This document shows, piece by piece, positions 1-64,000 of a stretch of DNA of 64,000 nucleotides (its first letter is position 1; each line of letters starts with the position of its first letter). The position numbers and the translations under genes were made by a program. Below the pieces are notes generated by a model. That model ran no database searches and was not told the DNA's origin. It worked only from the letters and a program-made list of their open reading frames with translations. Source of the DNA: Sphingobacteriales bacterium 44-15 (GTDB lineage Bacteria > Bacteroidota > Bacteroidia > Chitinophagales > Chitinophagaceae); contig MKWG01000037.1 of the NCBI GenBank assembly GCA_001899685.1, positions 245,777 to 309,776 of the forward strand, given 5' to 3'.

Positions 1-1
1 C

Positions 2-1165
2 AGCCGGGCGGCAGCATTGGGAAATGCCGCCTTCGACGCACTGGGAAATGAATATTGCTTACAGCACTTCCTGAACTCCCCGGGTAATTTTACCGCTTCA
101 AAGCTGGCCTGGGTCAGGGAGAATGAACCGGAAATTTTCAGGAAGATCGCCAGGATCATGCTGCCGGGTGATTACATAGCTATGAAGCTGACAGGCAGCG
201 TCACCACTTCTCCTTCGGCGTTATCCGAAGGGATCTTCTGGGATTTTACATCTGACGGCCTTTCAGAAAAAATAATGGACCATTTTGGGTTTGACAATAC
301 TATTATTCCCCCTGTACAACAGGTTTTCTCAATACACGGCACTGTGACTGCCGGCGCCGCTGCCGACCTGGGCTTAAAAGCAGGTACACCGGTAGCATAT
401 AAAGCAGGCGATCAGCCCAATAATGCTTTATCTCTCAATGTCATGCAGCCGGGAGAAATAGCAGCAACGGCAGGCACCTCCGGAGTGATCTATGCAGTAA
501 CTGATCAATTATCACACGATCCGTTATCCAGGGTAAACAGCTTTGCCCACGTTAATCATACACCGGCGGAAAAACGTATCGGCGTATTGCTATGCATTAA
601 TGGCACCGGGATCATGAACAGGTGGATGAAGGATATTGCAGGCAATACCCTCCAATATGCGGAGATCAATAAGATGGCAGAAAGCATTGCATTGGGAAGC
701 GAAGGGCTGTTGATACTGCCCTTTGGCAATGGCGCTGAACGTATGCTTGAAAACCGCATGCCCGGCGCACAGATCGGCAGACTTCAGTTTACGGTTCACC
801 GGGAGGCCCACCTGTTCCGCGCTGTGCAGGAAGGTATTGCCTGTGCATTCCGGTATGGCTTCGATATACTGAAAGAAAACGGCGTTACTCCCACAGTGAT
901 ACGGGCGGGAAAAGCAAATATGTTCCTGAGCAGGCTGTTCACTGAGCTTTTTGTAAACCTTACCAACGTTCCGGTAGAATTGTATAAAAACGATGGATCT
1001 GTAGGCGCTGCCATCGGCGCGGGCATAGGCGCAGGGATATACAGCTCCCGGGAAGAAGCCTTTCAATCGTATAAGCCCGAATCATTGACCGAACCCGAAA
1101 AAAACAATGAGCAGCATGAGGAATTATATGGGAAGTGGAAAGATTTTCTCGAAAAAAACATATAG
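2..1165 (+). CDS. xylB: Xylulokinase (FGGY family), 5' end outside window
   Basis: This cytoplasmic sugar kinase phosphorylates D-xylulose with ATP in xylose catabolism. The frame is open to the window edge, and the residues before the first possible start (SRAAALGNAAF) fit the middle of an FGGY N-terminal domain, so the true start lies upstream. About 387 residues are present of the usual ~490-500. Visible family motifs are LPGDYIAMKLTG with SALSEGIFWDF, typical of xylulokinases; the ATP-site segment ATAGTSGVIYAV; GNGAERM; and the C-terminal glycine-rich GSVGAAIGAGIGAGIY. The next gene may overlap its 3' end. Xylose isomerase would be expected just upstream but is out of view. Confidence 0.93.
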   Translation, partial: SRAAALGNAAFDALGNEYCLQHFLNSPGNFTASKLAWVRENEPEIFRKIARIMLPGDYIAMKLTGSVTTSPSALSEGIFWDFTSDGLSEKIMDHFGFDNTIIPPVQQVFSIHGTVTAGAAADLGLKAGTPVAYKAGDQPNNALSLNVMQPGEIAATAGTSGVIYAVTDQLSHDPLSRVNSFAHVNHTPAEKRIGVLLCINGTGIMNRWMKDIAGNTLQYAEINKMAESIALGSEGLLILPFGNGAERMLENRMPGAQIGRLQFTVHREAHLFRAVQEGIACAFRYGFDILKENGVTPTVIRAGKANMFLSRLFTELFVNLTNVPVELYKNDGSVGAAIGAGIGAGIYSSREEAFQSYKPESLTEPEKNNEQHEELYGKWKDFLEKNI

Positions 1166-1931
1166 CTCCGTGATAGCTTTGCAATGGTATAACCGGGGGG
1201 TATTCCTTATTGCTTTGCTGTATGCTTTTGCCGGCTACGGGCAGGACATACAGGGCAGGGTATATGATATCACCCAAAAGATCCCGCTCCAGGGGGTAAG
1301 CGTGCTATCTTCCTCCGGCTACGGTACGCAAACCGATACCCTTGGGGTATACAGCATCAAAGTAAGCCCCGCAGACTCAATATGGTTTTCATACCTTGGG
1401 AAAGAGACTCCAAAATACCCGGTAAAATCTATTGCCAACCCGGCAGCTTTTGATATTTCTATACAACTCTCCGCAATAGAATTACCCGGTGTTACGATAA
1501 GGCAGCCTGACTACCATTTTGACTCACTGCAAAACAGAAGGGAGTATGAAAAAGTATTCAATTACCGCAAACCGGGTCTGCGTGTTTCCACACTTCCTCT
1601 TGCTGCAGGTGGAGGCGTGGGCGTAGACCTGGATGAGATCGTGAACCTGTTCCGCTTCCGGCGCAACCGGAACCTGAAGTTCCTGCAGGGGTGGCTGATA
1701 AAAGAAGAACAGGAAAAATACATAGATCACCGGTTTACCAAAGGATTTGTGCGCAAGCTTACCAGTATGGACGGAGATGAGCTTGATGCATTCATGAAAT
1801 ACTATCGTCCGGCTTATGAGTTGCTGGTACCGCTTAACGAGGCGGAACTGGGACTATACATACTCTATTGCTATGACGAATATGTTCAGAACGGGAGAAC
1901 GCTGCCTGAACGGCCGGGATTCCCTAAATAG
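1107..1931 (+). CDS. CarboxypepD_reg-like domain secreted/envelope protein
   Basis: The protein has a hydrophobic signal-like segment (GVFLIALLYAFAGYGQ), then a beta-sandwich repeat of the carboxypeptidase-regulatory type (IQGRVYDITQKIPLQGVSV ... TDTLGVYSIKV) at about residues 48-100. The rest is an uncharacterised C-terminal region of about 170 residues. Such domains occur in Bacteroidota exported proteins and at the N-terminus of TonB-dependent receptors, but no barrel follows here. The longest frame overlaps xylB by 59 nt. In-frame ATG at 1128 or GTG at 1170 would also work; the GTG removes the overlap and puts the signal peptide at the N-terminus, so the start is uncertain. Molecular function is unknown. 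Confidence 0.75.
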   Translation: MSSMRNYMGSGKIFSKKTYSSVIALQWYNRGVFLIALLYAFAGYGQDIQGRVYDITQKIPLQGVSVLSSSGYGTQTDTLGVYSIKVSPADSIWFSYLGKETPKYPVKSIANPAAFDISIQLSAIELPGVTIRQPDYHFDSLQNRREYEKVFNYRKPGLRVSTLPLAAGGGVGVDLDEIVNLFRFRRNRNLKFLQGWLIKEEQEKYIDHRFTKGFVRKLTSMDGDELDAFMKYYRPAYELLVPLNEAELGLYILYCYDEYVQNGRTLPERPGFPK

Positions 1932-1940
1932 CTTTACGAT

Positions 1941-3500
1941 ATGACCGGCACGAAGCACAATAACCTTTCCTCCTGCACCACAGAGATCATCTACCATGTA
2001 TTCCAGCGGAGCTTTTATGACAGCAATAATGATAAACATGGCGACCTAAGAGGGTTAATACAACAATTGGCCTATCTGCAGGATATGGGCATCACCGCTA
2101 TACTGCTCACCCCGCTTTTTACATCTCCATACTACCACAACTATTTTGCCGACGATTTCGGGTCCATTGACCCTGCTTACGGAACAATGGCTGACTATTT
2201 TGATTTTGCGGATGCAGTGCACCGGCATGGGATGAAATTATATCTTGATATGGAGATCCAGTATGTTACAGAAGATCATATATGGTTCAAAGATTCTTTT
2301 AAAAACCCTGCTTCCGCATATAGCGACTATGTATTGTACCAGGATAGTGCAAACGAAACGCCTGAAACAATTATATTCGACACTAACGGTTTGCTGGGGT
2401 ATGACGGAGTGTATAAAGATATAACAACTGTCAACCTGCTCAACAGCGGGGTACAGTCCTATATGGTCAGCCTTTTCCGTTACTGGATAGATCCCCATAG
2501 CGATGGCAGCTTTAAGAGCGGCGCCGACGGGTTCAGGCTTGACCACATGATGGACATGCTCGACAACAAACAACGCCTGAGTAATTTATTCAGCAAATTC
2601 TGGAGACCTTTAATTGAAAAGCTGAAAGCAATAAAACCAGGCGTAGTGTTTATAGCCGAGCAAACTGACTGGAGCTCTTTCGGGCAGGAATACCTTACGG
2701 AAGTAGGCGCAGATAAAGTTTTTGCTTTTCCCCTGCGGGAAGCTATCCTTACCTTCAGCAAAGAAAATATCAGCGAAGCGGCAGCGCAAACCTTTTCATT
2801 ATCACCGGATCAATCCCAAAATATCGTTTTTATTGAAAATCATGACACCCATCGCTTCGCAACACTGGTAGACAGCCATCCCGGCAAGCTGAGGACCGGC
2901 GCTGCATTAAACCTCCTGCTTGGCGGCACGCCCGCTATATACTACGGCCAGGAGATAGGAATGACCGGAGGAGGAGGTTTCGGCAAATATGGGAATTCGG
3001 ATGGGAATGATATCCCAAGGAGAGAAGCGTTTAAATGGTATAAAGACATGACTCACCCGGGAATGGCAGCCTGGTACGAAAATTCAGGGCCGTGGTGGGA
3101 AGATTCGTCGTTGCAGGATACTGCTGTTTCTGCTTCCGCAGAAGAGCAGATCGCAGCCCCCGGTTCGTTGTGGAAATATTACCAACTGCTGATGCAGCTA
3201 AAAAAGAAACATCCCGCTTTAGCATATGGGGAATATAAAAAACTGGATAATGACTCGCCGGGAATATTGTCATTCCTGCGGGTATCGAAAGAGCAAACCT
3301 GCATGGTGCTGATCAATCTTTCAGACATAAAGGAAAGAGCATATATGGATGTGGAAGCGTATGCAGGAAAAAAGAAAGTCCTATATCAAAACCTTTTGGG
3401 TAATATGCAAATTATCCCGGCAGTCAAAAATGTATATATTGAGATGGAGCCCTTTAGCGCGGGGATATGGGAATGTCAAAACATAAGAAGCAGTGAATAG
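1941..3500 (+). CDS. GH13 alpha-amylase family glycoside hydrolase
   Basis: This is a retaining alpha-glucan-active enzyme of family GH13. The catalytic triad is readable: nucleophile D201 in DGFRLDHMMDM, acid/base E240 in FIAEQTDWS, and D302 in IENHDTHR. The N-terminal half is the (beta/alpha)8 barrel, beginning IIYHVFQRSFYDSN. The last ~90 residues look like the usual all-beta C-domain. There is no signal peptide, so the enzyme is probably cytoplasmic. At 519 residues it resembles oligo-1,6-glucosidase or trehalose-synthase-like members, but substrate specificity cannot be read from the sequence. It follows the preceding gene by 9 nt and may be cotranscribed with it and xylB. Confidence 0.9.
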   Translation: MTGTKHNNLSSCTTEIIYHVFQRSFYDSNNDKHGDLRGLIQQLAYLQDMGITAILLTPLFTSPYYHNYFADDFGSIDPAYGTMADYFDFADAVHRHGMKLYLDMEIQYVTEDHIWFKDSFKNPASAYSDYVLYQDSANETPETIIFDTNGLLGYDGVYKDITTVNLLNSGVQSYMVSLFRYWIDPHSDGSFKSGADGFRLDHMMDMLDNKQRLSNLFSKFWRPLIEKLKAIKPGVVFIAEQTDWSSFGQEYLTEVGADKVFAFPLREAILTFSKENISEAAAQTFSLSPDQSQNIVFIENHDTHRFATLVDSHPGKLRTGAALNLLLGGTPAIYYGQEIGMTGGGGFGKYGNSDGNDIPRREAFKWYKDMTHPGMAAWYENSGPWWEDSSLQDTAVSASAEEQIAAPGSLWKYYQLLMQLKKKHPALAYGEYKKLDNDSPGILSFLRVSKEQTCMVLINLSDIKERAYMDVEAYAGKKKVLYQNLLGNMQIIPAVKNVYIEMEPFSAGIWECQNIRSSE

Positions 3501-3562
3501 TGGTAAGTGATAAGTGGTAAGCGGACATTCGTTTTACTTCTCGCATTTCACTTCTCACGATA
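3501..3562. repeat. 3'-end low-complexity repeat, locus 1
   Basis: Begins directly after the GH13 stop codon. It combines GTGGTAAGTGATAAG-type words with a downstream run of TTCACTTCTCAC-type words of opposite polarity. It belongs to the dispersed family described in the findings. Confidence 0.6.
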
Positions 3563-3647
3563 ACATCCGGATATAATTTGACTGCCTTTACACAAGAATG
3601 GTTTGTTTCATGTAAATTGTTGCTCTAAAATATAATATTGATTCACT

Positions 3648-5051
3648 ATGAAAATTGCATTTCACGGTGCCGCCCGCACAGTAACAGGCTCTAAACACCT
3701 GATTCATTTAAAAAACGGCAAAAAACTTTTGCTTGATTGCGGAATGTTCCAGGGACTTGGCAGGGATACGGATGTGCTGAACAGGGAATGGGGATTCAAC
3801 CCTCCCGAAGTAGATTATCTTGTACTGTCTCATGCGCATATAGATCACAGTGGTCTTATCCCCAAGCTGGTAAAAGACGGGTTCAGGGGTAAAATCTTCT
3901 GCACTCCCGCCACAAGAGAACTGACAGCGGTACTTCTCGAAGACTCGGCGCAGATACAGGAAGATGAAGTGAAATATACCAACAGAAACAGAGCCACCTC
4001 AGGCAAACCTTACCTGGAAGCGCTTTATACTACTGAAGATGCAAAGAAAGCCAGCGGATATTTTTACGTGGTTGACTATGGCAACTGGTTTACTATTGAT
4101 GACGGTGTGCAATTATTATATACTGATGCAGGTCATATTATCGGAAGCGCTGCAGTTAATCTGAAGATCACTGAAAATGGCAAAACGACAGCTATCACCT
4201 TCAGCGGTGATGTTGGTCGCTACAGGGATATTATATTACGTTCACCTCAAAACTATCCACAGGCAGATTATATTATCCTCGAATCAACATACGGCAACAG
4301 CCTGCACGACCAGCATGCAACCACCCCGGACCTGATACTGCAGTGGGTGGTGAAAGCGTGTCTCCAGAAAAAAGGTAAGCTGGTATTGCCTTCTTTCAGC
4401 GTAGGGCGTACCCAGGAAATACTATTTGCGCTCAATCAGCTTGAGCTGGAAAACAGGCTTCCCCCGCTAGATTATTTTGTTGACAGCCCCTTGAGCGTTG
4501 AAGCAACCGATATCATAAAAAGATACCCGCAATACTTCAACAACACTATCCAGAAAATATTAAAAACAGACAAGGATCCTTTTGGCTTTAAAGGACTCAA
4601 ATTTATAAGAACGGTCCAGGAATCCAAGTTATTGAACTACAGGAATGAGCCCTGTGTCATCATATCTGCGAGCGGTATGGCAGAAGGAGGAAGGGTAAAG
4701 CATCATATCAGCAATACTATTGAAAACAGCCGTAATACTATTGTGTTTACAGGATATTGTGAGCCCAGCACCTTAGGCGGAAGGCTTATAGCGGGAGCCA
4801 AAGAAGTTACGATCTTTGGTATTGAGCACCAGGTAAATGCAGAGATCGGCTCTATAAGGAGCATGAGCGCGCATGGCGATTATGAAGACCTGAGCCAGTT
4901 TCTTGCCTGCCAGGACCCGCGGCAGGTGAAAACACTGTTTCTTGTGCATGGCGAATATGATGTGCAACAGGACTTTCGCAACAGGCTGCTGAAAAAAGGA
5001 TTTACTGATGTACAGATACCACAAAGACATGCTGAGTTCGGGCTGGGATAA
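3648..5051 (+). CDS. MBL-fold / beta-CASP metallo-hydrolase (RNA-processing type)
   Basis: The protein is a zinc-dependent hydrolase of the CPSF73-like beta-CASP group, which in bacteria and archaea are mostly ribonucleases. The metal motif HAHIDHSG starts at H62. Other ligands probably lie in DAGHIIGSA and SGDVGRYR. The beta-CASP insert (about residues 195-380) contains LPSFSVGRTQEILFAL and ISASGMAEGGR, followed by the late histidine motif MSAHGDYEDL and LVHGEYDVQ. Length (467 residues) is normal. There is no signal peptide. RNase activity is inferred from the family, not shown. It is a single gene between repeat-rich gaps. Confidence 0.9.
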   Translation: MKIAFHGAARTVTGSKHLIHLKNGKKLLLDCGMFQGLGRDTDVLNREWGFNPPEVDYLVLSHAHIDHSGLIPKLVKDGFRGKIFCTPATRELTAVLLEDSAQIQEDEVKYTNRNRATSGKPYLEALYTTEDAKKASGYFYVVDYGNWFTIDDGVQLLYTDAGHIIGSAAVNLKITENGKTTAITFSGDVGRYRDIILRSPQNYPQADYIILESTYGNSLHDQHATTPDLILQWVVKACLQKKGKLVLPSFSVGRTQEILFALNQLELENRLPPLDYFVDSPLSVEATDIIKRYPQYFNNTIQKILKTDKDPFGFKGLKFIRTVQESKLLNYRNEPCVIISASGMAEGGRVKHHISNTIENSRNTIVFTGYCEPSTLGGRLIAGAKEVTIFGIEHQVNAEIGSIRSMSAHGDYEDLSQFLACQDPRQVKTLFLVHGEYDVQQDFRNRLLKKGFTDVQIPQRHAEFGLG

Positions 5052-5082
5052 TAAAGTGAACGGGCAATGGTGAATGGTGAAT

Positions 5083-5417
5083 CAATGTCGTTTCCTTTAG
5101 CTTAAGAATCATCATAAAACTTTTAAATTGTCAGCAACACAGAGATTTATCGTACTGTTACCAGTATCCGAATAAGCCACCTTTTTTTGCGTGAGATTTG
5201 TACTACCGCCGATCAAAGGGACAGATGAACAATGATATGAAGCTGACAGATCTCCTCAAAGCAACTGCGAAGCACTCAGTGAGACAAATAAAAATCAAAT
5301 ATGCCCGAAGTAAAAAACAGTGGTGTTTCGGATATCCCGCCAAGTGACGGGACCGGCTTGAGGTAATCAACAACTTACCCTTAAAACACGTTATCCCTTC
5401 TTAAGGAAACGACATTG
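5083..5417. mobile_element. Candidate MITE-like element with ~20-bp terminal inverted repeats
   Basis: The left end (5083-5108) reads CAATGTCGTTTCC, then six extra bases, then TTAAGAA. The right end (5398-5417) is the exact reverse complement of CAATGTCGTTTCCTTAAGAA. The interior of about 290 bp has no transposase-sized frame. Both flanks are GTGAATGGTGAAT-type repeats, and AAT abuts both termini as a possible 3-bp target duplication. A second copy elsewhere would be needed for proof. Confidence 0.4.
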
Positions 5418-5466
5418 AATGGTGAAAAAATTCACCATTCACCGTTCACTATTCACCATTCACAAA
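5417..5466. repeat. 3'-end low-complexity repeat, locus 2
   Basis: A perfect hairpin GAATGGTGAA-AAAA-TTCACCATTC (5417-5440) is followed by more TTCACCATTCAC words. It lies between convergent genes, so it may terminate transcription from either side. Confidence 0.6.
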
Positions 5467-5492
5467 ATGATGCATATTATGACCAACGTAAT

Positions 5493-5990
5493 CTATTTAC
5501 GCCTGACGAGTCCATAGTTCAGCGACGAAGAAATGATCTGCTGTTCTTTATCCAGCATGAGTATGCTGTCTTCTGATTTCTTAAGAAAGTAGCGGGATTC
5601 TTCCGGTTCATCATAATTTAAAAAATACACAACTGCATTGGGATCTCCTTTTATGCCCCGGAGAATATCCCATTTACCTGTGCTGCTGAAGGAAGTATCC
5701 CCGGTTTGATTGCCCAGGTAAGTTTCTTTCAGGGTATAGTTATTGTTTTCAGAATTAGCTGCATCCTGGTATAATGCCAGCTCTGTTTTTATACCCTGGC
5801 AATCCGCACAGGGCAGTATGCCTTCAAATGTGCCGATCAAAATGGTCTGCACGGAATCCATTTCCCTGCCGCCTTTGTTTTTTGCTGCAAGTGCTGAATC
5901 TATAAGCGTACTATCTATTTTTTTATCATCGGTACCGGTACAGGCTACATAAAAAACAATTACCAATAAAGACAGCAATATTTGTTTCAT
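5493..5990 (-). CDS. NlpE-like copper resistance/envelope lipoprotein
   Basis: A 165-residue lipoprotein. The start was placed at 5990 because it gives a clean lipoprotein signal (MKQILLSLLVIVFYVAC, acylated C17). A longer frame to 6080 would run into the terminator of the upstream gene. The NlpE N-terminal-domain hallmark follows: GTFEGILPCADCQGIKTEL with the C61-x-x-C64 pair, then LYQD and TYLGNQTGDTSFSSTGKW. NlpE-type proteins monitor the cell envelope or copper and lipoprotein traffic in proteobacteria; the role in Bacteroidota is not established. It is probably monocistronic. Confidence 0.85.
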   Translation of the reverse strand: MKQILLSLLVIVFYVACTGTDDKKIDSTLIDSALAAKNKGGREMDSVQTILIGTFEGILPCADCQGIKTELALYQDAANSENNNYTLKETYLGNQTGDTSFSSTGKWDILRGIKGDPNAVVYFLNYDEPEESRYFLKKSEDSILMLDKEQQIISSSLNYGLVRRK

Positions 5991-6062
5991 GCAGAGGAGG
6001 CTTTTATCAAAGATAATACAAGGGACTATCGTAAAAAAGAAACAAAGCGTTAAACAAAAAGA

Positions 6063-6083
6063 CTGTTGCAATATATGCAACAG
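6063..6083 (-). terminator. Rho-independent terminator of the beta-barrel gene
   Basis: An 8-bp perfect stem (CTGTTGCA / TGCAACAG) with a 5-nt loop. On the minus strand it is followed by a T-rich tract (GTCTTTTTG). It lies 32 nt past the stop of the gene starting at 6741. Confidence 0.75.
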
Positions 6084-6114
6084 CCTCTAAAGAATGGGTT
6101 AGTAAACGTTTATA

Positions 6115-6741
6115 TTAAAAATTAAATCCTATCCGTAATGCAAGCAGGGCTGGCTTTACATCAGTATACTTTTTAAGAATAGTAGTTTCATACCTCAACC
6201 CCAGCTCAAATTTGCCAAGATTCAGACCCACAGACGGGGCATAGGTAAAGCCTCCATCACGATCTTTTACTACATCGCCCGCAGCATCTTCAGACTCATC
6301 TACAGTATAGATAGTATAAAAAGAATATCCACCTTCAGCCATTACAAAAAATTTATCGGCAATAATATACTTGTATCCTAATTTCAAAGGCACATGAGTT
6401 CCAACCTTTATATCTTCCTCATCCACAGATTTCGGTATAACCAGCAGCCCTCCAGGGGTGAATGTAACATAACCGGGACCGGCTTTGACGGAAAACCTAA
6501 GGCTCATCCCAAACTCTGAGCTAAAAGTACTCTTAAAATTTTTATCCAAAATAGGACCGCCCTCTATACCAAAGCCAAAACTGAATGGCTTACCATCTTT
6601 CTGGGCATACAGGTTGCTCACAAAAAGCGAAGAGGTTAGGATAATACCAAGTATAAAAAACTTTTTCAGCCCTGCTGATTTTTGGACTGCATTCAGTCCG
6701 GAATTGCTGCGTTGAGCAACATTATTCATTGTCGGTTCCAT
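6115..6741 (-). CDS. Small outer-membrane beta-barrel (porin-family) protein
   Basis: 208 residues. A signal segment (FFILGIILTSSLFVSNLYAQ, about residues 27-46) follows an unusually long N-terminal extension, so the start may lie later. The mature part alternates hydrophobic and polar residues with glycines (FSFGFGIEGGPIL, VPLKLGYKYII, FFVMAEGGYSF, YAPSVGLNLG, FELGLRYETT). It ends LLALRIGFNF, the terminal-aromatic signature of outer-membrane barrels. About eight strands are likely, as in OmpX/OmpW-like or PF13568-type proteins. Ligand and function are unknown. It is followed by its own terminator. Confidence 0.8.
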   Translation of the reverse strand: MEPTMNNVAQRSNSGLNAVQKSAGLKKFFILGIILTSSLFVSNLYAQKDGKPFSFGFGIEGGPILDKNFKSTFSSEFGMSLRFSVKAGPGYVTFTPGGLLVIPKSVDEEDIKVGTHVPLKLGYKYIIADKFFVMAEGGYSFYTIYTVDESEDAAGDVVKDRDGGFTYAPSVGLNLGKFELGLRYETTILKKYTDVKPALLALRIGFNF

Positions 6742-6892
6742 AGTTCAAGTTTAGTTTGATCTTACATAACTGATTTTTAGAGAATTTATTATGATCTGTT
6801 ACTTAAATTTATACATTTAGCGCTCCCGGGAGATCAAAACCAAATCCCCGGAGATCATGATTGTGATCAATAACAAACAGTAAACGATAAAT

Positions 6893-6935
6893 CCTCTGTG
6901 CAACTCCCAGCCACTGTGTCTCTGTGGCATGTTCT
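6893..6935. repeat. CACAGAGACACAG-type dispersed word repeat, copy 1
   Basis: Read on the minus strand, this contains CCACAGAGACACAGTGG then AGTTGCACAGAGGATT. A diverged relative lies at 55308-55345. It is low-complexity intergenic sequence with no coding sense. Confidence 0.45.
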
Positions 6936-6938
6936 GTC

Positions 6939-7601
6939 TTAATTCCCGCTTTTCAGATTTTTACTCTCCTGGTAGGTTAATTGCCTGTAACCGCTTACCG
7001 GCGCTACAAATTTTTGAAGAGGTACCGGGTCAAAAGCAATCTTGGAAGCAGTATATTTTACTTTGAGATTGCCCATCGAAGATTCATATTCCAGGGGAAG
7101 GCCGGGAAGCGTTTTAAACTGGTAATCGTAGTCCTTATTTTCTGTGACCAGTTCCTTTGTAAAATAAACGGTAAATGTGCTGCCGTCGCTAAGTTTTGCC
7201 ACTGCTTTCTGACATTCGTAGCCCGCAATAGTTTTAGTTTCATTTTGTACAGAGAATACAATACCGGCATATTTTTTATTAATATCCTCCAGGTCCTGCC
7301 TGGTAACTTTTATCAGGAGCTTTTGATTGCCATATTCCTTTAAAACCACACCTGTGTTATTTTTCGCATCAAGAATAGTAGTGGTAGTTCCTAAAGGGCT
7401 GACCATTTCCGTTCTGCTCTGGCCTCCCTTGAGATAAACAGTAGTCCTGGCGCCATCAAACATATCTGCAAGCTGAGGCTCCTTACTTCCGGTCTGGACA
7501 GTAATATCATACACAATAGTACCTTCCGAAAGCGTTTTCTGGGCAACAGTGCTCTGGTGCACCATTAACGCAAATAGAGCCAGCCTGGTAATCTTTTTCA
7601 T
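6939..7601 (-). CDS. GLPGLI-like exported protein
   Basis: 221 residues starting at MKKITRLALF; the frame extends upstream but this start gives a normal signal peptide ending near VAQ. The protein begins the mature region with EGTIVYDITVQ, has a central TKTIAGYECQKAVAKLSDG and the KTLPGLPLEYE segment. These correspond to the layout of Bacteroidota GLPGLI / DUF4412-like proteins, in which a YxC-K motif precedes a (G/T)LPGL motif. They are exported beta-rich proteins of unknown function. A minus-strand box TATCTTTA lies just upstream and resembles a weak -7 element. Specific function cannot be assigned. Confidence 0.7.
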   Translation of the reverse strand: MKKITRLALFALMVHQSTVAQKTLSEGTIVYDITVQTGSKEPQLADMFDGARTTVYLKGGQSRTEMVSPLGTTTTILDAKNNTGVVLKEYGNQKLLIKVTRQDLEDINKKYAGIVFSVQNETKTIAGYECQKAVAKLSDGSTFTVYFTKELVTENKDYDYQFKTLPGLPLEYESSMGNLKVKYTASKIAFDPVPLQKFVAPVSGYRQLTYQESKNLKSGN

Positions 7602-7707
7602 TTTTAGAAGTTTCAGCATAAAGATAGAAAAATGCAACCGCAGGTTGTATTACCTCCTGTTAAAAACCCAATGGAAATATTACACCGGCATTTTGTGGTG
7701 ATATGTT

Positions 7708-7787
7708 AAACGTGAGAAGTGAGATGACAAACGTGATATCCTCACATTTATCGCCTGCCTGCCGGTAGGCAAGTCTTACTTTTCACA
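7708..7787. repeat. 3'-end low-complexity repeat, locus 3
   Basis: It contains AAACGTGAGAAGTGAGATGACAAACGTGA-like words, then CTCACATTT, a small GC hairpin (GCCTGCCGGTAGGC) and TTTTCAC. It starts within about 60 nt downstream of the yidC stop codon. Confidence 0.6.
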
Positions 7788-7846
7788 AAAAATACGACAA
7801 ATTATGGTTAACACAACATTAGTCAAAAAACCGGGAAAGTAAACAG

Positions 7847-9688
7847 TTATTTCCCCTGTTGCCTGGTCTTTGTTTTATCCTGGAGCTTTTTCTGGGTTTC
7901 CTGCATTTGCTCCAGCCGCTCCTGCCATTTACTCTTGGTTTTAGGCTTTTTCTTGTTCAGCTCCAACTGGGCAACGATCTTATCATGATCAATAATAAAA
8001 TGCTGGATCACGTACTGCAGAGTAAGTGTAATAACGTTGGAAACAGTATAATACCATGTTAAGGCGGAAGGCAGCCCGTTAAAGATACCCAGAAGCATTA
8101 CGGGAAATATATAAGGCATATATTTCATCATCGGGTTGTCCTGCGTAGGCGTTTGCGACATGCCATATATTGAAATCAACAAGCTGGTGGCTGTAGCCAG
8201 CAGGGTAAACAGGCTTATATGATTACCGTAAAACGGGATATTAAATCCGAAAGTCAATATGGAATCGTAGGAAGAAAGATCATTTGCCCACAAAAAATCC
8301 TGCCCTCTTAACGCAATGGTTGAGTTAAAAAAGCTGTACAACGAAAAGAATATCGGTATCTGCAGCAATGCCGGCATACACCCCCCCAGCGGATTCACTC
8401 CAGCGCTTCTGAAAACCTTCATCTGCTCCATTGCATAGCCCTGCTGATCATCCTTGAATTTAGCTTTCAGCAAGTCAAGCTCCGGGCGCAACGCCTTCAT
8501 TTTTGCACCGCTCAGGTAACTCTTGTACAACAACGGAGAGGTGAGCACACGGATAAAGATAGTAAGGAGAGCGATCACAAGCCCATAGCTCCCGACAAAA
8601 CCCTTGAAAAAATCAAATACAGGCATCACCAGCCACCTGTTAATATACTTAACAAAAGTGTAAATACCCTGCCCCAGGTTAATGACGTTCTGAAGCCCCA
8701 TATCATAGCTCTTCAATATTGTATAATCATTGGGCCCATAGTAAATCTGCAAAGGAACATTTGCCACATTACCGGCAGGCAGTATCATTTTAAGACTGGC
8801 AGTTGCTGCAGTAATAATACCAGTGGAATCATGGCTTTCAGAACAATTAATGGAACCGCTATTAAAATTATTTTTTGAAATGAGCGTGGTATTGAAAAAT
8901 TTCTGCTTAACGCTCAACCATTTTAAAGGGTTCTCAAACTGCTTTTCATGAGTACGCCCCAATGTAAAATAGTCATAGTCGTTATTGATCCAAAAACCTA
9001 CCTGCGTTTCCCTTTTTTCAGTAACAATATCCTTTTCATGCTGCTTTACCTCGTTCTGCCAGAGGAAATTAATGCTGTTTTGAGTAAGCAGGCTACCGGC
9101 TCCTTCTATCTCCAAGTTCCAGTCAATCATATAATTGCCCGGGTGAAGTGTAAACCGGTGTATGATTTTCCTGCCTGAAGAATCGCTAAGCTGGTAAGCA
9201 AGGGTTTGACCGCCATCGGCATTTTTCAATGCTTCACCTCCTTCAAAATACAGATCACTGATCTGAACAGTACGGTTTGCATCGGTATTCACGGGATAAG
9301 TGATCTTATCAAAACCTTCTTCTACCAGCTTTACATCCTGGCTGTCAATAGATTTATATTTTTTTAGCTGAACAAGCTTTGGCTGGGCGCCCTTGTTGCT
9401 GAAAGTGATCTTTAAAACATCTGTTTCAAGCGTAGTCTCTTTTTCTACACTGTTCACTGCTGCCTGGAACTGACCAGCAGCAGCGATCCTGCTTTGTTGT
9501 TCGTGGTGCATGGAATCAAGACGGGCTGCAGCAGTATCAATTTTAGGCTGAAGGGCTGCAATAGAATCGCGTATATGCTTTTGCTGCTTTTCCGCTTCAA
9601 GCTGCCCCGTACGGGTAAAATAAAAAAAGCCAAGGAACATCAATGCCAGCAGTACAAAGCCAATAATCGCGTTTTTATCAAATTGCAT
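7847..9688 (-). CDS. yidC: Membrane protein insertase YidC
   Basis: YidC inserts and folds inner-membrane proteins, alone or with SecYEG. At 613 residues it is the Gram-negative long form. It has an N-terminal membrane anchor (AIIGFVLLALMFLGFFYF, about residues 8-25), a large periplasmic domain to about residue 345, then the conserved core with FIRVLTSPLLYKSYLSG, the cytoplasmic coiled hairpin with FRSAGVNPLGGCMPALLQIP, and further membrane spans. The tail is lysine-rich (KKKPKTKSKWQERLEQM ... KTRQQGK), as expected for ribosome contact. A TACCTTTG -7 box lies 22 nt upstream. The pyrG-yidC order is common in Bacteroidota. Confidence 0.98.
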   Translation of the reverse strand: MQFDKNAIIGFVLLALMFLGFFYFTRTGQLEAEKQQKHIRDSIAALQPKIDTAAARLDSMHHEQQSRIAAAGQFQAAVNSVEKETTLETDVLKITFSNKGAQPKLVQLKKYKSIDSQDVKLVEEGFDKITYPVNTDANRTVQISDLYFEGGEALKNADGGQTLAYQLSDSSGRKIIHRFTLHPGNYMIDWNLEIEGAGSLLTQNSINFLWQNEVKQHEKDIVTEKRETQVGFWINNDYDYFTLGRTHEKQFENPLKWLSVKQKFFNTTLISKNNFNSGSINCSESHDSTGIITAATASLKMILPAGNVANVPLQIYYGPNDYTILKSYDMGLQNVINLGQGIYTFVKYINRWLVMPVFDFFKGFVGSYGLVIALLTIFIRVLTSPLLYKSYLSGAKMKALRPELDLLKAKFKDDQQGYAMEQMKVFRSAGVNPLGGCMPALLQIPIFFSLYSFFNSTIALRGQDFLWANDLSSYDSILTFGFNIPFYGNHISLFTLLATATSLLISIYGMSQTPTQDNPMMKYMPYIFPVMLLGIFNGLPSALTWYYTVSNVITLTLQYVIQHFIIDHDKIVAQLELNKKKPKTKSKWQERLEQMQETQKKLQDKTKTRQQGK

Positions 9689-9710
9689 ATCACCTTAAAA
9701 TTTGAGTGGG

Positions 9711-9718
9711 CAAAGGTA
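9711..9718 (-). promoter_or_regulatory. Predicted -7 promoter element of yidC
   Basis: Reads TACCTTTG on the minus strand, a match to the Bacteroidota -7 consensus TAnnTTTG. A convincing -33 TTG at the expected spacing was not found. Confidence 0.5.
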
Positions 9719-9783
9719 ACACCTTTGGATAAACTTTAAGGCTATACCTGAAATTGTTTCGGTTAGAGAAACGGCAACCGTTC

Positions 9784-11834
<2,051 letters not shown>

Positions 11835-11862
11835 AAAGACCCGCCATATACAGCGGGTCTTT
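11835..11862 (-). terminator. Rho-independent terminator after nusG
   Basis: A perfect 10-bp stem (AAAGACCCGC / GCGGGTCTTT) with an 8-nt loop and a following T/A-rich run (TTTTTATAT on the minus strand). It lies 28 nt past the nusG stop and closes the secE-nusG unit. Confidence 0.88.
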
Positions 11863-11890
11863 ACTTAAAATTTTCTTTAAAGTTATTTCA

Positions 11891-12457
11891 TTATACAAGC
11901 TTCTCTACCTGCATATAATTAAGCTCAACAGGAGTAGCCCTGCCAAATATCTTTACATTTACTTTCAGCTTTTTCTTTTCATCATTTACTTCTTCAATCA
12001 CGCCATTGAAATCGTTGAAAGGTCCGTCAATGATCTTAATAGTTTCGCCTACAATAAAGGGCTCGCTCATCGTTACTCCGGCATCGCTCATTTCATCCAC
12101 CTTACCCAGCATTTTATTTACCTCAGCTTTACGCAGGGCAATCGGGTTTTCTTTTCCCAGGAAATGAATGACGCTATTGGTATTTTTGATCGTAGTGATA
12201 ATTTCATCATTCAGCTTACCGGGCTCAACTTCTATCATTACATATCCCGGATAAAAATTCCTCTCCCGCATCACTTTCTTGCCGTTCTGAACTTTATATA
12301 CTTTTTCAACAGGAAGGAAAATCTGCTTTACAACTTTTCCCCAATCAGCACGCGACACTTCTTTGTCAAGGTATTCCTTAACTTTTTTCTCTTTACCGCT
12401 CACCACACGCAACACATACCATTTGGTTTCGTTGGCATTTATTACTTCTTCTTCCAT
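11891..12457 (-). CDS. nusG: Transcription termination/antitermination factor NusG
   Basis: NusG binds RNA polymerase and couples it to Rho or the ribosome. At 188 residues it is normal length. The N-terminal NGN domain has WYVLRVVSGKEKKVKEYL and FYPGYVMIEVE. The C-terminal KOW domain has GETIKIIDGPFNDFNGVIEEV. The start codon overlaps the secE stop by one base (TAATG), indicating translational coupling. The gene ends in a strong terminator instead of continuing into rplK, which is unusual. Confidence 0.98.
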   Translation of the reverse strand: MEEEVINANETKWYVLRVVSGKEKKVKEYLDKEVSRADWGKVVKQIFLPVEKVYKVQNGKKVMRERNFYPGYVMIEVEPGKLNDEIITTIKNTNSVIHFLGKENPIALRKAEVNKMLGKVDEMSDAGVTMSEPFIVGETIKIIDGPFNDFNGVIEEVNDEKKKLKVNVKIFGRATPVELNYMQVEKLV

Positions 12458-12654
12458 TATGATTTAAATAAGGAGTAAATAAATTTTAATACTGAATTGC
12501 TTGCAAGGTCCATTACCCATACCATGGCAGTAATAAGCACAGTAGCCACCAATACAATTGTGGTAGACTGCTGTAATTCACGCCAGTTAGGCCAGGTCAC
12601 TTTTTCAAGCAACTCCCGGTAGGAATCTCTCAGATATCCGGTTATCTTGTTCAT
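12457..12654 (-). CDS. secE: Preprotein translocase subunit SecE
   Basis: A 65-residue single-span subunit of the SecYEG channel. It shows the amphipathic helix with the family motif YRELLEKVTWPNWREL, then one transmembrane segment (TTIVLVATVLITAMVWVMDL). The short one-span form is typical of Bacteroidota. It overlaps nusG by 1 nt and lies 17 nt downstream of tRNA-Trp in the same direction, so tuf, tRNA-Trp, secE and nusG may share transcripts. Confidence 0.97.
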   Translation of the reverse strand: MNKITGYLRDSYRELLEKVTWPNWRELQQSTTIVLVATVLITAMVWVMDLASNSVLKFIYSLFKS

Positions 12655-12670
12655 GACTCAATTTTTCTTG

Positions 12671-12741
12671 CACGGGCACAAGGATTCGAACCCTGATCGA
12701 AGGTTTTGGAGACCTCTATTCTACCATTGAACTATGCCCGT
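12671..12741 (-). tRNA. tRNA-Trp (CCA)
   Basis: 71 nt. The 7-bp acceptor stem ACGGGCA/TGCCCGT is perfect, with G at the discriminator. The anticodon stem GAGGT/ACCTT holds loop CTCCAAA with anticodon CCA. The T loop is TTCGAAT. The 3' CCA is not encoded. It lies between tuf and secE, the common Bacteroidota position. Confidence 0.97.
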
Positions 12742-12757
12742 ATAAAAGCCCTTCAAA

Positions 12758-12774
12758 CCTCCCCGAAGGGGAGG
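12758..12774 (-). terminator. Stable GC hairpin between tuf and tRNA-Trp
   Basis: CCTCCCC-TTC-GGGGAGG on the minus strand, a perfect 7-bp stem. A weak T run (GCTTTTATA) begins 10 nt later. It could be a partial terminator, a processing site, or just one of the GC-rich words found between genes here. Confidence 0.45.
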
Positions 12775-12951
12775 CTTAAAAAAGCCATAAGATTAAAAGA
12801 TCTTTTCCCGGAACCCTTACTCATGCTCTTCAGGAGATGGATAAGACACCGCTTTTAAAAACAAAGTACCTAAGCTTTCTGCCTAAGTACTTTGCAAAGA
12901 TATAAAACAGCTCCCGCAAAGCCCCCTTTCCGGGGAGATTTAGGAGTGTTT

Positions 12952-14139
12952 TTATTTTATTATTTCAGTAACCTGACCCGCACCTACTGTACGGCCACCT
13001 TCGCGGATCGCAAATTTCAGACCTTTTTCCATCGCAATAGGCTGGATCAGCTTTACGGAAAGTGATGTATTATCACCAGGCATAACCATCTCAGTTCCTT
13101 CAGGTAAAGTAACTTCACCTGTTACGTCTGTTGTACGGAAATAGAACTGGGGACGGTACTTATTGAAGAACGGAGTATGACGTCCGCCTTCATCCTTGCT
13201 CAGTACGTATACTTCTCCTTTAAATTCTGTATGAGGAGTGATAGAACCAGGTTTGGTGATTACCATACCACGGCGGATCTGTGTTTTTTCAATACCGCGC
13301 AGCAGTAAACCTGCGTTATCACCAGCTTCACCTTCATCCAGCAGTTTGCGGAACATTTCCACACCTGTTACGGTAGAAGGAAGTGGTTTTTCCATTAAAC
13401 CTACGATTTCTACAGCTTCACCCACTTTAATACGGCCTCTTTCGATACGTCCGGTAGCCACTGTACCACGACCGGTGATAGAGAATACGTCTTCCACGCT
13501 CATCAGGAAGGGCAGATCAACCGGGCGGGGAGGCAGGGGAATATAATCATCCACAGCAGCCATCAGCTCGTCAATTTTACCAACCCATTTTTCATCGCCA
13601 GCCAATGCACCGGTAGCAGAACCTTTGATGATAGGCGTGTTATCTCCGTCAAAACCGTTTTTAGACAGCAATTCACGGATTTCCATTTCTACCAGTTCCA
13701 GCAGTTCAGGATCGTCTACGAGATCCACTTTATTCATAAATACCACCATACGGGGAACACCTACCTGGCGTGCCAGAAGGATATGTTCTCTTGTTTGCGG
13801 CATTGGACCATCGGTAGCCGCTACCACCAGGATGGCTCCATCCATCTGGGCAGCCCCGGTGATCATATTTTTTACATAGTCAGCGTGACCAGGGCAGTCT
13901 ACGTGAGCGTAGTGCCTGTTCGCTGTCTGGTATTCTACGTGAGCAGTATTGATGGTGATCCCTCTTTCCTTTTCTTCAGGAGCACCGTCAATTTCATCAT
14001 ACTTTTTTGCTGTCGCCAATCCTTTTTTAGAAAGGATTTCAGTTATTGCAGCAGTAAGAGTAGTCTTACCATGGTCAACGTGACCAATTGTACCAACGTT
14101 AACGTGGGGTTTATCCCTCTTGAAGGTCTCTTTTGACAT
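12952..14139 (-). CDS. tuf: Elongation factor Tu
   Basis: This GTPase delivers aminoacyl-tRNA to the ribosome. It is full length (395 residues). G motifs: GHVDHGKTT near residue 19, the switch I segment [11 protein letters not shown]-like, [16 protein letters not shown] and the GSATGAL segment. Domains II and III follow ([37 protein letters not shown]). It lies downstream of a cluster of tRNAs on the same strand, and only one tuf is present here. Confidence 0.99.
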
Positions 14140-14236
14140 CGTTTATCTGTTTTAAATTGAGGATTAAATTATTATTGCACCCCGCACGTATTGTTTAATT
14201 ACAGGTTGCAGACTGCTTTTAATTACTTTTTCTTTG

Positions 14237-14308
<72 letters not shown>

Positions 14309-14359
14309 ATGTATAGCTTATGTGAGAGCAGGTTTTCTTTTCTCACTTTATCATTTAAA

Positions 14360-14414
14360 GAACTTACGACCTTCCCGCTCAAAGCGGGATGCTCTACCAC
14401 TGAGCTACAACGGC
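14360..14414 (-). pseudogene. Truncated tRNA-Thr copy 1
   Basis: Identical to the functional tRNA-Thr over the acceptor 5' strand and D arm. The anticodon arm is replaced by TCCCG-CTTTGAG-CGGGA, whose nominal anticodon would be TTG. After GTAAGTTC the T-arm 3' strand and acceptor 3' strand are missing. A functional tRNA is not expected. Confidence 0.8.
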
Positions 14415-14467
14415 ATGTATAGCTTATGTGAGAGCAGGTTTTCTTTTCTCACTTTATCTACTTAAAG

Positions 14468-14521
14468 AACTCACGACCTTCCCGCACTAAGCGGGATGCT
14501 CTGCCACTGAGCTACAACGGC
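14468..14521 (-). pseudogene. Truncated tRNA-Thr copy 2
   Basis: Same architecture as copy 1, with anticodon arm TCCCG-CTTAGTG-CGGGA (nominal anticodon TAG) and one D-loop change. It is truncated after GTGAGTTC and lacks the acceptor 3' strand. Confidence 0.8.
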
Positions 14522-14637
14522 ATGTATAGCCAATGTGAGAGCAGGTTGCTTCTTTTCTCACTTTATTTACTTAAAGAGCCCAAGCCCCGGGAACCTTTCC
14601 ATTTACCTGCTTCAGCCAACGAACCTGAATTTGAATG

Positions 14638-14710
14638 AGCGGGAGACGAGGCTCGAACTCGCCACCTATAGCTTGGAAGGCTATCGCTCTACCAAATGAG
14701 CTACTCCCGC
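14638..14710 (-). tRNA. tRNA-Gly (TCC)
   Basis: 73 nt. GCGGGAG acceptor pairs with CTCCCGC. The anticodon stem ATAGC/GCTAT encloses CTTCCAA, anticodon TCC. The T arm GGCGAG-TTCGAGC-CTCG is intact. No encoded CCA. Confidence 0.96.
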
Positions 14711-14752
14711 TTATGATTTGAAATTTCAAATTTCAAATTTGAGATTAATCCG

Positions 14753-14835
14753 TGGGCAAGGATGGATTCGAACCACCGAACTCCGAAGAGGACAGATTTA
14801 CAGTCTGTTGCCGTTGGCCACTTGGCTACTTGCCC
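14753..14835 (-). tRNA. tRNA-Tyr (GTA)
   Basis: 83 nt class II tRNA with a long variable arm (CCTCTTCGGAG). GGGCAAG acceptor pairs with CTTGCCC. The anticodon stem ACAGA/TCTGT encloses CTGTAAA, anticodon GTA. Confidence 0.96.
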
Positions 14836-14880
14836 AAAAATTCAGCGTTCGTCATTCTTGAAACCGAAATGAAGCCCCGG

Positions 14881-14954
14881 AGCCAGTGGAGGGATTCGAA
14901 CCCCCGACCAGCTGATTACAAATCAGCTGCTCTGGCCAACTGAGCTACACTGGC
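14881..14954 (-). tRNA. tRNA-Thr (TGT)
   Basis: 74 nt. GCCAGTG acceptor pairs with CACTGGC. The anticodon stem GCTGA/TCAGC encloses TTTGTAA, anticodon TGT. The T arm CGGGGG-TTCGAAT-CCCTC is intact. It is the first tRNA of the run leading to tuf. Confidence 0.96.
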
Positions 14955-15133
14955 ATTTTTGTTGAAACTCAATACTATAAAGAACTTTTACCCCAAAAGA
15001 CTTAACGCCTTATTTTTTGGGAAGGCAAAGGTAATGGAAATCTTTAAATGCAAAAATTTATGAAGATAATTTTTTAGCGGGCTTTGCCGGGAAAACAAAC
15101 ATTCAAAACAACTTTCATTTATTCCAATAAAAA

Positions 15134-15150
15134 AGACCCCTGAGGGGTCT
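15134..15150 (-). terminator. Terminator after hpf
   Basis: Stem AGACCCC/GGGGTCT with loop TGA, followed on the minus strand by a T run (TTTTTTATTG). It lies 8 nt past the hpf stop. Confidence 0.85.
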
Positions 15151-15157
15151 CTTTTAA

Positions 15158-15463
15158 TTATGCGGCCTGCATTTGTTTTTCTTTTTTTCGTTTCATCTGC
15201 TCTATAATAGAATCGAGCGCACTGTCGAATGACTCTTCAAATGATTTTGAGCATTCTTTGGAGAAAAAGGCATATCGGGGGATTTTTACTTTTATTTCAA
15301 CCACTTTATCCTTTATCTGATGTACCACATTGTCGAGCTTAAGATATACATCAATCGAGGTGATCCTGTCGTGAAAACTGTTCAATTTTTGAATCTTCTT
15401 ATTTACATGTTCTAACAAAGTTGATGCGGCATCAAAATGCACAGTTTGAATGTTTACATTCAT
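15158..15463 (-). CDS. hpf: Short ribosome hibernation-promoting factor (HPF/RaiA family)
   Basis: This 101-residue protein binds the 30S subunit across the mRNA/tRNA channel during stationary phase and helps dimerise or inactivate ribosomes. It matches the single-domain short form: MNVNIQTVHFDAASTLLEHVNKKI, then a beta-strand region (SIDVYLKLDNV ... VVEIKVKIP) and a basic C-terminus (QMKRKKEKQM). There is no C-terminal dimerisation domain of the long form. It is followed by a strong terminator and preceded by xerC/D on the same strand. Confidence 0.93.
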   Translation of the reverse strand: MNVNIQTVHFDAASTLLEHVNKKIQKLNSFHDRITSIDVYLKLDNVVHQIKDKVVEIKVKIPRYAFFSKECSKSFEESFDSALDSIIEQMKRKKEKQMQAA

Positions 15464-15626
15464 AATTAGTCCAGTTTAAAATCTGTGAACAATAATGATA
15501 AAAAATAATTAAAAGAACTCGCATTGACAGCAAAGCTGCAACTACCTCAAGTTACCGCTTTATATATAAGATTTCAAATAATTTTTTATTGTTTTAACAG
15601 CCTGTTTTCTTCTGGCAGAGAGGGAT

Positions 15627-16526
15627 TTACGCCTTGGGATGGGCTTTGCGGTGAACTTCTTTTAACCGCTCAATAGTATTATGGGTATATACCTGTGTTG
15701 CAGCCAGGCTTGCGTGGCCGAGCAGCTCTTTTACGGCATTAATATCGGCTCCTTCATTGGTAAGATGGGTAGCAAAAGTATGCCGGAGGATATGGGGGCT
15801 TTTTTTCTGAATGGTAGTGACCAAAGCAAGGTATTTTTTTACAATTAAATAGACATATTTAGGATACAGCTTTTTACCGCCGGCGCCGGTCAAAAGAAAT
15901 GTCCTGTCTGCATTTTTCACATCCTGCTTTGCCGCTGTATATTCCGTTATCCGGCCCATCATGTAACTGCTTAGCGGTATCAGCCGTTCCTTGTTGCCCT
16001 TGCCCAGCACTTTCAGCATTTGACCGGGTTGATCTATGCCGGCTTCCCTGATATTGATCAGCTCATCCCGCCGGATGCCTGTTGTATACAAAAGCTCCAG
16101 GATAAGGCGGTGCGTCTTTCCTTCAAAATCTTCCCCGAAATCAATCCCGTTCAGCAGCATATCGGTATCTTTTTGCTCTATAAAAACAGGTAGCCGCCTG
16201 CTTACCCGGGGAGAAATGATAGTAGTCATAGGAGTGGCTTTCAGGCTACCCGTGCGCATCTGGTATTTAAAAAAAGCCTTAAGTGTGGAAATCTTCCTGT
16301 TTACAGTGCGGGCGGAGGATTTATCCTGCATCATTTCTGCAAGCCAGGAACGGATATGCTGGGGTGATATTTCTTCCAGCCGGGGACTGTCGTATTGCAT
16401 TTGGAGATACTCAAAAAACTGGTCAAGGTCTTTTTTATAAGCTATCGCAGTATTCCCGGAATACCTTTTTTCAAAAGTGATATAGTCCAAAAAAGGCTGC
16501 TGGTATATGCTGTATGAATTTTGCAT
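15627..16526 (-). CDS. XerC/XerD-type tyrosine recombinase
   Basis: A site-specific recombinase of the chromosome-dimer resolution type. Start ATG at 16526 was chosen; an in-frame GTG lies two codons earlier. The N-terminal SAM-like core-binding domain (about 1-95) is followed by the catalytic domain with R-K-H-R-H-Y elements: LLYTTGIRRDELINI, KVLGKGNKERLIP, SPHILRHTFATHLTNEG, LLGHASLAATQVYTH. Length (299) is typical. Its position next to rpsU and hpf suggests the housekeeping Xer recombinase, not a phage integrase. XerC versus XerD cannot be separated here. Confidence 0.93.
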   Translation of the reverse strand: MQNSYSIYQQPFLDYITFEKRYSGNTAIAYKKDLDQFFEYLQMQYDSPRLEEISPQHIRSWLAEMMQDKSSARTVNRKISTLKAFFKYQMRTGSLKATPMTTIISPRVSRRLPVFIEQKDTDMLLNGIDFGEDFEGKTHRLILELLYTTGIRRDELINIREAGIDQPGQMLKVLGKGNKERLIPLSSYMMGRITEYTAAKQDVKNADRTFLLTGAGGKKLYPKYVYLIVKKYLALVTTIQKKSPHILRHTFATHLTNEGADINAVKELLGHASLAATQVYTHNTIERLKEVHRKAHPKA

Positions 16527-16539
16527 TAACACAAAAAAA

Positions 16540-16573
16540 GGTAGCCATAAAGTTATGATACTCTACGGCTACC
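16540..16573 (-). terminator. Terminator between rpsU and the xer gene
   Basis: Stem GGTAGCC/GGCTACC with a 20-nt loop, then TTTTTTT on the minus strand. It lies 26 nt after the rpsU stop and just upstream of the recombinase start. Confidence 0.8.
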
Positions 16574-16598
16574 CTGTCAAATATTTTAATTAAGACTG

Positions 16599-16796
16599 TT
16601 AAATCTCAATCTTTCCGCTGGCGATATTCTGCTTGTAGATTGCTTTTAAAACCTCTCCTCTCCGTCTTACAGAGGGCTTGGTAAAAGACTGGCGGCTTCT
16701 TAGCTGTAACAAAATCTTGGCTTTTTCAAACTTCTTTTTGTACTTTTTAAGCGCCTTGTCAATGTTTTCGCAATCTTTGCTGTCAATTATAAGCAT
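16599..16796 (-). CDS. rpsU: 30S ribosomal protein bS21
   Basis: A 65-residue small-subunit protein that sits next to the 16S rRNA 3' end. Sequence features are MLIIDSKDCENIDKALKKYK, the central LLQLRSRQSFTKPSVRRR and a basic C-terminal helix. The start at 16796 is fixed by the family N-terminus and by a nearly perfect Shine-Dalgarno sequence (16806-16814); longer frames to 16997 are not real. In Bacteroidota, bS21 helps hide the anti-Shine-Dalgarno, and a strong SD on rpsU is thought to allow autoregulation by ribosomes lacking bS21. It is divergent from ribE. Confidence 0.97.
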   Translation of the reverse strand: MLIIDSKDCENIDKALKKYKKKFEKAKILLQLRSRQSFTKPSVRRRGEVLKAIYKQNIASGKIEI

Positions 16797-16805
16797 AAAT
16801 GATAT

Positions 16806-16814
16806 ACCTCCTTT
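16806..16814 (-). promoter_or_regulatory. Strong Shine-Dalgarno sequence of rpsU
   Basis: AAAGGAGGT on the minus strand, 9 nt from the ATG. It is complementary to the 16S 3' tail. Most genes in this window show no comparable site. Confidence 0.9.
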
Positions 16815-16831
16815 ACTGTTTTTGAGGAGCG

Positions 16832-16861
16832 CAAAGATAGCCATTATCCCCAAAATATCAA
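16832..16861 (-). promoter_or_regulatory. Predicted rpsU promoter
   Basis: Minus strand: TTG (16859-16861), 19-nt spacer, TATCTTTG (16832-16839). This matches the Bacteroidota -33/-7 consensus with the -7 box about 35 nt before the start codon. Confidence 0.75.
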
Positions 16862-16902
16862 ACCTGATTTCAAAATTCCTGTTTCCTGGAGTAATTTGCG
16901 GT

Positions 16903-17514
16903 ATGTTCACCGGAATTATTGAGACATTAGGACAGATCACTGCTGTTGAAACCTCAGGGACAAACCGAACTTTTACGGTAATATCCTCTATTAGCAATGA
17001 ATTAAAGGTAGACCAGAGCCTTTCTCATAACGGGGTGTGCCTGACAGTAGAAAAAGTTGCCAACGGAGAACATACCGTAACAGCAATACAGGAAACTTTG
17101 CAAAAAACCACACTGGACAATTGGGAAACGGGGAAACGGATCAATCTTGAGCGCTGCCTGACAGCCAATGGCCGCCTGGACGGGCATTTTGTACAGGGTC
17201 ATGTGGATACTGCCGGAGCCTGTATTGACAAGAAAACATTGTCCGGCAGCTGGGAGTTCCGGTTTGAATTCCCCGAAAAATTTGCCCCGCTTGTCATTGA
17301 AAAAGGCTCTATCGCCCTGAATGGTATCAGTCTGACCATCTTTGATGTTACGCTAAATCAATTTTCTGTAGCTATCATTCCTTATACTTATGAGCATACC
17401 ACCATGCAATACTTACACCCGGGAGAAAAGGTGAACCTGGAATTTGATATGGTAGGGAAATATGTGGTGAGGGGAAGGGACGTGGAGGATAAAAACATAT
17501 TGCCGATAGAATAG
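16903..17514 (+). CDS. ribE: Riboflavin synthase, alpha chain
   Basis: This enzyme dismutates two 6,7-dimethyl-8-ribityllumazine molecules to riboflavin. The start at 16903 is set by the invariant N-terminus MFTGIIETLG; the frame runs open upstream to 16678 but that is the antisense of rpsU. The 203 residues hold two tandem lumazine-binding barrels: the first with SHNGVCLTVE, the second with EKGSIALNGISLTI. The linking segment ANGRLDGHFVQGHVDTAG is characteristic. The end VNLEFDMVGKYVVR is also conserved. It is divergent from rpsU with 106 bp between starts. Confidence 0.97.
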   Translation: MFTGIIETLGQITAVETSGTNRTFTVISSISNELKVDQSLSHNGVCLTVEKVANGEHTVTAIQETLQKTTLDNWETGKRINLERCLTANGRLDGHFVQGHVDTAGACIDKKTLSGSWEFRFEFPEKFAPLVIEKGSIALNGISLTIFDVTLNQFSVAIIPYTYEHTTMQYLHPGEKVNLEFDMVGKYVVRGRDVEDKNILPIE

Positions 17515-17519
17515 CCTGA

Positions 17520-19118
17520 CTATTCACTTTTGAAAAAAAGATAATGATCAGTTTCATCAATTTTTCTTATTTCCCTGTAATCAGGCAACAATAGTTTTAA
17601 AAACTGCGGTACTGAACCCAAGGTCTTTTTAGAAACTATTATAAAAACATCTGCGTCTTTCCCTTTGTATGCTACAGCACCCAGTTTAGCCTGCTCTGTT
17701 TCAAAAACCGCCGGATGTTTAATATCTATGGCAATATCTGCATTTCCTTCAAAAAAGAACACAATTGGCCTTGCCTGCTCTTGTAATGGAGTGGACTGGT
17801 CGAGCGATATTAATTTTCTATATGTTTGTATATCTATTCCATCTATGTCTTCCAGGTTATAATAATTTCTATAAAAATAATTTATACTCACATACCTGTT
17901 TTTAGCCCATTTGTTTTTCAGGTATATAAAATCACTCACACTATATATAACAAAAACAAAAACTATCCCTTTAAGCATATTGATATTCCTGAAAAGAGCA
18001 ACAAATACGGGGATAAACAAGAATCCCAGCAATTTAAAGTGTCTTACATTTTTGTCAATATTTGCACTGAATAAGTATCCGGTTATAAAGAAGAATGAGA
18101 TCGCTATGTATAAAACGATTAAAAACCGCAGATAAGATGAAGATATAGATTGTTGTTTTGACGCCCTGTAAATCCCAATGACAATAATGACACCTAATAT
18201 AAAATACAGGGACAAAGAAATATACATATCCCGGATATCGCCGGTGATCATTTTTTGAATTCTGAGAATTATCGTCTGCCCGGATAATATACTGGATAAG
18301 GGAGATGAAAAAGGCACAAGAATATCTGAAAGCTCCGGGCTGAACTCTTTAATAAATGTTATATGAAGACCTTTCTGAAGATAAAACAGATCAATGGCCA
18401 CGCAACCGAGCAACCAGGGCAGCCCTAAGCATAGTATAACATTATATTCCGCTTTCCAATTTAGCCGCCCCTTCAAAAGGGAAAGGTTCTTCTCTGCTAT
18501 TTTGTATAATACTATTATTGAACAATATACCACCAGTGTAGTTTTAGCGACAAAGCACAGAAGAAAGAAAGCCAGGAAAAAAACAGACGTCTTCCAGGAA
18601 AATTTGTTCAACTTAACAACAAACAGCAGGAACCACGGAAAAATACCAAAAGAAAGGACTTCGCCTCCCTGGTATATAATAAACGAATTATAAAAACTAT
18701 CGCTTAATAAAAGAATAAGGAGAGAAGTAATAATTACAGGCTGGGAAAAGCCAAAATATTTATAGAGTTTATAAAACCCGTATATGCCGAGCCCCGATGA
18801 GAGTATTGTAATAATAATTGACGCAATCCCCAATCTGCAGCCAAAGAGAAGCTGCAGGAAAGCGGGCGCCATCCACTGTCCGGGAGACCACCATGCCACA
18901 AAGAGCTTTCGCACTGTTGCAACATTTTGTTGAGAGACTTCCTGTAATACATTAAAAATGCCCGTTTGCCGCGTTCCTTTGTATGCCAGAAACCCATATA
19001 TACTGTCAATACTAATAACAAGAGGAAAAATGAATAAGATACATGATATCAATAAAAAGAAAGACAGCCCGATAAGTATATAAACTCTTTCCCCGTATCT
19101 GTTAGTAAGAATATTCAC
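17520..19118 (-). CDS. Polytopic membrane protein, GT-C-like, function unknown
   Basis: 532 residues with about ten or eleven hydrophobic segments, followed by a C-terminal soluble domain of about 130 residues (from about residue 400). The first extracytoplasmic loop after helix one (FPLVISIDSIYGFLAY ... AWWSPGQWMAPAFL) resembles the loop that carries the catalytic Asp in GT-C glycosyltransferases using polyprenyl-phosphate sugars, but no family could be named. It ends 5 nt from the convergent ribE. The location next to an acyltransferase, a GT2 and other GT-C-like proteins suggests surface glycan synthesis. Confidence 0.6.
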   Translation of the reverse strand: MNILTNRYGERVYILIGLSFFLLISCILFIFPLVISIDSIYGFLAYKGTRQTGIFNVLQEVSQQNVATVRKLFVAWWSPGQWMAPAFLQLLFGCRLGIASIIITILSSGLGIYGFYKLYKYFGFSQPVIITSLLILLLSDSFYNSFIIYQGGEVLSFGIFPWFLLFVVKLNKFSWKTSVFFLAFFLLCFVAKTTLVVYCSIIVLYKIAEKNLSLLKGRLNWKAEYNVILCLGLPWLLGCVAIDLFYLQKGLHITFIKEFSPELSDILVPFSSPLSSILSGQTIILRIQKMITGDIRDMYISLSLYFILGVIIVIGIYRASKQQSISSSYLRFLIVLYIAISFFFITGYLFSANIDKNVRHFKLLGFLFIPVFVALFRNINMLKGIVFVFVIYSVSDFIYLKNKWAKNRYVSINYFYRNYYNLEDIDGIDIQTYRKLISLDQSTPLQEQARPIVFFFEGNADIAIDIKHPAVFETEQAKLGAVAYKGKDADVFIIVSKKTLGSVPQFLKLLLPDYREIRKIDETDHYLFFKSE

Positions 19119-19245
19119 TCAATTAATTCCATTTTAGTAATTTAAACAACAACATTATATACAAGAAGCATCCTTTGGCATTTGATCACAATTATATAAA
19201 GATAAATGATTGCACGGGAATACTTGTAAATGCAGATGCCTTTGC

Positions 19246-20382
19246 TTACGGAAAAAACTTTTTCATACGCAAAAATCGTTTCTCCCAAAGATGAAAGCTA
19301 AAATAGCTGACAACGCAGACGAGCGGTATGCCCAATATACGGATCAGGAAGTAATATTGATGAAACAACAATTCATCCATTTTGGGTATGATAGTCTGCA
19401 TGATGATCCAATGATATACATATATCCCATAGGAGTACTTGCCCAACCACACCAATAAGTTGTTACTTAAAACCCTGGTTAAAGGTTTAGAAATACTTAC
19501 ACTCAGCAAGGAGCCCGACAACAAAAAAACAAGCAAAATATCAATTGCCGAATAACCATAATTCATCAATAGCATATTATCTATCCCAAGGCTTGCATTG
19601 TTGTAGAAGATCAGCCCGAGTCCTAATACAGATAAAAAGGCAAGTATAGATATGTAAACATAATATTTCAGCAATTTGTTTTCAGCAAACATGCACCAAA
19701 TTAATGCGCCAAGCAACAGAGGCTCTGTTGCAACAGCAGTATTATAATAAGACCGGGGTGAGTTTATATAATTTCTGACCGCGATTGAAAGCAAGATCCC
19801 ACCCACCAGGACAGCCTTAATATTATATTTATAAAATACTCTTACAAAGACCGGCCATAGCAGATAAAACTGTTCTTCTACAGCTAAAGACCAGAAGTGA
19901 AAAAAAATTGCAACACTATTTACACCATGAAAATAATAAAGCCAGTTAGATGTATATGACCAGTACCAAAGCTGCAGGTCAAATAATCCGGAATAGTAAA
20001 GAAAATAATGCTTATATACGGTTGGCAGGAGAAAGAAGAAAAAGATAAGACATCCGTAGTACAGGGGAAATATGCGCAAAAACCTGCGGGCATAAAAATT
20101 TTTGTAATACTTTTTATAAGGCTGTCGCAGGTGATAATACAGCCTGGAAGTAATTAAAAATCCTGAAAGTATAAAGAATAAGTTAAGCCCTATCCAGCCA
20201 ATATTGAAGATATAAATTTTATAAAAAAAATGCCCGGACATTACCAGCAGGATTGCAATCCCTCTTAATCCGTCAAGCTGAATAAAATGCTTGTTTTCCT
20301 CTAAAGAAAAAACGGGATTCGTCGGACTGCCTGTACTCATATGATCGAAAAATAAGCTTTTGTAAGGCTGATTTATTAACAA
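19246..20382 (-). CDS. Acyltransferase 3 family membrane protein (OafA/YrhL-like)
   Basis: An integral membrane O-acyltransferase that moves acetyl or acyl groups onto surface sugars. The family start motif is present: LDGLRGIAILLVMSGHFF about 35-55 residues in. Another conserved piece is HFWSLAVEEQFYLLWPVF, including the catalytic-region histidine, and about ten transmembrane helices follow, ending with KRFLRMKKFFP. The start could also be 20340 (MSTGSPTNP). There is no SGNH domain. It is 127 nt upstream of the previous gene on the same strand, and divergent from the gene at 20421. Confidence 0.9.
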   Translation of the reverse strand: MLINQPYKSLFFDHMSTGSPTNPVFSLEENKHFIQLDGLRGIAILLVMSGHFFYKIYIFNIGWIGLNLFFILSGFLITSRLYYHLRQPYKKYYKNFYARRFLRIFPLYYGCLIFFFFLLPTVYKHYFLYYSGLFDLQLWYWSYTSNWLYYFHGVNSVAIFFHFWSLAVEEQFYLLWPVFVRVFYKYNIKAVLVGGILLSIAVRNYINSPRSYYNTAVATEPLLLGALIWCMFAENKLLKYYVYISILAFLSVLGLGLIFYNNASLGIDNMLLMNYGYSAIDILLVFLLSGSLLSVSISKPLTRVLSNNLLVWLGKYSYGIYVYHWIIMQTIIPKMDELLFHQYYFLIRILGIPLVCVVSYFSFHLWEKRFLRMKKFFP

Positions 20383-20420
20383 TACAAAAGTGTTTATATC
20401 TTTAAAGCTAAGTTAAGGTT

Positions 20421-22094
20421 ATGCTTTCATTGTTGGCTTTTCATCTTACGGTTACAGTAATATGTTTCTTATGGGGCTTCTGTTTTTACGAATGCATATC
20501 GAAAAATCATACAATGCCCCTAATATCATATTTTATTACCGGTTTAATATTTATTACAGCAATAGGGCAAATCATAAGTTTGTTTATTCCTCTTAACGCA
20601 TCAACCAATATAATCATTCTTTTGCTCCCTGTAATCCCTGTACTTCTAAAACTAAACTATTTCAAACATAAAATTCAAAGCTTCAAACAAAACTTCAGGC
20701 CCATTCCCCGGCTGGGTTTCCTATTATTAGGAAGCATCTATTTTTTAATCATAATTCTTAATGCAGGTCCAATTATGATGGATGATACCGGCAGCTATCA
20801 TATTCAAATGATCAAATGGATAGAAGAGTATGGTACCGTTCCCGGAATCGCAAACCTGCACGAAAGGTATGGCTTTAATTCATCCTGGTTTACAAGTATC
20901 GCTGCGTTTAATTTTTTCCCGCATAAGATGCAAAGCTTTATAGCATTGAATGGATTGCTATCCATATGGTTCTGTTATTACTTTATTGATAAAGCATTTA
21001 AAAAGGAGCTGCCCTCTTCCATAAAAACAGCATCCCTTCTTACAATAGTATTAGCGCTTATTTCCTGGCCTCTTTTAAGAGGTAATGCTGCCACGGCTAA
21101 TTATGATAGTATAACTATGTTGGTAGTTGCAGTTTTATTTACTGAAATGATCGAAAAGGACATTCAAAAAAATGATATTACTTTTCGTATTGAATACGTA
21201 TTGTGGCCGGCGTACTTATTTACCGTACGGATAATAAATTTTCCCATTTTAATTTTAATATTTATCCCTGTTGCTGAAATAATAAAACATAAAAATTGGC
21301 GAAGGATAATAACAGTTGTTATTTTACCGCTTATTCTAATTGTTCCCTTTCTCTGCAGGAACGTCATATTATCCGGGTATCTTTTTTACCCATCCTCTGC
21401 CTTCGATCTTTTTACGGTTGACTGGAAAACACCAAAGGAAGTACCTGACAGGCTGGTATATTTTATTACTTATTACAGCAGGGTCAACAACGGGTTTTTA
21501 GATATAGAAGCAACAGCTCAACTGGGAAATATTAAATGGATAAAATCCTGGTTTCATTATATGTTTGGATATGATAAGCTCATTTTCCTACCCGGGATAG
21601 CAGGTATAATTATATATTTAATCCTTATTTTCCGCTATGTAAAGAAAAGTAGCCTGAAAAAGCTTATCTCCGGTGTTGCCATGCTAACGGCTGTCACGGT
21701 ATGGTTTTTTACTGCTCCCGATCCGAGATTCATTTATGGATTTTTAACAACCGGCTGTTTTCTTTTGTTTAGTTTCATCTTTAAGAAACAGTTATGGAAA
21801 AATTTCATACCCGTTTTATCTGTTATTATAGCAAGTACCGTTATTGTATTTTCAATTATAAAATTACAAAGCAGCGAATACAGGAATTTTGTTTTTACTA
21901 AACCGCTTCCTCAACCGGAAGTGAAAAAGACAGTGATAAACGGCATTGAATTTAATATCCCGGGTAAGGTTGAGGGCAATTGGAATGAAAGATGCTACGG
22001 AACAGATCTGCCATGCCTCTATTTAATATATCCCGGGTTGGAGCCACGTGGAGAGAATATTAAAGATGGCTTTCGTATCAAAAAACAAAATTGA
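20421..22094 (+). CDS. Polytopic membrane protein, GT-C-like paralogue A
   Basis: 557 residues with about twelve hydrophobic helices and a short soluble tail. It shares clear blocks with the product at 23573: DDTGSYHIQMIKWIEEYG, VPGIAN, FNSSWF; later NVILSGYLFYPSS; and FFTAPDPRFIYGFL. The acidic pair DD right after the second helix cluster is where GT-C enzymes place the catalytic aspartate. I could not name the family; it resembles uncharacterised membrane proteins of spirochaetes and Bacteroidota. It starts an operon of four genes with GT2, methyltransferase and its paralogue. Confidence 0.65.
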   Translation: MLSLLAFHLTVTVICFLWGFCFYECISKNHTMPLISYFITGLIFITAIGQIISLFIPLNASTNIIILLLPVIPVLLKLNYFKHKIQSFKQNFRPIPRLGFLLLGSIYFLIIILNAGPIMMDDTGSYHIQMIKWIEEYGTVPGIANLHERYGFNSSWFTSIAAFNFFPHKMQSFIALNGLLSIWFCYYFIDKAFKKELPSSIKTASLLTIVLALISWPLLRGNAATANYDSITMLVVAVLFTEMIEKDIQKNDITFRIEYVLWPAYLFTVRIINFPILILIFIPVAEIIKHKNWRRIITVVILPLILIVPFLCRNVILSGYLFYPSSAFDLFTVDWKTPKEVPDRLVYFITYYSRVNNGFLDIEATAQLGNIKWIKSWFHYMFGYDKLIFLPGIAGIIIYLILIFRYVKKSSLKKLISGVAMLTAVTVWFFTAPDPRFIYGFLTTGCFLLFSFIFKKQLWKNFIPVLSVIIASTVIVFSIIKLQSSEYRNFVFTKPLPQPEVKKTVINGIEFNIPGKVEGNWNERCYGTDLPCLYLIYPGLEPRGENIKDGFRIKKQN

Positions 22095-22123
22095 TAGTAT
22101 ATTGAGCAATAATTAATATTCAT

Positions 22124-22837
22124 TTGAAGAAACTAAGCATAATTATTCCCTGTTATAATGAGGAAGATTTTGTTCTGTCGATTTTACATAAAATTGATAG
22201 CGTTGCACTACCCATGTCAATGACAAAAGAAATCATAATTGTTGATGACAAGTCTACCGATCAAACGCTTAAATTAATATCCGAATATGCAGGCATTACT
22301 CCTCATGCACAATTGATATGCCATGAGAAAAATAAAGGTAAGGGAGCTGCGATACGTGCGGCTCTGAAGAAAGCTACAGGAGATGTTATTATTATCCAGG
22401 ATGCAGACCTTGAGTACAATCCTAACGACTATAACAAATTACTGCAGCCTATTCTTGACGGGCATGCAGATGTGGTCTATGGTTCCAGGTTTACCAGCAA
22501 CGGGCCCCGGCGGGTACTTTTTTTCTTTCATACCATTGGAAACAAGTTCCTGACATTGCTTTCGAATATTTTTACAGGATTAAACCTGACCGATATGGAG
22601 ACCGGGTACAAAATGTTTTCAACAGATATTCTCAAAAGTATTTCATTGAAAGAAAATCGTTTTGGATTTGAACCGGAGGTAACCGCTAAAATAAGCCGCA
22701 TTAAAAATATCAGGATATACGAAGTCGGAATTGCATATTATGGCAGGGAATATCATGAAGGGAAAAAAATAAACTGGCGTGATGGGCTATGGGCATTCTG
22801 GTGCATTATAAAATATAATATTTTCCAATCAAGATGA
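22124..22837 (+). CDS. GT2 family glycosyltransferase, DPM1-like
   Basis: A cytoplasmic-face enzyme expected to make polyprenyl-phosphate sugar from a nucleotide sugar. It shows LSIIIPCYNEEDFVLSIL, IIVDDKSTDQTL, NKGKGAAIRAAL, IIQDADLEYNPNDY (DxD-type metal site), YGSRF and the late DMETGYKMFS and FGFEPEVTAK that mark dolichol-phosphate-mannose-synthase-like proteins. It is 237 residues, with no C-terminal membrane anchors. The only reasonable start is TTG at 22124, since no ATG is near. It sits between two GT-C-like candidates that could use its product. Confidence 0.88.
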   Translation: MKKLSIIIPCYNEEDFVLSILHKIDSVALPMSMTKEIIIVDDKSTDQTLKLISEYAGITPHAQLICHEKNKGKGAAIRAALKKATGDVIIIQDADLEYNPNDYNKLLQPILDGHADVVYGSRFTSNGPRRVLFFFHTIGNKFLTLLSNIFTGLNLTDMETGYKMFSTDILKSISLKENRFGFEPEVTAKISRIKNIRIYEVGIAYYGREYHEGKKINWRDGLWAFWCIIKYNIFQSR

Positions 22838-22838
22838 T

Positions 22839-23564
22839 ATGGTGACACCTGATCCTGAAGGAAAAAGAACGCTTGAGGTGATCAGCAAAGCTGAGCAATT
22901 CAACCAATGGCTCTATACCGAAATAAGACCATTTTTATCAGGTAAAATATTAGAAATAGGAAGCGGATTGGGAAATATTTCGAAGTTTGTCATCCGCGAC
23001 AATTATAATATTACCCTTAGTGATTATAATGAAGATTATTATTATTACCTGAAAAAAAAATATCAATCTGACCCCAATGTGGCTGATATTTTACAAATTG
23101 ATTTATTACACCATTCATTTGAAGAGGAATATCTTACCTTAAAAAACAGCTTTGATACCATATTTCTGCTGAATGTAATAGAGCATGTTGAAGACGATGA
23201 AAAGGCATTAAAAAACCTTGGTACTCTTCTCAAGAAAAACGGGAATCTTATTCTACTCGCACCTGCTTTTAATTGGCTATATTGCAGATTTGACAGGGAA
23301 CTCGGGCATTACAGGAGGTATACTAAAAAGTCTATGGGAGAATTATTGTCGGATCACAATTTCAACATTTCGTGTTGCCGGTATTTCAATGCAGCAGGTA
23401 TTCCGGGGTGGTTTATATTTGGCAAACTCCTAAACAGGAAATTAATAGGAAAAAATGAAATGTCCCTTTTCAATTACTTTGTTTTCCTGTTTAAGATTAT
23501 AGATAAGATCTTATCAAATACGGTTGGTTTATCAGTAATTTCCTGTAGCACTAAAAAAGAATAG
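22839..23564 (+). CDS. Class I SAM-dependent methyltransferase
   Basis: The Rossmann-type motif I ILEIGSGLGNISKFVI is near residues 33-48, the acidic motif LSDYNEDYYYYL comes after it, and FDTIFLLNVIEHVEDDEKAL matches motif III of the Methyltransf_11/23 type. 241 residues. One nucleotide separates its ATG from the upstream GT2 stop. Substrate is unknown; a sugar or lipid-linked glycan intermediate is inferred from the operon. Confidence 0.85.
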   Translation: MVTPDPEGKRTLEVISKAEQFNQWLYTEIRPFLSGKILEIGSGLGNISKFVIRDNYNITLSDYNEDYYYYLKKKYQSDPNVADILQIDLLHHSFEEEYLTLKNSFDTIFLLNVIEHVEDDEKALKNLGTLLKKNGNLILLAPAFNWLYCRFDRELGHYRRYTKKSMGELLSDHNFNISCCRYFNAAGIPGWFIFGKLLNRKLIGKNEMSLFNYFVFLFKIIDKILSNTVGLSVISCSTKKE

Positions 23565-23572
23565 TATTAACA

Positions 23573-25129
23573 ATGATTACTACCATAATCGCCTGGTTGT
23601 ATATAACCCTTGTATGCTACGGATGGGGAAACATGTTTATGCATTTTATGCTTAGAACAATACCAGAGAAAAACAACATCCTTTTATCTCATTTTAGTAT
23701 AGTGTGCTTAACCGGTCTGACTATAATAGCAGGATTTGTACAAATACTATCTTTATTTATTCCTCTTCATGGATGGCTTATTCACATTCCTTTTATTATC
23801 CCCTGCTTTTTGACTTCATATTCAGGAATTAGTCTCAGCAAAATAAAAATTTCTTTCGGGTGGCTATCGCATATCTCCCGGCAATTGCTGATACTGCTTG
23901 CATTATGCATCTTGCTGATACTGATAATGAATACATGGTTTATATCACACCCCGATACACTCGAGTATCATGTCGAAATAATAAAATGGATTCAGCAATC
24001 CAGAGCTGTTCCAGGAATTGCTAATATTAATACAAGGTTGGGATTGCAAAGTATCTGGTTCCCTGCTTGTGCATTCTTTAGTTTCTCACATGAGGGGGTT
24101 TCTTATTATGTGCACCTGAATGCGATAATAGCTATTTGGGCTGTAATATTTATTATATCTCAAATCGATAAAAACAGGCTGGAGAGATCTCCTGTAAGCG
24201 TTTTATGGATATTATTGCTGATTATAAACCTCTGGAGTTATTCACAAATACGGCTTACAGTTACTTCCACAAGTCCGGATTTCATTGCTGCTATTTACAT
24301 ATTATTCTCTTTTTATCTTTTATACAGGCAGGAGCAAATCAAATCAAAAACTACTTTTATTCTAATACTCTGTTTCCTGTTTTTCTCTTTCTGTACTAAG
24401 TTATCATCAATACCAGTACTCATACCAATAATTTACATAATCATACTCCTGGCTTCAGAACGAAAATATAAGATACTCTTCGTTTCTCTGCTGGTACCTC
24501 TTATGCTCGTAGCGCCTTTTTTGTACCGCAATGCGATAAGTTCCGGGTATATGTTTTTCCCATCCACCTTTCCAAATATTATAGACACCGACTGGAAGCT
24601 GAATGAAAAAACCTGTAACCATATAGCCTCTTACATAACTGCTTTTGCCAAAACAGGGTCAGACCTTTCTGAAGATGCAGCAGAAAATGTGAACAACCTG
24701 AGAATGTATGAGTGGATACCTGTATGGTGGAATTTGCGCAGCATTGCCGATAAGACCATTATTTCTTTTTCCCTCCTATCCCTTTTCACCATGATATCAG
24801 GTATAAAAAAAATAAGAAAGCTTGGAGTCACAAAGATGCTTTGTATTATTACTGCTATTACAGGTACCCTGTTTTGGTTTTTTTTAGCTCCTGATCCCAG
24901 ATTTGGTTTTGGGTTTTTATTAGCGCTCATTGGAATTGCGGCTGATATATCATTTGGCAAAATGATCACTAAATATCTAAGCAGATATTTCCTGCTGCTT
25001 ACTGTACTGAATCTTGTTATTGGAGCTTATATCATTTACCGGTTTAATAACTATTTTTCAACAAGACAAATTATCTACCCAATGGGTATCAGCACTGTTT
25101 CTTCCTTAGTTAAGGGCGAGGGAGAATAA
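23573..25129 (+). CDS. Polytopic membrane protein, GT-C-like paralogue B
   Basis: 518 residues with about eleven helices. It aligns by eye with the product at 20421: SHPDTLEYHVEIIKWIQQ, AVPGIANINTRLGLQSIWF, NAISSGYMFFPST and FFLAPDPRFGFGFL. The first loop keeps an acidic residue (HPDTLE) at the same place. It ends 44 nt before a convergent gene. The two paralogues probably arose by duplication and may act on different sugars or acceptors; neither activity is known. Confidence 0.65.
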   Translation: MITTIIAWLYITLVCYGWGNMFMHFMLRTIPEKNNILLSHFSIVCLTGLTIIAGFVQILSLFIPLHGWLIHIPFIIPCFLTSYSGISLSKIKISFGWLSHISRQLLILLALCILLILIMNTWFISHPDTLEYHVEIIKWIQQSRAVPGIANINTRLGLQSIWFPACAFFSFSHEGVSYYVHLNAIIAIWAVIFIISQIDKNRLERSPVSVLWILLLIINLWSYSQIRLTVTSTSPDFIAAIYILFSFYLLYRQEQIKSKTTFILILCFLFFSFCTKLSSIPVLIPIIYIIILLASERKYKILFVSLLVPLMLVAPFLYRNAISSGYMFFPSTFPNIIDTDWKLNEKTCNHIASYITAFAKTGSDLSEDAAENVNNLRMYEWIPVWWNLRSIADKTIISFSLLSLFTMISGIKKIRKLGVTKMLCIITAITGTLFWFFLAPDPRFGFGFLLALIGIAADISFGKMITKYLSRYFLLLTVLNLVIGAYIIYRFNNYFSTRQIIYPMGISTVSSLVKGEGE

Positions 25130-25173
25130 TACCTTCTCAAACATAGTTTTCAGATAAATCTCCAACTGACGGA

Positions 25174-28100
25174 TTACCGCATCAAATACATCTTTCCATA
25201 TCCTTTATTAAAATACTGATCAGTATTATCTCCTTCGGTTTTATATTTATCCAAAGATTTACCGTTCAAATTTGTTATAACACGATAAAGATATACACCA
25301 TTTGCAAGTTTCTGTCCATATTGATCTGTTCCATCCCACTTATATTCAGTTATATTTCTTCCAATCCTGATAGGTCCTAATTCATCCTTGGTAATTTCCC
25401 GGACAATTTTACCTGTGATCGTCAATATCTGAATCCGTAAATTCTGTGGCACTTCACTTCCGGTTAACGTAAATACAAAAGCAGTGGAAGTAGTAAAAGG
25501 GTTAGGGTAATTAAACATATTTGAGATCATAGGCTTATTAATAACCTTAAATCCTACATTATATGCCGTTTGTCCACTGGCATTACCGCTCTTATCCCTT
25601 GCTGATACGATCAATTGGTAATCCCCGTCTGCAAGGAATGACGGGTTAAATTCTATTGTAGCAGTGTTGTCAGTATTTCCGGTATTTACCGAAGCCGGCG
25701 TGAACCTGAGCGTATCGGTATTAAATGAAAAGCTTTTAAGTGTACCGTCCGGATATTTTACTTTTACTGTTATCAAAGAAGTGTCATCCAGCAACAAATA
25801 CTTATTATCGTCTTTTAACTTGGCTATGATGTGAGGCTTGGATGAAACGATATCATTGTTAAGAATATGTACTCCATCAAATGTTACATCAAGTATAGGA
25901 TTAAAATTATCTCCTCTTACAAATAAGCTCTTATATAAAAAATTATTTAAAAGATATTGCTCAGGCTGATCATCATCAGGGTTGAAACTGATCATAATTA
26001 TATTTAACCCAGGATAGTCTTTTGTGTCAACAACATACTCCATTTTCAACGTATCTCCGCTAATAAGTGGTTTTTGCCTGGATATATCAATATCATGCTG
26101 AACATTATTTTTATCGGTCAGCAAGAACTTTACTTTTAAGCTGTCGAAATTCTTGTCGCTTATATTCTTAAATACTACGCCAAACTTTACTTTTTCACCA
26201 ATATCAGCCGTATCCTTTCCTTCAAAAAATATATTAGGCGCCAGCGCTCCTTCGGGATAAGGCACATAGCTTACTCTCCAGTATTTCAGTTGAAAAGGAG
26301 TAGCATCAGCAGTATCTACATTTTTCATTTTTAATCCCAGATATGGATACTCCTGTGCATCAATCGCAGATATATCAAATTCTTTATTTGATTTGTCAAG
26401 GGTAAAAAATGTTTGTTGAGAGCCATCTTTCTTTATACCTATCACTTCCACATCAGGATTATCCTTTGACGGGTTTTCCAGGCTTGTACCATCCCAATAA
26501 AGTTTTTTCCATTCTTTTGCAGGGCCAAATTTGGGAGAGTTGATATAGCCGACACTGTCGGGAGAAGGACAATCAAGCGACATTGAAATCAGGTCATATT
26601 GGTCCTGGCTAAACTGGTATACCGGGGCAAACGCAGCAGGATCATTCTTCTTAAAGACAAAACTGAAAGCCCTGGGGCGGGAAAAAGAGTCAAGTGCAAC
26701 AAAGCCCTGGTTATAAAGTTTATGGTAAAGTGAATTTCCACTGCCGAATAATGCAGTGTCTGCTTTCCATTTGTCTACATAAGTATTTCCGCCTGATGAA
26801 GGATCTATATTAGACCTGACAATCACATAAGTCCCATCAGGTATGGCATCCAAAAAATCCATTGCCTTTTTTCTGGATGTGCTGCTGGACAGCAGGTATT
26901 GAAAATTATGAATCCGGTTCCCGCCGCATGTAGCCAACAGGCTGTTGTACAGGCCTGTAGCCCCGGAAAAATCATTAGTCCATGGCTGGAATGTCATTGG
27001 ATCAATAACCTGGAAAATCAATTCATCATAATTACATCCCGCCCCAAGAATATCCTCCCCGTTTATGGAGTTTACAAAGGAAGCCTCCTGTCCTGATGCG
27101 GTAGGATAGGTACCATTTTTTATAAAAAGATTATTCAATATCATATTGAATTTCCACTGCCGGTTTTCTGCCAGTGTAAGGCCATCTTCCCCGCTCTCCA
27201 GGTGCTGAAAATAATGAGATTGGTTAAACCCTTCTATATTACCATCCAGGAAAATAAAAGACGAATTTGACCATACATATTCTTCGTCCGAAGATGAAGG
27301 CGCCACTGCTACTCTCCAATAGTATACAGTACTATCAGAAAAAGTAACTATTGGCTTAAATGCAAGTATTCCACCCGACACACTTTGATTAACCACTTTT
27401 TTAAATGGAGAATTGAACAACATAGTGGTATCCAGCTCCATTATATAATTTTTTACAGCAACAAGCGGGTTTGCTGTTGATGCATAAAAAGTAATATTAT
27501 TCTTGTTGACTATAGAATACTTGTATGGATAAATAGGAGTAGCTACATTTTCAACAATAAAAAACGATTTGGTAACACTGTTATTGGCCTCAGACATTTC
27601 TTCCTGTTCATTGTTCGCATCAACAGTTATTATCAATTTATTCTCCCCTTTCTCCAACACAGGATTAACAGGTATCGTTAAGCTGAGGCTGTCACTATAT
27701 TTCATACCCAATACCCGTTTATTCAAAATAACTTTTGTGCTGCCATCAGGATATTGCCTCTTTATTTCTATTGTGATGGAATCGGAAATCGCCTTTCCGA
27801 TATTATAGAATTTGGCGGATAAATCAAAACTATTATCCGTAACAGATATTACCGGTGGTATTTTTATATATGGATCTTCAATAACATAGTCCGGGAGAGG
27901 TTGTGTATATAATTTTATAGAGGGATCTGCTTGCAGGGTTACCTCCTCTGCATGCAATCTGGCAAGATAATCTCCGGGAGAATTACTCAATAAATATCTG
28001 AAAGATTCTTCAAGTGTCTTTCCGATTGAATAACTATATTGGGTTTTATTAAAAGCATTATAGATGCCATGCAGATAGATGTTGAGATACTGAACAATTC

Positions 28101-30210
28101 CATAATGCGTGCTGGCAATAAAACCAATAGCCCCTCTTTGATTGGCAAGAACATACTTTTCAGACAAAGTATTGACGGTTGATGTCCTGTTTACCTCAAA
28201 ATTAAAGATATCCCCCGCCAGACATCCGTTTACTAAAAACAACGGATATTTACCCTGATTCTGATATGCGGACGGGTCATCAATATTGAACTCGGTACTG
28301 GTTGAAGAAGAATGTCCGAAATAATTCACAATACCGATACCATCTTCAAACAGCTTTTTCAACTGATCAGAAGTAAGCTGTGAGGCTACTGCAGAGCTCT
28401 TGCTAAAACTTTCCACACTTGCACCCCAAAGTGTATCTTCCGCTATTTTTTTTAACTGGTTCATATACCCTCCTATCTCTATGCTCAATTGTGCATTTCC
28501 TCCGCCGATGGCATGTACAATATTTTTCATCCAGGCTCTTCCTGCTACGGTCTGAGGCGCATTCACACCTACCGATTCGTATTCTTTTACCTTTTCAAGG
28601 TATATTTCCACTTCTGCAGGACTGACTGCTGATAACCGGCCGATCGGAATAGCCGAAACCGTTTCATTATCATTTGACGCCAGCAGGTTATCCGAGGCCG
28701 GGTAACCAAAAGGAGGTATAAGGTTCAGTTGTTCAAGAAGAGGATCACTTTCGTATGATCTTGCCTGGACATACGACACCCCTTTCCCTATCAGGAAAAC
28801 ATTGGAAGGAGTTGTTGAAAAAACAGAACGGGCATATTTCAGGAATTTCTTAACGGCAAAAGGGTGTCGCTTAATGCCAAATGCAAACTGATCCGTCAAC
28901 TGGTCAATATCGTATACTTTAGCTGTATGCCCTCCTCCTGCTGCCGAGCTCCTGTATTGAGCATAGGCCTCCACAGGGTTGCCACTGGCTCCATTGTATA
29001 AACGCCGATTGCTAATAATGATAAAATCTCCCTGGTTTGCCGGAAGCGCATAATTGACAAAATTCCTTGTTGTAAATGCAGTAATGTTAGCTATATTGCT
29101 GCTTACCTGGCTTACCAAAACCAATTTTCTTTTTTGCGCCGAAGGAAGCAATGCAAATTTTGCAATGCCGGCCTCATCTGTTACGCCAATATATCTTTTC
29201 AGATTAGTAAGATCATACAATACAGGAGGCGTTGCCCCGTATGCGAAAGTGATGCGTAAATAGTTGCCGTCATTGCTGGCCGGCAATTCAAAAGGAAAAG
29301 AAGAAAAACTACCAAAATTGAATTGACGGGGATAGGTGATCTCATATTTGCCGACAACCATTCTGTCATTGGGATTCCCGGAAACATTGGTAACCGCAAC
29401 ACTTGCCGACCCAGAGCTTATAAGGCTCACAGGGAAGGTTGCCTGCTGGTGCTGATCGGCAAAAGCATCCATCGCCACATTTATCAATGTACTATTATTT
29501 ACCTTAACAGTAAATGTTCGGTTATTCACAGCATTCCCTGCTGCCGTTATTAAAAGCGTTGCAGCCGGTCCGGAGGTGTAAGGGAACATTTGCGACTGAA
29601 CATTGGTCAATGTGGCGCCCGAGCCTATATCATTACTTGTCCATCCCTCCCCTTTGTCATATACTGAAGAATAGATATATTCACTTACGATCTCTGCGTA
29701 ACCTGAATTGATCATATTTTTAAAATAGGTACCGGTTGTATACATAAAATAGGGCTCGGCCGGCAGAACATTCCCTGCTACATTATTTACCTGGTCTGCA
29801 AGCCTGAGATTATTGCCTGCAGGGTTCACCGTAAGGAAATATGATGCAGTATCTGTTTCGAGGCTCCATTTGTCATTGAGCTGGTTATTAATATTTACAT
29901 AGAGGTTCGCATCAGGCTTTCCATCATTCATCTCACCCCAGAATTCGATAAAATCAGATGACCCCAGGGTTCCTGAAGGCACTGAAGTATAAAGGGGAAC
30001 CTGAACACCGTTTCGCCAAAGCTGGAATTGTTCTGCCGGCACATTTGCCAGCCCGATATCCTGGAGCGAAGCCCTGGATATCCTGTGCAATGTGTTTTTT
30101 ATAACGGAAAACTTATAATAGGTTTTATTATAGTCTATCCATTCATTATTATACTGAGCCCTGGCAACACCGCAGCTCAATAATAATATCAGCAGTAGAA
30201 CTCTACTCAT
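25174..30210 (-). CDS. porU2: C25 (gingipain-like) peptidase, type IX secretion PorU2-like
   Basis: A 1678-residue exported protein. It has a signal peptide (MSRVLLLILLLSCGVARAQ), a beta-rich N-terminal region to about 400, a C25 peptidase domain with catalytic H633 in YFGHSSST and C663 in VNGCLAGDIF, long Ig/CARDB-like repeats (for example FNPILDVTFDGVHIL), and a C-terminal region of FlgD-like type (FNYPNPFTTSTAFVF ... TEYKWDGTDQYGQKLANG). PorU is the sortase that cleaves the C-terminal signal of type IX cargo. Size and pairing with the next gene fit a PorU2-type sortase paralogue. The exact role is inferred. Confidence 0.85.
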   Translation of the reverse strand: MSRVLLLILLLSCGVARAQYNNEWIDYNKTYYKFSVIKNTLHRISRASLQDIGLANVPAEQFQLWRNGVQVPLYTSVPSGTLGSSDFIEFWGEMNDGKPDANLYVNINNQLNDKWSLETDTASYFLTVNPAGNNLRLADQVNNVAGNVLPAEPYFMYTTGTYFKNMINSGYAEIVSEYIYSSVYDKGEGWTSNDIGSGATLTNVQSQMFPYTSGPAATLLITAAGNAVNNRTFTVKVNNSTLINVAMDAFADQHQQATFPVSLISSGSASVAVTNVSGNPNDRMVVGKYEITYPRQFNFGSFSSFPFELPASNDGNYLRITFAYGATPPVLYDLTNLKRYIGVTDEAGIAKFALLPSAQKRKLVLVSQVSSNIANITAFTTRNFVNYALPANQGDFIIISNRRLYNGASGNPVEAYAQYRSSAAGGGHTAKVYDIDQLTDQFAFGIKRHPFAVKKFLKYARSVFSTTPSNVFLIGKGVSYVQARSYESDPLLEQLNLIPPFGYPASDNLLASNDNETVSAIPIGRLSAVSPAEVEIYLEKVKEYESVGVNAPQTVAGRAWMKNIVHAIGGGNAQLSIEIGGYMNQLKKIAEDTLWGASVESFSKSSAVASQLTSDQLKKLFEDGIGIVNYFGHSSSTSTEFNIDDPSAYQNQGKYPLFLVNGCLAGDIFNFEVNRTSTVNTLSEKYVLANQRGAIGFIASTHYGIVQYLNIYLHGIYNAFNKTQYSYSIGKTLEESFRYLLSNSPGDYLARLHAEEVTLQADPSIKLYTQPLPDYVIEDPYIKIPPVISVTDNSFDLSAKFYNIGKAISDSITIEIKRQYPDGSTKVILNKRVLGMKYSDSLSLTIPVNPVLEKGENKLIITVDANNEQEEMSEANNSVTKSFFIVENVATPIYPYKYSIVNKNNITFYASTANPLVAVKNYIMELDTTMLFNSPFKKVVNQSVSGGILAFKPIVTFSDSTVYYWRVAVAPSSSDEEYVWSNSSFIFLDGNIEGFNQSHYFQHLESGEDGLTLAENRQWKFNMILNNLFIKNGTYPTASGQEASFVNSINGEDILGAGCNYDELIFQVIDPMTFQPWTNDFSGATGLYNSLLATCGGNRIHNFQYLLSSSTSRKKAMDFLDAIPDGTYVIVRSNIDPSSGGNTYVDKWKADTALFGSGNSLYHKLYNQGFVALDSFSRPRAFSFVFKKNDPAAFAPVYQFSQDQYDLISMSLDCPSPDSVGYINSPKFGPAKEWKKLYWDGTSLENPSKDNPDVEVIGIKKDGSQQTFFTLDKSNKEFDISAIDAQEYPYLGLKMKNVDTADATPFQLKYWRVSYVPYPEGALAPNIFFEGKDTADIGEKVKFGVVFKNISDKNFDSLKVKFLLTDKNNVQHDIDISRQKPLISGDTLKMEYVVDTKDYPGLNIIMISFNPDDDQPEQYLLNNFLYKSLFVRGDNFNPILDVTFDGVHILNNDIVSSKPHIIAKLKDDNKYLLLDDTSLITVKVKYPDGTLKSFSFNTDTLRFTPASVNTGNTDNTATIEFNPSFLADGDYQLIVSARDKSGNASGQTAYNVGFKVINKPMISNMFNYPNPFTTSTAFVFTLTGSEVPQNLRIQILTITGKIVREITKDELGPIRIGRNITEYKWDGTDQYGQKLANGVYLYRVITNLNGKSLDKYKTEGDNTDQYFNKGYGKMYLMR

Positions 30211-30217
30211 AATTGCA

Positions 30218-31345
30218 CTAATTTGTTTTTACGCTTTTGTTCTTTTCCTTTTTTACAAGATCCACACGCAAAGAAACAATGTGCGTATATAAGGGATTGG
30301 ACTGATTGGCAAGATTGGTAAAAGCATAGTCTATGGCAAGATGCTTAAGCTTAAACCCGGTCCCTATGCTGGGCTGATATATCCATACCTTTTTCTGGTT
30401 CAGTGTATCTCCGTCTGCAAGCGCTTTCTGAAAATTGTAAATCCCTCCCCTGACAAAAAGCAGGTGCTTATATCCCAGTTCCACCCCCACCCTTGGATCA
30501 ATGCTCACCGGGTCGGCGCTGATCACAACATTTCTTTTGCCATCGAAAGTGACGTCAAAATTCGCTTCAGCCAAAAGATTGAATTTTTTTCCAAGGCTAA
30601 AATCATACGCCCCGCCTATTATTAAGCGGGGGGCGGTAAGCTCGGTTGACTTTACCGGTATCTCATTATTGGTAAGATAAAGCGCTTCTTTTTCTTCATC
30701 GCTGAAAGTAAAGCTCCATGCGTTGAAGGTGGTGGTAATATCTCTTGCGGAAATACCCAGCTTCCACCGCTTATCATGTATCTGGATACCGCCGTCAATG
30801 CCAAATCCCCAGGCCTTGGCAAATGTTCCTACATTACGGTAGATCACTTTTGCATTTAAGCCAAAGCTTATCAGCTTGGAGCCTCTTTGTTTTAAGCTCT
30901 GTGCATAAGAGAACAAAAAAGCATAATCTGCCGAAGAAAAGGTTCGTATGTTATTATAATTGATCGAACCATCCGGTTCCACCAGGTAAAGCGTATTGGG
31001 AATATCATCCACGCCAAACCGGAGAAGAGACAACGCGATCGTTCTTTTTTGATCGCTCAAAGGAATAGCTATGCTCCCGTAATCATATTTTCCTATACCG
31101 GAAAAATATTCGGCATGCATAAAATTTACTACAGGGTTTTCCCTGATATTCACCAGGCCTGCGGGGTTCCAGTAGCCGGCATTACCGTCATCAACGGAAG
31201 CTACCTGCGCTCCCCCCATTCCTAATCCTCTTGCGCCGGCGCCTATATTCAAAAACTCATTTGAATACTTTCTGAATTGCGCATAAGAAGAACTATAGTA
31301 ACACAACAGGCAGATAAGGCATATTCTCAAAAGCGCGATTTTCAT
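30218..31345 (-). CDS. porV2: PorV/PorQ-family outer membrane protein (PorV2-like)
   Basis: 375 residues. Signal peptide to SSSYAQ, then the family signature FLNIGAGARGLGMGGAQVAS and GYWNPAGL, followed by repeated amphipathic strands of an FadL-like 14-strand barrel (FGLNAKVIYRN, WKLGISARDI, RLIIGGAYDFSL, RVGVELGYKH). PorV-type proteins hand substrates to the type IX sortase PorU. It lies 7 nt upstream of the C25 peptidase gene, so the two are surely an operon. A TATATTTG -7 box (31408-31415) lies ahead. Confidence 0.85.
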   Translation of the reverse strand: MKIALLRICLICLLCYYSSSYAQFRKYSNEFLNIGAGARGLGMGGAQVASVDDGNAGYWNPAGLVNIRENPVVNFMHAEYFSGIGKYDYGSIAIPLSDQKRTIALSLLRFGVDDIPNTLYLVEPDGSINYNNIRTFSSADYAFLFSYAQSLKQRGSKLISFGLNAKVIYRNVGTFAKAWGFGIDGGIQIHDKRWKLGISARDITTTFNAWSFTFSDEEKEALYLTNNEIPVKSTELTAPRLIIGGAYDFSLGKKFNLLAEANFDVTFDGKRNVVISADPVSIDPRVGVELGYKHLLFVRGGIYNFQKALADGDTLNQKKVWIYQPSIGTGFKLKHLAIDYAFTNLANQSNPLYTHIVSLRVDLVKKEKNKSVKTN

Positions 31346-31407
31346 TCAACTGTTTTTCTAATGAGCAATTGTTGAACTGACAGCAGATCCGTCCATTTTA
31401 TTTCGTA

Positions 31408-31415
31408 CAAATATA
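31408..31415 (-). promoter_or_regulatory. Predicted -7 element of the porV2-porU2 operon
   Basis: TATATTTG on the minus strand, consensus TAnnTTTG, 62 nt before the ATG. No clear -33 TTG. Confidence 0.45.
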
Positions 31416-31524
31416 CCTTAAGCATTTTGCCCTGTAGAATTTGATGGACATTAGAACTCAAGCCTTTATAACGGATTAGCGCATAAAATTATTGTCTTTT
31501 GGAATATGCATGATAAACTAACCC

Positions 31525-31532
31525 TATTTTTG
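31525..31532 (+). promoter_or_regulatory. Predicted -7 element of tyrS
   Basis: TATTTTTG, matching TAnnTTTG, 17 nt before the start codon, implying a short leader. Confidence 0.5.
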
Positions 31533-31549
31533 CGCAAAACTACCTGAAA

Positions 31550-32827
31550 ATGACGCTAATAGAAGAGCTGATATGGCGTGGCATGCTACAGGATATTATG
31601 CCCGGAACAGAAGAGCAGCTCAACAAAGAAATGACTTCAGCCTATATAGGATTCGACCCTACTGCAGACAGCCTTCATATCGGGAGCCTGGTACCTATTC
31701 TGTTGCTGGTGCATTTACAAAAGGCTGGTCATAAGCCTATTGCACTGATTGGGGGGGCTACAGGAATGATAGGAGACCCCAGCGGGAAAAGTGAAGAACG
31801 CAACCTGCTGAGCAGGGAACAATTAGATATTAATATTGCCGGTATCAGGAAGCAACTGGAAAAGCATCTTGATTTTAACCCCGGGCTTAAAAACAGCGCA
31901 GAGCTGGTGAATAATTACGACTGGTTTAGAGATTTAGGCTTTATAGATTTCCTGCGAGATGTGGGCAAGCATATCACCGTAAACTATATGATGGCCAAAG
32001 ACAGCGTAAAGAAAAGGATTGAAGGAGATACGGGAATAAGCTATACCGAATTTGCCTACCAGTTGATGCAGGGCTACGACTATTACTGGCTGTACCAGCA
32101 CAAAAACTGTAAGCTGCAGATGGGTGGCAGCGACCAGTGGGGCAATATCACCACCGGCACGGAGCTTATCCGCAGGAAAGCCGGGGGTGAAGCTTTTGCT
32201 TTCACCTGCCCCCTGATCACTAAAGCAGACGGTGGCAAGTTTGGCAAAACGGAGAAAGGCAATGTATGGCTTAATGCGGAGAGAACTACCTCCTACCAGT
32301 TTTACCAGTTCTGGTTTAATGCATCTGATAAAGATGCGGAAAAATGGATCAAAATATTCACTTTTTTATCTCCTGAAGAGATCAATACGCTCCTTGACCG
32401 GCATGATCAAAACCCGGCTGCAAGAGAATTGCAAAAAACGCTGGCAAGAGAAATAACGGTGTTTGTGCACGGCGAAGAAGGTTATAAGGAAGCCATGGAA
32501 ACCACGGAAAAGTTATTCTCACAGCAGTCAGCGTCAGTTGAGACCTTAAGCGCTGCCGATCTTGAAAATATGGAAGGGATAATAAAATTTGAATACTCAA
32601 GAGAAAAGATCAATTCGGGTATAGATATTGTTTCCTTTCTTGCAGAAACGGGCGCTCTACCCAGCAAAGGGGAAGCCCGGAAAATGGTGCAGAATGGGGG
32701 CATCAGCATCAACAGGAATAAGATCAACGATATTGCACATAAGATCAGCAGCGCGGATCTGTTGTACGACACATACCTGCTTATCCAGAAAGGAAAGAAA
32801 AACTATTACCTGCTGAAAGCCCGGTAA
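31550..32827 (+). CDS. tyrS: Tyrosine--tRNA ligase
   Basis: This class I synthetase charges tRNA-Tyr. 425 residues, normal for the bacterial TyrRS. Visible: YIGFDPTADSLHIGSLVPI with the HIGH-type signature, GGATGMIGDPSGKSEER, the tyrosine pocket QLMQGYDYYWLYQH and GGSDQWGNIT, and the KMSKS-equivalent KFGKTEKGN. The C-terminal S4 RNA-binding domain is present (GALPSKGEARKMVQNGGISI). The matching tRNA-Tyr lies 17 kb away. It is transcribed alone from a TAnnTTTG promoter. Confidence 0.98.
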   Translation: MTLIEELIWRGMLQDIMPGTEEQLNKEMTSAYIGFDPTADSLHIGSLVPILLLVHLQKAGHKPIALIGGATGMIGDPSGKSEERNLLSREQLDINIAGIRKQLEKHLDFNPGLKNSAELVNNYDWFRDLGFIDFLRDVGKHITVNYMMAKDSVKKRIEGDTGISYTEFAYQLMQGYDYYWLYQHKNCKLQMGGSDQWGNITTGTELIRRKAGGEAFAFTCPLITKADGGKFGKTEKGNVWLNAERTTSYQFYQFWFNASDKDAEKWIKIFTFLSPEEINTLLDRHDQNPAARELQKTLAREITVFVHGEEGYKEAMETTEKLFSQQSASVETLSAADLENMEGIIKFEYSREKINSGIDIVSFLAETGALPSKGEARKMVQNGGISINRNKINDIAHKISSADLLYDTYLLIQKGKKNYYLLKAR

Positions 32828-32889
32828 TGTAAACAGTGCCGGAAAAGAAAGCGATCAATTCAAAACCAAACCCGCCAAATTCAAGGCGC

Positions 32890-32897
32890 TATTTTTG
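32890..32897 (+). promoter_or_regulatory. Predicted -7 element of the TlpA-histidine kinase operon
   Basis: TATTTTTG preceded by AAACCCGCCAA (32868-32878). The tRNA-Gln promoter at 36981-37011 has the same AAACCCGCCAA and GCTATTTTTGC words. Confidence 0.55.
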
Positions 32898-32943
32898 CCA
32901 GCCGTGCATTATTTCTTCCTTTGGTCATAATAAAACCAGGGAT

Positions 32944-34311
32944 ATGAAATCATTACTTTTAACAGCCACCCTGCTGGCATGTCATATATTATCAGCACAG
33001 GTTATTGTGACAGGAACTGCCAGGCATAAAAAAGACAGCATAATAATATTTAAAGAAACCGATGGATTTACGAATATTACACGTAGCTGGCGGGACAAAA
33101 TATACAAAGCGCATATTGACAAAAACGATCACTTCACTATTACTTTGCCCGAGCAGGATATTAACCGGTGGCTGATTGAAACCGAAAGCGGCTACCAGTT
33201 TTTTGACCTGGCTAAAGGGAAAAACATTGAACTGATAGCAGATTTCTCTAAGAAAAATCCTTTAAAAGCTGTTGGCAGTAACGCTGATGATTTTAATTAC
33301 CTCACGTATGCATCCGGTAAGCATAAGCCGGATATAGTATATAATCAAGGCATACAAAGTAGAAATATTGACAGTGCTTTGTTTTGGAGAAAACAAATGG
33401 CTGTTCGCAAAATACATACGCTTGATCACTATAAGCGAACAAGCAATATGAGCGAAACGTATTATAACTGGATAAGATCCCGGTATACTTATGAGCCCTA
33501 TGAAAGGACTTATGTGGAAAATATCAGGAGCACAGATTCTATAAGCGACGCTATATCAGGCAAGCTGCTTGAGAAAGGGATAACAGATGATTATGCCGCT
33601 CTTAACACTGTGGAATATAATGACCTCGTGGATATATATATGCGTAAAGCATTTGCAGAGACTAAAGTCAAGCCCTCATTGCAGGCTTATTTTGATTTTT
33701 CTGCCGGTGATTTGTTGCAGGGCAAAACCAGGGATATTCATTTAACAAGAGTGATGTATTGGTTTGTAAAGGCTGATGACAGCATATATAATCCGGCATT
33801 CAAAAAGTACAATGAAATAGTCAAAGATTCAGCCATCAAAAAATATATTGTAAGAGAAAGAAATGAATACCTGCAGCCTGCAAAATTACAAAGAGAAAAT
33901 ATTGATCAGTATGCATCACTTAACGCAATTTTCAGTAAATACAAAGGCAAAGTAGTTTACGTTGATTTTTGGGCAAGCTGGTGCATTCCGTGCAGAGGTG
34001 AGATGCCTCGTTCGGAAGTATTAAAAAAACAATTAAACAATAAAGATGTGGTATTTCTCTACCTTGGATATCGGGACACAGAAAAAGCATGGCTAAAAGC
34101 CCGCGAGGACTTAGAGATAGAAGGAGAACATTATTTGCTGGACAATACACTGATAAAAGAAGCGGAAGAAGCGTTTAACATAAGTGGTATCCCACATTAC
34201 GCCATCATTGACAAAGCAGGTAATATTGTAAGCAAACACGCCGACAGACCAGGTGATGCCTATCAACAATTATTAACGTTAGCTGAAAAAGAGCAGATTT
34301 CAGCATATTAA
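32944..34311 (+). CDS. TlpA-family thioredoxin-like exported protein
   Basis: 455 residues from the ATG at 32944, chosen because it gives a signal peptide (MKSLLLTATLLACHILSAQ). The frame extends 36 codons upstream across the promoter, which is not credible. The C-terminal domain is thioredoxin-like: VVYVDFWASWCIPCRGEMP, with the redox pair C347/C350, and the cis-Pro region ISGIPHYAIIDKAGNIV. The N-terminal ~300 residues are a DUF4369-like or uncharacterised region. Such proteins act as periplasmic thiol oxidoreductases. It is followed by a sensor kinase 4 nt downstream, which may respond to periplasmic redox state. Confidence 0.88.
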   Translation: MKSLLLTATLLACHILSAQVIVTGTARHKKDSIIIFKETDGFTNITRSWRDKIYKAHIDKNDHFTITLPEQDINRWLIETESGYQFFDLAKGKNIELIADFSKKNPLKAVGSNADDFNYLTYASGKHKPDIVYNQGIQSRNIDSALFWRKQMAVRKIHTLDHYKRTSNMSETYYNWIRSRYTYEPYERTYVENIRSTDSISDAISGKLLEKGITDDYAALNTVEYNDLVDIYMRKAFAETKVKPSLQAYFDFSAGDLLQGKTRDIHLTRVMYWFVKADDSIYNPAFKKYNEIVKDSAIKKYIVRERNEYLQPAKLQRENIDQYASLNAIFSKYKGKVVYVDFWASWCIPCRGEMPRSEVLKKQLNNKDVVFLYLGYRDTEKAWLKAREDLEIEGEHYLLDNTLIKEAEEAFNISGIPHYAIIDKAGNIVSKHADRPGDAYQQLLTLAEKEQISAY

Positions 34312-34315
34312 ACGA

Positions 34316-36076
34316 ATGAGAAAAAGAATATTATACGCACTTATAGTTATAGGAGCATATAAAAATATCACTGCGCAACAGGTAGTGGATGCTGTTAATC
34401 CACTGTTCAGCGTAAATAGGAAAGGAGGTGATATCAGAGAACTGTATGACAATTTTGAGATATCCATACCTGCCAAAAGACCCCCGAAAAACAAATTATA
34501 TAATGATGTAGTATTGTCCCTTTTTCATTCAAAGAACCTCTATATCAATACCGTATTTAATAAAGAAAATGAGGTGAAGGAACTAACTGCATTCAGGCTC
34601 GGAGTAAACGAAAATTATACACAACTTACAGGCGTCTACAAACATACAAGCGCCGTTCCCCTGTTCGACTCCATTCCTGTTGTAGTAACTGCCTACGGCA
34701 TTGATTCCGCCAATAAAAATCTTTACAGGTTCAGGGTGTTGAAAAACAAAACAGAGGAGATCATACCCTGGCATGAGATCAAATTCTTTTCGCCGGTATT
34801 TATGTATTACAGGTATAATGTGGATGGCACAGAACAAAAAGAAATGGCCTACCTGGGGCAATTCGGAATGCCGGTGGACAATAGTATTACCATAGAAGTA
34901 AAAAATTTAAAAGTACCGGATACTACTTACAGCATTTCCGCTGTCTGGATGAAACGTGCGCCTGAAGTTATTGCCACGTTCACCCCTCAAAGTATCCAGC
35001 AGCTCATAACCGTATATAAATATCAATGGAAATATGACCGATACGGTATTGAAGGCCCGTCCTATTATGGAGATATTGATCTGCCATCTGTTGACACCCT
35101 GCTTACCACCAGGCAAAGGTTTCTGCATAACGAGAACAACATTTTCTTTTATTTAAATTATAAAGTAAATAATACTGCACTTATAGAATATAATGTAGTA
35201 CGCGGTAAAGACAGCATCGGCTGGACGACGAACAGCTTTGATGCAAATATCATCTGGCTGCAGGAGCTTAGCCCGGGTAAGTATACCCTGCTGATGAGGT
35301 ATGCTTTTCAGCGACAGACAGTAAGCAGCTTTTCATTCAGCGTTATACCTGCATGGTACCAAACCACCTGGTTTACAATAGTTGCAGGAATATTGCTGGC
35401 ATTGTCCGGCATGTCTGTTTATTTGATCATTAAAAACAGGCGCCAAAAAATCAAGATTAAAGAACAACATATTCAGCACCAGGTAACCGAGGCAGAAATA
35501 AAATCCATAAAATCACAATTCAATCCTCATTTTGTTTTCAACGCATTAAACTCTATCCAGGGGCTTATTACAAAAAATGATATTGAATCGGCGCATGCTT
35601 ACCTGAGTGATTTCAGCAGGTTGCTCAGGAATTCGTTGAAAGAGAGTGAGCATGATTTTATCAGCCTCTCAAAAGACATATCTTTAATTGACAACTATTT
35701 AAAGCTGGAACAATTGCGGTTTGGCTTTCACTACCGGATCAGCATTGACGAAACTATAAATAAAGATGCGGTTGAAGTGCCTGTGCTATTGCTACAACCC
35801 GTTATAGAAAATGCAGTGAAACATGGCATATCTGGATTATACAAAGACGGCGTTTTGAAAATTGATTATGCTGTAAAAGAAAATAATATTATTGCAACGG
35901 TAACGGATAATGGCGCAGGTTACAGCAATATCCAAAAAGGGCACGGACTAAAGCTTACAGACGACAGGATTGCCTTATTGAATAAAGTATTGAAGGGGCA
36001 GTCTGTTCTCTGGCAGATAAATAATACCGGTAGCGGCACGCAGGCGCTATTTATTTTTAAAAACTGGTTGTCATGA
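34316..36076 (+). CDS. LytS-type sensor histidine kinase
   Basis: A 586-residue membrane kinase. Short N-terminal signal/anchor, a periplasmic beta-rich sensor region of about 330 residues, a transmembrane segment (WFTIVAGILLALSGMSVYLI, around 348-370), then the His_kinase domain PF06580 with phospho-acceptor H405 in SQFNPHFVFNALNSIQGLI, and an ATPase end with LLQPVIENAVKHGI and DNGAGY. Its stop overlaps the regulator's start by 4 nt. The periplasmic region has the look of the Y_Y_Y/beta-propeller-type sensors but the ligand is unknown. Confidence 0.92.
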   Translation: MRKRILYALIVIGAYKNITAQQVVDAVNPLFSVNRKGGDIRELYDNFEISIPAKRPPKNKLYNDVVLSLFHSKNLYINTVFNKENEVKELTAFRLGVNENYTQLTGVYKHTSAVPLFDSIPVVVTAYGIDSANKNLYRFRVLKNKTEEIIPWHEIKFFSPVFMYYRYNVDGTEQKEMAYLGQFGMPVDNSITIEVKNLKVPDTTYSISAVWMKRAPEVIATFTPQSIQQLITVYKYQWKYDRYGIEGPSYYGDIDLPSVDTLLTTRQRFLHNENNIFFYLNYKVNNTALIEYNVVRGKDSIGWTTNSFDANIIWLQELSPGKYTLLMRYAFQRQTVSSFSFSVIPAWYQTTWFTIVAGILLALSGMSVYLIIKNRRQKIKIKEQHIQHQVTEAEIKSIKSQFNPHFVFNALNSIQGLITKNDIESAHAYLSDFSRLLRNSLKESEHDFISLSKDISLIDNYLKLEQLRFGFHYRISIDETINKDAVEVPVLLLQPVIENAVKHGISGLYKDGVLKIDYAVKENNIIATVTDNGAGYSNIQKGHGLKLTDDRIALLNKVLKGQSVLWQINNTGSGTQALFIFKNWLS

Positions 36077-36819
36077 TCAATGCTGTTATTATAGATGACG
36101 AAAGCAATAATATTGACAATCTTGAAGGGTTGCTGAAAAAATATTGCCCCCAGATTGAGGTGACGGGCACAGCCATGAATGCAGACGAAGGCGCTGCGCT
36201 GATCAAAAAATTACAACCAAAGCTGATCTTCCTGGATATTCAAATGCCGGGTAAAAGCGGTTTTGACATGTTGAGCGAGCTGCAGGATCATAGTTTTGAA
36301 ATCATACTGATAACGGCATACGATCAATATGGCATTAAGGCTATTAAATTTTCTGCGGTAGATTATTTATTAAAGCCGTTGGATATTGAGGAGTTAAAAA
36401 AAGCCGTACAAAAAGCAGGGCAACGAATTAAAGAAAGGATGCAGAATCATGAGCTGGAAAACCTGTTGCAGCTTTTAAAAAACAGGGAAGAAAAATCTAC
36501 CCATAAACTTGCCCTTCCTGCTATAAAAGAAACACGTTTTGTAAGCCCTAAAGATATTATCCGTTGCGAATCATCAAATACTTATACCGGCTTTTATATT
36601 ACAACAGGGGAAAAAATTGTGGTGTCCAGGCCAATATACGAGTATGAAGAGCTGCTGTCAGATTTTGGGTTCATCCGCTGCCATCAATCGCATCTTGTAA
36701 ATAAAGAATACATAAAAAGCTGGGTAAAAGGAGACGGTGGTTATCTGATCATGCAGAATGGCGATGAAATTCCTGTTTCAAAAAACAAAAAAGATGTACT
36801 TGCGCGGGTATTAATATAG
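36073..36819 (+). CDS. LytTR-family response regulator
   Basis: 248 residues. The receiver domain begins MINAVIIDDESNNIDNLEGL, with phospho-acceptor D55 in IFLDIQMPGKSG and conserved KPLD near residue 103. The C-terminal LytTR DNA-binding domain contains DIIRCESSNTYTGFYI and FIRCHQSHLVNKEYI. It partners the kinase overlapping upstream. The expected LytTR sites would be paired direct repeats; none was confidently identified near the operon. Confidence 0.95.
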   Translation: MINAVIIDDESNNIDNLEGLLKKYCPQIEVTGTAMNADEGAALIKKLQPKLIFLDIQMPGKSGFDMLSELQDHSFEIILITAYDQYGIKAIKFSAVDYLLKPLDIEELKKAVQKAGQRIKERMQNHELENLLQLLKNREEKSTHKLALPAIKETRFVSPKDIIRCESSNTYTGFYITTGEKIVVSRPIYEYEELLSDFGFIRCHQSHLVNKEYIKSWVKGDGGYLIMQNGDEIPVSKNKKDVLARVLI

Positions 36820-36835
36820 CGCTAAGCCATGTTAT

Positions 36836-36925
36836 CGTGAAAAGTCAGACGTGAGACGTGAAATATTTCACTTTCGGCGTTTTTCGTTTGACATTCAGCC
36901 GCTCACGTTTCACTTCTCACATTTC
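36836..36925. repeat. 3'-end low-complexity repeat, locus 5
   Basis: GTGAAAAGTCAGACGTGAGACGTGAAA, followed by inverted words CGCTCACGTTTCACTTCTCAC, so the two sides can pair. It starts 17 nt after the response-regulator stop. Confidence 0.65.
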
Positions 36926-36980
36926 CTGTTTGACATAGTAGTAGAGATCGCAGCTCTTAAATTGCCTGTCAGAATCAAAT

Positions 36981-37011
36981 TTGGTTTAAACCCGCCAAGT
37001 AGCTATTTTTG
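36981..37011 (+). promoter_or_regulatory. Predicted promoter of tRNA-Gln
   Basis: TTG (36981-36983), 20-nt spacer, TATTTTTG (37004-37011), a full match to the Bacteroidota consensus. It lies 22 nt before the tRNA. Confidence 0.75.
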
Positions 37012-37033
37012 CGACCGCTTTTAAAGCGGGTAT

Positions 37034-37104
37034 TGGCCTATAGTATAATGGTAGTACAACAGATTTTGGTTCTGTCTGTCTTGGTTCGAATCCAGGTAGG
37101 CCAA
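37034..37104 (+). tRNA. tRNA-Gln (TTG)
   Basis: 71 nt. Acceptor stem TGGCCTA/TAGGCCA, anticodon stem ACAGA/TCTGT with loop TTTTGGT and anticodon TTG, T arm CTTGG-TTCGAAT-CCAGG. A single isolated tRNA with its own promoter. Confidence 0.97.
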
Positions 37105-37315
37105 CAGGAAAGGGGAGGGTATAAAGCCTTCCGCTTTAAAATTTAAGTCTCGTATTTTAGTCCGGAATCTTATTCTTTGCAGCGAAATTCAAAAAGACCG
37201 CTCTGACTTTTTTTACCACACCATTTTCGAAATTAAGGGTTTCATATCCGCTCCCGGTTATCATTAAAATTGTGCTTCACATAAACATATTGTTGTAAAA
37301 AAAATTATCAGTGGA

Positions 37316-37765
37316 ATGATGATCGTAAGAGAAGCCGGAATGGCAGATATCCGTCCCATTCAAATAATAAGGAATGCAGTGGAGGAAAACAGGTTGTCCA
37401 ACCCAAGCCTCGTGACAGATGAGGATTGCCGTCATTATTTAACCGAAAGAGGCAAAGGATGGGTTTGTACAATAAACAACCGGGTGGTTGGGTTTGCTAT
37501 TGCAGATATCATTAACCACTCTATCTGGGCATTGTTTGTCCATCCAGAATTTGCCAGGCAGGGCATTGGGCGGCGGTTACACGACTCCATGCTCAACTGG
37601 TATTTTAACGAGACAAAGGAAACCGTTTGGTTAAGTACTGCTCCCGGAACAAGAGCTGCAGACTTTTACAAAAAAGCGGGCTGGGAAGAAACAGGCACAC
37701 ACGGAAAAGGAGAATTAAAGTTTGAGATGACATACAGCGGATGGGTCCGTAGACAGTCATCTTAG
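37316..37765 (+). CDS. GNAT family N-acetyltransferase
   Basis: 149 residues. The acetyl-CoA-binding motif A is clear: IWALFVHPEFARQGIGRRLHDSML, with the R/Q-x-x-G-x-G/A loop QGIGRRL, followed by motif B-like GTRAADFYKKAGWEETG. The N-terminus begins VREAGMADI, typical of small acetyltransferases. The substrate is unknown. It stands alone between tRNA-Gln and a convergent gene. Two adjacent ATG codons make the start ambiguous by one residue. Confidence 0.9.
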   Translation: MMIVREAGMADIRPIQIIRNAVEENRLSNPSLVTDEDCRHYLTERGKGWVCTINNRVVGFAIADIINHSIWALFVHPEFARQGIGRRLHDSMLNWYFNETKETVWLSTAPGTRAADFYKKAGWEETGTHGKGELKFEMTYSGWVRRQSS

Positions 37766-37814
37766 TTCATCCATGCACCAAAAATATCTTTTCAGGCACA
37801 ATCTGACCATTCTC

Positions 37815-38666
37815 TTACATCGCTTTCTCTCCATAAATCACCAATGCTGATGATTCAATGCTGACATTACCATCAGGGTATTTTTCGCGAAGCAGTTCGA
37901 ACGTTTCTTCTTTTATCTTTTGCTTTACGGGTTCGTCTGCTTTGCCCAGGACAGCAACGATAGGCGCGCCTACTTCCATTGTAAAATTCCAGAAGTTATC
38001 CGCAGATCCTGCATTCAGCTTACCCGTTATCTCTTTTTCAGTAATATTTTTCAGTCCTGCATTTGCAAACAATCCTCCTAACAGCCCGGGTTGCGCACAA
38101 CGAAACATGCCGGGCGCACCGGGAGGAGGCGACGGCAGGTCCATATTCTTTTTGATAATGCCCATAATAGCAGTAACCCAGAAATTCTTTTCCGGACCAT
38201 TCCACACGGAAGTGGCAAGCCTGCCACCCGGTTTAAGCACTCTTACCATTTCATTGGCTGCAACCTGCATATCAGGAAAAAACATGAACCCGAACCTGCA
38301 GGAAACCGCATCAAAATAACTATTTTCAAAAGGCAGCTCACATACATCAGCAACTACAGTCTCATAATTCTCAATACCACGTTTTACTGCATTCTTTGCT
38401 GCAACTTCAAGCATTCCCTCAGAAAGGTCTGTTGCAATCACTTTCCCTCCTTTCAGCATTGAGGCAATCGTAAGCCCCGGCTCGCCGGTACCTGCCGCCA
38501 CATCAAGCACGAATGCCTCCCCGGAGGGCCGGATAAGCTGTATGATCTCCTCGCCTACCGGTTTTAAAAAATTCATGACCACCTCCTCCCATTTGCTCCA
38601 TCCGGGAGAAAATCTGTTCCATGATTCTTTCTGCTGATCGCGGATCTGCAAAAGTGCCTGTTCCAT
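37815..38666 (-). CDS. Class I SAM-dependent methyltransferase (UbiE-like)
   Basis: 283 residues. Motif I is VLDVAAGTGEPGLTIASML near residues 50-68, motif II IATDLSEGML and motif III CELPFENSYFDAVSCRFGFMF. The pattern AGTGEPG and LPFEN are typical of Methyltransf_11/UbiE-like enzymes. A C-terminal part of about 100 residues is less conserved. The substrate is unknown, and no quinone genes are near. It is convergent with the GNAT gene and separated by 49 nt. Confidence 0.85.
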   Translation of the reverse strand: MEQALLQIRDQQKESWNRFSPGWSKWEEVVMNFLKPVGEEIIQLIRPSGEAFVLDVAAGTGEPGLTIASMLKGGKVIATDLSEGMLEVAAKNAVKRGIENYETVVADVCELPFENSYFDAVSCRFGFMFFPDMQVAANEMVRVLKPGGRLATSVWNGPEKNFWVTAIMGIIKKNMDLPSPPPGAPGMFRCAQPGLLGGLFANAGLKNITEKEITGKLNAGSADNFWNFTMEVGAPIVAVLGKADEPVKQKIKEETFELLREKYPDGNVSIESSALVIYGEKAM

Positions 38667-38839
38667 ATTATGTGGTTTTAATTGTACATTGAACTACCTG
38701 CTATATTTATTTAACACAGCTGGGGAGATAAAACTGATATGAATTACAGAAGAAGCGTTATCTAATATAAACAAAAAACAAGGATAACGGAAACTTTTTC
38801 AATGTTAATTAAAATAACAGCAACAGCAAATTACAGCAT

Positions 38840-39598
38840 CTATATACCATTCAATGCAGTTAAAATAAGAGGTCTGTCATCAGTAACTACTATAGTATGC
38901 TCATGTTGCGCGGTATAACCTCCCTTATCTCCCATGAGTGTCCAGCCGTCGCTCATGGTATCGGCAAAGGAAGAACGGGTGGAAATAAAAGTTTCTACCG
39001 CTACTACGCTGTTCCTGCTGAACCGTCCACGGTTCGCGCGATCGTAAAAATTCGGTATCTCAAACGGCGCTTCATGCAAGCCTTTGCCCACACCATGACC
39101 AGTGAGATTTTCTATTACTTTAAAGCCAGCCTTTCGCGCTTCATTTTCTATTAACCGGCCGATCTCCGCAATCCTTACCCCGGCCTTAATGTGCAACAAC
39201 GCCTTATTGAGGATCCTTTTGGAAGCATTCACCAGTTTCTGGTGATGATGAATATCATTCCCCAGCACAAAAGAGCAGCCATTATCAGCCCAATAACCAT
39301 TCAGCTCGGCCGACACATCAATATTGACCAGGTCGCCTTCACTCAAAATTTTATTCCCGGACGGAATGCCATGTGCGATCTCATGGTTCAGGCTGATACA
39401 GGTGCTCCCCGGAAAATCATAGGTTGCTTTAGGAGCAGATACAGCGCCAAACTTTCTCAACATGGCAGCGCCATATTCATCCAGCTGTGCTGTAGCCATA
39501 CCCGGTCTTGCATACAGCATCATTTCCCGTAAAGTAACAGCAACCACCTCACTGACCTTTTTCATTCCCTGCCATTCTGCATCTCTTGTTATTGACAT
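38840..39598 (-). CDS. map: Type I methionine aminopeptidase
   Basis: This enzyme removes the initiator methionine from nascent proteins. 252 residues. The pita-bread fold's metal ligands are visible: two aspartates in VNIDVSAELNGYWADNGCSF, histidine in HGVGKGLHEAPF, glutamate in VAVETFIS and QHEHTIVVTDD. The N-terminus matches the family start (MKKVSEVVAVTLREMMLYARPG) after a short extension. It lies downstream of dcd on the same strand, separated by the repeat at 39641-39707. It is the co-translational partner of the def product at 46462. Confidence 0.96.
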   Translation of the reverse strand: MSITRDAEWQGMKKVSEVVAVTLREMMLYARPGMATAQLDEYGAAMLRKFGAVSAPKATYDFPGSTCISLNHEIAHGIPSGNKILSEGDLVNIDVSAELNGYWADNGCSFVLGNDIHHHQKLVNASKRILNKALLHIKAGVRIAEIGRLIENEARKAGFKVIENLTGHGVGKGLHEAPFEIPNFYDRANRGRFSRNSVVAVETFISTRSSFADTMSDGWTLMGDKGGYTAQHEHTIVVTDDRPLILTALNGI

Positions 39599-39640
39599 AC
39601 CGGTATATTTTAAAGATAAAGATACGAAAGTGAATGAGGA

Positions 39641-39707
39641 AGGTGAATAGTGAATAGTGAAACGTCAAATGTGAAAGGCGAGACGTGAAAAGTGAGACGC
39701 GAGAAAC
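39641..39707. repeat. 3'-end low-complexity repeat, locus 6
   Basis: GTGAATAGTGAAACGTCAAATGTGAAAGG and related words ending AGTGAGACGCGAGAAACC. It lies 34 nt downstream of the dcd stop. Confidence 0.6.
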
Positions 39708-39740
39708 CTTACCTGATACCACACACCCCACACCTGCCCG

Positions 39741-40277
39741 CTACCATTTATTCTTCCACATCATGCTCTCAACAGGCCTGTCGGGCTGCCCGCTGTATTT
39801 AGCACTTTTTTTCTGGTTGTATTTTTCTTCTATTTCGCCCTCCACAGGAAAATAAATGAGCTGGCCTACCGGCATGGATTTGTAAATGCGTACCGGCTGC
39901 TTTACGGATATCTCCAGTGTCCAGTTGCCGCAAAAGCCCACATCGCCCTTGCCTGCAGTGGCATGTATATCAATACCCAGACGGCCTGTGGAAGATTTAC
40001 CTTCAAGGAAGGGCACATGGGCATGTGTTTCGGTATATTCCAGCGTAACGCCGAGATAAAAAATATGGGGATATAATACAAACCCTTCATCGGGTATCTC
40101 AAAATATTCAATCTCGTTGTGCCTCCTGGCATCAAGTATATGCTCGCGGTAGGTGGCGAGCCATTTGCCCAGGTGCACATCATACGAATTACTCCCGAGG
40201 CACTCCCTGTTGTAAGGAGACAATACGATCGTGCCTTTTTCCATTTCTTCCAGTATCCTTTTATCTGATAGTATCAT
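39741..40277 (-). CDS. dcd: dCTP deaminase
   Basis: This enzyme deaminates dCTP to dUTP for thymidylate synthesis. 178 residues, a normal length for the trimeric family. Recognised: NSYDVHLGKW, the substrate loop GKSSTGRLGIDIHATAGKGD, GFCGNWTLEISV (catalytic Glu), and MPVGQLIYFPVEGEIEEKYN. Its start is 76 nt from the divergent PPTase gene. Alternatively it could be a bifunctional dCTP deaminase/dUTPase; the sequence does not settle this. Confidence 0.95.
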   Translation of the reverse strand: MILSDKRILEEMEKGTIVLSPYNRECLGSNSYDVHLGKWLATYREHILDARRHNEIEYFEIPDEGFVLYPHIFYLGVTLEYTETHAHVPFLEGKSSTGRLGIDIHATAGKGDVGFCGNWTLEISVKQPVRIYKSMPVGQLIYFPVEGEIEEKYNQKKSAKYSGQPDRPVESMMWKNKW

Positions 40278-40353
40278 TCCCGGATTTTATTTGTTTATTT
40301 TGCCCTATGCCTGCAATTAAGCGGCAGGCGAATTTCGGATTTCGTTTTGGGTA

Positions 40354-41019
40354 ATGCCTTTATTTTATCAACATAATATCAACGAACAGACAAAATTAGC
40401 CGTCTGGCAGATCCGGGAAACGGAAGATTTTTTCCTGCGGCATGTGCCGTTGCAGCGCGAAATTACACACCCGCATAAACGCCTGCAGCATCTGGCAGGC
40501 AGGTATTTGCTACGCCTGCTTTTCCCGCAGTTCCCGCTGGAAATGATACGGATCGCCAAAACCATGAAGCCCTTTCTGCCCGGAGACCCTTATCATTTTT
40601 CCATATCCCATTGCGGCGATTTTGCAGCGGCGATAGTGAGCACTACGGAGCGTACAGGTATTGATATAGAAATGCCCTCTCCTAAGGTGGCGCGGGTAAG
40701 ACATAAATTCCTCCATGCGGTGGAATGGGATGAAGTATTACAAACTGCCGGTATACTACCTGTAGCAGATATCGCCGGAAATGAAAATATGCTGCGGCAG
40801 ATCACCCTGCTCTGGAGCGCTAAAGAAGCTGTCTTCAAATGGTATGGGAGCGGAGAGGTAGATTTCAGCAGTCATATCAGGTTACACCCTCCCGGAGCCG
40901 GCATGACTACAAAAGGAATGATAACCGGATTATTTGTGAAGTCGCATCCTGTCGAATTACAATTGCACTATATCAATTTCCCGGATATCTGTCTTGTATG
41001 GGTGGTTACGCCACGATGA
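40354..41019 (+). CDS. 4'-phosphopantetheinyl transferase superfamily protein
   Basis: The enzyme moves a phosphopantetheine arm from CoA onto carrier proteins. 221 residues, Sfp-like pseudo-dimer length. Key motif GIDIEMPSP with metal ligands D104 and E106, and WSAKEAVFKWYG with E158 and K162. SISHCGDFAAAIV carries the conserved (S/H)H. The target carrier protein is not in this window. It is divergent from dcd and convergent with the small secreted protein at 41167. Confidence 0.92.
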   Translation: MPLFYQHNINEQTKLAVWQIRETEDFFLRHVPLQREITHPHKRLQHLAGRYLLRLLFPQFPLEMIRIAKTMKPFLPGDPYHFSISHCGDFAAAIVSTTERTGIDIEMPSPKVARVRHKFLHAVEWDEVLQTAGILPVADIAGNENMLRQITLLWSAKEAVFKWYGSGEVDFSSHIRLHPPGAGMTTKGMITGLFVKSHPVELQLHYINFPDICLVWVVTPR

Positions 41020-41093
41020 AGACAGGCAGGTTCTTCATGCAGGTTATTTCAACTATTGTTAGGTCAATCAATATTATGTCTGTGGGTGATCGC

Positions 41094-41155
41094 AAAACGT
41101 GAGAGGTGAGACGTGAAATGAGCTTTTACCTTTGACGTCCCACCTCTCACGTTTT
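41094..41155. repeat. 3'-end low-complexity repeat, locus 7: long hairpin
   Basis: A 15-bp perfect inverted repeat AAAACGTGAGAGGTG (41094-41108) / CACCTCTCACGTTTT (41141-41155) that extends to 21 bp with one mismatch. It lies between convergent genes and ends in TTTT, so it may act as a bidirectional terminator. Confidence 0.75.
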
Positions 41156-41166
41156 ATTGAGCACCC

Positions 41167-41577
41167 TTATTTAATGGCAACATCTGTCACTATCTTAGTC
41201 TTTGTGCGGCTTAAAACGATCTGCTTTTCTACCCTTTCGCCTGCCCTGGATACCTGCAGGGTGTAAATGCCTTCCTGTGCTCCAAAAAAATTATAATTTA
41301 CCTCTGTAGTCCCTGCTTTCTTTTGTGTCAGAAAATTTCCCAACGTCTGTCCATCCGGTCCAACAAGCCTGACATTAAGCCTTTTATCGCCGCTTTTCTC
41401 AATAGTAAGATGAACAGATTCGGTTTGTGGTATATGAGTCAACGTCACTTTAAATGATACATCTTCGCCAGGGGGAACGACATAAGGCGCTTTATTTTCT
41501 TTTGCTGATAAGCTTCCTGTAAACAATATACTTCCTGTAAACAAAACGATAGCTAATGATCTTACAAACTTTTTCAT
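41167..41577 (-). CDS. Small exported protein of unknown function
   Basis: 136 residues with a signal peptide (KFVRSLAIVLFTGSILFTGSLSA). The mature part is a single beta-sandwich-like domain: VHLTIEKSGDKRLNVRLVGP, LTQKKAGTTEVNYNF and GIYTLQVSRAGERVEKQIVLSR. This resembles the C-terminal sorting-signal fold of type IX cargo, where (G)xYxLxV and a KxxxxK-like end are common. It contains no other domain, so it may be a stand-alone signal-like protein or an unrelated fold. Function unknown. Confidence 0.7.
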   Translation of the reverse strand: MKKFVRSLAIVLFTGSILFTGSLSAKENKAPYVVPPGEDVSFKVTLTHIPQTESVHLTIEKSGDKRLNVRLVGPDGQTLGNFLTQKKAGTTEVNYNFFGAQEGIYTLQVSRAGERVEKQIVLSRTKTKIVTDVAIK

Positions 41578-42019
41578 AATTAATATTTTTAATGGTTAAT
41601 AATCTCTCCGGACTATTGTAATGTTTCATGTCCCGTACGATTAAACATGTACATACTTTTACAACCCGGCTCTTCTTCAGCAGCCATTTCTTTTTTTAAT
41701 TCTGCTGTTATACATCCGGCATAGTGTTTCCGAAAAGGATGCCAATAGCTATATCACTGAAAATCAATAAATAAAAATCTTAAGGTCAAAAAAGACTGTA
41801 TCAATAGCGAACAAAATTTGTTCAGTTCCGATACATTTTTCAAAATACTTATCAAGTGAAATGAAGCGTTGCTAACCGTAACAGCTAAACAGGGGCCTTT
41901 CATGAAAATAATATCCTATATCTTCGGGATAGGCAAAGAAAAAGGCAGGTATACCAGTATCGAAAGACAGGCGCCATCTCCTTTGAATGTTAATCATTTC
42001 CCAATAAATCAATATACAC
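41578..42019. other. Gap of 442 bp upstream of the DUF5009-type gene
   Basis: AT-rich; it separates divergent genes. It contains a 71-codon frame (41869-42084) that overlaps the next gene's start and has no recognisable domain. Likely promoters for both neighbours lie here but no clean TTG-N19-21-TAnnTTTG pair was seen. Confidence 0.5.
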
Positions 42020-43135
42020 ATGTCGCTCACTACACTCCGTACCACAGAGAGGCTTTATTCGCTGGATGCGCTCCGTGGCTTTGATATGTTCTGGATCATG
42101 GGGGCAGAAGAAATTTTTCATGCTATGGCCAAAGCGACGGGATCCCCGTTCTGGGGCGCTATTGCAGAGGAACTCACCCATCCTTCCTGGAACGGCTTTC
42201 ATTTTTATGACCTCATTTTCCCGCTGTTCCTCTTTATGTCTGGAGTGGCTACGCCATACTCCGTGGGCCGCGAACTGGAAAAAGGAAAGAGCCGGCAGCA
42301 GGTGCTATGGAGGGTGGTGAAAAGGGGGCTTATCCTGGTGCTGCTGGGCATTATTTATAACAACGGGCTGGAATTAAAACCGATTGCAGAGATCCGCTTT
42401 GGCAGCGTGCTTGGCCGTATCGGGCTGGGCTACATGTTTGCAAATATTATAGCGCTTTATACCAAACAAAGAGGGCAGGTGGCGTGGTTTTGCGGAATCC
42501 TGATAGGATACTGGCTGCTGCTGAAGTTTACGTCGGCGCCCGGCTTTCCTCCCGGCGATCTTACAATGGAGGGCAACTTTGCTTCTTATGTTGACAGGCT
42601 GCTGATGCCGGGAAAGCTCTATCTTGGTACACATGACCCGGAGGGGCTCATGAGCACAATACCTGCAATAGCCACAGGGCTGTTAGGTATATTCACAGGT
42701 AATTTCCTGAAAAACTATTCACTGGCGCCGGCAAAAAAATCATTGTACATGGCGATAGCCGGAATAGTATTTATAGGATTAGCACATTTGTGGAACCTCG
42801 ATTTCCCGATCAACAAAAATCTCTGGACCAGCTCGTTTGCATTGAATGTAGGAGGATACAGCCTTATACTCCTTGCCCTGTTTTATTACATCATTGATGT
42901 AAAAGGGCATAAAAAATGGGCTTTCTTTTTTAAGGTCATCGGTATGAACTCCATACTTATCTATATTTCCGAGCGGTTTATAGACTGGAAATACAGCACC
43001 AATGAATTTTTCAAATGGGCAGGACAATTAGTGGGCGACCCTTATAATATCGTGATCATGGCCCTCTGCTATGTGATGATAAAATGGTTGTCGCTGTACT
43101 TCCTGTATAAGCAGAAGATATTTATGAGGGTGTGA
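42020..43135 (+). CDS. Heparan-alpha-glucosaminide N-acetyltransferase-like membrane protein (DUF5009 type)
   Basis: 371 residues with about ten transmembrane helices. The N-terminal motif RLYSLDALRGFDMFWIMG and the conserved HPSWNGFHFYDLIFPLFLF match bacterial relatives of HGSNAT (NagX/DUF5009), which transfer acetyl groups across the membrane onto amino sugars. KIFGVLGRIG-type segment is seen as GSVLGRIGLGYM. The conserved His in the first cytoplasmic or lumenal loop is present (EELTHPSW). Substrate unknown. It is a single gene ending just before the repeat at 43140. Confidence 0.88.
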   Translation: MSLTTLRTTERLYSLDALRGFDMFWIMGAEEIFHAMAKATGSPFWGAIAEELTHPSWNGFHFYDLIFPLFLFMSGVATPYSVGRELEKGKSRQQVLWRVVKRGLILVLLGIIYNNGLELKPIAEIRFGSVLGRIGLGYMFANIIALYTKQRGQVAWFCGILIGYWLLLKFTSAPGFPPGDLTMEGNFASYVDRLLMPGKLYLGTHDPEGLMSTIPAIATGLLGIFTGNFLKNYSLAPAKKSLYMAIAGIVFIGLAHLWNLDFPINKNLWTSSFALNVGGYSLILLALFYYIIDVKGHKKWAFFFKVIGMNSILIYISERFIDWKYSTNEFFKWAGQLVGDPYNIVIMALCYVMIKWLSLYFLYKQKIFMRV

Positions 43136-43139
43136 TATT

Positions 43140-43186
43140 AGTGGTAAGTGATAAGTGGTAAGTGATAAGTCTTACCACTCATATCA
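43140..43186. repeat. 3'-end low-complexity repeat, locus 8
   Basis: Starts within 5 nt of the upstream stop. GTGGTAAGTGATAAG repeated, then CTTACCAC, so it can fold back. Relatives occur at 3501 and 43407-43505. Confidence 0.6.
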
Positions 43187-43301
43187 ACGAGAGCTGTAGG
43201 CTCGGTTGCATTTTGTTCCAACGGATTTCAATCCGTTGACGTCTCACTTTCACCATTGATCATTTACGTCTGATAACAATACAGCATATTACAATTAACG
43301 C

Positions 43302-43343
43302 AGTCATAGAAAAGCCACCGGATCCGGTGGCTTTTCTATGACT
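43302..43343. terminator. Perfect 42-bp palindrome, probable bidirectional terminator
   Basis: Reads AGTCATAGAAAAGCCACCGG and then the exact reverse complement, with a GGATCC centre and no unpaired loop base outside the natural turn. The AAAAGCCACCGG / CCGGTGGCTTTT core is a terminator hairpin flanked by A and T runs on both strands. It lies between convergent genes 42020-43135 and 43515-43937. Confidence 0.8.
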
Positions 43344-43406
43344 ATTGCTAAATCAATCGAACTACGAAGCTATTATTGCGAGACGTGAAAGGTGGGAGGA
43401 GAATAA

Positions 43407-43505
43407 AGTGGGAAGTGATAAGTCGTACGAGGCGCCGCAGGTAGTGAGGCAACTTGTAGCCTGTAACCAGTGGGGCTTACCACTTACCACTTATCACTTC
43501 CCACT
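43407..43505. repeat. 3'-end low-complexity repeat, locus 9: 17-bp inverted repeat
   Basis: AGTGGGAAGTGATAAGT (43407-43423) has a perfect reverse complement at 43489-43505, with 65 nt between. The right arm ends 9 nt from the stop of the SH3 gene. Confidence 0.7.
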
Positions 43506-43514
43506 ATTCCCCCC

Positions 43515-43937
43515 TCATTCCACCGGCGCAAGGTATTGCGCATAAGAATATCCTTCTTTACCGTCATCTGTCCTTACCAGCCACCACTGGTCGCTGCTCT
43601 TGCTTACGAGGGTAATGATCTCATTGTGCGCCGCTTTGCCAACAATAGGCTGATCCGTGCCGGGACCTTTGCGGATATTCAGGTTCGTTTTTTCCGTAAC
43701 GACCTTCACTTTTGCCCCCGGCACTGCAGTGGATACATTGATGTTCATCACAACATCACCGCTTAAAAAGTTGGGATCTATTTTATCATAGGTATTCCAA
43801 AGGTTATCTTTCACCGCCCCGGAAGGAGCTTCGCCATCTATGTATAAAACACCATCCTGCTCTCTTACCTGGAGGTTGGCGACGCCTGCTGCCGTTGCAG
43901 TATCAATCAGCTCTTTATATTTATCCTGTAGTGCCAT
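43515..43937 (-). CDS. SH3-domain protein with a BON-like N-terminus
   Basis: 140 residues. The C-terminal half is a bacterial SH3 domain: KTNLNIRKGPGTDQPIVGK, ITLVSKSSDQWWLV and the end KEGYSYAQYLAPVE. The N-terminal half looks like one BON-type unit (VREQDGVLYIDGEAPSGAVKDNLW), as in LysM/BON proteins. No signal peptide is visible, which is unusual for an SH3_3 protein. The gene follows the BON lipoprotein by 18 nt and the two are likely cotranscribed. Role probably in envelope or peptidoglycan binding, inferred. Confidence 0.8.
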   Translation of the reverse strand: MALQDKYKELIDTATAAGVANLQVREQDGVLYIDGEAPSGAVKDNLWNTYDKIDPNFLSGDVVMNINVSTAVPGAKVKVVTEKTNLNIRKGPGTDQPIVGKAAHNEIITLVSKSSDQWWLVRTDDGKEGYSYAQYLAPVE

Positions 43938-43955
43938 GATCGTATTTTTTTTAGG

Positions 43956-44453
43956 TTATTTAATTTTCAGGTCTGTTGCCGTTACTTTCTTGGGATGCAG
44001 TGCATCAAGCGCTATTTTGATCTTTTTCCAGTTCGCTTTGGTGGTTTCACCGGTCACGGTAATCACACCATCTGCAGCAGTAGCTTTTACTGTTGGATAA
44101 TCTTTTAACGCATCAGCAATACCTTTTGTGAGCGGATCATCCGCTGCAATTTCAACCGGGGCAGGAGGTGGCGGAGGGGGAGCTATAGTACAGTTATTGA
44201 TCACCTGCTTTACACCTTCTATACCTTTTACAACGGTTTCAGCCATACTTTTTGCTGCCTCATCCTTAACTTCTCCGCTAAGCGTTACCACACCATCTTT
44301 TACGCTTGTGGCTATATCAGACAAGGCAGTATTAGCCTGTATCTTCGCCTCAATATCCGAGTCTTTTATTTTTGGCTTACATGACACTGCCGTGACGCTT
44401 ACCAGCGCAACCAACAGGAAGACCTGCAATAACTGATGAAATGTTCTTTTCAT
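43956..44453 (-). CDS. Two-BON-domain lipoprotein
   Basis: 165 residues. Lipoprotein signal with C25 in LVALVSVTAVSCKP. Two BON domains are separated by a proline-rich linker (a run of PPPPPPAP around residue 95): the first at about 30-90 (DGVVTLSGEVKDEAAKSMAETVV), the second at about 103-163 (DGVITVTGETTKANWKKIKIAL). BON domains bind phospholipid membranes and stabilise the outer membrane or modulate osmotic stress in OsmY-like proteins. It is located upstream of the SH3/BON-like gene. Confidence 0.87.
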   Translation of the reverse strand: MKRTFHQLLQVFLLVALVSVTAVSCKPKIKDSDIEAKIQANTALSDIATSVKDGVVTLSGEVKDEAAKSMAETVVKGIEGVKQVINNCTIAPPPPPPAPVEIAADDPLTKGIADALKDYPTVKATAADGVITVTGETTKANWKKIKIALDALHPKKVTATDLKIK

Positions 44454-44567
44454 ACTTTTTTGATTTTAATGATTAAAAAATATAAAGCTTTCGGGGGGAG
44501 AAGAGAGAAACAATAGTACTATTAAAGTAAGGGATTGCGGTAAAATTAACTGCATACCTTCCCAAGA

Positions 44568-45476
44568 CTAACCTGACACGAAATAGGTTGCACCCTCCAC
44601 GGCCAATTCGGTATTTTCAAAATCAGCTTTCGTTTCCTCCAAAAATTCATCAAGTATTTCGTAGCGGCTGCTGAAATGCCCGATCAGCAACCTGTGTACC
44701 TCTGCCTGCCGCGCTATTGCTGCTGCCTGCCTGGTAGTGGAATGACCGCGTAAGAATGCCTTATCTCTCTGGCTATCAAGATAAGTGGTTTCGTGGTACA
44801 GCAGATGAACATGTTTTATCCTTTCGGCTATGGCCTCATTATAAGCGGTGTCGGCACAATAAGCATAGCTGAGCGGCGGTCCGGCAGGTATCGTAAGCGC
44901 TTCATTAGGTATTACTTTTCCTGTTTTCATTATAAAATCCTCGCCGGATTTTAACCGTCCATACCATTCGGAAGGGACTGCATAAGTTCTCAGCAAATCC
45001 GGGTTGAGCTTCAGGGGCTTTGGCTTTTCCTCAAACAAAAAACCCCAGCAGGGGATCCGGTGGCTCACGGGAAAACAGCTTATCCTTATCTTTTTATCAT
45101 CAAAGATCACTGCTTCCTTATCCAGGGCAACAAAATGTAAAGGATAAGGCAATACAGTGCCCGCCGCTTTCAATTGCAGGTCAATGATCGCTTCCAGGGG
45201 CGGTGGACAGAATATCCAAAGATCTTCGGTACGGTTATTCAGCCCATAGCTGGTAAGCAGACCCGGCAGCCCAAAATAGTGATCCCCATGCAGGTGCGAA
45301 ATAAAAATATGCCTTATCCTGTTGCGGCGTATTTTATAGCGGGTCATTTGCAACTGGGTGCCTTCACCGCAATCCACCAAAAACAAAAACTCATTATATG
45401 CAACCACCTGGCTTGTGGGATGCCGGTCATACATAGGGAGCGCTGAATTATTGCCAAGAATGGTTACTGCAAACAC
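44568..45476 (-). CDS. rnz: Ribonuclease Z
   Basis: This endonuclease removes the 3' trailer of pre-tRNAs. 302 residues. The metal motif is HLHGDHYFG with H61, H63, D65 and H66. Other conserved pieces are the N-terminal FAVTILGNNSALP, VDCGEGTQLQM, SHRIPCWGFLFEEKPK and AYCADTAYNEAI, and the late LLIGHFSSRY. The tRNA genes here lack encoded CCA, so RNase Z is well matched to their processing. It is the most upstream minus-strand gene before the small operon ending at 45518. Confidence 0.97.
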   Translation of the reverse strand: MFAVTILGNNSALPMYDRHPTSQVVAYNEFLFLVDCGEGTQLQMTRYKIRRNRIRHIFISHLHGDHYFGLPGLLTSYGLNNRTEDLWIFCPPPLEAIIDLQLKAAGTVLPYPLHFVALDKEAVIFDDKKIRISCFPVSHRIPCWGFLFEEKPKPLKLNPDLLRTYAVPSEWYGRLKSGEDFIMKTGKVIPNEALTIPAGPPLSYAYCADTAYNEAIAERIKHVHLLYHETTYLDSQRDKAFLRGHSTTRQAAAIARQAEVHRLLIGHFSSRYEILDEFLEETKADFENTELAVEGATYFVSG

Positions 45477-45517
45477 TTGTTAGTTACATTAAGGAATGAA
45501 AAAGTACTGCAATTATT

Positions 45518-46456
45518 TCAATTACTGAAATCGAACAATGTGGCGGTAAATATTCCTCTTTCTCTTTTTTTAAGCACAACATCCCAGTCGCCTGTGTAGC
45601 GAAGCAGCCGGGGCACCAGGTATCCGCCGCTATGTGTCATTTCTACCTGCATATCCACATCAAAATCGAATAAGCCGGCATGATAGCTCATGCTGTAATG
45701 CCGTGCAAGCACTTCAAGCGTCTTTACACTGAACCATGTTGTCATCCTGTCTATTACGATCTTATTCCTGTTTCCCCCCTCTTCGTCTGTTTTGGCGGTT
45801 ATAGTGAAAACATAGCATAAGTCATCCAGGTATTCATCCTGATCCAGGTCGTAATTATAAAGCCCGGCCATATCCTCATCAAAAATCGCGACCTTATTTC
45901 CTATAAGGGGAAGACCGGGTATAGCTTTACCCGGGTTGAAGAAAAGCATCTTCAACTGCTCTTTTCGTTTATTCATTCCTGATTTCCCTTTCACATCAAT
46001 ATCCATTCCCTTCACAATATTGGTTTCGCCGCAAACAGTATCAGGCGCAAAAAAAAGGCTGGCATACAGCTCCGGGGTGTAATAATTATAGTTCCCCTGC
46101 CTGTCGTAAATATCACCTGTAACCTGTTCCTCTTCCACTACGGTATGCCTGCAGCCTTTCTGCGCCCACTGTCTTGTACGGCTCAACAGCGAGCCCTTTA
46201 CCTTACCCTTCTTATCCTGCATACGGATATCATTAAGAGAGGTGAACTGCAATACCCGCAGGTTACGGAAGGCTTTATAGAAAGTAGTATCATTCTTTAT
46301 CCGTTCAATAAAAGACGGGACATCCACCTTATTACGGATAATGATTTCGGAGAGGGTGATCACTTTCTTATTGATCACTACAGTATCTTTCTGCTGCGCC
46401 GACACAGACAGAAGACTGCCTGTTGCTATCACTATTAAAAAGATATGGCGGCGCAT
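45518..46456 (-). CDS. Exported protein of unknown function
   Basis: 312 residues with a signal peptide (MRRHIFLIVIATGSLLSVSAQ). The mature part starts KDTVVINKKVITLSEIIIRN and contains VPSFIERIKNDTTFYKAFRNLR and an interaction-like beta-rich region (LYNYDLDQDEYLDDLCYVFTI, MEMTHSGGYLVPRLLR). No named domain was recognised. It follows def by 5 nt, so the two are probably cotranscribed. It resembles Bacteroidota outer-membrane-associated proteins that appear in several species beside def, but I cannot confirm it. Function unknown. Confidence 0.65.
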   Translation of the reverse strand: MRRHIFLIVIATGSLLSVSAQQKDTVVINKKVITLSEIIIRNKVDVPSFIERIKNDTTFYKAFRNLRVLQFTSLNDIRMQDKKGKVKGSLLSRTRQWAQKGCRHTVVEEEQVTGDIYDRQGNYNYYTPELYASLFFAPDTVCGETNIVKGMDIDVKGKSGMNKRKEQLKMLFFNPGKAIPGLPLIGNKVAIFDEDMAGLYNYDLDQDEYLDDLCYVFTITAKTDEEGGNRNKIVIDRMTTWFSVKTLEVLARHYSMSYHAGLFDFDVDMQVEMTHSGGYLVPRLLRYTGDWDVVLKKRERGIFTATLFDFSN

Positions 46457-46461
46457 AGCCC

Positions 46462-47040
46462 TTATCGCGGGAAGGTCATTTTATAATCTACCGACACTTT
46501 GCCTTTGGAAATATCCTCCAGTTTGCCTTTGATCAGCCGGCGTTTGAGAGGCTTGAGATAATCAATAAACAATTTTCCTTCAATATGATCATATTCGTGC
46601 AATATGACCCTTGCAGTGATGCCGTTGAAGGTTGTATTATGTGGCTGAAACTGTTCATCAATATAGCGGATAGTTACCTGTTCATTACGCTGAATATCTT
46701 CCCTGATCTTGGGAATGCTCAGGCAACCTTCGTTATAAGCCCATTCTTCCCCGTCCAGCGCTTCCACATGCGCATTTATGAATACCTGCTTTATACCGGG
46801 GGCATCAGGATATTTTTTCTTTTCATCCTCGTCCATGCCTGCAAAGATCTGTGTGCTGTCTATCACAAAAATGCGTATATCCTTATTCACCTGTGGCGCA
46901 GCAAGCCCTACCCCGCTGGAAGCATACATGGTCTCCCACATATCTTCAATAAATTTGCCGAGATGGGGATAATCGGGCTGGATATCTTTACAAACAGTCC
47001 GCAACACCGGGGCGCCGTAAGCTACAATCGGTAAAATCAT
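46462..47040 (-). CDS. def: Peptide deformylase
   Basis: This iron or zinc enzyme removes the formyl group from new N-termini. 192 residues. The three active-site motifs are present: GVGLAAPQ (about 43-50), EGCLSIP with ligand C106, and HEYDHIEGK with H148, E149 and H152. The penultimate Gln of the usual QHE is replaced by Leu (LHEYDH), a variation to check. A TATTTTTG box (47076-47083) precedes the gene. The next gene begins 5 nt after its stop. Confidence 0.96.
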   Translation of the reverse strand: MILPIVAYGAPVLRTVCKDIQPDYPHLGKFIEDMWETMYASSGVGLAAPQVNKDIRIFVIDSTQIFAGMDEDEKKKYPDAPGIKQVFINAHVEALDGEEWAYNEGCLSIPKIREDIQRNEQVTIRYIDEQFQPHNTTFNGITARVILHEYDHIEGKLFIDYLKPLKRRLIKGKLEDISKGKVSVDYKMTFPR

Positions 47041-47075
47041 TATACTATACTATTGATTATGAACTAAACAAGTTG

Positions 47076-47104
47076 CAAAAATAACTGAATTTATTCATTT
47101 GCAA
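47076..47104 (-). promoter_or_regulatory. Predicted def promoter
   Basis: Minus strand: TTG (47102-47104), 18-nt spacer, TATTTTTG (47076-47083), 35 nt ahead of the ATG. Confidence 0.55.
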
Positions 47105-47584
47105 TGAACCGTGAAGACGGGAGCATTTCAGATTTTCGCAGGCGGAGCGTCAGTCATTGAAAGAAACAACACTGAATTTGTGGTGTATGCCAGCCGGTTT
47201 CCTCATTTCAATCCCGCCCGCAGGCTGTATTGATTTAAACGCATATTGTGGCGGGAGAGAAATCTGTTGGGCATTAGTGTAAATGACGCGTATACCATTT
47301 TTTCAGATTTTGGTCGCATTATAGTGGTTTTTAATATAAAATATTTAACTTTAAACAACTTCCGATATTTTATAAAACACCTCTCGCAGCTTACTCCTGT
47401 TCTGAATGGAATTAACGGTTATTACATCGGGCTTTTATTGAACATCTCACTGTGACCTTGTTACGGTATTATGAATTATCACCCCATGCCAGCCTGATAC
47501 ACTGCTCAACTTGTCAGTGTTTTAATTGATCTAAGCAAAGGAATGATTTACGCAAGGCAAAACAAAGTATGAAAAACTTAGTAT
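47105..47584. other. Gap of 480 bp between def and the AraC-type regulator
   Basis: It holds a 22-bp piece (47121-47142, GAGCATTTCAGATTTTCGCA) that matches 19 of 22 bases of the left terminal repeat at 63663-63684. Apart from that it is AT-rich. A 69-codon frame (47246-47455) has no recognisable domain and is treated as chance. Confidence 0.5.
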
Positions 47585-48682
47585 ATGCCTCTATATATGG
47601 ATTTTCATCACATTGAAAATGTTACGGTAGAAGATGTGAAAAGAGCACATATGGCAGACGTTGCCATCCAGGATAAATATGGTGTGCGATATCTTCAATT
47701 TTGGGTAAACCAGGAGGCCGGTGCAGTATTTTGCCTGATTGAAGGTCCTGATCCGGAAACCTGTGAAAAGGTGCACCAGATGGCACATGGCAATATAGCC
47801 TGTGCATTAACAGAAGTTGAGACCGGGTTTTATGAAATGATGATGGGTACGGGGCATGCTGTAAATGACCATGGACTCGTTCAGAAAGAAAACGGTACGC
47901 TTGATACAGGTTACAGGACAATACTTGTAGTTTCTTTGTATGGCATCACCAAAGCCACTGCATCAAGCGATCTTTCAATGCTGCTCACGCCAAACTGGGC
48001 GAGAAAAATAGTCCGGGAGCAAATGGAAAGGTTCGCAGGGAGGCATTTAGCCTGGGATGCCGACGACAGCCTTATGGCGGCTTTTGATGATGCAACAGGT
48101 GCTGTTTATTGCGCTCTGGGTATCAAAAAAGCGCTTGAACAGTTTGAAGATAAACAACCGGATATTATTTTTAAAATGGGATTGAGCGCTTCACAGCCTG
48201 TAACAATGAAAGGTGATTTTTTTAGGGAAGCTATTAATTTAGGACATCGCTTAAGCTTAACTGCTCCGAACAATCAGATACTGGCTTGCGCTCTCATAAG
48301 AAAGATTTGCAAAAACGAAGATGTTTTTTCAGATAATTCTATAAAATCGCTGAATACAAAAGAGCAGGAGTTTATCTCTAATCTTATTTATGTAGCAGAG
48401 TCAAAGATATCAGACCAGCAGTTTGACCTGAATAAATTAAGCAATGAAATATGTATAAGCAGGCCACAATTGTATAGAAAAATAACAGCTTTAACCGGCC
48501 GTTCACCTAATGATTTTATTATTGATCTGCGCATGCAGAAAGCACTTTCCCTGCTTAGACAAAAAAAGCACGGAATAGCCGAAATAGCGTATGATTCAGG
48601 CTTTAACAGCCCTTCTTATTTTTCAAAATGTTTTGTTGAAAAATTTGGATGCACGCCGTCAACATTTTTAAAAAGGGTTTGA
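47585..48682 (+). CDS. AraC-family regulator with DUF4242 and degenerate class III cyclase-like domain
   Basis: 365 residues in three parts. Residues 1-88 are a DUF4242/nickel-binding-type domain (AIQDKYGVRYLQFWVNQEAG; conserved H64 and H68 in EKVHQMAHG). Residues 110-245 look like a class III nucleotide cyclase fold: RTILVVSLYGITK, DDSLMAAFDDATGAVYCALGI, KMGLSASQPVTMKGDFFREAINLGHRL. The first metal Asp is replaced by S117; D160 or D161 may keep the second, so catalysis is unlikely and a ligand-sensing role is inferred. Residues 262-362 are an AraC HTH (LSNEICISRPQLYRKI, IAYDSGFNSPSYFSKCFVEKFG). It precedes the sulfur/redox genes on the same strand. Confidence 0.85.
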   Translation: MPLYMDFHHIENVTVEDVKRAHMADVAIQDKYGVRYLQFWVNQEAGAVFCLIEGPDPETCEKVHQMAHGNIACALTEVETGFYEMMMGTGHAVNDHGLVQKENGTLDTGYRTILVVSLYGITKATASSDLSMLLTPNWARKIVREQMERFAGRHLAWDADDSLMAAFDDATGAVYCALGIKKALEQFEDKQPDIIFKMGLSASQPVTMKGDFFREAINLGHRLSLTAPNNQILACALIRKICKNEDVFSDNSIKSLNTKEQEFISNLIYVAESKISDQQFDLNKLSNEICISRPQLYRKITALTGRSPNDFIIDLRMQKALSLLRQKKHGIAEIAYDSGFNSPSYFSKCFVEKFGCTPSTFLKRV

Positions 48683-48874
48683 TGCTTCTGTAAGCAGGTT
48701 TACCGGAAATTTTATTCCCCCGCATGTTATCCTTAGCATTACCAGTATACTTCTCTGGGTGCATGAACATATTTTACAAGTCTTTGAACAGTTTTTGCTA
48801 ACATATGGCTTGCCTCCTCGTCTAATTTTGATACAGGAGAATTTTTAAGGTACACTTTTTCAATTCAGAAGTCT

Positions 48875-49561
48875 ATGTCCAACTCATACATAAAACCGCG
48901 CAGGAAATTTCTGCAATCACTTACCCTGGGCGCCGCTGCATTAGGAACCACGGGCCTCACAATATCTATAAATGCGTCAGCCGGTAATACAGGTGGAAAG
49001 CACAACACTGATCCTGAAGCATGGATGAAGAAAATCACCGGTAAACACCGTATCGTGTATGATGTAACCGAACCGCACCATCAGTTTCCCTTTGCATGGC
49101 CGCGTGTGTTTCTTTTGACCAATGAGGCTACAGGCACACCGCCAAATGAATGCAGTGTAGTAGTTATCCTCAGACACAATGCCATCCCATTTGCTATGGA
49201 TAATCGTCTCTGGGAAAAATACAAATTCGGTGAAATGTTTCATGTAACTGATTTGAACACTAATGAAACTGCGATGAAAAATCCTTTCTGGAAGCCGGCC
49301 CCCGGTACATATAAATTTCCCGGTTTCGGAGCAGTATCCATTGGCATCAATGAATTGCAGGAAAGTGGTGTACAGTTTCTGGCTTGCGATGCTGCTTTAA
49401 CAGTTTACAGTGCCGTAGCTGCAGGCGAAAATGGAAATGCCGCAGAGGTGAAAAAAGAATGGACTGAAGGCATATTACCCGGTATACATATCGTTCCATC
49501 TGGTGTTTGGGCTGTAGGACGGGCACAGGAAAAAGGATGTGGTTACTGTTTTGTAAGGTAA
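48875..49561 (+). CDS. Tat-exported DsrE-like protein
   Basis: 228 residues. A twin-arginine signal is present: PRRKFLQSLTLGAAALG. The folded part has DsrE-like features, including VVILRHNAIPFAMDNRLW and the C-terminal FLACDAALTVYSAVAAG, followed by LPGIHIVPSGVWAVGRAQEKGCGYCFV. In DsrE-family proteins the cysteine near such a position can carry sulfane sulfur; here the candidate is in FLACDAAL. Export by Tat suggests it folds before secretion, and maybe binds a cofactor. It begins a run of three periplasm-directed sulfur-type genes. Function inferred. Confidence 0.7.
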   Translation: MSNSYIKPRRKFLQSLTLGAAALGTTGLTISINASAGNTGGKHNTDPEAWMKKITGKHRIVYDVTEPHHQFPFAWPRVFLLTNEATGTPPNECSVVVILRHNAIPFAMDNRLWEKYKFGEMFHVTDLNTNETAMKNPFWKPAPGTYKFPGFGAVSIGINELQESGVQFLACDAALTVYSAVAAGENGNAAEVKKEWTEGILPGIHIVPSGVWAVGRAQEKGCGYCFVR

Positions 49562-49606
49562 AGCACAAGCAAGAACCCCCATGTTTACTCTTAGGCAGCA
49601 TTCGTC

Positions 49607-50593
49607 ATGAACCCATTTAAGAAATTAGTCCTGATAATCCTGGCGGGTGAAATGTCAGGCGGGGTATCCTGCAGATCGAATATTGGCACCGGGGCCGGAA
49701 ACAGTATAACACTAACGGACACTCTAAAATCAGTATTATACCTCTCACCAGATACTTCAGAAATACGACAATCGCCACAAGCGGATCTAATCTGGTATGG
49801 AAGAGAGCTGGTAGCTAATACACGAAAATATCTCGGTCCTGCAGGTATTGTAGCGCAGGTTTCGAACCAGCTAAACTGTCAGAACTGCCATCTGGAAGCA
49901 GGCACAAAAGCTGCAGCATACAGTGTCAATTTTTTGGGAGTAGCGGCAAACTATCCTCTGTACAGGTATAGAAGCGGCATGCTGGAAACGATACAATTCA
50001 GAATTAATGATTGCATGATGCGTAGCATGAATGGAAAGTCACTCGACACTGCAGGACGGGAAATGAAAGCGATTGTTGCATACATATTGTGGATTGGCAA
50101 AGATATCCCAGCCAAAATAAAACCTATCAATTCACAGATTGAACAACTGCCGTATCTGCAAAGAGCAGCAGACACAATAAATGGTAAAAAAGTTTATACT
50201 GCTAAATGCCAGTTATGTCATGGTGTAAACGGCGATGGCGGCTACAGTGTAGATGCTGCAATATATTATCCGCCGCTGTGGGGAGCAGGCAGCTATAATA
50301 CAGGAGCTGGTATGTATCGTTTAAGTAGTTTAGCCGGATTTGTTAAAAACAACATGCCCTTTGGCGTTAATCATGGCCAAAGCCAACTGAGCAATGAGGA
50401 ATGCTGGGATGTGGCGGCATTTATTAATGCTAAACCCAGGCCTTATAAAAATTTTCCGGGCGATTGGCCGGATATAAGTAAAAAAGCTATTGATCATCCC
50501 TTTGGCCCTTACGCTGACAGCTTTTCAGAGCTACAGCACAAATACGGGCCATTTGAACCTATCGCAATTAAAAGAAAAAAGAAATTCAATTAA
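49607..50593 (+). CDS. Diheme cytochrome c, thiosulfate dehydrogenase (TsdA)-like
   Basis: 328 residues. A lipoprotein signal is likely (LIILAGEMSGGVSC, C22). Two heme motifs are visible: CQNCH at C91/C94/H95 and CQLCH at C201/C204/H205. Between them RINDCMMRSMNG (C136) matches the motif that in TsdA supplies the cysteine ligand of the active-site heme. TsdA oxidises thiosulfate to tetrathionate or works in reverse. The spacing of heme 1 and this cysteine (45 residues) fits the family as I recall it. It may feed electrons to respiration. It lies 11 nt before the DsrE gene. Confidence 0.8.
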   Translation: MNPFKKLVLIILAGEMSGGVSCRSNIGTGAGNSITLTDTLKSVLYLSPDTSEIRQSPQADLIWYGRELVANTRKYLGPAGIVAQVSNQLNCQNCHLEAGTKAAAYSVNFLGVAANYPLYRYRSGMLETIQFRINDCMMRSMNGKSLDTAGREMKAIVAYILWIGKDIPAKIKPINSQIEQLPYLQRAADTINGKKVYTAKCQLCHGVNGDGGYSVDAAIYYPPLWGAGSYNTGAGMYRLSSLAGFVKNNMPFGVNHGQSQLSNEECWDVAAFINAKPRPYKNFPGDWPDISKKAIDHPFGPYADSFSELQHKYGPFEPIAIKRKKKFN

Positions 50594-50603
50594 AAATACT
50601 ATC

Positions 50604-51029
50604 ATGAAAAAGAAAATTTTAGCATTTCTTACTGTACTCTTTTTGTTATTACACATACAAAATTCAATAGCACAAACCAATGAATACAAAGTAGTATTTG
50701 ATCTTACAAGTTCAGATACTACCGATCATCAAAGCCTCATCAGGTGGTTAGCCGGGATAAGTAAAGCCAATCCCAATGCCCAAATGGAAGTTGTGCTTTA
50801 TGGCCAGTCCTTGTCTATGATAACAAAAGGACAATCTATTGCCGCGAATGAAGTTGAAGCGCTGGCAAAAAATAAAAACATTGCTTTCCGGGTATGCGAA
50901 ATAGCGTTAAAAAAACATGCTCTTACAAAGTCAGATCTACTGGCGGGTGTAGAAACGGTGCCAGATGGCATTTCCGAAATTGTGCAAAAACAAGGTCAGG
51001 GCTGGGGCTATATAAAAGCCGGCAGATAG
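50604..51029 (+). CDS. Exported DsrE-family protein
   Basis: 141 residues from the ATG at 50604. That start is 11 nt past the cytochrome stop and gives a signal peptide (KKKILAFLTVLFLLLHIQNSIA). The frame extends upstream but only inside the cytochrome gene. The mature domain is DsrE/DsrF-like: EYKVVFDLTSSDTTDHQSLIRWL, MEVVLYGQSLSMITKG, IAFRVCEIALKKHAL and VPDGISEIVQKQGQGWGYIKAG. The candidate sulfur-carrying cysteine lies in RVCEIAL. Such exported DsrE proteins are common in Bacteroidota and other bacteria, but what they carry is unclear. Confidence 0.82.
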   Translation: MKKKILAFLTVLFLLLHIQNSIAQTNEYKVVFDLTSSDTTDHQSLIRWLAGISKANPNAQMEVVLYGQSLSMITKGQSIAANEVEALAKNKNIAFRVCEIALKKHALTKSDLLAGVETVPDGISEIVQKQGQGWGYIKAGR

Positions 51030-51068
51030 TTATAAATTAATTTGTTTATCGGGAGCTAAATATTTTTT

Positions 51069-52448
51069 ATGTCAAAAGAAATAATAGGACTATTGGAAAA
51101 AAAGCTGCAAGGCAATGTTATTCTTCCATCAGATCCCTCCTACGATGAGTCCCGCAAAGTCTATAATGGTATGATAGATAAACATCCTGCCGCTATTGCA
51201 TATTGTAAGGATGTGGACGATGTAATTACCTGTGTAAACTTCGCCAGGGAAAACAACATGCTGCTGGCTGTTCGCAGTGGAGGCCACAATGCAGGCGGAC
51301 TGGGTATTGCAGATGATGCACTGGTAATTGATCTTTCCCTGATGAAAGAGATCAGGACAGATAAAAATTCAGAAACAGTTAAGGTACAGGGTGGCTGTTT
51401 GCTGAAAGACCTGGATGCGGCAACACATCAAATTGGCATGACCGTTCCTTCAGGAATATTCGGCACTACAGGCGTAGCAGGCCTTACATTAGGTGGTGGG
51501 CTCGGCAATCTTACCCGTTCTTTCGGGCTTAGCATTGATAATTTACTTGAAGCTGAAGTGGTACTTGCAAACGGCAAGCCTGTAAAAGCTTCTGCAAAGG
51601 AAAATCCTGACCTGTTTTGGGCTTTGCGCGGCGGCGGCGGCAATTTCGGTGTAGTGGTTTCCTTCACGTTTAAGCTATGCCCTGTACATACTGTATATGC
51701 AGGCCCCATGCTATGGGAGCTGGATGATACTGAGGAGATGATGACCTGGCATCATGAATTCATTAATAAAGCACCCAATGAGTTAAGCGGGTATTTTGCC
51801 ATATTAACTGTTCCGCCGGTTACTCCTTTCCCTGAACATCTTCATCTAAAAAAAATGTGCGGAGTAGTCTGGTGCTATGCCGGCGATATGGAAGAGGCTG
51901 AAGAAGTATTCAAACCCATACGAGCAAAGAAAACCCCTTCCCTGGATTTTGTTGGACCTATGCCTGTGCCGGTGCTTCAAACATTGTTTGATGCGTTGTA
52001 TCCACCGGGATTATTATGGTACTGGAAAGCCGATTATGTAAAAGATCTGAGTGCCGAAGCTATAAAACTGCATGTTAAATATGGAAGGCAACTTCCTACT
52101 CCTTTCAGCACTATGCACATGTATAATATCAGCGGCGTAGCGGCTGAAGTTGGTAAAAATGAAACCGCATGGAACTACCGCGGTGCAAATTATGCAATGG
52201 TAATTGTGGGGATAACGAATGACGCGGCTGAGAAGGAAAAAGTGACCAATTGGGCAAAGGAGTATTGGTCGGTCATGCATCCTTATTCGATGGGAGGAGC
52301 TTATGTGAACTTTATGATGGATGAAGGCGCGGATCGTGTAAAAGCAAGCTATGGAGATAATTACAAAAAACTGGCAGAAGTAAAAGCAAAATACGATCCC
52401 GGTAATTTATTCAGGGTTAATCAGAATATAAAACCAGCAGTAGTGTAA
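51069..52448 (+). CDS. FAD-binding oxidoreductase, berberine-bridge type
   Basis: 459 residues. The PF01565 FAD-binding domain is clear: YCKDVDDVITCVNFAREN, VRSGGHNAGGLGI with H73 as the expected covalent FAD histidine, GGCLLKDLDAAT and GVAGLTLGGGLGNLTR. No second linking Cys is present in the usual place, so linkage through His only is likely. The BBE C-terminal domain is visible as YGDNYKKLAEVKAKYDPGNLF. No signal peptide, so probably cytoplasmic. Members oxidise sugars, alcohols or amino compounds. It starts 39 nt after the DsrE gene, so it may share its regulation. Confidence 0.9.
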   Translation: MSKEIIGLLEKKLQGNVILPSDPSYDESRKVYNGMIDKHPAAIAYCKDVDDVITCVNFARENNMLLAVRSGGHNAGGLGIADDALVIDLSLMKEIRTDKNSETVKVQGGCLLKDLDAATHQIGMTVPSGIFGTTGVAGLTLGGGLGNLTRSFGLSIDNLLEAEVVLANGKPVKASAKENPDLFWALRGGGGNFGVVVSFTFKLCPVHTVYAGPMLWELDDTEEMMTWHHEFINKAPNELSGYFAILTVPPVTPFPEHLHLKKMCGVVWCYAGDMEEAEEVFKPIRAKKTPSLDFVGPMPVPVLQTLFDALYPPGLLWYWKADYVKDLSAEAIKLHVKYGRQLPTPFSTMHMYNISGVAAEVGKNETAWNYRGANYAMVIVGITNDAAEKEKVTNWAKEYWSVMHPYSMGGAYVNFMMDEGADRVKASYGDNYKKLAEVKAKYDPGNLFRVNQNIKPAVV

Positions 52449-52592
52449 AAGAATATCCCGCTTTTATCATCAACACATCAAAATGTAAAATTCATTGATA
52501 TAAGCCCTGATAGTAAGTTCATACCGGTAATGGATCATCTTGCAAAGAATATGGCGGAGGCAGCTTCCAGATAAAGTTATGTTTCCGGGGTT

Positions 52593-52671
52593 TCAGGTTT
52601 ATCGTTTCACGTTTATCGTTTCACGTTTGTCGTTTCACGTTTGTCGTTTATCGTTTGTCGTTTTCCCCTTA
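52593..52671. repeat. 3'-end low-complexity repeat, locus 10 (left flank of galM)
   Basis: GTTTATCGTTTCACG and GTTTGTCG words, about 8-16 bp apart. Its segment 52630-52663 is the perfect reverse complement of 53763-53796, so galM is bounded by a 34-bp inverted repeat. Confidence 0.85.
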
Positions 52672-52712
52672 CCACATTTTAATATATCTTCACTCCCAAA
52701 TAATATCCTGCC

Positions 52713-53753
52713 ATGGCTCATATTCTTTCAGAAAAATGGGGTGAAAGAGACGAAAAAGAAGTGCTGCATTTTACATTGACCAATAATAACGGTGTGGAGC
52801 TTAGTATCACCAATTATGGAGGTACCATCACCGGCATCAAAACTCCCGACAGGAATAATATATTTAAAAATGTAACTCTCGCCTTTAATTCACTTGAAGG
52901 ATACCTGCAGCCGGGCAACCCATGCTTTGGATGTCTTGTAGGAAGGTTTGCCAACAGAATTGCCGGTGGAAGGTTCAGCCTTGACGGTAAGGAGTACACA
53001 CTGGCAAAAAATAATAATGGCAACAGCCTGCATGGCGGCATAAAAGGTTTTGATAAAGTGGTATGGGATGCAACGCCTCTTGCTGACAGGAATGGATTGA
53101 GACTTACCTATGCCAGTAAGGACGGAGAAGAAGGATTTCCGGGGAACCTGAACGTGACAGTGGAATACAGCCTGAGCGACGATAATGCAGTAATGATAAT
53201 TTACAGTGCGGTAACAGATGCCCCCACGCCGGTAAACCTTACCAATCACACTTATTTTAATTTATCTGGCGGAACGGATGCTATGATACTGGATCATGAG
53301 CTTCAACTGTCTGCCGAGACTTATACAGTCTCCGACGATTCGCTTATTCCCACGGGAGAAATTGCTCCGGTAGCCAAAACTCCTCTTGATTTCAGAAAAT
53401 CTAAAAAAGTAGGACAAGATATTGCTGCCATCTCGCCGGGATACGATCACAACTTTGTGCTTAATAATCCGGCAGGTGCATTGCAACATACAGGAACACT
53501 ATATCACCCCGCCAGCGGCAGGTATATGGAAACAGCCACTACACAACCGGGTGTGCAGCTCTATACCGGCAACTTCCTGGACGGCAGCCTGAAAGACACA
53601 ACAGACGGGATAAAATATAATAAGCATGCAGGGCTTTGCCTTGAGACGCAGCACTACCCCGATTCGCCTAATCAGCCTTCGTTCCCGGATACCATACTCC
53701 GCCCCGGGCAGCCATTCCATCATACCACAGTATATACTTTTGGAGTAAGGTAG
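52713..53753 (+). CDS. galM: Aldose 1-epimerase (mutarotase)
   Basis: This enzyme interconverts alpha and beta anomers of hexoses. 346 residues. The family motifs are VLHFTLTNNNGVELSITNYGG, FGCLVGRFANRIAGGRF, NNGNSLHGGIKGFDKVVW, the catalytic histidine in VNLTNHTYFNLSG and the base glutamate near LCLETQHYPDSPNQP. No signal peptide, so cytoplasmic. It is flanked by inverted repeats that isolate it between the oxidoreductase and the sulfatase; all three are on the same strand. Whether it is a movable cassette is discussed in the findings. Confidence 0.96.
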   Translation: MAHILSEKWGERDEKEVLHFTLTNNNGVELSITNYGGTITGIKTPDRNNIFKNVTLAFNSLEGYLQPGNPCFGCLVGRFANRIAGGRFSLDGKEYTLAKNNNGNSLHGGIKGFDKVVWDATPLADRNGLRLTYASKDGEEGFPGNLNVTVEYSLSDDNAVMIIYSAVTDAPTPVNLTNHTYFNLSGGTDAMILDHELQLSAETYTVSDDSLIPTGEIAPVAKTPLDFRKSKKVGQDIAAISPGYDHNFVLNNPAGALQHTGTLYHPASGRYMETATTQPGVQLYTGNFLDGSLKDTTDGIKYNKHAGLCLETQHYPDSPNQPSFPDTILRPGQPFHHTTVYTFGVR

Positions 53754-53762
53754 CGCTATGTC

Positions 53763-53814
53763 AAACGACAAACGATAAACGACAAACGTGAAACGATAAA
53801 CGATAAACGCGAAA
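53763..53814. repeat. 3'-end low-complexity repeat, locus 11 (right flank of galM)
   Basis: AAACGACAAACGATAAACG and related words start 10 nt after the galM stop. 53763-53796 is the exact reverse complement of 52630-52663. Confidence 0.85.
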
Positions 53815-53826
53815 TAAATATACAGG

Positions 53827-55197
53827 ATGATAAAAAATTACAGGGTATTCCTGCTGTTGATCGCAGCCGTTTTATTGGGCAGCGGGATACATGCACAACA
53901 GCGACCCAACATCATTTTTGTGCTTACCGACGATATGGGTTATTCCGATCTGAGCGCTTATGGCAACCCGGTGATACGTACGCCTTTCCTTGATTCAATA
54001 GCAGGCATAGGCATCAGGGCAACCAACTATGTAGTTACAAGCCCCTCCTGCACGCCATCACGGGCTTCACTGCTGACAGGAAGATATGCTTCCCGCTATA
54101 ACCTGCCCTACCCCATCCCGCCCGGCTCGCCTTTAGGCCTCGCCGATGCAGAAGTTACCATTGCTGAAATGCTCAAAAAGGTTGGATATACCACTGCCAT
54201 GATAGGTAAATGGCACCTGGGCGACAAGCATGACTATAACTATCCTACTGCACAGGGATTTGATTCTTATTACGGGCTTTTATACAGCCATGATTACCGT
54301 TTTCCTTATGTAAAAACCGATACAACGATAAAAATTTATCGCAATCGCACTCCTGAGATTTTACACCCTGCCGATTCATTGCTTACTCCATTGTACACCA
54401 AAGAAGCCGTTTCGGTGATTGATAAGCAACAGAAAGGCAAACCCTTTTTCCTGTACTTAGCCTATAATATGCCGCATCTCCCGGTGGCTTTTGCGGCGGC
54501 GGCAAGTTCTTTAAAGGATAAGCAGGAAGGCGGGCCTTTAGGCGCGGTAGTGGAAGAAATGGACTCCTGCCTTGCTGTAATATGGAAAAAGCTGGCTGAG
54601 AAAAAATTGCAGGATAATACCATTTTTATTTTTTCCAGCGACAATGGCCCTTGGATAGAATTTCCTGTAAGAATGTCTGGCGATAGTGTTACCAAACGCT
54701 GGCATGCCGGTACCGCCGGGGTGTTCCGGGGATCCAAAGGGCAATCTTATGAAGGCGGTATCCGTGAACCGTTTATCGTTTACTGGAAAAACCATACGCC
54801 TTCCGGCCTTGTACTGACCAACCCTCTCAGCAATGTTGATATCTTACCCACACTGGCCCGCTGGGCGAATGCACCGCTGCCGGAAGGACGCACGCTGGAC
54901 GGGCAGGATATCAGCGACCTGCTAACCGGCAGGGCTAACCGGAAAAATTATGTTCACCGGCCTATTTATATTGTGAACAACGGAAAGCTTGAAGTCGTGC
55001 GCGCAGGGGACTGGAAATACAGGGAAGTGCCTGCAGGCGTTAACAGCTCTTCCGGTAAACCACAGGAAGGGGTAAAAGAACTGTATAACCTGAGCTATGA
55101 TCCCGGCGAAAGGACAAATGTCATAGACGAGTTCCCTGAAAAAGCAAAAGAGCTAAAATCATTGTTTGATGCATTTACCGGTTACAGGGAAAATTGA
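53827..55197 (+). CDS. Exported sulfatase (arylsulfatase family)
   Basis: The enzyme hydrolyses sulfate esters, probably on polysaccharides. 456 residues with a signal peptide ([18 protein letters not shown]). The N-terminal metal site [15 protein letters not shown] and the sulfatase signature [14 protein letters not shown] with C75 as the expected formylglycine are present, together with [12 protein letters not shown] and [10 protein letters not shown]. The C-terminal part has the usual [15 protein letters not shown]. The cysteine must be modified by a formylglycine-generating enzyme or anSME, not seen in this window. It is 73 nt after galM. Confidence 0.94.
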
Positions 55198-55610
55198 AGC
55201 CCTTCCCGGCCTCCCCGAAGCTCGCCTGAACTGCCGAACGGCAGGCAGGGGGAGGAGACCTAAGCACAGCCCTTACTTTTCAAAGAGTGATCACAAAACA
55301 CAATCTTTGTACAACTTTGTGTCTCCGTGCCTCCGTGGTTCAAAGGGTTCATGTAAACAAAGCCGCAACAAAAATCCTGAAAATCAAACTTTGCTGCTTT
55401 GCCCTCTTTGCCGCTTTGCGTGAAATAAACCCCGCCTTTCGCCGCAGCGCCAGATGTATCAAAATCATACTTGAAGTGTATCAAAACCGGACAATGCTAC
55501 AAAAGCGATCCTTTTCAACATATTGATTTTCAAATATTTTTATGAATGGCACTGAATTTATGATAAGAAGTGTGCCGGGGAAGGTAGTCTTTATTTAAAA
55601 AAACAACACA
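55198..55610. other. Gap of 413 bp with GC-rich hairpin and word repeats
   Basis: It includes an outer CCTCCCC/GGGGAGG pair (55210-55216 and 55249-55255) enclosing the hairpin CTGCC-GAAC-GGCAG (55231-55244), which may terminate the sulfatase transcript. It also holds the TTTGTGTCTCCGTGCCTCC words (55308-55345) and CTTTGCCGCTTTGCG. No convincing small gene or RNA was found. Confidence 0.5.
55308..55345. repeat. CACGGAGACACAAAG-type dispersed word repeat, copy 2
   Basis: Read on the minus strand, AACCACGGAGGCACGGAG then ACACAAAGTTGTACAAAG; it shares the AGTTG.ACA.AG pattern with copy 1 at 6893-6935. Confidence 0.45.
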
Positions 55611-56294
55611 ATGATAGAGCTTAAAAGTATTTCCAAATCTGTAAACGCCGGCGGTAATAAGACCTATATTCTCAAGGACGTTGACCTGAAGATCAACGAA
55701 GGAGAATTTGTTTCCGTGATGGGTCCTTCCGGCTCGGGAAAATCCACTTTACTGAACATTATAGGGATGCTCGATGATCCCACGGAAGGATACCATTATT
55801 TTATGGGACAGGCAGTGCATCTCTTAAAGGAAAAACAAAGATCACAACTATATAAAAAGTACATCGGTTTTGTATTCCAGGCTTACCATCTTATAGACGA
55901 GCTTACCGTATATGAAAACATAGAAACACCACTGATATACCAGGATATGAAATCCTCTGAAAGGAAGGCTGTGGTAGCGGATATCCTTGACCGCTTCCGG
56001 ATAGTGGGCAAAAAAGACCTTTTTCCTACACAATTATCAGGTGGACAGCAGCAACTGGTAGGCATAGCCCGTGCACTGGTAGCCAATCCCAAACTCATTT
56101 TAGCAGATGAGCCCACCGGTAACCTCAACTCCAAGCAGGGAGAAGAGATCATGACCTTGTTTAAAAAACTTAATCAGGAAGATGGAGTTACGATCATACA
56201 GGTGACTCATTCTGAAAAAAATGCAGAATATGGTTCGCGTATCATTAACCTGCTGGATGGCAAAATAGAAGAAGCAGCGGAAATAAGACGCTGA
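55611..56294 (+). CDS. ABC transporter ATP-binding protein (LolD/MacB type)
   Basis: 227 residues. Walker A GPSGSGKST (about 38-46), Q-loop FVFQAYHLIDELTVYEN, signature LSGGQQQLVGIARAL, Walker B LILADEPTGNLNS and the H-loop QVTHSEKNAEYG. The size and motif context match the LolD/MacB/FtsE-type ATPases that work with FtsX-like permeases. No permease or adaptor gene lies in the immediate neighbourhood; a TolC gene follows 37 nt later, suggesting an efflux or export system with its permease elsewhere. Cytoplasmic. Confidence 0.93.
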   Translation: MIELKSISKSVNAGGNKTYILKDVDLKINEGEFVSVMGPSGSGKSTLLNIIGMLDDPTEGYHYFMGQAVHLLKEKQRSQLYKKYIGFVFQAYHLIDELTVYENIETPLIYQDMKSSERKAVVADILDRFRIVGKKDLFPTQLSGGQQQLVGIARALVANPKLILADEPTGNLNSKQGEEIMTLFKKLNQEDGVTIIQVTHSEKNAEYGSRIINLLDGKIEEAAEIRR

Positions 56295-56331
56295 TATAGT
56301 GTATTGAAAAATATATCTGAAGAAAAACAAG

Positions 56332-57783
56332 ATGAAAATGCAAAAGATGAAACAGGGAGTGATAGTGTGGTTTTGTACCTGCTTTTTTAGTGCGCATTGC
56401 CTTGCGCAAACGGATAGCCTGAAGGGAAAAATATTCTCACTTAAAGAATGTGTGGAAACAGGTCTTGAAAACAATATCCCCGTAAGACAGAATGAGCTGG
56501 CAGCCCAATCTTATAAAGCAGACTGGCAACAGGCGAAAGCAAACCTGTTGCCTAATGTGAATGGAAGCTGGGGCTACGGATGGAACCAGGGGCGTGCCAT
56601 TGATCCATTTACAAACGGTTATATTGACCAGCGTTTTTCTTCTTCCAACATCGGGCTGAACGCCGGCATTACCCTCTTTAGCGGACTGCAGCTGCAAAAT
56701 CTTATCCGGCAAACCGGGTATGCCTATCATGCCAGCGAAATGGAATGGCAGCAATCGAAAGACAAACTTGCGCTCGATATTATACTTGCCTATCTTACCG
56801 TATTGAATGCGGAAGATACCTGGCGCATCATGTCTGAACAGGCAGAGGTAACCCGCAAGCAGGTAGAAAGACTGAATGTATTGGTAGAAAAAGGGGCTAT
56901 CGGCAGTTACCTGCTTTCAGATATGAAAGGACAGCTTGCCAGCGATGAAATGAGCGCTGTCAATAATTACAATGCCTTACAGACCGCCAGGCTCAATCTT
57001 GCCCAGTTGATGAACATTCCTTACAACAAAAACATGCAACTGCAACGGCTATCCGAAGGGGAATTGCTGGAGATGTACCCCGCTACTGCGCAACAGGTAT
57101 ATGCAACCGCCCTTCAGCATCTTGCACAGGTAAAAGCAGTAGAGCTCCGCGCCAAAAGCGCTGAGAAGGCAGTAAGTGTTGCCAAAGGGGGATATTTCCC
57201 TTCTCTCAGCCTCAATGGCAGCCTGGGAAGCAACTACTCAAGTGTTTCTGAATCACGTACCCCTACTACCATTACTGAAATACCCACAGGAGGTTATGTA
57301 ACTATAGACAACAACAAAACATTCGTATACCAGGAGCAACAGAATTATGATTACAAAAAGATATCCTACAATAGCCAGTTTAAAAACAACCTTGGAAGTT
57401 ATATAGGACTAAGCCTTTCCGTGCCTATATTCAACAACCTGCGGGTAAATACCAACGTAAAAAAAGCCAGCCTGAATGCCAAATATGCAAAGCTCGAATC
57501 GGAAAATACAAAACTCCTGCTCAGGCAAACCATAGAAAAAGCTCATGTAGACATGACTTCTGCTTACGAGCGTTATAAAGCCCTGCTGGAGCAGGTTACA
57601 CAATATAAGGAATCTTTCAGGTCTGCCGAGATACGCTTCAATCTCGGCACCATTGTTTCCACAGAATACCTGATCACCAAAAACAATTATGACAGGGCAA
57701 GGCTCAACCTTACCCAAACCTGGTATGAATATATATTCCGTACGAGGATATTGGATTTCTACCAGGGAAGGCTGTCTTTTTGA
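56332..57783 (+). CDS. TolC-family outer membrane efflux protein
   Basis: 483 residues. Signal peptide ending near SAHCLAQ, then the duplicated TolC helical pattern: SLKECVETGLENNIPVRQ, a long barrel-associated loop (NPGSWGYGWNQGRAIDPF is seen as NGSWGYGWNQGRAID), GLQLQNLIRQTGYAY, and the second repeat ending RLNLTQTWYEYIFRTRILDFYQG. The protein is an outer-membrane channel that joins an inner-membrane pump. It directly follows an ABC ATPase. Two adjoining ATG codons allow a start three codons later. Confidence 0.93.
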   Translation: MKMQKMKQGVIVWFCTCFFSAHCLAQTDSLKGKIFSLKECVETGLENNIPVRQNELAAQSYKADWQQAKANLLPNVNGSWGYGWNQGRAIDPFTNGYIDQRFSSSNIGLNAGITLFSGLQLQNLIRQTGYAYHASEMEWQQSKDKLALDIILAYLTVLNAEDTWRIMSEQAEVTRKQVERLNVLVEKGAIGSYLLSDMKGQLASDEMSAVNNYNALQTARLNLAQLMNIPYNKNMQLQRLSEGELLEMYPATAQQVYATALQHLAQVKAVELRAKSAEKAVSVAKGGYFPSLSLNGSLGSNYSSVSESRTPTTITEIPTGGYVTIDNNKTFVYQEQQNYDYKKISYNSQFKNNLGSYIGLSLSVPIFNNLRVNTNVKKASLNAKYAKLESENTKLLLRQTIEKAHVDMTSAYERYKALLEQVTQYKESFRSAEIRFNLGTIVSTEYLITKNNYDRARLNLTQTWYEYIFRTRILDFYQGRLSF

Positions 57784-57844
57784 GCAGAGATGACTTTGGC
57801 ATAATTTAAAGTATAAGCGGTAGATGCTGTGTAAGGTATTTCAA

Positions 57845-57852
57845 TACTTTTG
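57845..57852 (+). promoter_or_regulatory. Possible -7 element of the M16 peptidase gene
   Basis: TACTTTTG fits TAnnTTTG but lies only 7 nt before the ATG at 57859, which would make the transcript nearly leaderless unless the second ATG (57868) is used. Confidence 0.4.
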
Positions 57853-57858
57853 CACAAA

Positions 57859-60699
57859 ATGAAACCTATGCTTAAAAAGCTTGTATCCCAACGTCTCTTC
57901 CTGCTTGCGCTGTTAATTGTGCATCTTGCTACCGGGCAGGCACAAATCAATCTCAATGAAAAACTGCCCTTAGACACCAGCGTTACCATAGGAAAGCTGG
58001 CCAACGGTCTTACCTATTATATCAGGCACAATGCAAAGCCGGAACAGAAAGTAGAGCTGCGGCTGGTGGTAAATGCGGGTTCTATCAATGAAGACGATGA
58101 TCAGCAGGGACTGGCGCACATGGCAGAGCACATGGCTTTCAACGGCACCAAAAATTTCAGGAAAAATGATATCGTTTCCTTCCTCCAGGAAATAGGCGTA
58201 GGATTTGGCAATGACCTTAATGCCAATACCGGCTTCAATCAGACCATTTATATACTTCCCATTCCCACGGATAAACCCGCTAATATCGAAAAAGGTTTCC
58301 GCGTACTCGAAGACTGGGCGCACAACGTTACTTACCTTGACGATGATATAGACGGCGAACGCCCCATCATATTGGAAGAGAGCCGGTTAGGCAAGGGCGC
58401 TGAAGAAAGGATGTTCAAAAAAATACTTCCCGGGCTGCTTAAAGGTTCATTATATGCAGAGCGTCTTCCTATCGGCAAAGACAGTATTATCAAAACATTC
58501 CAGTACGATGCCATCCGCAGGTTTTACCGCGACTGGTACCGCCCCGACCTGATGGCAGTGATCGTGGTGGGTGATATTTCAAAAAGTGTTGCGGAAGACA
58601 TGATCAAAAAGCATTTCGGCGGTCTTGCCAATCCTGCCAATGAAAGAGAACGCAAAACAGCAACAGTTCCTCCCTATACTGAGAACGATGCATTAATAGT
58701 AACGGATAAAGAAGCCACCAGCTATGATGCAGTAGTTGAATTCCCGGCATATAAAGTCGAGCCGCCGGCTACCTATGGGGCATACAGGCAGGATATGGTA
58801 AAATCCCTGTTTACCACTATGCTCAATAAGCGTATGCAGGAGCTTACCCAGCAGGAAAACCCGCCCTTTGTATATGGTGGCGTAATGTTCAACAGCTTTA
58901 CAAGAGGTTATGAGAACCTGGAAGTATATGCTTCGTCCGGCGATAAAGAACCATCAAAAGCGATCACTGCCGCGATGGAAGAAATAGAGAAAGTAAAAAG
59001 GTTTGGCTTTACTGCTCCGGAGCTGGAGAGAGCCAAAAAGAATGTCCTGGCTTCTTATGAGAAAGCTTATAATGACCGCAACAAGATGGAATCATCCGGC
59101 TTTGTGCAGGAATATATCCAGCATTTCCTTGAGCAATCTCCTGTACCTGGCATAGCTGCCGAATACAATATGGTAAAGGATCTGCTGCCCGGTATTGCAA
59201 TAGAGGATGTCAACAAAGTGGCAGACAGGATCAGGGGAGACCAGCATATTTTCGCGTATATCATGGGACCAGAAAAGAATGATATAAAGCTTCCTTCTCC
59301 TGAAAACTTATTGCAAACCATAGCAATGGCAGAAAAAGCCGATGTAAAACCGTATGAAGAAAAAGCGATCGCTGCCGACCTTCTGGAAAAGAAACCCATA
59401 GCTGGAAAGATAGTGCGTAAAACAACCAACACCGCGCTGGGCACAACGGACCTCCTGCTTTCCAACGGCGCCACGGTCACCCTCAAGCCAACAGATTTTA
59501 AAAATGATGAAATACTGATGGGAGCATCACGTTATGGAGGCACAAGCAACTACGGCGCTGCAGACCGTTATAATGCCACATACGCGCTGTCGGCTATCAA
59601 TGCAATGGGCTTTGGCAGCTTCTCCCCTACCGACCTGCAAAAAGTGCTTGCGGGAAAATCAGTGTCCGCTTCGCCAACACTCAGCGGAACAACAGAAGGC
59701 ATGAGTGGAAACTCAACGGTTAAAGATCTTGAAACAATGTTCCAGCTTGCCTACCTTAAACTGACGGAGCCCCGGAAAGACACTTCTCTTTTCAAATCGT
59801 ATGTGCAGAAAAATAAGGCGCAGCTTACTATGCTTGGCGCCAACCCACAGGCTGTATTTTTTGATACCGTTATGAGAACACTGTATCACAACAGCCCTCT
59901 TGCCCCGATAAATGTGCCCAAAGCAAGCTATTTTGACAGCATCAGCACAGACAGGATCATACAGATATACCGCGAAAGATTTGGCGACGCTGCAGGAATG
60001 CATTTTGTATTTACCGGGAGCTTCAGCAGTGAACAGATCATCCCTTTAATAGCAACGTATATAGCAAGCCTCCCCTCCAAAGGGAAAAAATCAGGCTATG
60101 CAGACAGGAAACTCCGCCCCATTACCGGCAAAAAAGACCTGACCGTTTATAAGGGAGAGGAACAAAAAAGCATGATCATCACTTTTGACTATGGTGAGAT
60201 ACCCTACAGTGAAGACCTCGACTTCAGAGCCAGCGCCATTACGGAAGTGCTGAATATCCGTATCATTGAAGAATTAAGAGAAAAAATACAGGGCATTTAT
60301 GGCGGTGGTATTTTCGGAGGATTGCACAGGGCGCCTTATCCCTACTACCAGTTTATAGTGCAGCTTCCCTGTGGCCCGGAAAAAGTAGACACTTTGATAA
60401 AAGCAATGCGTAATGAAATAGCATTGCTTGTAAAGAACGGGCCTTCACAGCAAAACCTCGACAAAGTAAAACAGCAGTGGCGGGAATCCCATAAAGAGCA
60501 GCTCAAGCAAAACGGGCCATGGCTTTCTAACCTGCTGGCGATGAAAACCGAGGGAGAAAACATTGACCGCTTTGTGCATTTTGAAAATTATGTAAACAAG
60601 CTTACTGCCAAAGAAGTCCAGGACGCGGCAAAATTATTGTTCAACGGAAAAAATCACTTTACAGCCGTATTGATGCCGGGCGATAAGGAAAAGAAATAA
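57859..60699 (+). CDS. M16-family zinc metallopeptidase (insulinase/pitrilysin type)
   Basis: 946 residues from the ATG at 57859; an in-frame TTG lies three codons earlier. Signal peptide (LVSQRLFLLALLIVHLATGQAQ). The inverted zinc motif is HMAEH at H87-H91, in GLAHMAEHMAFNGTKNF, with the distant glutamate in the EESRLGKGAEER region. A second M16 half follows, without the motif, as in other two-module peptidases (KKDLTVYKGEEQKSMIITFDYGEIP and EELREKIQGIYGGGIFG). It acts in the periplasm or at the cell surface on peptides. A strong hairpin terminator follows. Confidence 0.95.
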   Translation: MKPMLKKLVSQRLFLLALLIVHLATGQAQINLNEKLPLDTSVTIGKLANGLTYYIRHNAKPEQKVELRLVVNAGSINEDDDQQGLAHMAEHMAFNGTKNFRKNDIVSFLQEIGVGFGNDLNANTGFNQTIYILPIPTDKPANIEKGFRVLEDWAHNVTYLDDDIDGERPIILEESRLGKGAEERMFKKILPGLLKGSLYAERLPIGKDSIIKTFQYDAIRRFYRDWYRPDLMAVIVVGDISKSVAEDMIKKHFGGLANPANERERKTATVPPYTENDALIVTDKEATSYDAVVEFPAYKVEPPATYGAYRQDMVKSLFTTMLNKRMQELTQQENPPFVYGGVMFNSFTRGYENLEVYASSGDKEPSKAITAAMEEIEKVKRFGFTAPELERAKKNVLASYEKAYNDRNKMESSGFVQEYIQHFLEQSPVPGIAAEYNMVKDLLPGIAIEDVNKVADRIRGDQHIFAYIMGPEKNDIKLPSPENLLQTIAMAEKADVKPYEEKAIAADLLEKKPIAGKIVRKTTNTALGTTDLLLSNGATVTLKPTDFKNDEILMGASRYGGTSNYGAADRYNATYALSAINAMGFGSFSPTDLQKVLAGKSVSASPTLSGTTEGMSGNSTVKDLETMFQLAYLKLTEPRKDTSLFKSYVQKNKAQLTMLGANPQAVFFDTVMRTLYHNSPLAPINVPKASYFDSISTDRIIQIYRERFGDAAGMHFVFTGSFSSEQIIPLIATYIASLPSKGKKSGYADRKLRPITGKKDLTVYKGEEQKSMIITFDYGEIPYSEDLDFRASAITEVLNIRIIEELREKIQGIYGGGIFGGLHRAPYPYYQFIVQLPCGPEKVDTLIKAMRNEIALLVKNGPSQQNLDKVKQQWRESHKEQLKQNGPWLSNLLAMKTEGENIDRFVHFENYVNKLTAKEVQDAAKLLFNGKNHFTAVLMPGDKEKK

Positions 60700-60718
60700 A
60701 TCCTATTCTGTAACTGTC

Positions 60719-60788
60719 ATAGCCACCAATGCACGAATAAAGAAATCAAAATGCATTATCTATTCGTGCATTGGTGGCTATTTTTTTT
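60719..60788 (+). terminator. Terminator with 21-bp perfect stem
   Basis: ATAGCCACCAATGCACGAAT with A (60719-60739) pairs exactly with 60761-60781, followed by a T run on the plus strand (60781-60788). It lies 20 nt past the M16 stop and overlaps the stop codon of the converging permease gene by two bases. Confidence 0.85.
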
Positions 60789-61536
60789 ACCGCAGAAAAA
60801 TAAATATAGCCCCGATCAGTGTCATTGCAATTACAATTTTCCTGTAGCCGTCGTCGTGTATCATCGCCACAACTTTAATCCCTGCCCAAAAGCCGAGCAA
60901 TAACGCAGGTATCAGCACAAGATCAGTGCTTAATGTTGAAGCGTTGATATTGTTCCAGAAGAAAAACTGAAACGGCAGTTTAAATAAATTAACACAAAAA
61001 AACAGCCACGCTGCCGTACCGATAAAACCATTCTTCGGAACACGCATGGCAAGGAAATAGATATTGGCAAATGAGCCGCCAAGATTGCCGAGCATGGTAG
61101 TGATGCCCGCCACGAGTCCCAAAGTGGCTGCAAATAATTTATTGGACGGCAGCACCAAAGACTTGCGCACTTCTAAAAAGATCATAATGATGACGGCAAG
61201 CACAATAATTACTGCCATTACTTTTTTGAAATACAATTCATTCATATCCTGTCCCAGTAATACACCTATCAATATACCGGCTGTGATCCAGGGCGCCAGC
61301 TTCCTGAAATGCGACCAGTTGACATGGCGGCGATAATACACAACAGCAAGAAAGTCGGCCACACAAAGCAGGGGTAGCACCACACCGGTAGATGACTTGC
61401 TGCCTAATACTATAGCCATTATGGTAATATTGAGCATGTCAACGCCTTTTAAGCCCGCCTTTGACATACCTATGCAGAAACCTGCAAGCGAAAGCAGCAT
61501 CCAGTTGGCTATGGAATAATCGGGGAGTAGATCCAT
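60787..61536 (-). CDS. TauE/SafE-family permease (sulfite exporter type)
   Basis: 249 residues with about eight hydrophobic helices. The family start pattern is present: LLSLAGFCIGMSKAGLKGVDML, with GSKSSTGVVLPLLCVADFLAV. Another piece, TMLGNLGGSFANIYFLAM, belongs to the second internal half. TauE/SafE proteins export sulfite, sulfoacetate or other small anions; here the substrate is not known. It shares the strand with the downstream gene 61688-63439, which is upstream by transcription, and a gap of 151 nt holds a dispersed repeat. Confidence 0.9.
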   Translation of the reverse strand: MDLLPDYSIANWMLLSLAGFCIGMSKAGLKGVDMLNITIMAIVLGSKSSTGVVLPLLCVADFLAVVYYRRHVNWSHFRKLAPWITAGILIGVLLGQDMNELYFKKVMAVIIVLAVIIMIFLEVRKSLVLPSNKLFAATLGLVAGITTMLGNLGGSFANIYFLAMRVPKNGFIGTAAWLFFCVNLFKLPFQFFFWNNINASTLSTDLVLIPALLLGFWAGIKVVAMIHDDGYRKIVIAMTLIGAIFIFLR

Positions 61537-61600
61537 TAAATATATAGGTAGGCCTGAAGGTAAGACTAATCAAAGAAAATTTTTGTATTAGAGTGCCGAA

Positions 61601-61671
61601 TCGTGAAACGGCAGAAGTCAGGCGTGAAAAAATTGCCGATTTTCTCACTTCTCACTTCTCACCTCTCACAA
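61601..61671. repeat. 3'-end low-complexity repeat, locus 12
   Basis: CGTGAAACGGCAGAAGTC and GCGTGAAAA on one side, TTCTCACTTCTCACTTCTCA and CCTCTCACA on the other, so the sides are complementary. It lies 17 nt downstream of the 61688 stop. Confidence 0.65.
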
Positions 61672-61687
61672 TAGTCTTGATTTAACA

Positions 61688-63439
61688 CTACAACCTGGGA
61701 GAAGGTGGCTTTATAGGTTGTTCAAATGAATTGGCGCCACGGACGCGGAGCTTACGGCGAAAGATCTTACCGTCGCAGGAAACATACAGGATATCAAAAT
61801 TTTTACCTCCGAAACAGCAATTTGAAGGCTGCCCGGCAGGCAAAGGCAAAACAGCGTTTACTCTTCCCGGTTGGTCGAGCACCTGTATCCCCATTCGTGT
61901 GGCAACATATATACGCCCTGCTGTATCACATTTCAGCCCATCCGGCCACGCATCATCTTTATCGTCCGGAGTATGGAGCCAGCCATACCTTTGCTTATTG
62001 GTCAATGTACCGTCTTCAGCAATAGTATATGCCCAGATCCAGTGTGATGCGGATTCCGCCACGTATAATTGTGTCTGATCGGGAGAAAGTGTTGCCCCGT
62101 TAGGAAATTTCAGTCCTTCATCCACTACTGTCTTTTTACCTCCTGGCTTTATTAAAAATATCCTGCCCGGCTTCTCTTTCCCTTCAGGTGAAGTCACATA
62201 TATATTTCCATTCCGGGTAATTGCCAGGTCGTTACCCGGAATTCCTTCCGCTATTATACCCGGCTTTCCGTCAGCGCCGTAAGCAATGATCTGTTTTGTT
62301 GCGCCGGCAACAACATACCGCCTGCCATCTGCTCCAAATGCCGTGCCGCTGCTTTTATGCGCATCAATATTAAGCATGGTAATTGCGTTATACTGCGCAT
62401 CAATTTTATACGTTTTCGAACCAGGTATATCCTGGAAGTATATATCTCCTGACGCATTGGCGGCAATACCTTCTGTAAATCCATACCCTTCTGCTACCAG
62501 CTCCCAGTTTTCACCAGAGATCAATATATCTGACAATACCTGGTTTTGAGTTTTTCCCGGTGTCACAGCTTTTGGCCAATCTTTCCACAGCCATCGCATC
62601 GCTTCGGGAAATACAGCGGTTCCCTGCCGGCCGTTGTGCCCGCCTTCACCCCATACATGCCGCACTTCATATCCTGCAAATACAAGCGCCCGTTCCATCA
62701 TTTCATTAGCTTTCCACCAATCACCGCCATAAATATTTAAATCACCGGAGCCATCCTGCAAAAAAACACGGATCGGCCTGGGTTCATATTTCCTGATAAG
62801 AGTAGGATACCTGTCGGCGCCCCGTAATCCAACATAAGTGCCAACAGCGCTAAATACTCTCGAAAATACTTGCGGACGTTCCCAGGCAGCCGTAAAAGCG
62901 CAGACTGCGCCGCTGCTCGATCCGCCAATAGCCCTGTCATTCCCGCTCTTCGACAAATGAATGGCTCTTCCGTCGCTTGTGCTGTGCTTTTCTACATCCG
63001 GCAATATTTCTTCCGTTATGAATTTTACATACGCATCTCCTAATCCATCATATTCAAAGCTCCTGTTAAACCTGTCAATGGCATGTTGCTGATCCCTTGC
63101 CACGATCCTTCCGTGCATCACAAATACGCCAATGGTTACCGGCATTTCACCGTTATGAATAAGGTTGTCAAATACAACAGGGGCATTCCATTGAATACCA
63201 TCCTGGTTGACGTATACACACGCGGGCTTATCCGGGTTGTATTGTTTTGGCACATATATCCAGTATTCCCGCCAGGTACCCGGGTATATGGCAGACTTAT
63301 CAAACACACATTTTATTATTTCGCCCTTAGGCACTCCGGCATGTTCAACAGAGGCTGAATCCACGGCATAATTTTCCTGTGGCTGTTGTGCCATCAGTGA
63401 ATATGAGCATAACAATAGCAGTAATATAATCCGGTACAT
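61688..63439 (-). CDS. Esterase-like domain fused to SMP-30/gluconolactonase-like domain
   Basis: 583 residues with a signal peptide (ILLLLLCSYSLMAQ). Residues about 25-300 form an alpha/beta-hydrolase esterase of the Fes/esterase D type: GGSSSGA with nucleophile S175, LQDGSGD (acid) and GEGGHNGRQ (H268). Residues about 320-580 form a six-bladed SMP-30-like propeller: EGYGFTEGIAANASGD, FPNGATLSPDQTQLYVAES, WPDGLKCDTAGRIYVATRMG. The combination suggests an extracellular or periplasmic enzyme that hydrolyses esters and lactones of plant or microbial glycans. The activity is inferred. Confidence 0.87.
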   Translation of the reverse strand: MYRIILLLLLCSYSLMAQQPQENYAVDSASVEHAGVPKGEIIKCVFDKSAIYPGTWREYWIYVPKQYNPDKPACVYVNQDGIQWNAPVVFDNLIHNGEMPVTIGVFVMHGRIVARDQQHAIDRFNRSFEYDGLGDAYVKFITEEILPDVEKHSTSDGRAIHLSKSGNDRAIGGSSSGAVCAFTAAWERPQVFSRVFSAVGTYVGLRGADRYPTLIRKYEPRPIRVFLQDGSGDLNIYGGDWWKANEMMERALVFAGYEVRHVWGEGGHNGRQGTAVFPEAMRWLWKDWPKAVTPGKTQNQVLSDILISGENWELVAEGYGFTEGIAANASGDIYFQDIPGSKTYKIDAQYNAITMLNIDAHKSSGTAFGADGRRYVVAGATKQIIAYGADGKPGIIAEGIPGNDLAITRNGNIYVTSPEGKEKPGRIFLIKPGGKKTVVDEGLKFPNGATLSPDQTQLYVAESASHWIWAYTIAEDGTLTNKQRYGWLHTPDDKDDAWPDGLKCDTAGRIYVATRMGIQVLDQPGRVNAVLPLPAGQPSNCCFGGKNFDILYVSCDGKIFRRKLRVRGANSFEQPIKPPSPRL

Positions 63440-63623
63440 AGTATGAAGCTTTTATGATAGATATGGTGCGGTATGATAAGCACGATATTCAGTGATCTTT
63501 TTATGTACCGAACTGCAATGCTACTATCAGCTTCGTTGCGTCGCACCCTTCAGGTTCCTGTTCACTACTCAGCAACGATTCCTTATCACTCGGGGTGCAA
63601 CCTGTCCAACCTCATAAAAAAAC

Positions 63624-63644
63624 AACCTATCAGAAAGGTAGGTT
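63624..63644. terminator. Terminator-like hairpin
   Basis: AACCTATC-AGAAA-GGTAGGTT (eight pairs, one a G-T wobble in one orientation) flanked by A and T runs. It could end a gene entering from the right on the minus strand. Confidence 0.45.
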
Positions 63645-63661
63645 ATTTTTGAAAAAGTATC

Positions 63662-63825
63662 GGGGCATTTCAATTTTTCGCAGGTGGGTAGTGACCTTCC
63701 TAACGATCAGGCAGGCACCGCCTGTAGAACCCGCTACGGGTCGGTGCCCGCCCGACTGAACATCGTTCGGGCGGGTCTCACCGGGCGAAAAGTTGTGCAA
63801 GAAGCGAAAAATTGAAATGCGCCCC
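63662..63825. mobile_element. Candidate 164-bp element with ~20-bp terminal inverted repeats
   Basis: Left end GGGGCATTTCAATTTTTCGC (63662-63681). The right end (63804-63825) is its reverse complement with two extra bases. The interior is GC-rich with nested hairpins such as CCCGCCCGA/TCGGGCGGG. It has no coding capacity. A similar half-end is at 47121-47142. Confidence 0.5.
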
Positions 63826-64000
63826 AAACTTCCCGGGCAGGCGCATCTGCAAAACAAATGATATACCCATAAGGCTTCGGAATGGATTATTTGTAACCCT
63901 GAATTATCGAAGGTCACAAAATCATCAGCCCTTTGTACGTCATTTCAACTGAGCTAACACGACTTCTATAGTTAAACGACTCTTACGCGAAGGAGAAATC

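Follow-up and report, generated by a model that had tools for sequence, protein, structure and literature searches.

By computation, we find that a gene in the window (the whole 64-kb stretch of DNA analysed) encodes a DUF4242 domain, a class III cyclase fold that has lost catalytic residues, and an AraC-type helix-turn-helix (HTH), and that a family-conserved operator sequence, at an almost constant distance from a promoter box, follows the gene at a single site in the genome. We consider it quite likely that the protein is a one-component activator, with DUF4242 as its sensor, the cyclase fold as its transmitter and the AraC HTH acting on the predicted operator, and that it activates the adjoining Tat-cytochrome-dsrE-FAD operon. 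The features are collected in Table 1.

Table 1. Regulator gene, its domains, and the predicted control region and targets in the window
Feature	Coordinates	Strand	Basis or remark
Regulator gene: DUF4242 - degenerate class III cyclase - AraC HTH, 365 aa	47585..48682	+	
DUF4242 / SCO4226-like domain, residues 4-78	47594..47818	+	Pfam PF14026, 4oi6 fold, conservation
Cyclase-fold domain, about residues 107-245	47903..48319	+	S117 codon = 47933-47935
AraC-type HTH, about residues 263-365	48371..48679	+	HTH_18 at 285-364; Z to 3lsg_A
Predicted operator: two half-sites (ATGAAC..., TTTGAAC...) spaced 21 bp	48763..48797	+	motif score 23.1
Predicted -7 box TAATTTTG (consensus TAnnTTTG)	48823..48830	+	25 bp after operator
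Predicted target 1: Tat-signal protein, weakly thiosulfate-dehydrogenase-like	48875..49561	+	Tat signal by eye
Predicted target 2: SoxA/TsdA-like cytochrome c	49607..50593	+	PF21342, PF00034
Predicted target 3: DsrE-like protein	50601..51029	+	PF02635
Predicted target 4: FAD-binding (BBE-type) oxidoreductase	51069..52448	+	PF01565, PF08031

An earlier note on this DNA had read the three domains by eye from a 365-residue open reading frame. Its coordinates and length were borne out, and its reading of the DUF4242-type N-terminus, the class III cyclase region and the AraC HTH was right, because Pfam, sequence matches to the PDB and fold matches agree. Pfam placed PF14026 on residues 4-78 (E 3.4e-19; 69.2 bits, cut-off 28.5) and HTH_18 on residues 285-364 (E 7e-22; 77.9 bits, cut-off 33.6); it returned no cyclase model at E<=1, and no kinase or receiver domain in the 365 residues. 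In phmmer searches of the PDB, the middle part matched 3mr7 over residues 114-245 (E 1.3e-8) and Ma1120 (E 0.004). The earlier note had proposed structure prediction for residues 105-250, and an AlphaFold2 model built from a 96-row alignment (mean pLDDT 93.5, pTM 0.91) has the cyclase fold there: residues 107-271 align with 3mr7_B at Z 14.8 (VIA-align; rmsd 4.5, 154 residues). AraC-type domains match the model over residues ~258-365, the best being 3lsg_A over 261-363 (Z 16.6), and with HTH_18 this match identifies the two-helix-turn-helix domain of AraC/XylS regulators. For the first domain, Foldseek aligned SCO4226 (4oi6) with a TM score of 0.88 by target length and an rmsd of 1.0; SCO4226 is absent among the 50 VIA-align matches listed, all of which come from the other two domains. 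With photoactivated cyclases, whole-chain alignments gave an rmsd near 15, which is uninformative about any shared arrangement.

The earlier note had also suggested looking for the same layout across Bacteroidota, where it recurs with informative neighbours. It constitutes a family in Bacteroidota, Balneolota and Rhodothermota, from which 96 sequences were aligned. DUF4242 and most of the cyclase part were matched in 21 of 195 genomes of the window's own family, and at least 17 of 395 genomes of its phylum group had a match over at least 320 positions, the phylum counts being lower bounds because at most 5 candidates were scored per genome; among those 17, one matches over 1-321 only and one has an internal stop. 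A named collection yielded at least 544 related stretches, not all necessarily full-length, found by motifs that included an HTH motif, and the best 80 were kept. As labelled, these best 80 loci comprise 74 from Bacteroidota, 4 from Balneolaceae, 1 from Rhodothermaceae, and one in a MAG labelled Ectothiorhodospiraceae that may be mis-binned. Two such regulator genes lie in tandem in four genomes of one family, and Kriegella sp. EG-1 (L068) has three.

Alignment of the stretches that follow regulator stop codons revealed a repeated element of the TTGAAT type. In the window this is a 35-bp direct repeat, spaced at 21 bp, that lies shortly after the regulator gene and before the Tat-cytochrome-dsrE-FAD operon, and it has the best motif score on both strands of the 64 kb. 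The clade pattern, with up to 3 mismatches allowed, matched the organism's own 6-Mb genome once, at this operator, and the reversed control pattern gave 0 matches in the same genome. Close relatives carry homologous sites. Most likely the protein is a dedicated local activator, which in this genome appears to serve one local operon.

A motif model trained on the nitrilase clade alone was compared with shuffles and reached p<=0.05 in 44 of 74 other regions (20/35, 7/13, 7/13, 10/13). With 35-bp models built from three clades at a time and applied to the one left out, 59 of the 74 held-out regions scored above 95% of 866 control regions (5% expected; 11/12, 29/35, 9/13 and 10/14 per held-out clade), and 37 scored above 99%; against dinucleotide shuffles of the same 150 bp, p<=0.05 was obtained in 59/74 and p<=0.01 in 50/74. 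This cross-validation covered 74 of 82 regions, the regulators of the other 8 belonging to none of the four clades. Its start value had been set with every clade already in view; the nitrilase-clade-only model had no such start value and is therefore the stricter test. By controls and shuffles, 15 of the 74 held-out regions lacked a clear site. Among 28 further regulators not used in training, 20 exceeded the 99% control threshold, 12 of these sites having a -7 box at 23-25 bp; a clear site was lacking in the other 8, three of which come first in a tandem pair.

In-sample, 66 of 82 regions have a site, and in 56 of these TAnnTTTG (at most 1 mismatch; exact in 29) starts 24 or 25 bp after it, any other distance accounting for at most 4 cases. 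TAnnTTTG is the flavobacterial -7 box, located at -12 to -5 (PMC9723704, partial text). A box at these positions places the operator at about -71 to -37. These predicted sites thus have, by computation, the direct-repeat operator adjoining a promoter that characterises AraC/XylS regulators, and their position presumably resembles that of araI1-araI2. In the araBAD geometry, the site of an AraC-type activator is close to the promoter box and does not overlap it. The operator-promoter spacing that we observe is this AraC-activator geometry; it fits activation and is compatible with repression.

The four genes downstream are closely packed, with gaps of 45, 7 and 39 bp in the order Tat, cytochrome, DsrE and FAD; for DsrE, an ATG inside the listed frame 50490-51029 was taken as the start. 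The Tat protein had no Pfam match and scored 28.9 bits against NF052225, far under the NCBIfam cut-off of 300. A gene follows on the regulator's strand in 73 of the 80 best loci, where neighbours are mechanically called long ORFs and their families rest on Pfam/NCBIfam for one representative each and BLAST for the rest. These first genes encode FAD/BBE oxidoreductases (16), exported DUF4242 proteins (16), exported globins (9), nitrilases (6), cupins (5), the methanethiol methyltransferase MddA (4), a second regulator (2) and others (4), with 11 unidentified. Targets differ so widely between clades that no single ligand is implied. The FAD oxidoreductase is the commonest neighbour, found within the first four same-strand genes in 31 of the 80 best loci, and in the nearest relatives (L039, L040, L041 and G140) its gene directly follows the regulator. 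Most likely, therefore, the Tat-cytochrome-DsrE cassette was inserted between the regulator and the FAD gene, in the window's lineage. Of 12 FAD orthologues with at least 50% identity in a reverse search, 4 were near such a regulator by coordinates, and when the surrounding 1.5 kb was searched directly with residues 1-250, a regulator was found at 2 of the 12. Relatives of the Tat protein amount to 7 genes in 247 phylum genomes, and a regulator lies within 1.5 kb of only one, the window's own.

Other arrangements were seen around these genes. Within 1.5 kb of the other six Tat genes, a cytochrome gene is present in 4 and dsrE in 3. In Kriegella sp. EG-1, an operator-like site and then a cytochrome-tat-dsrE cassette come after the three tandem regulators (L068:6876-12615). 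Directly upstream of the regulator, L039, L040 and L041 have a second AraC-type regulator, absent in the window; by Pfam on the copy in L041, it has an ExsA-like N-terminal domain. An exported DUF4242 protein of a different subtype (YVIERE...), represented by L079:9192-9554 and 22 similar sequences, often comes directly after the regulator. These proteins keep C50 and H64 in 23/23 cases; they were rejected as copies of the sensor, having R at position 8 in 23/23, S at 25 in 23/23 and S at 22 in 22/23. The window's own genome also encodes an exported-looking tandem-DUF4242 protein (G000:C3:357748-358263; L005, L006) with an H/H/D/C/H/H motif in both halves, and several other members of the window's family have two-domain matches of a similar kind in their genomes.

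Within the regulators, conservation is highest in DUF4242, whose mean column identity across the 96 sequences is 0.631, versus 0.569 for the HTH and 0.395 for the cyclase part. H8, D25, C50 and H64 are present in 96/96, D6 in 95/96, H22 in 94/96 and H68 in 91/96, in keeping with the earlier claim that H64 and H68 are conserved. D6, H8 and C50 should face the helices carrying H22, D25 and H64, which makes a buried site plausible; this clustering is deduced from strand register and conservation, not from coordinates.

From these features we infer how the parts may work together. DUF4242 would be the sensor, and its D6/H8/H22/D25/C50/H64 set probably forms the site for a ligand, which may be a small compound that the target enzymes process; this site may also contain a metal. 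Ligand binding there would change the dimer. The cyclase fold, with its lost catalytic residues, is most likely the dimerising and signal-transmitting part and would carry the change to the HTH, which in turn is predicted to bind the 35-bp direct repeat at 48763-48797, recruit polymerase to the adjoining TAnnTTTG promoter and activate the Tat-cytochrome-dsrE-FAD operon.

Other accounts of the signal have to be weighed against this one, beginning with nickel, as the earlier note had proposed a metal input. SCO4226 of Streptomyces coelicolor (4oi3/4oi6) shares family and fold with window residues 1-78 and, in the alignment, H8, H22, D25, C50 and H64. Its Ni-2 ligand His23 corresponds to the conserved H22. 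Such clear homology would suit a nickel-responsive regulator that binds Ni2+ as SCO4226 does and controls nickel- or metal-related genes, but the details make this very improbable. SCO4226 is a stand-alone 82-residue protein whose Ni-1 ligands are Asp43/Ser46/His76, and it binds nickel at surface sites with a Kd of 10 uM (PMC4186839, partial text); in the three-domain window protein the Ni-1 positions are N42, A45 and T76, the equivalent of His76 being placed by register since the pairwise alignment ends at residue 72. Across the family, D is found at 42 in 71/96, S at 45 in 1/96 and H at 76 in 0/96. The window protein also scored 58.8 bits against the NF033706 equivalog (SCO4226 family nickel-binding protein), below the NCBIfam cut-off of 125, and no nickel uptake or export family was found among the identified neighbour types (11 of 73 first neighbours were not identified). 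Because the SCO4226 sites are weak surface sites and Ni-1 is lost in the window, nickel is a poor guess, and it was rejected as the leading ligand. The earlier note further proposed a nucleotide input, which would make the protein a two-input regulator: DUF4242 would respond to one ligand, while a nucleotide bound in the cyclase-fold pocket would act as a second, allosteric signal. The canonical class III set consists of two metal Asp, a purine-site Lys and Asp/Thr, and a transition-state Asn and Arg. At these six positions the window has S117, A156, D161, E215, N218 and R222; D161, N218 and R222 are kept (3/6) and the purine-site Lys and Asp are absent (A156, E215). The loss of the first catalytic Asp, which the earlier note had pointed out, is real: Ser117 stands where 3mr7 and the rhizobial relatives have Asp. 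Of the 14 rows in the window's own clade, 11 keep D161 and 6 have Asp at 117, and L044 (Rhodohalobacter sulfatireducens) has five of the six residues. For mycobacterial proteins that join a cyclase homology domain (CHD) to a LuxR HTH and lack some canonical residues, binding of ATP or cAMP, or a response to either, has been suggested (PMC4452763, partial text). All this would agree with a nucleotide signal, but across the 96 regulators the pocket varies freely: none has all six residues, 5 have both metal Asp together, and at position 117 the commonest residue occurs in at most 18. A conserved pocket, as a sign of nucleotide sensing, was thus not seen family-wide, and in each of the four clades the three domains rank in the same order, the cyclase part last in conservation. 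This weakest constraint favours a scaffold or transmitter role over a conserved nucleotide sensor, and we hold a nucleotide input to be unlikely.

Sensing of reduced sulfur or thiol compounds (sulfide, methanethiol or thiosulfate) is an alternative to which we likewise assign a low probability. C50 is invariant (96/96), a thiosulfate-type cassette follows an operator-like site in both the window and L068, and MddA comes directly after the regulator in 4 of 73 loci (L102 scored 342.8 bits against NF045656, above the cut-off of 270, and the remaining three were assigned by their similarity to L102); the sulfur theme of these loci is suggestive. However, most identified first genes are not sulfur genes, and reverse searches found a regulator within 1.5 kb of 1 of 23 MddA genes above the cut-off and, as noted, of 1 of 7 Tat genes. 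MddA and the sulfur cassette were therefore rejected as a general target, and sulfur is kept as a rival, not as a general theme. Two MddA genes (G223:C28:15034-16416 and G246:C6:37685-39895) stand beside 1405- and 1368-residue frames with an AraC-type HTH, perhaps hybrid two-component systems and another possible control of methanethiol methylation. The sign of regulation can also be questioned, since a site precedes the regulator itself in 4 of 80 upstream regions (L079, L081, L106 and L113), as might be expected of a repressor or autoregulator. So small a number led us to reject autoregulation through an upstream site, and in 56 of 66 regions the site ends 24-25 bp before the -7 box without overlapping it, as an AraC activator would have it; repression or autoregulation in place of activation is distinctly unlikely.

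Relatives of the regulators that lack the HTH bear on its origin. Among 25 plasmid records with a match, 16 contain one that spans 80% or more of residues 1-252; ten are from Rhizobium, four from Agrobacterium and one each from Ensifer and Azospirillum. Four of these 16 proteins were read (Ensifer, Agrobacterium, Azospirillum and Rhizobium); they end after the cyclase domain, have no HTH and keep the FTDI and GDG motifs, with Q instead of the transition-state Asn. The Rhizobium, Ensifer and Agrobacterium proteins are 31-34% identical to the window protein over most of residues 1-252, with the N-terminal domains in the same order, and rhizobial members are annotated 'nickel-binding protein' (e.g., WP_057206949.1). 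Within the window's phylum, one genome encodes a 275-residue DUF4242-cyclase without an HTH (G539). Inspection by eye gives Asp, Lys, Asp, Ser, Asn and Arg at its six positions, strictly five of six; it has N at the transition-state position where the four plasmid proteins have Q. The HTH-less rhizobial proteins and G539 keep both metal Asp, in contrast to the window regulator with Ser117. In a tree of residues 1 to ~252, one branch with support 100/100 separates 4 HTH-less proteins from 53 regulators; the tree takes in 53 of the 96 regulators and is unrooted, and from its midpoint the enzymes fall among the regulators. HTH-less DUF4242-cyclases are likely the parent form of the regulators. 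In the simplest history, such an enzyme would have been fused to an AraC HTH and would then have decayed, with loss of the HTH in the enzymes as the alternative; this direction is argued from function, as the unrooted tree does not show it. We offer as speculation, with little confidence, that a second-messenger enzyme has turned transcription factor here, a DUF4242-cyclase having gained an AraC HTH in the Bacteroidota lineage and lost its active site to a varying extent, and that the least decayed members (e.g., L044) may still bind or even cyclise a nucleotide.

Parts of this design have counterparts in known systems. AraC/XylS activators and the window protein have HTH_18 in common, together with a direct repeat of 21-bp spacing near the promoter; DUF4242 and the cyclase fold stand in place of a usual AraC effector domain. 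Bacteroidota hybrid two-component systems offer another comparison: the best other HTH matches in the organism's own genome, at 35-38% identity, lie in open frames of 974-1404 residues, and among solved structures the best HTH relative bears the name of a hybrid two-component protein, whereas Pfam found no kinase or receiver domain in the window protein. The mycobacterial Mclx proteins (Rv0386, Rv1358 and Rv2488c) combine a CHD and a C-terminal HTH in one chain, and two of the three lack some canonical residues, as the window regulator does (PMC4452763, partial text). By contrast, they belong to a different phylum and have a LuxR HTH and a possible AAA/NB-ARC region, with no DUF4242 named in that part of the source, and the window protein has an AraC-type HTH and a DUF4242 domain before the CHD. 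With this precedent, the new regulatory layout claimed in the earlier note stands as a combination with DUF4242 and AraC, not as a wholly new principle. In the literature searched, which covers subscription journals thinly, we found no description of the three-domain family, its DUF4242 and AraC combination or its operator, and the family is apparently undescribed so far.

The regulator family thereby gains a precise and cheap test, with one operator, one promoter spacing and one neighbouring operon per site. The orphan DUF4242 domain gets a context in which its ligand is screenable with a reporter. The gradation that runs from a DUF4242-cyclase in largely intact form to the decayed regulators makes the change from enzyme to transcription factor observable, and if a second-messenger enzyme did become a transcription factor in this way, the least decayed members might be proteins that bind DNA and have a nucleotide site of their own, gated by a ligand.
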